From assembly GCA_016187405.1 (NCBI GenBank), contig JACPJS010000011.1:1-35860 (forward strand): a stretch of 35,860 bases of DNA, given 5' to 3'. The notes under the pieces were generated by a model that saw only the letters and a program-made list of their open reading frames with translations, searched no databases and had not been told where the DNA came from. Position numbers and translations under genes: made by a program. Positions 1-35,860 of the stretch are shown piece after piece. This DNA is from Candidatus Aenigmatarchaeota archaeon. GTDB lineage: Archaea > Aenigmatarchaeota > Aenigmatarchaeia > CG10238-14 > SCSR01. Each line of letters opens with the position of its first letter. Position 1 is the first letter of the stretch.

Positions 1-61
1 GAAAGCGCTCGAACCATGCAATTCTAACGAATGCAAGATATTGGTGTTGGTAAGCAGATGA
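1..61 (+). CDS. 3' end of an upstream paralog of the 58..2187 surface protein (partial; ...KALEPCNSNECKILVLVSR*)
   Basis: Frame 2 reads KALEPCNSNECKILVLVSR then TGA at 59-61. This nearly matches the C-terminus of the next gene (KALEPCNSNECKILVFVTLQ). Confidence 0.85.
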   Translation, partial: KALEPCNSNECKILVLVSR

Positions 62-2187
62 GAACAGGAATAATTATTGCAGTGATTGCATTCATGGTAT
101 TACTGCCATCGGTGCATGCGACAAACGTGACACTGCTTCACGGATATAACGGAACACGATGGGTACCATTGATAATAAGTTCAGATGGATCTTTGCAAGT
201 GTATGATAATCTTACAAATGCTAAAAACATCTACCCAAAATCAGACAATTCATTTGATATCGGAACCTCCCTGTTGAAATGGAGGGATATTTTTGTATCG
301 AGGAATGCATACTTCGCAACCACATCCGGTCTGGTAGGAATAAACACATCATCACCGATATCGACACTTGATATATCAGGTAACCTTTCAGTATCTGGTT
401 CGACAAATTCTTCAATCGATGGCTCTACGTTCTTCGTTGACGCAACGAACAACCGTGTCGGTATAGGAACAACGGCACCTAATGCAACTCTAGGTGTCGT
501 CGGAAATATCCAGCTCACTGGTAATGTCACACCTGTCGCACAACCGACGAGCGGGAATGCGACGCAGACGACCAATAATGTAGAAACAACAAATGATGTA
601 GGAACACACCCTTTCATGGTAATTCCATCAGACGGACTTCCATTCATAGCATATAGGGATGAAACAAACGCTGACCTTAGAGTAGCAAAGTGTGGCACTA
701 CAGATTGTTCTTCAGGAAACACATTTACAACTATAGATTCAACAGGAGACATAGGAGCAGTTTCCAATCGACGAGCTATTACTGTAGCTATAAGTACAGA
801 CGGTTTGCCGATTATCAGCTATTACGATGTCACTAATGGTAAACTCAAAGTTGCAAAATGCAATAATACCACTTGTTCTTCGAGTACCATATCAGATATC
901 GAAACAACAGGTGCAGGCTCGGCCAATTACGGGGCTTATATTACAATTGCACCAGACGGTTTACCTGTTATTGCATATTACGATAATACTAATGGTAATT
1001 TGAAAGTAGCAAAGTGTGGCACTACAGATTGTTCTTCAGGAAACATTCTCACTACCGTAGAATCTACAAATAATGTAGGATTTTGGCCAGCTATAGCAAT
1101 CGGCGCTGATGGATTGCCTATAGTATCTTCTTATGATTTGACAAACGCTGACCTTAGAGTAGTCAAGTGTGGGAACATCTACTGCAATGCTAGTAATGTT
1201 ATTACTGCTGTTGACACAACGAATGATGTAGGGCATCATACTTCCATAGCCATAGGTCAAGACGGTTTACCAGTGATAGCAGAATATGAGGATACAGCAT
1301 CTGCAAATAAAATTAGAATCGTAAAGTGTGGTAACATTGCATGTAGTTCTGGAAATATTATTACTAGTGTGGATACAGCTTCGACTACCGGACGACAGGC
1401 TTCCTTGAAAATAGGACCGGATGGCTTGCCTGTAGCTTCATACAGTCGTTCCGATGGCAGCTTCAACGATCTCAGAGTTCTCAAATGTGGCAATCCATCA
1501 TGCACTTCAGGAAACACGATAACAGATTTAGATACAGGAAATGTGGGTGAATATAGTTCTCTGGTTATTGCACCAGACGGTTTGCCGATAATAGCATATC
1601 GTGAAGAAAATTTAGATGATCTCAAAATAGTCAAATGTGCCGTTCCCTCATGCAATTCTACATCAGGCGGCTCATACACTTTCGGTTCCAACCTCGGAAC
1701 GATAGGAAACTTCTGGAACAACATCTATTCCAACCAGTTCTGGGGAAAGAAATTCCAGATAGCGGCATTCGACGTTGCAGAACAATACGAAACATCAGAT
1801 AGTTCAATAGGACCCGGTGATGTCGTTTCTCTGGCAGAAGGAAATGCAACAGCGATTCAAAAGACACAAACACAATACAGTTCACAAATACTCGGCGTTG
1901 TATCAACAGATCCGGGAATAAAATTGGGAGATTGGAACCCAGAGAATAATCCTAACATAAGATTGATTGCACTTACAGGAAGGGTTCCTGTCAAAACAAC
2001 AAACGAGAACGGTGCGATAAATGTAGGCGATTTCCTCACATCATCCTCCAAGCCAGGCTATGCGATGAAATGCCCTATCGACACTGATGAGAAAAAGAAC
2101 AAATGCTTCGGCACAACAATAGGAAAGGCGCTCGAACCATGCAATTCCAACGAATGCAAAATACTCGTTTTCGTAACCCTACAGTAA
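58..2187 (+). CDS. Secreted surface protein: tail-fibre-like N-terminus, seven-repeat beta-propeller-like region, conserved C-terminal domain
   Basis: ATG at 58 is followed by a signal peptide (MRTGIIIAVIAFMVLLPSVHA). It has VGI(G/N)T..P..TLDVSG-type motifs, seven DGLP(V/I)IAYYD...LKVAKC....C repeats, and a C-terminal AEQYETSDSSIGPGDVVSL module. Confidence 0.8.
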   Translation: MRTGIIIAVIAFMVLLPSVHATNVTLLHGYNGTRWVPLIISSDGSLQVYDNLTNAKNIYPKSDNSFDIGTSLLKWRDIFVSRNAYFATTSGLVGINTSSPISTLDISGNLSVSGSTNSSIDGSTFFVDATNNRVGIGTTAPNATLGVVGNIQLTGNVTPVAQPTSGNATQTTNNVETTNDVGTHPFMVIPSDGLPFIAYRDETNADLRVAKCGTTDCSSGNTFTTIDSTGDIGAVSNRRAITVAISTDGLPIISYYDVTNGKLKVAKCNNTTCSSSTISDIETTGAGSANYGAYITIAPDGLPVIAYYDNTNGNLKVAKCGTTDCSSGNILTTVESTNNVGFWPAIAIGADGLPIVSSYDLTNADLRVVKCGNIYCNASNVITAVDTTNDVGHHTSIAIGQDGLPVIAEYEDTASANKIRIVKCGNIACSSGNIITSVDTASTTGRQASLKIGPDGLPVASYSRSDGSFNDLRVLKCGNPSCTSGNTITDLDTGNVGEYSSLVIAPDGLPIIAYREENLDDLKIVKCAVPSCNSTSGGSYTFGSNLGTIGNFWNNIYSNQFWGKKFQIAAFDVAEQYETSDSSIGPGDVVSLAEGNATAIQKTQTQYSSQILGVVSTDPGIKLGDWNPENNPNIRLIALTGRVPVKTTNENGAINVGDFLTSSSKPGYAMKCPIDTDEKKNKCFGTTIGKALEPCNSNECKILVFVTLQ

Positions 2188-2232
2188 CTTTTTAATTACG
2201 TCTAACGAACTATACTACAGGAGGAACCATTA

Positions 2233-2448
2233 ATGAAGAATAGAGATGCACTAAGCTGGGTGGGTCTAGTATTGCTGGTAGCAGGTGCCCTCAACTGGGG
2301 TATCTTGGGTCTAACAGCTCTAGCATTAGGAGGAAAAGGCACAAATGTCCTAGAATTGCTTCTAGGACAATGGTCACCAGTTCTCAACCTAGTTTACGTG
2401 TTAGTAGGACTAGCAGGTTTGTGGAAACTTTACAAAGTTTTCATGTAA
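2233..2448 (+). CDS. DUF378 family small membrane protein
   Basis: 71 aa, two TM segments, LNWGILGL signature; aggagg Shine-Dalgarno upstream. Confidence 0.8.
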   Translation: MKNRDALSWVGLVLLVAGALNWGILGLTALALGGKGTNVLELLLGQWSPVLNLVYVLVGLAGLWKLYKVFM

Positions 2449-2460
2449 TCTGAAAATAAT

Positions 2461-2495
2461 TTAAAGAAATTCTTTAATTTTTTATTTTATTTTTA
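2461..2495 (+). terminator. Hairpin plus T-rich tract after the DUF378 gene
   Basis: TTAAAGAA-A-TTCTTTAA followed by TTTTTTATTTTATTTTT between convergent genes. Confidence 0.55.
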
Positions 2496-2963
2496 GACGT
2501 TTACCTTGAATTCCTTTCTTGCAACGTCTCTCAAAATTCTTATCAGATTAACAAGCTGACCTTTCTTTATCGATATCGCCCCAACAGATTTGAATTTGCT
2601 GCTTGAACGAATCAAATGATCGTGCTTTGTCTGGTTTATTCTGATGAAAGGTTCCTCGCTTTCATAACGAGGTTGTTTGAAGACATCTATCCATAATTTG
2701 TCATAACCGCTCAAATCTATCCTACCGACAAATTTGCTCGAACCAACCGAGTAATATATCTTAGACGGCCCCTTTTCGTCATAGTTAACTTTCTTTTCAA
2801 CTAACATCCTTTCCAAAATTTTTGTAGCTGTATGGCGATTAAGTCCCAACTCTTTAGAAATATCATGTATAGTCATTCCTCGAGCACTGCTGTTCAGTGT
2901 TTTCAGAATCATTCTAGCATTGTCTGTATCATATTCAACGTCTTTCGAGTGCTTGAATTCCAT
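2493..2963 (-). CDS. Winged-helix/HTH transcriptional regulator
   Basis: N-terminal wHTH: ILKTLNSSARGMTIHDISKELGLNRHTATKILERMLVEKKVNYDEKG. Confidence 0.75.
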   Translation of the reverse strand: MEFKHSKDVEYDTDNARMILKTLNSSARGMTIHDISKELGLNRHTATKILERMLVEKKVNYDEKGPSKIYYSVGSSKFVGRIDLSGYDKLWIDVFKQPRYESEEPFIRINQTKHDHLIRSSSKFKSVGAISIKKGQLVNLIRILRDVARKEFKVNV

Positions 2964-3008
2964 GTAATCACTAATAATCTATTCTCCTACTTATTTATAA
3001 GTATATTG

Positions 3009-3024
3009 TAATGTATAGACATAA
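3009..3024. promoter_or_regulatory. Candidate operator (imperfect copy of the 3151 palindrome)
   Basis: TAATGTATAGACATAA matches 14/16 of TAATGTATATACATTA; lies upstream of the HTH gene. Confidence 0.45.
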
Positions 3025-3150
3025 ATATACCGATTCTAGTCTATCATGGTTCTTACAGTTCTGATTATATTAAAAGCAGGTTTATTTTACCTTCCTGTAG
3101 AGACAACCGGGAAACGAACTCCTACGAAAACCATATACACTCAGCAAATC

Positions 3151-3166
3151 TAATGTATATACATTA
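3151..3166. promoter_or_regulatory. Candidate operator, perfect 16-bp palindrome TAATGTATATACATTA
   Basis: Perfect inverted repeat 14 nt before the ATG at 3181, in the divergent HTH/3181 intergenic region. Confidence 0.55.
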
Positions 3167-3180
3167 ATGGAGGTAAAACA

Positions 3181-3924
3181 ATGTCGGTAATAACGGTATT
3201 CAAATTCGAAAATTTGGATGAACCATTCAAGATTGCAAAATCTTTGAATGGACAAAAGTCTAATGACAGCTGGTTGACAGCTTTCGTTAGCAAATACAAC
3301 AGGAACGAGATAGTCGTGAACTATTGGTTCTACGAAGATCTTGAAAACAATGTCAAGAAAGTTCTGGACGAGAACGAGAGTATGGAAGTGATATCCTACC
3401 TGAAACAGAATGGAAAGACTCGCGTGTTAAAGAGGATATTCAGTTTCGTAAACATCTTGACAAAAACTTTGGAGATATACACAGGTTCCGAATCAAAACT
3501 AGATGAAATAGTAGAGATTCTTGAGCATGTGTTGAGTACAAAATTCACCCGCGTGGTTTTGAGTTCGCAGAATCTTCAGACAATCTACAGTGAGCATTCA
3601 ACTGAATTGAAACAGGTGATGTTCAAAAATGTCGAGGGTTTGTTCTATGAGATACTCCGCGGTGGAAATCTTCAAATGAATGGGAAGTTTCAAAATTGCA
3701 TGGAAAAGTTCCCAGAAAACTTACGAGTGATAAGTTTCAGACCGAAGATAAAATTCTTCAATGGTCACAACAGATACCAAGTCACGTTGAATGGGGACAA
3801 AGGTACGTTGAGATTCTCATCTGTGAATGAGAAATTCAGTTGGAGGCCTAGAGTAGAAATAAGGCAGCTTACATTTTTGATTGCTGCCACACTCGGCATT
3901 TTCAGTGGGTCCACGCAGAATTGA
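3181..3924 (+). CDS. Hypothetical protein (247 aa), divergent from the HTH regulator
   Basis: Long ORF with GGAGGT Shine-Dalgarno; its stop lies inside the opposite-strand tRNA-Val gene. Confidence 0.7.
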   Translation: MSVITVFKFENLDEPFKIAKSLNGQKSNDSWLTAFVSKYNRNEIVVNYWFYEDLENNVKKVLDENESMEVISYLKQNGKTRVLKRIFSFVNILTKTLEIYTGSESKLDEIVEILEHVLSTKFTRVVLSSQNLQTIYSEHSTELKQVMFKNVEGLFYEILRGGNLQMNGKFQNCMEKFPENLRVISFRPKIKFFNGHNRYQVTLNGDKGTLRFSSVNEKFSWRPRVEIRQLTFLIAATLGIFSGSTQN

Positions 3925-3977
3925 ACTGCGGTCTCTACCTTGTAAGGGTGGCGTCCTGACCACTAGACTATGAACCC
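3906..3977 (-). tRNA. tRNA-Val (anticodon UAC)
   Basis: Cloverleaf: GGGTTCA TA GTCTAGTGGTCAGGAC G CCACC CTTACAA GGTAG AGAC CGCAG TTCAATT CTGCG TGGACCC A. One C28-A42 mismatch. Confidence 0.88.
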
Positions 3978-3981
3978 ATGA

Positions 3982-4069
3982 TAGCGGGAGAAAGATTTGA
4001 ACTTTCGATTTCGAGGTCACCCAAAAAATTTATGAGCCTCGCGACCACTCCAGGCTGGTCTATCCCGCT
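3982..4069 (-). tRNA. Initiator tRNA-Met (CAU) with 13-nt intron at 37/38 (intron 4018..4030)
   Basis: A1-U72 acceptor AGCGGGA/TCCCGCT and CGAGG/CCTCG anticodon stem. Intron AATTTTTTGGGTG; CTCA pairs with TGGG and bulges TA^A and TG^A fit BHB cutting. Confidence 0.88.
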
Positions 4070-4123
4070 GTGTTTAGTATTATTAACGTGTCCTTAAATT
4101 ATTTAAAGAGCCTATCTATTTCT

Positions 4124-4537
4124 ATGAAAATCAGACATGACGTTCAGGCTCTACTTTTCGATGAAGTAAACGGTGAAAAAAGAGTTTTCCTTATTAGATT
4201 CTACGATCAGACAAAACAAAGATACACATGGAGACTTGTTAAAGGCGGTGTAGAAGAAGGAGAGACGGATGAACAGGCAATGAAAAGGGAAATAATGGAG
4301 GAAGTTACACTGAAAGAGGTTCAAGTTCTAGAAAAAGTCCATGAATACGATTTCGAATTCAGTGAAACACATCACATGGTGAATACGTATCTTGTAAAGG
4401 GGAACATCCACGAGAAACCAAAACTAAATTGGGATGGCGACAGGGAGATTATTGATTATGCTTGGTTGTCTCCCAGTAAAGCATTGAAACTTTTATTCTG
4501 GGATAATGAAAAGCTTGCAGTCAGACTTTTGAAATAA
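4124..4537 (+). CDS. NUDIX hydrolase
   Basis: Nudix box GGVEEGETDEQAMKREIMEEVTL; ATG at 4124 chosen because upstream codons overlap or abut the tRNA. Confidence 0.85.
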   Translation: MKIRHDVQALLFDEVNGEKRVFLIRFYDQTKQRYTWRLVKGGVEEGETDEQAMKREIMEEVTLKEVQVLEKVHEYDFEFSETHHMVNTYLVKGNIHEKPKLNWDGDREIIDYAWLSPSKALKLLFWDNEKLAVRLLK

Positions 4538-5570
4538 TTCTACTATTCCCAATTTTCTTCTGCATTATCTTGATTAATTTAATTTCATCCAAATGATTCA
4601 CATATTCACGAAACATCCTTCTTGTGAGAGGTTCATCAACAGATTCACAATACTCATCGTAGAGTTGGTCGAATGACAATCTATGTTTATTTTCTACAAT
4701 ACCGACAATTACTTTTTCTGTATCGTTTATTTTTTCCTTCAATATTTCAGGTTTAACCTGTTTAACATCCTTCAAGACTTTCCTGACGTGTTCGACCAAC
4801 ACCTTGTCCGAATTTTCCTGTTCAGCCAGTCTGCCAGCTTTCATCAAACATTCCAATCCAACTCTAACATCACCGTGTTTATTCAATGCGTGTGCGGATG
4901 CAAGTGCAACAACACCCTCTTCTATTGAACGGAATCCATTGCTGGCACGTTCTTTCAATATGTCCTTCATTTCTTCGAGTGTATATGGTTTGAATTCTAT
5001 CTCATCCAAACTGAGACTGCTCGTTATTCTAGGTTCCAGATTTACAAATGCATGTGGATTATTTGAAATGAAAATCAATCCAATAGGATTTTTCACATAC
5101 TGGTTCATTCTTAGCAGATCGTACAAAAGTTTCTGGTCTTTGTTAATCAATTGATCAACTTCATCCAAGCAAATCAATAAAGATTTTTTAGATTTCTGAA
5201 GCGCTTCTATAAGCCGTTCGATAACTTCATCCTTCGCCCAACCACGTCTTTGTACAAAAAATCCAAATTCAGAAACAAGTTTCGCTAAGACTGCAAGTGA
5301 TGTGTTATAATCCCAGCAGTTCAGATAAACAGTTTTGATACCCGAATAATCTTCAAATTTTCTGAAAACATATTTTGTTGCTGCGGTTTTTCCTATTCCT
5401 GACGAACCAAACACGAATGTATTCTGTGGTTTCATACCTCTGTTTGCAGGTTCAAGGTTATCCGCAAGTAGTTTTATCTGATTCTCCCTATGCGGCAGCA
5501 TGTCCGGTAAATATTCTGAAGAAAGTATATCTTGGTTCTTGAAAATCTTTGAATCTTCCATGAATGCCAT
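4521..5570 (-). CDS. cdc6: Orc1/Cdc6-type replication initiator AAA+ ATPase
   Basis: Walker A GSSGIGKT, Walker B LLICLDEVD, C-terminal winged-helix-like region; overall Orc1/Cdc6 pattern. Confidence 0.85.
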   Translation of the reverse strand: MAFMEDSKIFKNQDILSSEYLPDMLPHRENQIKLLADNLEPANRGMKPQNTFVFGSSGIGKTAATKYVFRKFEDYSGIKTVYLNCWDYNTSLAVLAKLVSEFGFFVQRRGWAKDEVIERLIEALQKSKKSLLICLDEVDQLINKDQKLLYDLLRMNQYVKNPIGLIFISNNPHAFVNLEPRITSSLSLDEIEFKPYTLEEMKDILKERASNGFRSIEEGVVALASAHALNKHGDVRVGLECLMKAGRLAEQENSDKVLVEHVRKVLKDVKQVKPEILKEKINDTEKVIVGIVENKHRLSFDQLYDEYCESVDEPLTRRMFREYVNHLDEIKLIKIMQKKIGNSRIISKV

Positions 5571-5598
5571 AATGTTATTTGCACAAAGGTAAAATAAT

Positions 5599-7842
5599 CT
5601 ACGGTTTTAGTGTAAAATACAGTCTTCTGTTGTTTTTTCCCTTGTTTTCCATCTTTACGATTTCAACCTGTCCGATTTCCCGTATATCCTTGATATGATT
5701 TCCACCGTCTGCTTGCATGTCTATCCCGTGTATTTCTACAATTCTCATATTCTGAACATTCGGTGGCAACGCTTCCAACAGTTTTATTATCCCCGGAATT
5801 TTCATAGCCTCATTCCTGTCCATGAAATATGATTTGACTTCACCACCTTCCTTGACAAGCTGATTAACTTTCTCTACATATCCAGCAAATTTTTCTCGAT
5901 CAAATTCATTGACATTAAAATCAATCCTAGATTTGTCCAAATCCAATCCACCACCGCTGATTAGTGCACCAGTTTCATTATGAATGATTGCAGAGAGTAT
6001 GTGTGATGTGGTATGCATTCTCATTAAACGATGTCTTCTCTCCCAATCAATAACTCCCTTTATTCTATCACCAACATTCAATCCCGACTTGTCAACTTTA
6101 TGCAGAATCATGTCACCGTTCTTGGTCACATCAGAAACGACAAACTCTTCACCATCATAAATTAATTTCCCAGTATCCTTCAATCTGTTAACAACAAAAT
6201 CTTTATCCAGACTTTGCATCAAAGGCATCAGTCTAGGTCCCGATGTTTTATCCAACAACACTATGTAAGATGCTTCGAATAACTTTTGTGTCGGGATGTT
6301 GTTCTCAAGTGCAATCTTTTTTATTTTTTCCCATGTTTTATTCTCATCATTTTCCTTTTTCCAGAAATCACCCAATTGTCTCAATGCATTTTTCTGATCT
6401 TCAGACAACTTGTTGACTATTTCGTTAGACAGTTTCACTATATTCAATCTCAATCTTTCAGGTGCGAACTCTTTCGACCAAAGCTCAGCATATTCAAGAG
6501 TGCCTGTTAAAATATCTTTCTCAAATTTATTCAATGGTTTCTTCAGATGACCTGTCTTTTTCAAAGTCTCTATAACTTTTTCTGTGATATCTTCCTTAGG
6601 CAATGATTGTGACAGCATTGATGCGAAATCAAATGATATCCTGAATGGTTTCTTGGAAGGAATCTTTCCAATGTAACTTAGTTCATATATCCTTTTCGCA
6701 TTTCTTTCTTCTCTAGGTTCAACCTTGTCCAATCCGAAATAAATTTTCTCATATTTCTCAAATTCACTGTAAATCATCGGTATGTTCTCTTCCTTGAAAT
6801 CGATTATTGTTTCAGGTCTCGTTTTAACCATAAGGAATCTTAAAATTTCTGGCGGGACTAGTGTGGATATTTCGGCAAAGCTAGTTCCAATACCTTTTGA
6901 TGTAGACATCTTCTTTCCTTCAACCAAAAAGAATTCGTATCCCTTCCCATCTTCTTCGGATGTGGATGGCCATGGTGGTGGATAATTGAAAATATTGCAT
7001 GCGATTTGAATTGCAACAGTTCTCGAACCTCCTCTAGTGAAATGATCTTTGCCTGCAGTCTCTGCAACAACTCCTACAGTCGGCCATTTAGCTGCCCATT
7101 CAACTTTCCAAGGAAGTTTTCCATTTCCATTGTATGGTGATATCTCCCCGTCATGTCCGCATCCTTTTGCCCAATCTACCAAATCAGGTTTGCAGAAATA
7201 TCTCAACAATTCTCTTTTCTTGTCCCATTCGTATGCGACTGTAGTTCCAATCCTCCCACATTTTTCACAGATAGGATTGAAAGGTAATTTGTCTGAACTT
7301 GTAGTCTTCCCGTATATTTTCTGGTATATATCCTGTATCTTGTGTGAATTATCCAATGCAATCTTTATGGCCCAATTGAAATCCCCTCTGATGTATCTTT
7401 CACCAGTAGATTCCAGCTCAGCTTCGATTCCCCATTTTTCAAACAACTCAGTGCATTGAGAGAAAAAATAATCCGCATAACTTTCATATCCTTTTTCAGG
7501 CGACGGGACATTCCTAAATGGTATCCCCATATACTTGTCGAATTTTTCTTTCGGTAGGAATGAAGGCATCGCATCAAACGGATCCATATCGTCACTACTC
7601 AGAATGAATCTTCCTTTTAGCTTGTGGTCCCTGAGTGTTTTAGCAATAATATCATGAATTACCCAGCCTCTTCCTGAACCAATGTGAATCCTGCCAGAAG
7701 GAGTCTTTTCATCATAAACAATATATCCGCGTTCCTTCACTATTTTCTGCAATGTTTTATTTTCTTTCACACGCTGTTTCAATTCTTCAGCGACCCTGTC
7801 TGTCCAGTAAACGTATTCTTTTTGTTTCTTCGAAACTACCAT
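5599..7842 (-). CDS. lysK: Class I lysyl-tRNA synthetase fused to a C-terminal AlaX-type editing domain
   Basis: HIGH-like GRIHIGSGRG and KMSTSKG in the first ~530 aa. C-terminal ~200 aa has GVIDWERRHRLMRMHTTSHIL and IDMQADGGNHIKDIREIG, typical of AlaX/AlaRS second-additional domains. Confidence 0.88.
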   Translation of the reverse strand: MVVSKKQKEYVYWTDRVAEELKQRVKENKTLQKIVKERGYIVYDEKTPSGRIHIGSGRGWVIHDIIAKTLRDHKLKGRFILSSDDMDPFDAMPSFLPKEKFDKYMGIPFRNVPSPEKGYESYADYFFSQCTELFEKWGIEAELESTGERYIRGDFNWAIKIALDNSHKIQDIYQKIYGKTTSSDKLPFNPICEKCGRIGTTVAYEWDKKRELLRYFCKPDLVDWAKGCGHDGEISPYNGNGKLPWKVEWAAKWPTVGVVAETAGKDHFTRGGSRTVAIQIACNIFNYPPPWPSTSEEDGKGYEFFLVEGKKMSTSKGIGTSFAEISTLVPPEILRFLMVKTRPETIIDFKEENIPMIYSEFEKYEKIYFGLDKVEPREERNAKRIYELSYIGKIPSKKPFRISFDFASMLSQSLPKEDITEKVIETLKKTGHLKKPLNKFEKDILTGTLEYAELWSKEFAPERLRLNIVKLSNEIVNKLSEDQKNALRQLGDFWKKENDENKTWEKIKKIALENNIPTQKLFEASYIVLLDKTSGPRLMPLMQSLDKDFVVNRLKDTGKLIYDGEEFVVSDVTKNGDMILHKVDKSGLNVGDRIKGVIDWERRHRLMRMHTTSHILSAIIHNETGALISGGGLDLDKSRIDFNVNEFDREKFAGYVEKVNQLVKEGGEVKSYFMDRNEAMKIPGIIKLLEALPPNVQNMRIVEIHGIDMQADGGNHIKDIREIGQVEIVKMENKGKNNRRLYFTLKP

Positions 7843-7850
7843 ATAATTAT

Positions 7851-8477
7851 ATGAAAGTCTTAAAAATTAATCCAAATAGACCAGAGGAAAAACTATTGAA
7901 GCTGGCCTCTCATATTCTCAAAAACGATGGACTGGTTGTATATCCAACTGATACATTATACGGTCTCGGCGCGAATGCACTAAGCAAGGAAGCAATTAAG
8001 AAAGTATACAAAGTAAAAGGAAGGGATTTTAAGAATCCATTATCAATCTCATTCTATTCAATTGATCATGCAAAAAAATATGTTCATTTCAATTCCACTG
8101 CTATGAAACTCGCTAAGAAATTCTTGCCAGGTCCATTGACAATAGTCCTCCCTATGAAATTCAACTTTCCAAGTCAGCTGACACACGGTTCTGGTAAAGT
8201 AGGAATACGAATACCTGACAATAAGATTATCCTTGATTTGATAAAGATTGCAGGATTTCCAATAACGTCAACGAGTGCAAACATATCTGGTGCAATAGAG
8301 TGTTCTACAGCAGAACAGGCTGCAAATCAAATTGGTAAAAAGGTGGGTTTGATTTTGGATGGTGGTAGATGTAAAATTAAAAAGCCGTCTACAGTAGTCG
8401 AGATTCTAGATGAAAAAATAATTGTTTTGAGGGAAGGCGCCATAAAAACAAAGACAATTCTGAAAGTGGGCCCGTAG
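7851..8477 (+). CDS. sua5: Threonylcarbamoyl-AMP synthase (Sua5/YrdC)
   Basis: VVYPTDTLYGLGANA, KGRDFKNPLSI, LPGPLTIVL, GIRIPDN, PITSTSANISG motifs; ATG at 7851 replaces the longer ORF-track start. Confidence 0.92.
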   Translation: MKVLKINPNRPEEKLLKLASHILKNDGLVVYPTDTLYGLGANALSKEAIKKVYKVKGRDFKNPLSISFYSIDHAKKYVHFNSTAMKLAKKFLPGPLTIVLPMKFNFPSQLTHGSGKVGIRIPDNKIILDLIKIAGFPITSTSANISGAIECSTAEQAANQIGKKVGLILDGGRCKIKKPSTVVEILDEKIIVLREGAIKTKTILKVGP

Positions 8478-8540
8478 GGATTTGAACCCTAATTAGAAGC
8501 TCCGCAAGCTCCCGTCCTATCCAAGTTAGACTACAAGCCC
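8467..8540 (-). tRNA. tRNA-Arg (anticodon GCG)
   Basis: GGGCTTG TA GTCTAACTTGGATAGGAC G GGAGC TTGCGGA GCTTC TAAT TAGGG TTCAAAT CCCTA CGGGCCC A. Confidence 0.9.
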
Positions 8541-8546
8541 TTACAA

Positions 8547-9113
8547 TTAATTTTTATCCGATAACTTTAATACAGCTTCTAAAACCGCCGGAACTTCTTG
8601 TCCATCAAAATGTTCTTTATTATGTTCTATAATAATTTCTGAACCGAGTTTATTTTTGAAATCATCTTGATTATCTAAAGGAACGAATGGGTCGTTGTCC
8701 GAAAAAATTGCAATACTTTTATTAAAATGTTTACTAACCTTTTTCAAATCAATCGGTGTTTCAAGCCAGTGCATTTCAGTTTCCTTTTCATCAGGATCGT
8801 CTATGCCTGTAAGTCTTTTAAAGAATCCCGCAACAAATACAACCCCACCTACTTTTATATCATCAGGCAGTTGTTCAAGATATCTTGCAATGGTTTGGCA
8901 TCCTATACTATGTCCAATAAAATAAGTTTCTTCATCCAAGTTCCCTACTGTTTCTGCAAGTGATGTGACCCAGTTTTGAATCCGTGGTTTATCTGTTTCT
9001 GGTAATTTTGGTACTTTAACATCAAACCCCTTATTTTCAAGTTCATTCTTGAGCCAAGGGTACCATACAGCATCTGGGTTACTAGCCCACATATGAACGA
9101 TAATGGCTCTCAT
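8547..9113 (-). CDS. RBBP9/YdeN family alpha/beta hydrolase
   Basis: GHSIGCQT nucleophile elbow, W-P-L region, DPFVP, and H...FDGQ C-terminal catalytic His region. Confidence 0.85.
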   Translation of the reverse strand: MRAIIVHMWASNPDAVWYPWLKNELENKGFDVKVPKLPETDKPRIQNWVTSLAETVGNLDEETYFIGHSIGCQTIARYLEQLPDDIKVGGVVFVAGFFKRLTGIDDPDEKETEMHWLETPIDLKKVSKHFNKSIAIFSDNDPFVPLDNQDDFKNKLGSEIIIEHNKEHFDGQEVPAVLEAVLKLSDKN

Positions 9114-9166
9114 ATGATAAAATTCAATTTTATAAACTTAATAATCAAATCTTGAGAAGGTCAAAA

Positions 9167-9334
9167 ATGGATAAATTACAGTGTACGACATGCAATACAA
9201 ACGTGCTTGCTAGGAAGAATTTTGTTAGATTCAAGTGTCCGAAATGCGGTGAAGTGGAAATCATACGCTGTTCGACATGCAAGAATCTAGGGATAAAATA
9301 TACTTGTTCTGGATGCAATTTCGAAGGGCCTTAA
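9167..9334 (+). CDS. Small zinc-ribbon protein (HVO_2753-like)
   Basis: 55 aa with four CxxC knuckles (CTTC, CPKC, CSTC, CSGC); TAATG overlap with EF1-beta gene. Confidence 0.85.
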   Translation: MDKLQCTTCNTNVLARKNFVRFKCPKCGEVEIIRCSTCKNLGIKYTCSGCNFEGP

Positions 9335-9591
9335 TGTCAGAAGTAATTGTCACTTTCAAAGTCATGCCGACTGGCGTGGAAGTTGATTTATCAAAACTAG
9401 AGAATGACATACGTCAAAAAATTAGTCCTCAAAGAGTTACACAGGAACCTGTCGCGTTTGGTCTTGTTGCATTAATTGTAACCACACTTGTCGATGACGC
9501 AGAAGGCACTCTGGAAAAAGTTGAATCTGCATTACGCTCAATAGAAAATGTAAACGAAGTCGAAGTCACTGAAATGACAAGATCAATCTAA
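9334..9591 (+). CDS. ef1b: Elongation factor 1-beta
   Basis: VIVTFKVMPTGVEVDLSKLE...EEPVAFGL-type motif (QEPVAFGLVALIV) and VNEVEV end. Confidence 0.9.
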   Translation: MSEVIVTFKVMPTGVEVDLSKLENDIRQKISPQRVTQEPVAFGLVALIVTTLVDDAEGTLEKVESALRSIENVNEVEVTEMTRSI

Positions 9592-10136
9592 AGTGGCGCG
9601 CCTACGAATATCTGGTGCCCGTCTTTCTCTTTCAATTCTTCCATTATTCTTTTGATGATCATCTTCTTCGGTTCTGTCATCATGTCGATACGTGATTTCA
9701 AATCCTCGAAACTCTCGAATGATTTCTTCCTTCTTTCGCTGATTATCTGCCACATGTGTCTCTTACCGATTCCTGGCAAAAGTTCCAGTGAATGCATTCT
9801 TGTCGTCAATGATCCAGCGGTGTTGAAAAAGTTCACAAATCTCTTCTCATCGTTTGAAACAATGCTATTCACAACTTCCTCCAACATATCCTTCGCGTAA
9901 CTGGTCAATTCAGAATATCTTATCTTCGTTCTGATGTACTTTACCTCTTCTCTCTTGCTATCCCCGACATAAATCCTGTCCCTGGTCTTTACTGTAGACC
10001 CTTCCTTTATCACAACTTCAAGCAAACTGAAAAATTTGTCTCCCAATCCCTGTGCCAATGGTTCTGCTCTTCTATCCGAAGACTTTCCTGATGAAAGAAA
10101 ATCCAATACTATTATATATTCGTCTTTTGTTGACAT
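9588..10136 (-). CDS. DUF655 family protein (HhH-containing)
   Basis: EYIIVLDFLSSG..., LLPGIGKRHMWQII HhH motif; located next to rpoF and L21e as in other archaea. Confidence 0.85.
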   Translation of the reverse strand: MSTKDEYIIVLDFLSSGKSSDRRAEPLAQGLGDKFFSLLEVVIKEGSTVKTRDRIYVGDSKREEVKYIRTKIRYSELTSYAKDMLEEVVNSIVSNDEKRFVNFFNTAGSLTTRMHSLELLPGIGKRHMWQIISERRKKSFESFEDLKSRIDMMTEPKKMIIKRIMEELKEKDGHQIFVGAPL

Positions 10137-10147
10137 TTGATCACCGG

Positions 10148-10474
10148 TTAGAAGTGTTTCTTAACAGTCTTTATTATCTGGTCAATCTCTTCGTCTGTAA
10201 GTGAAGAATATTCCTTGCCTAGAACGGCTCTCAAATCGTCCTTGTCTTCTGGGAGAAAATTAACAATATTCATCACATGTCTGTCTCGTAGCTTCTCAAT
10301 CTTCCTCAAATCCTCTGTCAATGTCGTTGCCTTTGCCAAATCAATCTTTACAAATCTCTTCAGAACATCCAAGCTATTCTTTTGCTCGAATTTCAACTCT
10401 CCCTTCTTTTCCTTCTCTTCTAGTATCTCTTTTGCCTTGGCATTTGAGATTAATTCTTCGATCATTACTTCCAT
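10148..10474 (-). CDS. rpoF: RNA polymerase subunit Rpb4 (RpoF)
   Basis: Size, position between L21e and DUF655, and the motif pattern LPEDKDDLRAVLGKEYSSLTDEEIDQII. Confidence 0.85.
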   Translation of the reverse strand: MEVMIEELISNAKAKEILEEKEKKGELKFEQKNSLDVLKRFVKIDLAKATTLTEDLRKIEKLRDRHVMNIVNFLPEDKDDLRAVLGKEYSSLTDEEIDQIIKTVKKHF

Positions 10475-10527
10475 AAAATCCTTACAAATAGTTAATCATA
10501 GGTCTATTTAAAATATTCAGAAAGGTC

Positions 10528-10812
10528 CTAATTTGACTTTATGTGTTCTGGTCTGGCGATTATTTTTTTGGTGCTATTGCCCACTTTAACCGCTATAATG
10601 TAGCTATTGCCTCTCTTGCCGATAATGTCACCAGTCAGTCCCTTGAACTTTGAATATGGCATTCCTTTTTGGCTCGAAGGTTCTTGATCTATAGCCACTT
10701 TCTGACCTATCTCAAAAGATTTCAAGAATTTAGTTATTGTTGGTCTATAGCCCGGCTTTTGTGTGAGCTTCTTTCTACTCTTTACTTTTGAACCATGAGA
10801 TTTTCTTACCAT
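10528..10812 (-). CDS. rpl21e: 50S ribosomal protein L21e
   Basis: MVRKSHGSKVKSRKKLTQKPGYRPTITKFLKSFEIGQKVAIDQEPS...G.TGDIIGKRGNSYII. Confidence 0.95.
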   Translation of the reverse strand: MVRKSHGSKVKSRKKLTQKPGYRPTITKFLKSFEIGQKVAIDQEPSSQKGMPYSKFKGLTGDIIGKRGNSYIIAVKVGNSTKKIIARPEHIKSN

Positions 10813-10816
10813 TTTA

Positions 10817-12085
10817 TCACGAATGTATTTTTAATACATCTAACTGTAAGCTTTTAACTTTATTCTTTATCATGTCGCTTATGTTAGGCTGTGTCTTTCC
10901 ACCATCACCGTTAATCAGCTCTTTGATGTACAGTCCTGCCTCGGATCTTATCGTAAACTTGACACGCCTCTTCCCAGATACAACATACGATATTCCCTTC
11001 ACTAACCTCTTCCTTGTCAGTTTCGCGCGTCTGTGCTCGACTCTTGTAGGGGTCTTTTGCAATATAGGTATTTTTACCAATCCTTTGACAAGTTTCAAAA
11101 GTTTCTTGTCAACATCTTTCTCAAACTCTATATCTATAAAATAAGTCTTCTCATATCTATCACTCTTCAATTTTATTATCAATGGTCTTCCGTCACCGAC
11201 AAGTTTCAATCCTTTGACCTTTACCTTTTTGGATTTGTTAATTTCCTTTTCCAGTTTTTTCAAATCAAGTTTCCTTTTTTCAGGTTTGATTAACTCTACA
11301 ACGAAAGGCCTGAATCCAAGATTCCTTGCATCTATATCTTCCCTACCCGCTGCATGCAAAGCACTTTCCTTACTCCCGGCAGCTTTCAACAATGGTTTGT
11401 CAATAATCTCCTGTACGGAAGTCTTGTATAATTTCCCTTCACCACCACATACAGTACATCCCTTCCCATTACAATTCCTACAAGTCCACTTGGTTTGTGG
11501 TATTCCTCTAGCCAGTTTTTGATATCCACCTGAAATGTATACGCTTCTCAATTGCAATCTTGTAGTATCAGTGTTATTGTCAACGACTATTGTGACATCT
11601 GGTATCTTCAAGTCAAAATGTTTTCCTGTTATTTTCTCTATAGCTTTTCCCAATTCCCTGTTCATTTCCGATTTAATTGTTTCTGAAAACTCTATTCCCA
11701 ACCTTTCCTGTAATTTCTCTTCATCGTTCAACATCTCGTGAGACGGTACAGATCCAACAAGAAAGGTATTGAATTCTATTTTGTCGAGCTTTTTTGAAAT
11801 CGATTTTGACAATTCGTTTATTTTCTCGCTAAAAAAATTTTTACACAATTTACATTTTTGTTGTTTCGATTCGAGTTTTATATTCCTAAATTTCATCCCA
11901 TGAAAGTTTGATGGGTCTAAATCCAATTTTTCACCAGAATCCAAAAGTAGAGCAGCATAAGTTCTCAATACGTTCCCTCTCTGCTTGTTGTCGAAACCAG
12001 AAAGCAAGTTACCCACAGTTCTTCCAGCACAATTGTCGCACATTGGTTCTTTGAAAACTTCCCTGACCAATTCTTCCATCTTCAT
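10817..12085 (-). CDS. pus10: tRNA pseudouridine(54/55) synthase Pus10
   Basis: CDNCAGR, CRNCNGKGCTVCGGEG, AAGREDIDARNLG (catalytic Asp), RRAKLTRKR, SEAGLYIKELINGDGGKTQPNI. Confidence 0.95.
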   Translation of the reverse strand: MKMEELVREVFKEPMCDNCAGRTVGNLLSGFDNKQRGNVLRTYAALLLDSGEKLDLDPSNFHGMKFRNIKLESKQQKCKLCKNFFSEKINELSKSISKKLDKIEFNTFLVGSVPSHEMLNDEEKLQERLGIEFSETIKSEMNRELGKAIEKITGKHFDLKIPDVTIVVDNNTDTTRLQLRSVYISGGYQKLARGIPQTKWTCRNCNGKGCTVCGGEGKLYKTSVQEIIDKPLLKAAGSKESALHAAGREDIDARNLGFRPFVVELIKPEKRKLDLKKLEKEINKSKKVKVKGLKLVGDGRPLIIKLKSDRYEKTYFIDIEFEKDVDKKLLKLVKGLVKIPILQKTPTRVEHRRAKLTRKRLVKGISYVVSGKRRVKFTIRSEAGLYIKELINGDGGKTQPNISDMIKNKVKSLQLDVLKIHS

Positions 12086-13410
12086 ATTTTCATCCCGAAC
12101 TGTTGTGCCAATTTCTTGAACTCTCCTCTTTGCAACCCTTTCATTCCACCAAGTTGTTTCATCATCTTCTTTGTTTGATTATATTGGTTTAATAGTTCAC
12201 GTACCTCGTTTTCAGTTCTACCAGAACCTTTGGAGATTCTTTTTATCCTGTCCTGTGTTATCGAATCTGGATTTTCCCTTTCATTCTTTGTCATGGAACG
12301 AATAATTATTTTGTATGCTTTCATTTTCTCTTCCTGTTTCTTCAACAAGTCTTCTGGTATCTTAGCCATTCCCATTCCAGGTATCATTCCAACCACCTGC
12401 TGCAACGGTCCCATCTTATCCAAACTTTCAATCTGTTCAATGAAATCTTGCAGTGTAAACTTACCTTCAACAATTCTTTCTACGGATTCTTTTTTAATAT
12501 CAGATTCTTTGAGTTTTTCCAATAATGTCTCCATATCACCCAGTCCCAACAAGCGTGAGACGAATCTTTCTGGGTTGTACAATTCAAAATTCTCTAGCTT
12601 TTCCCCAGTACCAATGAATTTTACTTTAGCTCCAGTCACCGATGCTGCAGCAATTGCACCACCTGCTTTAGCAGTACCGTCCATTTTAGTAATGATAACT
12701 CCATTCACACCGACAAGTTTGTGGAACTCTTCTGCCTGTGTCTTTGCAATCTTTCCAAGATCTGCTGGTATGACCAAAAGGACCTCATCAGGATTTATTA
12801 TTTCAGATAATTTTTTCAATTCATCAGCAAGTTCTTTGTCAAGAGCATTTCTACCCGCGGTATCGAAAATTATCACATCATAGTCCTTGTATTTTTCCAA
12901 TGCGGTCTTTGCAACTGAATAAGGCTCAGTCGCTTTCAGGTCAACATAAACTGATACACCGATTTGTTTTCCAATCTGTTGCAACTGTTGCGGTGCAGCC
13001 GGCCTGTGATAATCCAATCCGACTAGTGCAGGTTTCAATCCCTGTTTCAGAAAATATCTTCCAAGCTTTCCTATTGTAGTAGTCTTACCAGAACCAAACA
13101 GACCAACACTCATTATTCTTTTCTTTCCAGACATGTCGTGTGATTTTTCACCCAAAAGTTTCACAAGTTCGTCATAAATGACTTTCAACACATGTTCTTT
13201 CAAAGTAAGACCAGATGGGATTTTTTCATCAAAACATTTTCTTTTAATGTCATTGATCAGCTTGTCTGTCAATTGTATGTCAACATCAGACTCCAAAAGA
13301 ATTTTCTTAAGATCAACCAAGGTTTCTTCAATGGCTTTCTTGTCCAAAGCAGTACCAGTAGAAATCTTCCTAATTAAATTTCCCAAACCTTTTGATAAAT
13401 TATCAAACAT
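12082..13410 (-). CDS. srp54: Signal recognition particle 54 kDa protein
   Basis: GLFGSGKTTTIGKL, DTAGRNALD, TKMDGTAKAGGA, C-terminal M domain MKQLGGMKGL. Confidence 0.97.
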   Translation of the reverse strand: MFDNLSKGLGNLIRKISTGTALDKKAIEETLVDLKKILLESDVDIQLTDKLINDIKRKCFDEKIPSGLTLKEHVLKVIYDELVKLLGEKSHDMSGKKRIMSVGLFGSGKTTTIGKLGRYFLKQGLKPALVGLDYHRPAAPQQLQQIGKQIGVSVYVDLKATEPYSVAKTALEKYKDYDVIIFDTAGRNALDKELADELKKLSEIINPDEVLLVIPADLGKIAKTQAEEFHKLVGVNGVIITKMDGTAKAGGAIAAASVTGAKVKFIGTGEKLENFELYNPERFVSRLLGLGDMETLLEKLKESDIKKESVERIVEGKFTLQDFIEQIESLDKMGPLQQVVGMIPGMGMAKIPEDLLKKQEEKMKAYKIIIRSMTKNERENPDSITQDRIKRISKGSGRTENEVRELLNQYNQTKKMMKQLGGMKGLQRGEFKKLAQQFGMKI

Positions 13411-14739
13411 CTACACACCGACTAAATTATCAACAAATTCCTTTGCATTAAAACTTATCATTTTATCATATTCCTGTCCGTTGCACAGGAACAATATAGG
13501 TTTCTTTATCTCATGTGTAACTGAAAGAATTGACCCGCCTTTCTCATTCACATCAACTTTAGTGAAAATGACAGCATCAACACCGATTTCATTGAATACT
13601 CTTGCTTGGAGTAGTGCGTCGTTTCCAGTCATTGAATCAATAACCAATACCTTCAAGTCAGGTTTGTTCACACGTATTATTTTTTTCATCTCATCCAGCA
13701 AATCCTTGTTTGTGTGGATTCTTCCCGCACTGTCTGCAAGGACAAAATGTTTGCCTTTGGCTTTTGCATGTTCTATTGCGTCATAAACAACAGCAGCAGG
13801 ATCAGCACCATAATCATGCTTTATCACATCTATACCAATCCTGTTTCCGTGCTCTTCCAACTGTTCGAGACTTGCAGCTCTGAATGTATCTGCGGCCGCG
13901 AATACACATGAATAATTTTTATCCTTTAGCCAACTGCCAACTTTTGCAAGTGTTGTAGTCTTTCCCGCGCCATTGAATCCAATGAACAGTATTGTATATG
14001 GTTTCTTTGATTTCACAGTCTCTTCCAAATCTACATATGGAACATTCAACACGTCCATCAAGCTCCTTTTCATAACGTCTATAACGAATTTCCTAACTTC
14101 GCTTCTCTTCACTTCAGAATTCAATAGACTATCCTTCAAATCATTCTTGACTTTAATAGCAACTTCATACGCAACATCAGATTCTATCAATCCATTCTCC
14201 AATTCATTCAACAGTGGGGCGATATCTTCTTCAGTCAACTTCTTTTCAGTGATTCTCTTGATTACTTTTTTGAAAAGCGAAATCTTTTCTTGTTTTGGAA
14301 CTTGTTTTATTTCTTCTTCCAATTTCTTGATTTCTTCCTTTGCAAAAGTTTCGATTACCGGAGGTTTTGTTTTAGGTATGATTTCTATCTTTTCTTCTGT
14401 GAATATTTTTTCAATTTCCTTTTCTACGGTCTCGATTTTTTGCACTTCAGTTTTTTCTACACTAGATTCAGGCAGTATTTCAATTTTCTCTTCTACAAAA
14501 ATTTCCTCAATTGGTTTTTCAACATTGATTTCTTCAATTTTTGGTTCTTCGATTTTAGTTTCCTGTTCAACGAATTCTTCTACACCGATCTTTTCGATCT
14601 CTTCAATGACTTTTTCTGGTTCCTTTTCAATTTTCTCTTCAATCTTTTCTATCTGCTCTTCAAACCTTTCCTCATCCTCTTTTTTTTTCGAAATATTTTC
14701 GATTACATTAGAGATTTTTTTCTTTAGGAATCCAAACAT
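13411..14739 (-). CDS. ftsY: SRP receptor FtsY with long acidic/charged N-terminal domain
   Basis: GFNGAGKTTTLAKV, AADTFRAASLEQL, DSAGRIHTNKDLL, TKVDVNEKGGS. Confidence 0.97.
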   Translation of the reverse strand: MFGFLKKKISNVIENISKKKEDEERFEEQIEKIEEKIEKEPEKVIEEIEKIGVEEFVEQETKIEEPKIEEINVEKPIEEIFVEEKIEILPESSVEKTEVQKIETVEKEIEKIFTEEKIEIIPKTKPPVIETFAKEEIKKLEEEIKQVPKQEKISLFKKVIKRITEKKLTEEDIAPLLNELENGLIESDVAYEVAIKVKNDLKDSLLNSEVKRSEVRKFVIDVMKRSLMDVLNVPYVDLEETVKSKKPYTILFIGFNGAGKTTTLAKVGSWLKDKNYSCVFAAADTFRAASLEQLEEHGNRIGIDVIKHDYGADPAAVVYDAIEHAKAKGKHFVLADSAGRIHTNKDLLDEMKKIIRVNKPDLKVLVIDSMTGNDALLQARVFNEIGVDAVIFTKVDVNEKGGSILSVTHEIKKPILFLCNGQEYDKMISFNAKEFVDNLVGV

Positions 14740-14743
14740 CTAA

Positions 14744-15160
14744 TCAACCTTTGTTTCCTTTTTTCATCAATTCGTTCAATTCAGGAGCCATCTTGTTTAA
14801 CATTTCTGTAATTTGTTCGATATTATTTTGAGTTTCTTTCGACAATCTTTCGAGTTCTTCTCTTCTTTTAGTTAGAATTTGTTTTCCTTCTTCCAGAGAT
14901 TTTTCAACAACTATTCCCGCGCCGATTTCGATTAACAATTTGTTGTTACCATCCAACTTGCCATTCGCATAAACTTCACTTCCCATCTTGAAAAGTATAT
15001 TGTCACTGTTTTTTTCAATGTTTTCCAATGCAGAAATCGTAGATACAACTTCCATAAACTTTTCACTGACCAATTCTCTTTCTCTTGCAGCCGATTCCAG
15101 TCTGCTCTCTAGCATTCTGTACATCAGCATTTTTTCCTGTGCTTCTTCTTCGTTTTCCAT
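14744..15160 (-). CDS. pfdA: Prefoldin subunit alpha
   Basis: Coiled coil - central beta (LFKMGSEVYANGKLDGNNKLLIEIGAGIVVEKSLEE) - coiled coil; adjacent to ftsY. Confidence 0.88.
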   Translation of the reverse strand: MENEEEAQEKMLMYRMLESRLESAARERELVSEKFMEVVSTISALENIEKNSDNILFKMGSEVYANGKLDGNNKLLIEIGAGIVVEKSLEEGKQILTKRREELERLSKETQNNIEQITEMLNKMAPELNELMKKGNKG

Positions 15161-15173
15161 AATATCGTTTTGA

Positions 15174-15291
15174 TGCGGGGAGAGAGATTTGAACTCCCGT
15201 ACCCACTAAGGGACCGCGTATCTTATTTCATCTTTTTTCAAAGCTCAATAACTTGAGCGCGGCGCAATTGACCAGACTATGCGACCCCCGC
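15174..15291 (-). tRNA. tRNA-Leu (anticodon CAA) with 32-nt intron at 37/38 (intron 15220..15251)
   Basis: GCGGGGG/TCCCCGC acceptor, type II variable arm TCCCTTAGTGGGTAC, CCGCG/CGCGG anticodon stem interrupted by TTATTGAGCTTTGAAAAAAGATGAAATAAGAT. Confidence 0.88.
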
Positions 15292-15338
15292 GTAGTAGAT
15301 AATATCTAAATTAAGTATAAAAACCTTGTATAAAATAG

Positions 15339-15794
15339 ATGAAGAAAGTACCAGTGCCATTCATAATTACACTTCTTGTCATACCTGTGATGCTGGCTAT
15401 ATTATTCATATTGAAATTGGTTCCTACAGAAACGACATATAAGACTGTCAGGATAGGAAATACCACTATAAGGGCAGAAGTTGCAGACACATTACAAAAA
15501 CAAACTGAAGGCTTGATTGGCAGAAATTCATTGTCATCCAATAATGGGATGCTATTCATTTTCAACACAGAAAATTATCCAGGAATCTGGATGTTCAACA
15601 TGAGTTTTCCCATCGATATAATTTGGATCAACAAGGACATGAAAATAACAGATATTGTTCAAGATGCTAAACCATGCATGTTGAATTGTACGACATATCT
15701 CCCATCAGAAAAATCTCTTTATGTTCTTGAAGTGAATTCTGGATTTACAACAAAGAATAAAATCAAAGTAGGAAATACAGTTTCGATATCTTAA
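15339..15794 (+). CDS. DUF192 family secreted/membrane protein
   Basis: RAEVADTLQKQTEGLIGRNSL, GMLFIFNTENYPGIWMFNMSFPIDIIWI. Confidence 0.9.
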   Translation: MKKVPVPFIITLLVIPVMLAILFILKLVPTETTYKTVRIGNTTIRAEVADTLQKQTEGLIGRNSLSSNNGMLFIFNTENYPGIWMFNMSFPIDIIWINKDMKITDIVQDAKPCMLNCTTYLPSEKSLYVLEVNSGFTTKNKIKVGNTVSIS

Positions 15795-16273
15795 ACCATC
15801 TTTCCGAGTTCGGATCTCAACTGTTCAATCTGTCCTCTCAATTCGGAAACAGTCGCATCGATGCTTCTAATATCCTGCTGTTCCGCTGAAGTATCTGATG
15901 GTGAATGGAACCCTGCAGGTCTCAACAATTCGTTATCAAGATTTATCAATTTTTCATCCATTCTCCTGACAATATCACTCACAATAGAATATGTCTGGTC
16001 TCGCGCTTTTTCTATCTGATCCAACGTGTCAAGAGAGTTCTTTACAACAATCAAAGATGTTTTCAACGATCCAATCGTGCTCAATATCTGTCGATATCTT
16101 TCAATCTTTACAAACAAGGGAGCAACTGTTGGTTTTTCATCTCTCATCATTTTAGGTTGTTCTACAGGCTTTGGTGGTTCTGGCAGCATTGGTATTTGGT
16201 CCAATGACGATAAAGACGGCAAATCTTTTGGCATGCTTCTAGAATCGTCTTTTTTTCTGTTGAAAAACTGCAT
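15791..16273 (-). CDS. Hypothetical coiled-coil protein
   Basis: 160-aa ORF, proline-rich N-terminus then heptad-rich helices; good spacing between convergent genes. Confidence 0.6.
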   Translation of the reverse strand: MQFFNRKKDDSRSMPKDLPSLSSLDQIPMLPEPPKPVEQPKMMRDEKPTVAPLFVKIERYRQILSTIGSLKTSLIVVKNSLDTLDQIEKARDQTYSIVSDIVRRMDEKLINLDNELLRPAGFHSPSDTSAEQQDIRSIDATVSELRGQIEQLRSELGKMV

Positions 16274-16320
16274 CGTATCTTATTCTATTTCGCTTGGCTA
16301 CAATATTAAGGTTTTGGTTG

Positions 16321-16393
16321 TGCACCGGCCGGGATTTGAACCCGGCACTTGAACTTGGCAAGCTCACGTCTTACCAGGCTAGACTACCGGTGC
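16321..16393 (-). tRNA. tRNA-Gly (anticodon GCC)
   Basis: GCACCGG TA GTCTAGCCTGGTAAGAC G TGAGC TTGCCAA GTTCA AGTG CCGGG TTCAAAT CCCGG CCGGTGC A. Confidence 0.93.
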
Positions 16394-16397
16394 ATTA

Positions 16398-16898
16398 TTA
16401 TCCTAATTTTATTATCTCAGCATTATTATTTTCAGTATCATATATTGCTATGCTCATTCCCTTGGTTTTATCGTTAGTTTCATCGACTAAGGTGCCTGGA
16501 TTCAACCATAAAGTCTTACCTTCTATTTTCAAGTGAGCTATATGATTGTGCCCTGAAAATACAGCATCGTATTTTCCTGACCTGACTAAATCCTCAGCCA
16601 TCCCGGATATATGACCATGAGTTGCTACAAGCTTTCTTCCACCAATCTCAAGTTCCATTTTATCGTCGTAATATTCAATAAAATCGTTTCTCTCCCGATG
16701 TCGGACTTTATCACCGTCGTTATTTCCGAAAACTCCTTTTATAGGGCACATTAATGTAGAAAATCTAGCTGCTGTAAATGGTGCAACCCAATCTCCACAA
16801 TGGATTACTAGTTCAACTTTTCGCTCATTAAAAATGTCAATTGCTTCAAGAATTTTGATTCTCTGATCATGTGTATCTGAAATGATGCCAATTTTCAT
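16398..16898 (-). CDS. YfcE/MJ0936-type metallophosphoesterase
   Basis: GIISDTHDQ, HCGDWV, FGNNDGD, ATHGHISG, SGHNHI motifs. Confidence 0.92.
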   Translation of the reverse strand: MKIGIISDTHDQRIKILEAIDIFNERKVELVIHCGDWVAPFTAARFSTLMCPIKGVFGNNDGDKVRHRERNDFIEYYDDKMELEIGGRKLVATHGHISGMAEDLVRSGKYDAVFSGHNHIAHLKIEGKTLWLNPGTLVDETNDKTKGMSIAIYDTENNNAEIIKLG

Positions 16899-16902
16899 GT
16901 TA

Positions 16903-17193
16903 TCAACCTAAGATGTTTCCAAAACCTTCTATAGCCTTGTTTTCCTCTTCCTTTATTTTATTTATCAGAGTTGATTTTTCTTCATCACTGACTTTTTCAG
17001 TTAGTTCTTCCACAAGTTTTTCTGCGCGTTCACACTGATCTTCGGTTCCTGAAAAATAACAATAATACCCGTCCTTTCCTATGAACGTACCTTCTTTGAA
17101 TGTCATGCTCGCCCTGCCTACAACATCGTCACTGGATAAAATGTCTTTCGCCTTGGCGTAATTTTCTGATTTAAAGTGGAAAACGACTTCCAT
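16903..17193 (-). CDS. Hypothetical protein (96 aa)
   Basis: Compact ORF starting upstream of the phosphoesterase with 4-nt spacing; no family recognised. Confidence 0.6.
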   Translation of the reverse strand: MEVVFHFKSENYAKAKDILSSDDVVGRASMTFKEGTFIGKDGYYCYFSGTEDQCERAEKLVEELTEKVSDEEKSTLINKIKEEENKAIEGFGNILG

Positions 17194-17235
17194 TAAACAT
17201 TCACCGAATTCAATGTTTATATTTCTGATTTTGAA

Positions 17236-17321
17236 AGCCCCAGATGAGATTTGAACTCACGACCCACTGCTTACGAAGCAGTTGCTTTCGGTTAATTATC
17301 TACCGACTGAGCTACTGGGGC
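17236..17321 (-). tRNA. tRNA-Thr (anticodon CGU) with 13-nt D-arm intron between positions 22 and 23 (intron 17287..17299)
   Basis: GCCCCAG/CTGGGGC acceptor, U73, ACTGC TTCGTAA GCAGT anticodon arm. The D-stem GCTC/GAGC is restored only by removing ATAATTAACCGAA; CGGT/ACCG helix and AG^A / AA^A bulges fit BHB. Confidence 0.88.
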
Positions 17322-17376
17322 ACAGTTGTTTATTACGTTTGAATACTAATAATATATCTTGTTTCAAGGGGGTTAA

Positions 17377-18414
17377 ATGGCTAAGGTTAAAGAAGAGATA
17401 GAGGAAGCTCTGTTCTGGAAAAAAGAAAGAAATGGCATAAGGGATTTCATATCAGCACGTGAAGAATTCATTTCAAAAGGCAAGTTAGACTTTTCGATGA
17501 CAAGGGAGAACAGAGACAATAGACTTGTCGCGTTGAATTTTGGAAGAGTGGTTGGATTGGAAGTCGAGAAGATAGAGAAGAGTAACCTGTTTCATTTTTA
17601 TCCAAATTCAAACACCTTGTTCGTCGGTTCGCCTGGATGTAATGTCCGTGGGCCTTTCTGTTCTGATTTCGAATTGAAGAACAAACAACTTCATGAGAGT
17701 CCTTTGCAGGTCAAATATCAGTATTATACGCCAGAGCAGATAGTTGAGCTTGCAGAAAAGAAGAATTGCAAGTCCATAACATTCAATTATACAGAACCTT
17801 TCATGTTTTTCGAGTTTGCATTCAAGACTGCCAGAAATGCCCACAGGGGGAACATCAAGACAACGATGGTCACTAACGGCTATACGACAGAAGAACCGAT
17901 AAAGAAAATCGGCAAGTTCATGGATGCGGTGACTGTCAAGATATACGGTTCTCTCAATTCAGATCTTTATGACAGATACATGGGTGCGAAGAACGTCAAA
18001 GCAGTCTTTTCCGCATTGAAACAATTCAGGAAACAGAAACTGGCGATAGAGGTAACAAATCTAATCGTTCCACAAATCGGAGACAGTCTGGAAGAATCTA
18101 ACAAGCTGGCTGCCTGGATAAACCACGAATTGGAACCTGAAACACCTTACCATTTAATTCAATTGCAACCTAGCGGCAAACAGGAATTCCTACCTACACC
18201 AGTTTCAACTTTGGAGAACCTTGCTGCAGAGGCAAGAAAACAAGGTCTGCGTTATGTTTATATCCATTCCAACCCACCGCACAACGAGGAAAGCACATTC
18301 TGCCACAATTGTAGGGAGCTCGCAGTGGACAGGAAGAACAGCGTCATAAAGAAATTCAACGTAGTTGACAACAGGTGCCCTAGCTGCGGATTCAAGCTGA
18401 ACTTCATCTCATAA
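17377..18414 (+). CDS. Radical SAM-like protein of the AmmeMemoRadiSam type with degenerate CxxxGxxC motif and C-terminal zinc ribbon
   Basis: VGSPGCNVRGPFCSDFEL, NYTEPFMFFEFAFKTARNAH, TNGYTTEEPIKKI, EVTNLIVPQIGDS, CHNC...CPSCGF. Confidence 0.85.
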   Translation: MAKVKEEIEEALFWKKERNGIRDFISAREEFISKGKLDFSMTRENRDNRLVALNFGRVVGLEVEKIEKSNLFHFYPNSNTLFVGSPGCNVRGPFCSDFELKNKQLHESPLQVKYQYYTPEQIVELAEKKNCKSITFNYTEPFMFFEFAFKTARNAHRGNIKTTMVTNGYTTEEPIKKIGKFMDAVTVKIYGSLNSDLYDRYMGAKNVKAVFSALKQFRKQKLAIEVTNLIVPQIGDSLEESNKLAAWINHELEPETPYHLIQLQPSGKQEFLPTPVSTLENLAAEARKQGLRYVYIHSNPPHNEESTFCHNCRELAVDRKNSVIKKFNVVDNRCPSCGFKLNFIS

Positions 18415-18445
18415 AGATTAAATACTGGAAACGTATTCTATTAAT

Positions 18446-19354
18446 GTGAAACTGTTTCAAATTGTTTCAGTCGCTGTCCTGATTGTTTCAGTATTGTATT
18501 TTACACCAAAGGCATATGCCCAGATACAGTTCTATGATGCTGATGCAGACTTGGCTTCCAACGGGAATGCAAAAATAAAATTAACAATAAATTTTGTCAA
18601 TCCTGAGACAGAGTTCCAGATGACTGTTCTTGGAGCTGTAAAGAACGTGAATGCTTCGACCAATTCTGGTCCAGTTGCATGCACTACAACTGGCGGTGCA
18701 GCGAGTATTATCAATTGTAAAATGTCTTTAACCCCGGATAGACGTACTTTCGATTTGAGTTTTGAAACGCAAGACTTTGCTAAGAACCTTGGGGATCGTA
18801 ATTTGTTTACCATTGATCTTTCATTAGGTCAGGATATATCCGCTGCTTCAGCTACAGTGAAATTACCTGAAGGATATGCTCTTGCCAACACGAGCCTGAT
18901 TCCTGCAGCCAGTCCTACACCTAGCAATATAGTGAGTGACGGCAGACGTATAATCATAAATTGGAATTTCCAGAATATCAAAGCAGATCAATCATTCAGA
19001 GTACAGACCTTGTACGAACCGATTGAAAACAACATACCGACAAATATAATTTCTATCATAGTTACACTGGTGCTTGTCATAGTAGGCGGTGCATTCTTCT
19101 ACTTCAGACGATCAAAGCAGCCTAAGGAAGTGATACTTTCCGTTCTTGACGACTTTGAAAAGAGGATAGTGGAAGTGATTACAGCAGCTGGTGGTGAGAT
19201 TAATCAACGAAGAGTTGTTCAAGAGACTAATTTATCGAAGGCAAAAGTCTCAAGGGTGATAAAAAGACTTCAGGAACGTGGTTTGATAGAGGTTATACAT
19301 CTTGGAAGGACAAACAAGCTAAAGTTAGCCCACAAGAAATTTGAAGGAAAATAA
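18446..19354 (+). CDS. Membrane-anchored winged-helix regulator (signal peptide, ectodomain, TM, cytosolic HTH)
   Basis: GTG start; N-terminal signal, TM IISIIVTLVLVIVGGAFFYF, C-terminal EVITAAGGEINQRRVVQETNLSKAKVSRVIKRLQERGLIEV. Confidence 0.82.
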   Translation: MKLFQIVSVAVLIVSVLYFTPKAYAQIQFYDADADLASNGNAKIKLTINFVNPETEFQMTVLGAVKNVNASTNSGPVACTTTGGAASIINCKMSLTPDRRTFDLSFETQDFAKNLGDRNLFTIDLSLGQDISAASATVKLPEGYALANTSLIPAASPTPSNIVSDGRRIIINWNFQNIKADQSFRVQTLYEPIENNIPTNIISIIVTLVLVIVGGAFFYFRRSKQPKEVILSVLDDFEKRIVEVITAAGGEINQRRVVQETNLSKAKVSRVIKRLQERGLIEVIHLGRTNKLKLAHKKFEGK

Positions 19355-19415
19355 ACTTTATTTATGATAAAAACGACTTATTTTATTCTTAGAAACAATT
19401 AGCAACTTTCTATTG

Positions 19416-19425
19416 CTTATAAAAG
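19416..19425 (+). promoter_or_regulatory. Candidate TATA box of the S-layer gene
   Basis: CTTATAAAAG, matches archaeal TATA consensus; a second candidate (CTATATAGG) lies near 19483. Confidence 0.4.
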
Positions 19426-19597
19426 GTATAATTGATATAGATTTTTAGCTCCTAGAATTTTTTTTAAATTGTTTCAGTCAACCTATATAGGTAAAAATGA
19501 CCAATTAATGTTAACAAAACCCAAGCACTATAATCTATCGATCATGAAAATGAAAGATGGAATAGTGATTAAAAATCGAACATGTGAGGAATCATAT

Positions 19598-21955
19598 ATG
19601 AATAACAAGATTGTTGCAAGCTTCATGACAGCCTTAATGGCAGCCATGGTGCTAGTCAGCCCAGCATTGGGTGCAACAGCTCTTAACACATATCCAACAT
19701 TCCTCGGCAAGGCAGGAGACTTTTACGTCGTAGTTGGTTCAAAGGCAGCAGCAAGTGATGTTGCTGGTGCTATTGACGTTGCGTCAAACTTGGCTCAACT
19801 ATCATATAACAGTCAATCTGTCGGTTCGACTACAAGTTCAACAGGAACAACAGACAGGAAAATAGTAATTCCATCAAGTAGCACGACAGGTGCAATTGGT
19901 GGTACAACAGCTAATACTTTCCCAGTACAGTTGAAGAATTTCCACTATACCGGATTACAAACAGGTCAATTCGCATATAGAGGAACAAATCACAACTACC
20001 ATGAAGAAGTAGTCTTGAGTACAACTGATCCAAACTTAAAGTTGACTCACAGTATCTCAAGTCCGGTTAACGGAACTTTGAAGATGAGAGTTGAAAACAA
20101 CGCTACAACTTCTAGATACTACTTCGACGATGCAATCAAAGTTGCAGACTTTATGTCTTCAGGTTCAGCTGGAAATACAACATCTGGTATGAACACATAT
20201 CAGAATCCAGTTGATGTGACTGTCGCAGGTCAGCACTTCTTGATAACATCAGTGCCAGCTACAACATCATTCGTTGCTCTAGTAGGTTCTGTAAAGACCC
20301 TAAGCGACGGCGATTCGATGACAGTAGGTGACTTGACTTTCAAGGTAGTTCAGTCATTCTCCTCAACAACAGCAAAAATTGAGATAAGCGATGCATCTGG
20401 AAATGTCGTAAAGACAGGAATCAACACAGGTAGCACAGAATCCGTCTCATTCGGCGGTTCTACATACAACTACAGAGTGTTGAATTCGGGTGCCACAGCT
20501 TCCGGAGTACTAGGCTATGCCCAGGTACTTGCAGGTAAGGGTGACATCGAAAAGACTTTCGATAACTCAGATACAGCAACCATCTCAGCATGGGGAACAG
20601 ACTGGAAAATCGCAGGAACATTCGCTACAGCAGGACAAATATCTTCAGGTGATCACATAGATGTGAAATACGCACCAGCATCCTTAACAGATGCAAATAG
20701 ATACTTCCTACAGGGCGCTACATTCAAAGGTCCAGGCGATTACTGGGAGATCAAGTATGACAGCTTCTCACCATCCAATTTCGCTACTGTAACAATAACA
20801 CCTGTAACAGGTATTACTGTTTACAATAGCACAGCATCAACAGGCTACTCAACAATATACACAGACAACACAGGTGGAGCCTCAAGCTTGAACGGTTTGA
20901 AGATTACATCAGATGTAGCAGGTACAGTCCTTAATGGAAGTACAGGTTACGACGAAATGTACGTTCTGTTCAACGGATCAGGTTCTGCAACAACATGGAA
21001 CAACACACAAGCCGCCTGGTGGTTGGCTTACAAGGACAAAGCAACAGGAAGAGTGGTCAATGCAGACCAGACAGGTGCTGCAGGTCAATGGCCAGCTTCA
21101 GTACTAGACCCAGCAGTGGGTGGGTTGGCTGAAGGACAAGCTCCAGTGAACATAACATTGTCATATGGAGGTCCAGGAGCATCAGCAACCTATTACTTAC
21201 TAGGTTGGTTTAGTTCACAAAATCTGTTTAGTAACGTCACAGTATCCTCTTCAATATCTGGAGGTGGAAGTGAGGTTCTATTAGCATTCCAGAACAAGAC
21301 AGCATCAGCAACATCAAGTGCACCTGAATTCAGATTAGGTGCAACAACAGCAAGTGCAGATTCCAACGATGTCAGAGTTGATATCGAAGGAACAAGAACT
21401 CAAGACGTCTCTACACAAGACGGTACAGTTCTTACAGATGGTGGCTTACTAGTTAAAACAGTTAAATCCAATGCAGTTTCAGATCAAGCTGTATTAGGAG
21501 TTCCGCCAGAAACGCTTTACGGACTAATCAAGTTCGGAAAGCCAAGTGGAGCAACTGCAACAACTAGCTCATCCACTGTCAATGTAGTCGTACCAATTAC
21601 AACTGCCGTGGCTAAATTGGATAGCGAAGTAACAGCAGCTGACAAGGCAGGTAAAGACTTTGTCCTAGTCGGTGGACCATGTGCAAACACATTGGTAGCT
21701 GATTTGAAGACAGCCGGTAAAATATCAAACGGTTGTTCAGATTGGCCAGCAAGAAACTTCGGTTTGATCCAAGTAGTGGACGATAATCCATCTACAGGTC
21801 ATCAAACAGTTGTAGTCGCAGGAACAAGAGCTGAGGATACAAGATTAGCATCAAGCGTATTGCAGAACTATGCAACCAAGCTTTCTACTGTAACAGGTAG
21901 CAAAGTAGAAGTTTCAGGTTCTACATTGGCTAGTGCAACTGTAACACCAGCTTAA
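19598..21955 (+). CDS. S-layer protein
   Basis: MNNKIVASFMTALMAAMVLVSPALGA signal peptide, Ser/Thr/Ala-rich 785 aa, C-terminal FVLVGGPCANTLVADL...VVAGTRAEDTRLASSVLQ pattern of archaeal S-layer proteins. Confidence 0.85.
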   Translation: MNNKIVASFMTALMAAMVLVSPALGATALNTYPTFLGKAGDFYVVVGSKAAASDVAGAIDVASNLAQLSYNSQSVGSTTSSTGTTDRKIVIPSSSTTGAIGGTTANTFPVQLKNFHYTGLQTGQFAYRGTNHNYHEEVVLSTTDPNLKLTHSISSPVNGTLKMRVENNATTSRYYFDDAIKVADFMSSGSAGNTTSGMNTYQNPVDVTVAGQHFLITSVPATTSFVALVGSVKTLSDGDSMTVGDLTFKVVQSFSSTTAKIEISDASGNVVKTGINTGSTESVSFGGSTYNYRVLNSGATASGVLGYAQVLAGKGDIEKTFDNSDTATISAWGTDWKIAGTFATAGQISSGDHIDVKYAPASLTDANRYFLQGATFKGPGDYWEIKYDSFSPSNFATVTITPVTGITVYNSTASTGYSTIYTDNTGGASSLNGLKITSDVAGTVLNGSTGYDEMYVLFNGSGSATTWNNTQAAWWLAYKDKATGRVVNADQTGAAGQWPASVLDPAVGGLAEGQAPVNITLSYGGPGASATYYLLGWFSSQNLFSNVTVSSSISGGGSEVLLAFQNKTASATSSAPEFRLGATTASADSNDVRVDIEGTRTQDVSTQDGTVLTDGGLLVKTVKSNAVSDQAVLGVPPETLYGLIKFGKPSGATATTSSSTVNVVVPITTAVAKLDSEVTAADKAGKDFVLVGGPCANTLVADLKTAGKISNGCSDWPARNFGLIQVVDDNPSTGHQTVVVAGTRAEDTRLASSVLQNYATKLSTVTGSKVEVSGSTLASATVTPA

Positions 21956-21967
21956 GAGCTGTCTACA

Positions 21968-22010
21968 AAGAAGGAAATATTTTAATTTCCCCTTCTTTTT
22001 TCTTTTTCCC
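21968..22010 (+). terminator. Hairpin and T-rich tract after the S-layer gene
   Basis: GAAGGAAAT...ATTTCC(CC)TTC followed by TTTTTTCTTTTTCCC. Confidence 0.5.
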
Positions 22011-22073
22011 TAATTTTCACTTGACGATTTGCTATCGAAAATGTTTTATACTTCACCAGTCAATTGTAATTCT

Positions 22074-22616
22074 ATGAAATTCGGATTGAAGCCAAAGCAC
22101 GTGACCATATCGTTGGGCATAGTTTTTGTGTTACTTGCAGGATACTTCATTTACCAATACGAACAAAATAAAGAATTGACTCACTATACTTACAATGGGA
22201 TGGCACTTGGATTCAGAGACGATCTGAGAGCAACACAGAATATTCCTGTCTCTGATGCGAACGACATAATTGCCAATTCATGGAACGCTTACCTGAACAA
22301 CGTGACCATAGTTTTTGTAAACAGCACAGACAACCATCTGGTGGAAGTTAATGCAGTCGAGATAACATACAAGCTCGGTCTGGTCTACCAGTCTTACGGT
22401 GCATTTATCGGATTCAAGGGAAAGGATATAGATTCTTACAACAACATAACTTCAAATCAGGACAGTCTCGTAATCGCGATGGTTCCGCCTGCACTTGCAA
22501 ATGAGACAAGCGTAAGTTACAAGACCGGTGTCGTTTTCATCCAGGGAAAAACTCAAAAAGACTTTGATCTTGCAACTATAAAGTTCCTAATGACGGTATT
22601 GAACATCACTGTCTAG
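22074..22616 (+). CDS. Hypothetical membrane-anchored protein
   Basis: N-terminal TM helix VTISLGIVFVLLAGYFIY; ATG at 22074 preferred. Confidence 0.65.
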   Translation: MKFGLKPKHVTISLGIVFVLLAGYFIYQYEQNKELTHYTYNGMALGFRDDLRATQNIPVSDANDIIANSWNAYLNNVTIVFVNSTDNHLVEVNAVEITYKLGLVYQSYGAFIGFKGKDIDSYNNITSNQDSLVIAMVPPALANETSVSYKTGVVFIQGKTQKDFDLATIKFLMTVLNITV

Positions 22617-23263
22617 CATTGAATTACAGAATTCAGCTTGTCTTTAGCAGTCAAACCTTGGAACACATGAGACTCATCGATTATAATGGCCGGATATTCT
22701 GTTACATTGAATTGTTTCGAGATTGCGCCTACCGTGACGAGGTTACTATCTGCGGTTATTGGAATCAACATCATCTTGTTACCGCACTTTTCTTTAAGTG
22801 AAAGGAGGATGTTCGATTGCACTTTGTTATCAACCTCTTCTGTCGTCGTGGTGTTTTGCAGTCTAAATAAATGTACCACAGTATGATATGTAAAGTTGCA
22901 ATTGTCTTTCAGTTCAATGCTGTTCAACCAGAACTGTGTCTGCAACAACGTATACCTTCTCCATTCTTGCATCGTATTGGACGAGAAAGAACTTGCAGTC
23001 AACCTACTTTCTATATTTTTCCCATCTTCGTAGATTTTATTGTTGTATTCAAGATTTTGTTCTAGTGCCACATTGCAATAATTTTTCCCGAACGTTCCTA
23101 TGTATGAGTTGAGCAACCTCGCATCATATGAATTTATATCAGATTCCGAAAGGCTGTTGCTTATAGACGCGAGTCTGAAATTATCGAGCCATACACCGAT
23201 CATTATCCCGATCAAAAAAACAAACAAGGTGAGAATCCCTGCTTGGATAAATATTCTTTTCAT
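22613..23263 (-). CDS. Membrane-anchored protein with possible thioredoxin-like C-terminal fold
   Basis: N-terminal TM; C-terminal GAISKQFNVTEYPAIIIDESHVFQGL resembles a Trx cis-Pro region; 4-nt overlap with the upstream GT2 gene. Confidence 0.6.
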   Translation of the reverse strand: MKRIFIQAGILTLFVFLIGIMIGVWLDNFRLASISNSLSESDINSYDARLLNSYIGTFGKNYCNVALEQNLEYNNKIYEDGKNIESRLTASSFSSNTMQEWRRYTLLQTQFWLNSIELKDNCNFTYHTVVHLFRLQNTTTTEEVDNKVQSNILLSLKEKCGNKMMLIPITADSNLVTVGAISKQFNVTEYPAIIIDESHVFQGLTAKDKLNSVIQC

Positions 23264-24486
23264 TTTGTCATCCAGCCCCTTTCATTTCTTAAAAACTTGT
23301 AGATGGAAGTTAAAAGGTTTATCGTAAGAAGTATAGGATACAATGTCAGGAAAATTGCCAATACAGGTATGCTCGGGTCCTCTTTATGCACTTTTGTGCT
23401 GAGCCTTATCGTGTACAATGAAAACAAAAATATCAAGATACCGTAGATGACGAGCAAGTCCACGTTATAGCTGATATCGAAATTCGAAAATGGATTTATC
23501 CCAAATGACAGTGATGTGGTGAGATAAAGGAAATAAGCAAATGCTCTTGTCGCTGTCAGATACATGAAGATTATTATGCCAAGCAATGAAAGCACGTACA
23601 CAAGTAAAGAGATAGGCACGATGAACCTACCGACATTGTGCGCCTTTTTGTCGAAAATAAATCTGAGATATTTGAAAAATGTCTGTATGCCCCCGATTGT
23701 CCATCTTGTTCTTTGCTTCCACCACCATTTCAGATTATCCGGATAGAAACTATGAACAATCGCATCGAATGCCATTCTGATCTTGTAACCATTCTTCAGC
23801 AGCCTCCAATCTATCTCGACGTCTTCAACTAGATTCTTTTCATCAAATCCGCCGACTTTCACAAGAATTTTTTTATTATAAACACTCAATGGTCCAGGAG
23901 TTACAGAAATGAGATTCAGATGTTCCTGTGCTTTTCTGAAAACAGAAACTATCATGTATTCTGCCTGTTGCAGTTTTTCCCAGATTGTTGTCTGTCTTTT
24001 AACCAGGATGTGTGACGTAACAGCTGCAACATCATATTCGTCAAAGTATGCCATGCACTGTCTCAGCGAATTCTTTTCCAAGAAACTGTCAGCGTCCATT
24101 ATTGCAACGTAATCATACCTCGCCATCTTTATCCCAAAGTTCATGCTCGCAGCCTTGCCGCTGTTCTTCTTCTTGAAGACCCGTATGTTCTTCGACTGGA
24201 ATTTTTTAGCTATCTCGTACGTATCATCTGTACTACCATCATCGATAACAAGGACTTCGTATTTGTTTCTCGGATAATTTATCGACAAAAGTTTTTTCAG
24301 ACTGGTTGATATTAATTTTCCCTCGTTGTATGTCGGAACAATCACGCTTACATTTGGAAGTTCACTATTGCTCAACGGTTTTCTTTTTAGTTTGTTCCTG
24401 ACTTCAAACCAGAGTATCAGATGGAATATCGTGAAAAAATTCAAGATAAAAAGTATCAGCAGATATGTGATTGTAGTGAATTGCAT
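23260..24486 (-). CDS. Family 2 glycosyltransferase, membrane-bound
   Basis: VSVIVPTYNEGKLISTSLKKLL, VLVIDDGSTDDT, AIMDADS, EDVEIDWRLLKNGY, RTRWTIGGI and C-terminal TM segments. Confidence 0.92.
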   Translation of the reverse strand: MQFTTITYLLILFILNFFTIFHLILWFEVRNKLKRKPLSNSELPNVSVIVPTYNEGKLISTSLKKLLSINYPRNKYEVLVIDDGSTDDTYEIAKKFQSKNIRVFKKKNSGKAASMNFGIKMARYDYVAIMDADSFLEKNSLRQCMAYFDEYDVAAVTSHILVKRQTTIWEKLQQAEYMIVSVFRKAQEHLNLISVTPGPLSVYNKKILVKVGGFDEKNLVEDVEIDWRLLKNGYKIRMAFDAIVHSFYPDNLKWWWKQRTRWTIGGIQTFFKYLRFIFDKKAHNVGRFIVPISLLVYVLSLLGIIIFMYLTATRAFAYFLYLTTSLSFGINPFSNFDISYNVDLLVIYGILIFLFSLYTIRLSTKVHKEDPSIPVLAIFLTLYPILLTINLLTSIYKFLRNERGWMTK

Positions 24487-24493
24487 CGTACCA

Positions 24494-24835
24494 CTAGAGT
24501 AGTTTCAGCTTCCCCGTTACCTTGTCGACTTTCTTTTCCTCAATGGGTCCTATTCCAATAGCAGTTATTGTTCCTCTTTTCAACTGTGTCTTGCCTGCAT
24601 CCTTTATAATCACAAATGGTAACTTGGCTTTCTTCAACTGTGATTGTACCTTGTCAAATTCCTTCTCGCTGTTTATTTTCAAAACAACTTTCTTACTACC
24701 TTCCTTGTCCCATTTCTTCACAATCTCGTCATCAGTGTCTCTCATTGAATCTATCGCGGCATGTATAGCATGTGCGATCATCTTTCCCTTATCCATTCCG
24801 ACATCCTTTCTCAATATTATTACTTGTTTGTACAT
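24494..24835 (-). CDS. pth2: Peptidyl-tRNA hydrolase Pth2
   Basis: YKQVIILRKDVGMDKGKMIAHAIHAA, IIKDAGKTQLKRGTITAIGIGP. Confidence 0.95.
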   Translation of the reverse strand: MYKQVIILRKDVGMDKGKMIAHAIHAAIDSMRDTDDEIVKKWDKEGSKKVVLKINSEKEFDKVQSQLKKAKLPFVIIKDAGKTQLKRGTITAIGIGPIEEKKVDKVTGKLKLL

Positions 24836-24839
24836 TGTT

Positions 24840-25358
24840 TCACCCGAATATATGCAGCATGAAATTTAATGCATCTGACCCGAATTGTATTATGTAAACT
24901 CCTGTATATGCAAGCAATAAAGATCTTAAAGTCCTTCCTATCAAAAGAGCAGCAAAGAATTTTTTCACATCATACTGTGATGCACCGCTTAGAATTCCAA
25001 TCAAATCAAATGGAAATGGTATGAAGGCACATACAAGAATGACATTGAATCCTATGTTTGAATAGAATTTTTCAAATCTTTTTAGGAATTTTGGAATATG
25101 GTGTTCAAATTTTTCAATCGCTGCAGTTCCACCAAAACCTACAAAATAAGCAATCAGTTCACCAAGTGCTGATCCGACACCACCAACTAGTCCTACTAAC
25201 AATGGATTCATACCGATTCCGACACCGAGAATTATGGGAACATACGATGGTACAGGTATGATTGGAATCATTACTGTCGATGCTATGACAAAACTTGAAA
25301 GGAAAACAGCAAGATAGCTACCCTCTGATATAAGATTAAGAAATAATTCCAATGCCAT
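24840..25358 (-). CDS. VTT/DedA-family membrane protein
   Basis: Polytopic, GGVGSALGELIAYFVG, FIPFPFDLIGILSGAS; start moved to MALELF because the ORF-track start lies in tRNA-Gln. Confidence 0.8.
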   Translation of the reverse strand: MALELFLNLISEGSYLAVFLSSFVIASTVMIPIIPVPSYVPIILGVGIGMNPLLVGLVGGVGSALGELIAYFVGFGGTAAIEKFEHHIPKFLKRFEKFYSNIGFNVILVCAFIPFPFDLIGILSGASQYDVKKFFAALLIGRTLRSLLLAYTGVYIIQFGSDALNFMLHIFG

Positions 25359-25399
25359 TAATTTTAAATGGATTGTTATGACTATATATCTTAAACGAT

Positions 25400-25506
25400 A
25401 GCCCTGTAGTGTAGTGGTCAAGCACACGAGGCTTTGGACTCCAAAGCTCTGATCCCAGATGATAGGAAGAACCCTCGGAACAGCGGTCCGAATCCGCTCA
25501 GGGCTA
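25400..25506 (+). tRNA. tRNA-Gln (anticodon UUG) with 34-nt intron at 37/38 (intron 25438..25471)
   Basis: A1-U72 AGCCCTG/CAGGGCT, D-arm GTGTAGTGGTCAAGCAC, CGAGG CTTTGG^[34 nt]^C CCTCG. CTTT pairs with GAAG; GG^A and AA^C bulges. Confidence 0.85.
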
Positions 25507-25508
25507 TT

Positions 25509-26102
25509 CTATTTTTTCTTCAACCACATCACAATCATTACGATTGCGAGAACTACCACAATTATGTCAATCATCGATGTGTATTGCAATATAGTCTGCC
25601 AGTTTTCACCGAGAATCACGCCGATGTATGTCAGGAAAGTGTTCCACGGCAGCGATCCTATTGCTGTGTACAAAGAGAATTTTAATAGATTCATTCTTGT
25701 TATTCCAGCTGGAAGCGATATGTAAGTCCTTACCGCAGGCAGGTTTCTTGACAGAAGAATTATCCTATCACCGAATTTCTCGAACCATCTGTCTGCCATG
25801 TCAAGATGCGATTCGTGTATGAATACGTATTTACCGTATTTCAGAATCAAGTTCCTACCAACACTCTTCCCTATGAAGTATGATATCAGCGATCCGACAA
25901 GATTGCCAAGCGTCCCTGCAAGAACCACGAGCCAGAAATCAATTCTCCCCGTCGCCACCAGAAATCCGGAGAACGGCATTATTATTTCACTTGGAACCGG
26001 CAGCAATGCGCTCTCGAATACCATCAGAAGGAAAACTCCAACATAACCTATCTGGGAGATTATGCTCATGACAGGACCAGCTACCAATTCTGCCAACACC
26101 AT
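25509..26102 (-). CDS. DedA family membrane protein
   Basis: ESALLPVPSEIIMPFSGFLV, GTLGNLVGSLISYFIGKSVGR, SRNLPAVRTYISLPAGITRM. Confidence 0.92.
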   Translation of the reverse strand: MVLAELVAGPVMSIISQIGYVGVFLLMVFESALLPVPSEIIMPFSGFLVATGRIDFWLVVLAGTLGNLVGSLISYFIGKSVGRNLILKYGKYVFIHESHLDMADRWFEKFGDRIILLSRNLPAVRTYISLPAGITRMNLLKFSLYTAIGSLPWNTFLTYIGVILGENWQTILQYTSMIDIIVVVLAIVMIVMWLKKK

Positions 26103-26137
26103 ACAGACAATTAATCTTAAGCAGATAAATAATATTT

Positions 26138-26554
26138 GTGATACTTGAAATTTTTCTTGCAATAACAGTTCTGGCACTGTTTGTGATTGTTGTCAAATAT
26201 GTCCAGTTGAGAATGAGCTTTGATCAGAAAATAAAGGAATGGATTTCAACATACGACAAGAGTTCACGTGAGGATGCCATATTGAGAAGTTCCAGGACAT
26301 TGTCCGGGAAAACTTTGGAGAGACTGATTCCATTCCTCAAGGATTTCGAATACGATCCGCATGACATCAGATGGATGGGAGATCCGATAGATTTTGTCAT
26401 CTTCGATGGTAATTCATCAGAGCACGGACCGAAACAGATTGTTTTCTGTGAAGTAAAGTCTGGCGACAGCAAACTTTCTAAAGACCAGAACAGAATAAAG
26501 GAATTGATTGAGAACAGAAAAGTCAAATGGTATGAGTTCAAGATAGAAAAATAA
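26138..26554 (+). CDS. TM-anchored Holliday junction resolvase-like nuclease (COG4741-like)
   Basis: N-terminal TM; DPIDFVIFDG...IVFCEVKSGDSKLSKDQ matches a PD-(D/E)xK core. Confidence 0.8.
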   Translation: MILEIFLAITVLALFVIVVKYVQLRMSFDQKIKEWISTYDKSSREDAILRSSRTLSGKTLERLIPFLKDFEYDPHDIRWMGDPIDFVIFDGNSSEHGPKQIVFCEVKSGDSKLSKDQNRIKELIENRKVKWYEFKIEK

Positions 26555-26572
26555 AATAAAAAATCAAAAAAT

Positions 26573-26586
26573 CTGAATTAATTCAG
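26573..26586. terminator. Perfect 14-nt palindrome flanked by T-rich tracts on both strands (candidate bidirectional terminator)
   Basis: CTGAATTAATTCAG; plus side followed by TTATTATTTCTTCTTCTTCTTT, minus side by ATTTTTTGATTTTTT. Confidence 0.5.
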
Positions 26587-26730
26587 TTATTATTTCTTCT
26601 TCTTCTTTGCCAATTTTTACACCTCGTGCGATATGATATATAATAATTGTTAGTCCTTGCTTATAAACATCGCAGATTTATTTTCAAAAGAAATTTCTAG
26701 TGATTTATATTTCAAAACCAATTATTTTTG

Positions 26731-26964
26731 ATGAAAATAAAAATTTCTGCGACTTATGAGGGAAAATGTTCCATTTGCAAGAAAAAATCTATTGTTTTCA
26801 CTGCTGGAGATGAAGATACTCATAGAACAGTGTCGATATGCAAAGATTGCGCAGCTGAATTAGGTGACGCTGACACAGCATCTGTGATAGAGAAACATGG
26901 TAAAGTTGACAAAGAGCCTTTCAAGGAAGGAGTAAAGATAACTGGGAAGGGCACTGCGGGTTAA
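26731..26964 (+). CDS. Small CxxC zinc-binding protein
   Basis: CSICKKKS...SICKDCAAEL; ATG at 26731. Confidence 0.7.
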   Translation: MKIKISATYEGKCSICKKKSIVFTAGDEDTHRTVSICKDCAAELGDADTASVIEKHGKVDKEPFKEGVKITGKGTAG

Positions 26965-26990
26965 TAATTAAAAAATTCAATTCTATTAAA

Positions 26991-27764
26991 ATGAAAACAA
27001 TTCATGTCGCTATAATTCTATCAATTATAGGTCTGGTTTTCGTTTCTGGCATGACAGGTTTCTTCATTCTGAGAAAATCCAGCTCACAGGAATATCTTGT
27101 CACTAGAGTTATAGACGGAGATACGGTTGAATTGTCAGATAACGAACGTGTAAGATTACTTGGGATAAATGCACCTGAGATAACAGAAGCTCATTATCAG
27201 GATGCTAAAGACAAGATGATAGAACTGGTGCAAAACAAATCTGTGACATTCGAGAACGGTCCGCAGGACAAGGATCTTTACGGTAGATCACTGAGATACA
27301 TTTTTGTAAACAGCACTTTTGTGAACCTTGAGATGGTTAAGGGAGGCTATGCTACTGTATATCTTCTTGATCCAAGTGAAAAATATTATCTTGAATTCAA
27401 GACAGCCGAGAAACAGGCTAAGGATCAGAAACTTAGAATATGGGGTATATCTGAAGATGGAAAATGCATTTCTCTGATTACTCTGCACTATGTTAATGAC
27501 GAATACGCTGCTTTCAAGAATAGCTGTTCACGTTCGATTGAAATGACGTCATGGGAAGTGAAAGATGCTGGGACGAAAATATACAAGTTCAAAAAATTTG
27601 TCCTGAATGGAAATTCTTCATTCGTTTTATTCTCAGGCAAGGGAACTGACACTGCAGGCAAACTCTATTGGGACAATGCGAAATCAATTTGGAACAATGC
27701 TGGAGATACGTTGTATTTGCGCGATGGTAATGGTAGTTTGGTTATCAGTTATACATATCCGTAA
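26991..27764 (+). CDS. Secreted/membrane thermonuclease (SNase) with C-terminal lamin-tail-like domain
   Basis: VTRVIDGDTVELSDNERVRLLGINAPE, DLYGRSLRYIF; C-terminal NSCSRSIEMTSWEVKDAGTKIYKF...W.N.GDTLYLRDGNG lamin-tail pattern. Confidence 0.87.
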   Translation: MKTIHVAIILSIIGLVFVSGMTGFFILRKSSSQEYLVTRVIDGDTVELSDNERVRLLGINAPEITEAHYQDAKDKMIELVQNKSVTFENGPQDKDLYGRSLRYIFVNSTFVNLEMVKGGYATVYLLDPSEKYYLEFKTAEKQAKDQKLRIWGISEDGKCISLITLHYVNDEYAAFKNSCSRSIEMTSWEVKDAGTKIYKFKKFVLNGNSSFVLFSGKGTDTAGKLYWDNAKSIWNNAGDTLYLRDGNGSLVISYTYP

Positions 27765-27767
27765 AAT

Positions 27768-28193
27768 TTATCCACCATGATATCCAGGAAACTGCATTGA
27801 TAGCAAGTTTGCAATATTAGAAATCAATTTAGGTTCCACGACTGCGATATCAGTCACAGAGAGTATGCCTTTTATCTTGTCTTCCTCTATAACTGGTATC
27901 TGTCTCATCTTGTATTGTATCATAACATCGACGGCTTCTTCTATGGTTTTGTCAGGAGTCACGCTCATCACATCTACCTTCATAATTTCTTCAACCAAGG
28001 TACTTTGAGGTGGTTTTTCTTGTGCAACAGACTTTACAATATCATTGTTCGTAATCATCCCGACCAGTTTGCTATTTTCTGCAACGACCAGACTGCCTAT
28101 CCCCATTTTCGACATCGCTTCAGAAGCTTCCTTTATCGTAGCATCTTTCTTTACAACGACAACATTCTTGTTCATCACGTCGTTTACTAACAT
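27768..28193 (-). CDS. CBS-domain pair protein
   Basis: Two CBS repeats: VNDVMNKNVVVVKKDATIKEASEAM, MKVDVMSVTPDKTIEEAVDVM. Confidence 0.92.
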   Translation of the reverse strand: MLVNDVMNKNVVVVKKDATIKEASEAMSKMGIGSLVVAENSKLVGMITNNDIVKSVAQEKPPQSTLVEEIMKVDVMSVTPDKTIEEAVDVMIQYKMRQIPVIEEDKIKGILSVTDIAVVEPKLISNIANLLSMQFPGYHGG

Positions 28194-28227
28194 ACATCTA
28201 TTTTAGTTTTAATCTATAAATAATATT

Positions 28228-28383
28228 ATGGGCAAAGCCATTTCTAAGAAAGCAAAAAAAGTAAATCCTAACATCCTGCGAATCAGAAGACTGAAGAAAC
28301 TGGAAAAGTTTGTCGAACAGCAGCTGGAAAAGTACGTGAAGATACACAAGAAGCATGAGAAGGAAATTTCCTACATAGGATGA
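28228..28383 (+). CDS. Small basic protein, 51 aa (not in ORF track)
   Basis: ATG at 28228: MGKAISKKAKKVNPNILRIRRLKKLEKFVEQQLEKYVKIHKKHEKEISYIG*; fills an otherwise empty gap. Confidence 0.65.
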   Translation: MGKAISKKAKKVNPNILRIRRLKKLEKFVEQQLEKYVKIHKKHEKEISYIG

Positions 28384-28384
28384 T

Positions 28385-29167
28385 CTATTTTTTCTTTTTT
28401 GTTCCTCTTTTCTGATAGAACGCTATGCCATAGCCTGCAACCAGACACAGAATACCAACAACCAGCACTATGATGAACATGTTTGTGAGGGATGAGATGA
28501 AATTGTCTATAGCAGGTTTTATCGCGGCATTCACATCAGAAGAGCCCGTTGATGGTATCAATGACTGGACCTTGTTCAAGACAATGACAGGGAATGCAGT
28601 GAATACAAGGTTCCATCCAAGTCCTTGCAGTCTGCCGACCCAGGTCTCAATAGATACAAATAATATTCCCAGTCCGATTAGGGCTATTACAGCTGAATAT
28701 GTTGTTGCAGTCCTGTACAACTGGTTTCCTTCGTTCGATATAAAGAATATCGGCGCTCCTTGGAATGTATTGGCCGGTGATTGTGAACATTCAATCAAGT
28801 TGGAAAAGTTGCATCCAAACTTCTTGTAATAAACGCTGTCTAGCATAGCTCCTGACATTATTTGAGGCAATTGAGATGCATCGGAGTTTCTTACATCATT
28901 GCAGTTCAATTGTATTGTAAAATCCTGGGACACATGATATGTTATCTCGCTTGATTGTCCACATTGGGTCAATGTGATATAACGCAACGCCTGTAGATCA
29001 TTTTGTGACAGGTTTGAGAATTGATTTCCTAGTATTCCAGATGAAATCTGTTTTATAGAGTCGTGTGTCGTGAGATTCGTAACACCGATTAGAATTATAG
29101 CAAATGCCAGGAATGCAGTGAATATCAAAAACCCGAAAAACTTACCAGTTGCCTGCAGAAATCCCAT
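28385..29167 (-). CDS. Polytopic membrane protein, hypothetical
   Basis: TM segments near the N-terminus, middle and C-terminus; ectodomain with Cys; start at MGFLQATGKF preferred. Confidence 0.7.
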   Translation of the reverse strand: MGFLQATGKFFGFLIFTAFLAFAIILIGVTNLTTHDSIKQISSGILGNQFSNLSQNDLQALRYITLTQCGQSSEITYHVSQDFTIQLNCNDVRNSDASQLPQIMSGAMLDSVYYKKFGCNFSNLIECSQSPANTFQGAPIFFISNEGNQLYRTATTYSAVIALIGLGILFVSIETWVGRLQGLGWNLVFTAFPVIVLNKVQSLIPSTGSSDVNAAIKPAIDNFISSLTNMFIIVLVVGILCLVAGYGIAFYQKRGTKKKK

Positions 29168-29217
29168 AAAACAAATTGGATTATGTGAATATAAAATAAG
29201 GATTTTTAATTTATAGT

Positions 29218-29553
29218 ATGAACATCCATACAGACGGTTCCGGGAAGACGGGAAGGTATGCATATGTCGTGGAGAAGGAAGGCGTGATAAAGATTTTCCA
29301 GAAACGTGGAATTACTCATAATGAGGCTGAGTATATGGCAGTTATTGTTGCATTGACCGAAAACAACGCGAAGGAAATAAACATATTTTCGGACAGTGAA
29401 TTGATTGTTAAACAGTTGAACAGAAATTACAAAATAAAGGAAAAAAGAATGTTAGACCTTGCATTGAGGGTACAGAAATTGTGTGAAGGAAGGAGTGTAA
29501 CTTTTACGTGGATTCCACGTGAGAGGAATCTTGCAGGGAAGGTGCTCGGATGA
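29218..29553 (+). CDS. rnhA: RNase HI-like protein
   Basis: IHTDGSGKTGRYAYVV, THNEAEYMAVIVAL, IFSDSELIVKQL, WIPRERNLAG. Confidence 0.85.
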   Translation: MNIHTDGSGKTGRYAYVVEKEGVIKIFQKRGITHNEAEYMAVIVALTENNAKEINIFSDSELIVKQLNRNYKIKEKRMLDLALRVQKLCEGRSVTFTWIPRERNLAGKVLG

Positions 29554-29876
29554 AAGTTAGAATAGGGAACGATATTGTCGACGTGAAGAGATTCGGAAAG
29601 TCGATCAAGAGTCCAAAGTTCGTTGAGCATGTTTTCTTGAAATCTGAATTGAATAATATGGATGTCGATCATCTAGCAGGAATATTTGCCGCAAAGGAAG
29701 CAGTGATGAAGGCACTTGACATGAAACCGGGATCATGGTTGAATATTGAGATAACAAAAGAAAAATCTGGCAGGCCTAAAGCAAAATTCGTGGATGTTGT
29801 TGTTGATTCTGATCTGAGCATAACCCATGACGGTAGATATGCAATGGCAACTTTCGTGGTTGTTAAAGATGGTTAA
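29550..29876 (+). CDS. acpS: Holo-ACP synthase-like 4'-phosphopantetheinyl transferase
   Basis: MKVRIGNDIVDVKRF, FAAKEAVMKAL, GRPKAKF, DLSITHDGRYAMATFVV; ATGA overlap with rnhA. Confidence 0.9.
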   Translation: MKVRIGNDIVDVKRFGKSIKSPKFVEHVFLKSELNNMDVDHLAGIFAAKEAVMKALDMKPGSWLNIEITKEKSGRPKAKFVDVVVDSDLSITHDGRYAMATFVVVKDG

Positions 29877-32304
29877 CACATTCGGTGATTTTGCAAACTT
29901 GTTCAGACATTACAGTAATCGTACCGCTATAAAGATTAGACCAAGGTTCAGGACGATATCATGGACGTATGGTGAGCTGTTGAAGAATTCACTTGCAATA
30001 GCAAAACTTTTGGTGAAGAACAAAGTGAAGAAAGGAGACAAAGTGATATTGTGGGCGCCGAATTCACATCTATGGGTCGCGTCATTCTTCGGGATTCAAT
30101 TCGTCGGTGCAGTCGCAGTTCCGATAAGCATTCAGAACGATGAGAAGTTTGTCAGGAAAATCATCAAGCAGACTAATGCGAAGGTTGTGATGAAGACATC
30201 TCGATTTTCCTCCATAAGAAAAATGAAGAACATCGATTTGGAAAATATTTCATTCGATGATTATAGGTTCACTCCTGTGAAAACAAGGGATGATAACATA
30301 GCAGAGATTGTTTATACATCAGGGACTACCGGTGATCCGAAAGGAGTGGTACTTATGCACAGGAACATTCTGAGCAATGTGAAAGCAATATCCGAGATAA
30401 TCACAATCAAACCCGATGACAGATTTTTGTCCATACTTCCATTGTCGCATATGTTTGAACAGACTGCAGGAATGTTATTACCGTTTTATAAAGGATGCCA
30501 GATAACGTACGCGACCAGCTTGAATTCAATAGCACTGAGGAAGAATCTTGTTGACGACAGGATAACAAAACTTGTTGCAGTACCTGAATTCCTGAAGATC
30601 GTGATGAACAGGATTGAGAACGAGGCCGAGAACCAGAACAAGAAAAAACAATTGGACAGATTGTTCAACATATCAGAAAAAATTCCTTTCATGTCATTGA
30701 GGAAAATTATTTTCAGGCCTGTGCTGAAAAAATTCGGGAATCTTGATACGGTCGCTTCTGGCGGTGCACCACTTGAAAAGGAAATCGGCGAAAAATGGGA
30801 GAAGATGGGAATATATGTGTTGCAGGGATATGGTACCACAGAGACTTCACCAGTGATTTCTGCAAATGGTTATGAAGATAGAAAAATAGATTCGGTAGGT
30901 AAGGTCGTTGATGGTGTTGAAATAAAATTCTCCGATGATGGCGAGATACTTGTGAATGGACCTAATGTAACACTCGGTTATTACAAGAGACCTGATAAGA
31001 CAGAGGAATCTTTTCTTGATGGATGGTATAGGACAGGTGATGCTGGATATCGTGATGACGATGGGTATCTGTATATAAAAGGCAGGACGAAATACATGAT
31101 CATTCTTGAGTCTGGTGAGAATGTTTATCCCGAAGACATCGAGAATGAATTGAACAAATCGAATGTCGAGAGCTGTGTTGTCGGATTGAATAGGAATGGT
31201 AATGTAGAAATCCATGCTGTGTTGTCAGGAAAAATAAAAAATCCTGAAAAGATTATCGAAGATGCAAATTCAAAACTCGCATCATACCAGCAGATACAAG
31301 GATATACGATATGGCCTTATGATGATTTTCCAAGGACTGTTACGAGAAAGATAAAGAAGGAGGAAGTCATTTCATATCTTCAATCCGCAGAAACCAAAAC
31401 AGAGAATAAAAACAACGAACATTCCTATGTCGAAAGGATAATCTCTCAGATAGTTGGGATTAACTCAGGCAGGATCAATGATAAATCCAAACTGGTTTCT
31501 GATTTGAAAATGGATTCGTTGCAAAGAGTTGAACTTGTTTCAAGGATAGAGGACGAGACTGGAGTAATTATTGACGAGTCTGATATCGGAATTAAAACAA
31601 CTGTACGTGATATCAAAAAGAAAATCGAAAACAAGAAACACAAAATCGAGAAATATGAATTCAACGAATGGCCATTGTCGAATACGATAATAAATCTTAG
31701 GAATATAGTGAATAATCTGATAATATTTCCTCTGATATCTTTGTCCGCCCCACAAAAAATCGAGGGACTGGAGAATTTGGAGGGTTTGAAAGCGCCTGTC
31801 ATGTTTATGTCAAATCATATCAGTGGTATGGATGCTGGCATATTGTCGAGAGCTTTGCCAAAAAAGTTCAGGAGGGTAGCTGTAGCGGCTGGGATAGATT
31901 CCACTCATGAAAAATTCCCACAGTTCATCCCGTTGCTGAATTTCATCTTCAACATATACCCGTTCGCCAGAAAAGGTCAGATAAAATCATCGATAGATTA
32001 CACGGGAAGACTTGTTGACAGGAGATTTTCGATAATGTTATTTCCAGAAGGCAGAGTTTCGAAAGACGCCAAGCTGAAGAAAATAAAAGACGGGGCGGGA
32101 TTTCTTGCAGTCGAAATGGATATACCAATTGTTCCTGTGAAATTGATCGGTGCCAATTATGTATATCCGCTCGGCAGGAGAATACCTGAGTTGCCTACAC
32201 GTCATGATGTGAAAATAAAATTCGGAAAACCGATTTACTTTTCTCCAGATACTTCATACATCGATGCGACCAGAACAATAGAAAAAGCGATGAAGGAACT
32301 TTAA
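29869..32304 (+). CDS. Trifunctional acyl-AMP ligase - acyl carrier protein - PlsC-type acyltransferase fusion
   Basis: AMP-binding YTSGTTGDPKGVVL and GYGTTETSP, YRTGDAG; ACP site LKMDSLQRVEL (Ser codon 31516-31518); PlsC NHISGMD and FPEGR. 8-nt overlap with acpS. Confidence 0.92.
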   Translation: MVNTFGDFANLFRHYSNRTAIKIRPRFRTISWTYGELLKNSLAIAKLLVKNKVKKGDKVILWAPNSHLWVASFFGIQFVGAVAVPISIQNDEKFVRKIIKQTNAKVVMKTSRFSSIRKMKNIDLENISFDDYRFTPVKTRDDNIAEIVYTSGTTGDPKGVVLMHRNILSNVKAISEIITIKPDDRFLSILPLSHMFEQTAGMLLPFYKGCQITYATSLNSIALRKNLVDDRITKLVAVPEFLKIVMNRIENEAENQNKKKQLDRLFNISEKIPFMSLRKIIFRPVLKKFGNLDTVASGGAPLEKEIGEKWEKMGIYVLQGYGTTETSPVISANGYEDRKIDSVGKVVDGVEIKFSDDGEILVNGPNVTLGYYKRPDKTEESFLDGWYRTGDAGYRDDDGYLYIKGRTKYMIILESGENVYPEDIENELNKSNVESCVVGLNRNGNVEIHAVLSGKIKNPEKIIEDANSKLASYQQIQGYTIWPYDDFPRTVTRKIKKEEVISYLQSAETKTENKNNEHSYVERIISQIVGINSGRINDKSKLVSDLKMDSLQRVELVSRIEDETGVIIDESDIGIKTTVRDIKKKIENKKHKIEKYEFNEWPLSNTIINLRNIVNNLIIFPLISLSAPQKIEGLENLEGLKAPVMFMSNHISGMDAGILSRALPKKFRRVAVAAGIDSTHEKFPQFIPLLNFIFNIYPFARKGQIKSSIDYTGRLVDRRFSIMLFPEGRVSKDAKLKKIKDGAGFLAVEMDIPIVPVKLIGANYVYPLGRRIPELPTRHDVKIKFGKPIYFSPDTSYIDATRTIEKAMKEL

Positions 32305-32852
32305 CTTTTCATGCTCACTGACATACCGTCTGCAAGCGGAACCAGAAAACTCACAATCTTCTTGTGATTGAATATAGCCTCCCTCCATTTCTTCAACGGT
32401 TCCTCTTCCCACATCACATTGTCTGCAATTAACAACCCGTTCTTCTTCAACACCCTCACACAATTGTCCAACACCTGTACGTATCCTTCCTTCCATATGT
32501 CAAGGAAAATAATATCGAACTTGTTTTCAGGCATCTTCTTCAACAGTTCGGTAGCATCGCCGAATTTCGGGATTATGTTTTTTGCTTTCGCTTTCTTGAA
32601 ATTCCTCACGGCCTCGTCATAATAATTCTTGTCGTTCTCAATCGTTGTAACCTTCCCCTTTGTCCCGACTGCTTTTGTCATTAGCAATGCAGAATACCCT
32701 GTCAGTGTTCCTACATCAAGGACTGTCTTCGCTTGTGAAACTTTAGCAAGCATGTAGAGGAAATTTCCCTTCACTGGACCAACTATAGGCAAGAATTTCT
32801 TCCCGCTTGATGACTCTATCTCAATCTCCCTCATGACCGATTCTATGCTCAT
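32301..32852 (-). CDS. Class I SAM O-methyltransferase (COMT-like)
   Basis: VLDVGTLTGYSALLM, TTIENDKNYYDEA, FDIIFLDIWKEGYV, GLLIADNVMW. Confidence 0.9.
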   Translation of the reverse strand: MSIESVMREIEIESSSGKKFLPIVGPVKGNFLYMLAKVSQAKTVLDVGTLTGYSALLMTKAVGTKGKVTTIENDKNYYDEAVRNFKKAKAKNIIPKFGDATELLKKMPENKFDIIFLDIWKEGYVQVLDNCVRVLKKNGLLIADNVMWEEEPLKKWREAIFNHKKIVSFLVPLADGMSVSMKS

Positions 32853-32891
32853 ACAATCTGGAATGTTAATTCAGAAAGCGTATTTAAAAAA

Positions 32892-35177
32892 CTAACCTAT
32901 GTATCTTGGTGAGACTTCTTCGTCGCCACGGCTCGACAACTTTCTCTTTCTCTCTACAAATTTCTCGTAGTAGTTGATCACATCCTTGCTGATGCTAGGA
33001 ACAGTCCTGGCTACGACATCTTCAAAATGTTTCATCTTTATTTCTTTCGTCTTCTTGTCTTCTCTCAATGCTTCCATCGCAGCTTCCCTGCATACGGCTT
33101 CTATGTCTGCACCGCTGAAACCATCTGTCTTCCTCACCAATTCTCTCAAATTAACATCCTTTGCCAATGGCATCTTTTCTGTGTGGACTTTGAATATCTC
33201 TGTTCTTGATTTATCATCTGGTGCAGGTACGAGAACCATCCTGTCGAATCTCCCAGGTCTCAACAATGCAGGATCGATTATGTCTGGCCTGTTTGTTGCT
33301 GCGATTATCACAACACCGTTCAATTCTTCCAATCCGGATATCTCTGATAACAATTGCGATACCACGGTTTCTGTTGCATTGCTTCCAGTGAACATTCCTC
33401 TTCTCGGTACCAACGAATCTATCTCATCCAAGAAGATTATCGCAGGAGCAACTTGTCTTGCTCTTCTGAATATGTCTCTGATTGCCTTTTCAGATTCACC
33501 GACCCATTTAGAAAATACTTCTGGTCCTTTTATTGAAATGAAATTCGCTCCACTCTCATTCGCTACTGCCTTTGCCAATAATGTTTTTCCAGAACCAGGA
33601 GGTCCGTATAGCAATATTCCATGTGGCGGTGTGATTCCCATCCTTTCAAAGTTGTCTGGATATTTCAATGGCCATTCAACCATTTCCTGCAATTGTTTCT
33701 TCACATTGTCCAGCCCACCGATGTCATCCCATTTTACTTTAGGAATTTCTACAAGGACTTCTCTCATTGCTGATGGTTCCACTACCCTCAATGCGTTTTC
33801 GAAATCTTCTTTCGTGACAATTAATTTTTCATAGACTTCCTTTGGCAGTTCCTCGTCTTCCTTCCATTTGATATCAGGCAATACTCTTCTCAATGAAGAC
33901 ATTGCAGCTTCCTTTGCAACTGCCCATATATCCGAACCAACAAAACCATATGTCACATCTGCAAGATGATTTATATCGACATCCTTTGCGATAGGCATGT
34001 TCCTCGTATGTATCTTGAAAATTTCCAATCTTCCATCACGATCAGGTACTGGGAATTCAATTTCCCTGTCGAATCTTCCAGCTCTTCTCAATGCAGGATC
34101 GACACTGTTAGGTCTGTTTGTTGCTGCGATGACAATTACCTTTCCTCTTTTCTTCAATCCGTCCATCAATGTCAACAATTGCGATACAGTTCTTCTTTCA
34201 ACTTCACCTGATACCTCTTCACGCTTTGGTGCGACCGAATCAACCTCGTCCAAGAAAATAATCGTCGGTGCATTCTTTTCTGCATCTTCGAAAATCTTTC
34301 TCAAGTTCTCTTCAGTCTGTCCGTACCACTTTGAAAATATTTCTGGACCGCTGATTGAAATGAAATTCGCTCCCGATTCATTTGCAACCGCTTTAGCCAG
34401 CAATGTCTTTCCCGTTCCCGGAGGACCGTATAACAAAATTCCTTTTGGTGCTTCGATACCGATTCTTTCAAATAATTCCGGATGTCTCAATGGTAGTTCG
34501 ATCATCTCACGAACCTTGTGTATGATTTCTCTTATTCCACCGACGTCTTCATATGTAACAGACGGGACAGTCCTGTCGTCCAGTCTCATCGAGTCTGGCA
34601 ACTGCGGCATGATTTCCAATTCAGTTACCTCACCGATCTTTACAATCCCGGCAGGCGTGGTGTTTACAACAACGAATCTCGTATCACCTAGAAATGGTGT
34701 GAAGAAATCCTCAAAGTCCATTCCGAAGAAATCCTCGAACAATCCAGAACTTCTTCTCCTTCCCGCAGGCGCTGGAAGAATTATGTCACCCTTCATCATA
34801 GGTCTCATGAAAATATTTTGCTTAATCAATTGCGGAGCTGCATGAACCATAATACCTTTCTGTGCAGGTGCCAAAATGACAGATCTTGCTTCCTTCGCAT
34901 CAGCCTTTCTTAATTTTACAAATTCCCCAACACCGCTTCCCGCATTCCTTCTTGTGATACCATCCATCCTTACAATGTTCAAACCGACATCAGCAGGATA
35001 TGCTCTTACTGCGATTGCTCCTGTTATCTTTTCTCCCTCGATCTCTATGATGTCCCCTTCCTTCAATAACAATTTTGTCATCGTACCGGAGTCAACACGA
35101 ACAATTCCCCTTCCTGCCTCTTCCCTTGCAGTCAATTCTCCTACCTTCAATTTCACTTCATGTACTGTTTCTGCCAT
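32892..35177 (-). CDS. cdc48: CDC48/VCP family AAA+ ATPase
   Basis: N-domain plus two AAA modules: [30 protein letters not shown] and [30 protein letters not shown], two Walker B motifs. Confidence 0.97.
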
Positions 35178-35287
35178 TAGTTGTTCACCTGATGCGTATC
35201 CTTTGTCAGATAATCCGTACCATATATTGTTCTTTCAAGCATTTCATCTAATTCCTTTTGAATCTGCTGTACGATTTCTATGCTCAT
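35177..35287 (-). CDS. 36-aa small protein, candidate translationally coupled ORF
   Basis: [36 protein letters not shown]; start overlaps upstream stop (ATGA) and stop overlaps cdc48 start (TAATG). Not in ORF track. Confidence 0.7.
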
Positions 35288-35634
35288 TCATCTTCCTCCC
35301 ATTCGTCGAATTCCTTTTCTGTCTCTTCATCCAATAAAATTTTGAAATTCTTCCACATTACTTTACTACTCCATTCCTCGAAAAATTCAAACACACGGTC
35401 GAAGTCATCTTCAGGAACTATGAATGAAGATTGATTCACTTTGACATACGGCATCTCGTCCAGCACACCTTTTCTTTCATATGTGTATGTCTTGTTCTCC
35501 TTTGGTACAGATTGTGTCCAGCCGTATAACTGTTTGAAGAATTTCGTCTTTTCAGAACCGTTTGTCTTCTCGGTCTTGATCGAGAATGCTATTAGCACGC
35601 CTTTCTTTTCCATAGTTAGTGTATTGGTGTACAC
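35284..35634 (-). CDS. Hypothetical protein (~109-116 aa)
   Basis: ORF with acidic C-terminus; ATG at 35613 (MEKKGVL) is a likely alternative start. Confidence 0.65.
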   Translation of the reverse strand: MYTNTLTMEKKGVLIAFSIKTEKTNGSEKTKFFKQLYGWTQSVPKENKTYTYERKGVLDEMPYVKVNQSSFIVPEDDFDRVFEFFEEWSSKVMWKNFKILLDEETEKEFDEWEEDE

Positions 35635-35713
35635 AACTATTTAAATATATATGTCCCCGACATTGTCTCAATTAAGGGTGATTTTTAGTGGTGTCGAATG
35701 AGGGTGATAAGTT

Positions 35714-35860
35714 TTAATTTTCTTTTATGTAATCTTGATACTCTTTATCGGAATCCATAAAAAGTTGTTTGAAAACTATAGGAGTAATTGGAATAATATG
35801 TTCTAAAGATTTGTATAGCTCTGGATTCGGTGTTATTATGACAACATCTTCATGAGTAGT
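35714..35860 (-). CDS. 3' end of a CDS truncated by the window edge
   Basis: Open frame from the edge: TTHEDVVIITPNPELYKSLEHIIPITPIVFKQLFMDSDKEYQDYIKEN*. Confidence 0.5.
   Translation of the reverse strand, partial: TTHEDVVIITPNPELYKSLEHIIPITPIVFKQLFMDSDKEYQDYIKEN

Follow-up and report, generated by a model that had tools for sequence, protein, structure and literature searches.

A two-gene cassette of acpS and a ligase-ACP-PlsC fusion in an aenigmatarchaeal genome as a candidate route for fatty-acid salvage

The window analysed here (the whole stretch of 35,860 nucleotides from a Candidatus Aenigmatarchaeota archaeon) carries three overlapping frames on its forward strand between positions 29218 and 32304. 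The first gene of this putative operon encodes a 111-aa RNase HI (29218-29553) and is followed by genes for a 108-aa AcpS-type 4'-phosphopantetheinyl transferase (29550-29876) and an 811-aa protein in which an acyl-AMP ligase, an acyl carrier protein (ACP) domain and a PlsC acyltransferase are fused (29869-32304). The RNase HI and acpS genes overlap by 4 bp (ATGA) and the acpS and fusion genes by 8 bp, with an in-frame ATG at 29827 as an alternative fusion start giving 825 aa. A candidate archaeal TATA box, TATAAAAT (29190-29197, forward strand), recognised by its position only, precedes the RNase HI start by 21-28 bp, a spacing that would be compatible with transcription of the operon as one leaderless message. 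At its 3' end the fusion gene has a 4-bp convergent overlap with an O-methyltransferase-like gene on the reverse strand (32301-32852), the right border of the insert discussed below, beyond which a reverse-strand gene for the AAA ATPase CDC48 (32892-35177) is the conserved archaeal anchor of the locus. The positions and identities that an earlier note had given for the three overlapping genes were borne out by the open reading frames and by Pfam.

All domains scored above their Pfam cut-offs, with E-values of 9e-9 to 4e-70 that exclude chance matches: RNase_H at 45.4 bits (cut-off 25.8), ACPS at 39.5 (25), and within the fusion AMP-binding (PF00501) at 237 bits (29.9; residues 14-372, positions 29908-30984), PP-binding (PF00550) at 35.9 (20.8; residues 520-582, positions 31426-31614) and Acyltransferase (PF01553) at 60.4 (23; residues 631-758, positions 31759-32142), the last two scoring 41 and 63.7 bits in the genome-wide search. 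The four families that the earlier note had proposed to check (AMP-binding, PP-binding, Acyltransferase and ACPS) were thus confirmed, and its DSL serine, NHxxxxD and FPEGR motifs are all present in the 811-aa protein. Inspection of the sequence placed YTSGTTGDPKG, GYGTTE, RTGD and the lysine of a C-terminal TRKIKK in the ligase, DLKMDSL with Ser550 in the ACP domain, and NHISGMD and FPEGR in the PlsC domain. AcpS contains GNDIVD (D8) and AAKEAVMKA (E50/K54), and this region aligns with the solved AcpS 2jbz; its solved relatives by sequence are bacterial holo-ACP synthases such as 2jbz and 1f7l. It scored above the general domain model TIGR00556 (58.4 against 45.35) and below the acpS equivalog model TIGR00516 (50.6 against 59.8 bits). 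The nearest solved relatives of the fusion ligase by sequence are acyl-CoA synthetases.

The cassette comes from a single metagenome-assembled genome (MAG) of 440 kb in 16 contigs, 73% complete with 0.23% contamination. The same contig encodes CDC48, Cdc6, SRP54, an archaeal Pus10, DUF655, an S-layer-like protein and several tRNAs, so that the contig is archaeal, as the earlier note had assumed, rather than bacterial. Gene content and the small size of the genomes suggest an archaeon of DPANN type. The GC content and synonymous codon use of RNase HI, acpS and the fusion lie within the range of the contig's other genes, and sister genomes without the insert keep the neighbouring genes in synteny. 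Contamination is therefore unlikely and was dropped as an explanation; the native-like composition likewise gives no support to a recent transfer. Elsewhere in the window, a Staphylococcal-nuclease domain is fused to a lamin-tail domain in a gene conserved in the genus (26991-27764), and two neighbouring genes encode VTT/DedA-family membrane proteins (24840-25427 and 25509-26177), near a 107-nt tRNA match, possibly intron-containing (25400-25506).

In the sister genomes of the genus, CDC48 is about 80% identical and has the same neighbourhood, RNase HI orthologues are 65-68% identical (53-68% across genus and family), and the methyltransferase has a syntenic counterpart, 72% identical, in G004. 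Neither acpS nor the fusion was found in the corresponding neighbourhood of these genomes. In G004 a 256-aa gene with no Pfam match separates the methyltransferase from RNase HI, which has an SDR gene on its upstream side. From this synteny we concluded that acpS and the fusion were inserted at a variable site following an RNase HI gene that is itself resident, so that RNase HI is probably a bystander outside the acyl chemistry. Truncation of RNase HI was considered and dropped, because its C-terminus is conserved in the orthologues: the proteins of the genus and family end in a conserved RExNxAGKxLG, with G at the position usually held by the fourth catalytic Asp.

Among the 156 genomes of the phylum, AcpS above cut-off was found in four, an ACP domain in eight, PlsC above cut-off in two and the acpS-fusion cassette in this one. 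This rarity is in line with the literature, in which most archaea have neither ACP nor the enzymes that process it and the few exceptions are attributed to bacterial transfer (Lombard et al. 2012, PMC3533463), and it bears out the earlier note's premise that archaea usually lack ACP-dependent fatty-acid machinery. The ACP-PlsC half matched no other PlsC fusion in the phylum, and a fusion profile searched against 392 archaeal genomes gave one full-length match, the fusion itself; the other matches listed cover the ligase part only. The suggestion that relatives keep acpS and the fusion linked accordingly failed in this sample. When genome contigs were searched with the fusion, the only match was an acyl-CoA-ligase-like gene of Omnitrophota that has neither ACP nor PlsC beside it; a search of viral contigs with the ACP-PlsC half returned no match, and no other ACP was found in the same genome, which is 73% complete. 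From its distribution, the cassette is likely to be of bacterial origin.

Several candidate relatives were set aside on closer reading. A match in G074 with six apparent stops proved to be an intact 614-aa ligase rather than a broken gene. Large frames of 917-923 aa in G364 and G157 were rejected as ACP/PlsC fusions; they are reductase-ligase proteins whose N-terminal half resembles an NAD-dependent reductase and whose C-terminal part is an AMP-ligase, and a GMC-type oxidoreductase-like gene lies downstream.

Other genomes combine some of these activities differently. In three genomes of the same archaeal class (contigs G069:C9, G136:C53 and G128:C11), AcpS occurs with ACP and AMP-ligase as in the cassette, but as separate genes, with LuxE-type acyl-protein synthetase and LuxC-type reductase (where examined) replacing PlsC and with ligases in a different clade. 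G136 and G128 have an additional iron-alcohol-dehydrogenase-like gene in the AcpS cluster. These are aldehyde/acyl-modification clusters, unexpected in archaea. In G007 (contig C12, 1132-2693), of the same family, a PlsC gene directly follows an Acetyltransf_5 GNAT gene, an arrangement that we take to resemble OlsB/OlsA of ornithine-lipid synthesis.

Bacteria contain proteins with the same AMP-ACP-PlsC domain order as the archaeal fusion, colinear with it, 819-911 aa long and with the same catalytic residues. Ilyobacter polytropus carries two tandem copies (WP_013388595 and WP_013388596), and Fusobacterium animalis (WP_339072680), F. vincentii, Rubrobacter radiotolerans (WP_084264133) and the human-gut contig MT836834 carry one each. 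These Fusobacteriota and Rubrobacter have ACP-dependent lipid synthesis of their own. The gut contig (MT836834.1) was deposited as 'Bacteriophage sp.' from human faeces; it is more likely bacterial chromosomal DNA than phage. Identity to the archaeal protein was 27-30% along the full length for five aligned bacterial proteins and 24.7% for the MT836834 fusion. Y149-T154, K494, D549, S550, N649-H650, D655 and P726-E727-G728 are invariant in the alignment, and the bacterial fusions thus keep D549/S550, NHxSxxD and PEG; in the F. animalis copy the PP-binding match fell under the search threshold and the DSL motif aligns. Paraburkholderia aromaticivorans WP_095422956 has the same three domains in the order ACP-ligase-PlsC, as opposed to ligase-ACP-PlsC.

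Within our comparison set, the ligase alone and the ACP-PlsC half alone each matched best or near best to the bacterial fusions. In the ligase tree the bacterial fusions formed a clade with support of 91/88, with the archaeal ligase nearest to it by path length and outside it, and an AU test did not reject placing the archaeal ligase within the clade (p-AU 0.158). A single origin of the archaeal and bacterial fusions is possible. No acpS is annotated next to the Ilyobacter, F. animalis or Rubrobacter fusion genes, whereas the archaeal fusion overlaps acpS; in F. vincentii, the one bacterium in which both were located, about 450 kb separate acpS from the fusion. The fusion cannot be called a new invention, as the earlier note had implied, since the same layout already exists in bacteria. 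We found no description of an AMP-ACP-PlsC protein in the literature searched, and the architecture is apparently uncharacterised there. The combination with acpS in an archaeon is an unusual and so far single variant.

E. coli-type Aas (2-acyl-GPE acyltransferase/acyl-ACP synthetase) and MFS-Aas (PRK08633/PRK06814) are likewise single proteins that couple an acyl-activating ligase to an acyltransferase of PlsC type, but with PlsC at the N-terminus, no ACP domain, a separate ACP and a gene that adjoins lplT, while the archaeal fusion has PlsC at the C-terminus and its own ACP. It failed the domain test for Aas (N-terminal PlsC, C-terminal ligase, no ACP) and fell below the equivalog cut-offs of PRK08043 (153.6 against 886), PRK08633 (200.2 against 1221) and PRK06814 (191.1 against 1349). 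Aas loci also include a gene for the lysolipid transporter LplT, and scanning of window genes recognised none here. E. coli-type Aas formed a distinct clade in the ligase tree; since the AU test did not reject grouping the archaeal ligase with Aas (0.117), we based the rejection of Aas membership on the reversed domain order and the failed equivalog scores. Bacterial acyl-ACP synthetases serve salvage and lysophospholipid reacylation (PMC9386255). In Caulobacter sphingolipid synthesis, AasR is a ligase dedicated to its cognate ACP, AcpR, and channels free fatty acids into one lipid (PMC9386255); these are separate proteins, unlike the fusion, and the acceptor enzyme is serine palmitoyltransferase.

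To consider what such a protein might act on, we examined lipid synthesis in the genus. In five of five genomes (G000-G004, four of them 86-93% complete) there was no match to GGGPS (PF01884) or to the UbiA family with DGGGPS (PF01040), both of which are present in a few other genomes of the family. With no recognisable GGGPS or UbiA in these five genomes, the lipids of the genus are probably obtained from elsewhere, which fits scavenging. Acquisition of lipids by DPANN symbionts has been documented or modelled (PMC11035636, PMC7242380): published systems take them from their hosts (PMC11035636), and CPR and DPANN organisms have been suggested to modify the lipids that they scavenge (PMC7242380). 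PlsC-type genes are sporadic in DPANN and other archaea (PMC6431249). No convincing ketoacyl-ACP synthase was found, with no PF00109 match in the cassette's own genome (G000, 27% of which is missing), which makes a role of the carrier in fatty-acid synthesis improbable. PF00109 matches in 68 of the 156 genomes of the phylum were short and partial, and those in the class covered 40-70 residues, nearly all in proteins of about 400 aa with a thiolase-like pattern; as evidence of fatty-acid synthase they were rejected, since matches of this kind are what thiolases give.

Taken together, the data incline us, at somewhat better than even confidence, to regard the two genes as a self-contained cassette for fatty-acid salvage that was gained by horizontal transfer. 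In this scheme CoA would supply the phosphopantetheine that AcpS attaches to Ser550 of the in-cis ACP domain; the ligase at the N-terminus would adenylate a preformed fatty acid and load it onto the phosphopantetheine arm in cis; and the C-terminal PlsC would then acylate a hydroxyl on a lipid, for which a lysophospholipid or lyso-ether lipid derived from a host or neighbour is the most likely candidate. The overall function would resemble that of E. coli Aas, but with the carrier in cis. Charging and loading of the ACP in cis are likely, as is fatty-acid salvage by the cassette, and a lysolipid acceptor is plausible, this being the weakest step of the mechanism; no acceptor-determining feature was identified. 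Acylation of a salvaged lysolipid is the best reading because the genome has no other visible ACP or ketoacyl synthase, the genus lacks GGGPS and UbiA, and DPANN archaea acquire lipids. Much the same pathway had been suggested in the earlier note, and the domains, the archaeal contig, the rarity of ACP machinery and the missing GGGPS/UbiA speak for it; the parts that did not hold are the novelty of the fusion and a conserved linkage to acpS.

The acyl-ACP chemistry could run as proposed while PlsC acylates a glycolipid, a polyprenyl-linked glycan or an envelope component, a rather unlikely reading to which a glycosyltransferase family 2 gene, the two VTT/DedA proteins and the S-layer-like protein in the window lend some weight, as do the other AcpS carriers of the class, which cluster ACP and ligase with LuxE/LuxC, SDR and sugar-type genes. 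These window genes, however, lie about 3-10 kb away, several are kept in sister genomes that lack the cassette, and the PlsC domain fits the standard glycerolipid acyltransferase family. Acylation of sn-glycerol-1-phosphate or a monoalkyl glycerol ether lipid, giving mixed ether/ester lipids, appears quite improbable: host ether lipids or lysolipids are possible substrates in a genus without recognisable GGGPS or UbiA, and scattered PlsC-type genes are known from DPANN and other archaea (PMC6431249), but no sequence feature fixes the stereospecificity and the window revealed no further bacterial gene for glycerolipids.

More doubtful again is a vestigial ACP, with the ligase making acyl-CoA, PlsC using it and AcpS having no role or another one. 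That the ligase's nearest solved relatives are acyl-CoA synthetases would suit this, yet the DSL motif is retained, the ACP score is above cut-off, the catalytic residues of AcpS are intact, its gene overlaps that of the fusion, and the genome offers no other visible AcpS substrate. Least probable is that the cassette stems from faulty assembly or binning, or is a functionless piece of foreign DNA present only transiently; it is known from one 73%-complete MAG, with no relative in the phylum that carries it, but its coding overlaps with resident archaeal genes on both sides, its GC and codon use, the 0.23% contamination and intact motifs free of stops all argue against such an origin.

The unusual feature is the archaeal setting with its own activating gene and not the enzyme layout. 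Carrier, charging enzyme, ligase and acyltransferase in two genes would be the smallest plausible archaeal route to fatty acids in a lipid, and in protein engineering the cassette could serve as a compact unit that loads and transfers acyl groups in cis. We hold it a tentative possibility, a good deal weaker than salvage itself, that a symbiotic archaeon unable to build ether lipids acquired this minimal two-gene cassette from bacteria, that the cassette needs no further ACP machinery, and that it attaches scavenged fatty acids by ester bonds to lysolipids of host or bacterial origin, which would put ester-linked chains in the archaeon's membrane. The cassette thus offers a testable route by which lipid-dependent DPANN archaea may remodel scavenged lipids, and it reduces the question of whether such an archaeon can use fatty acids to a two-gene experiment.
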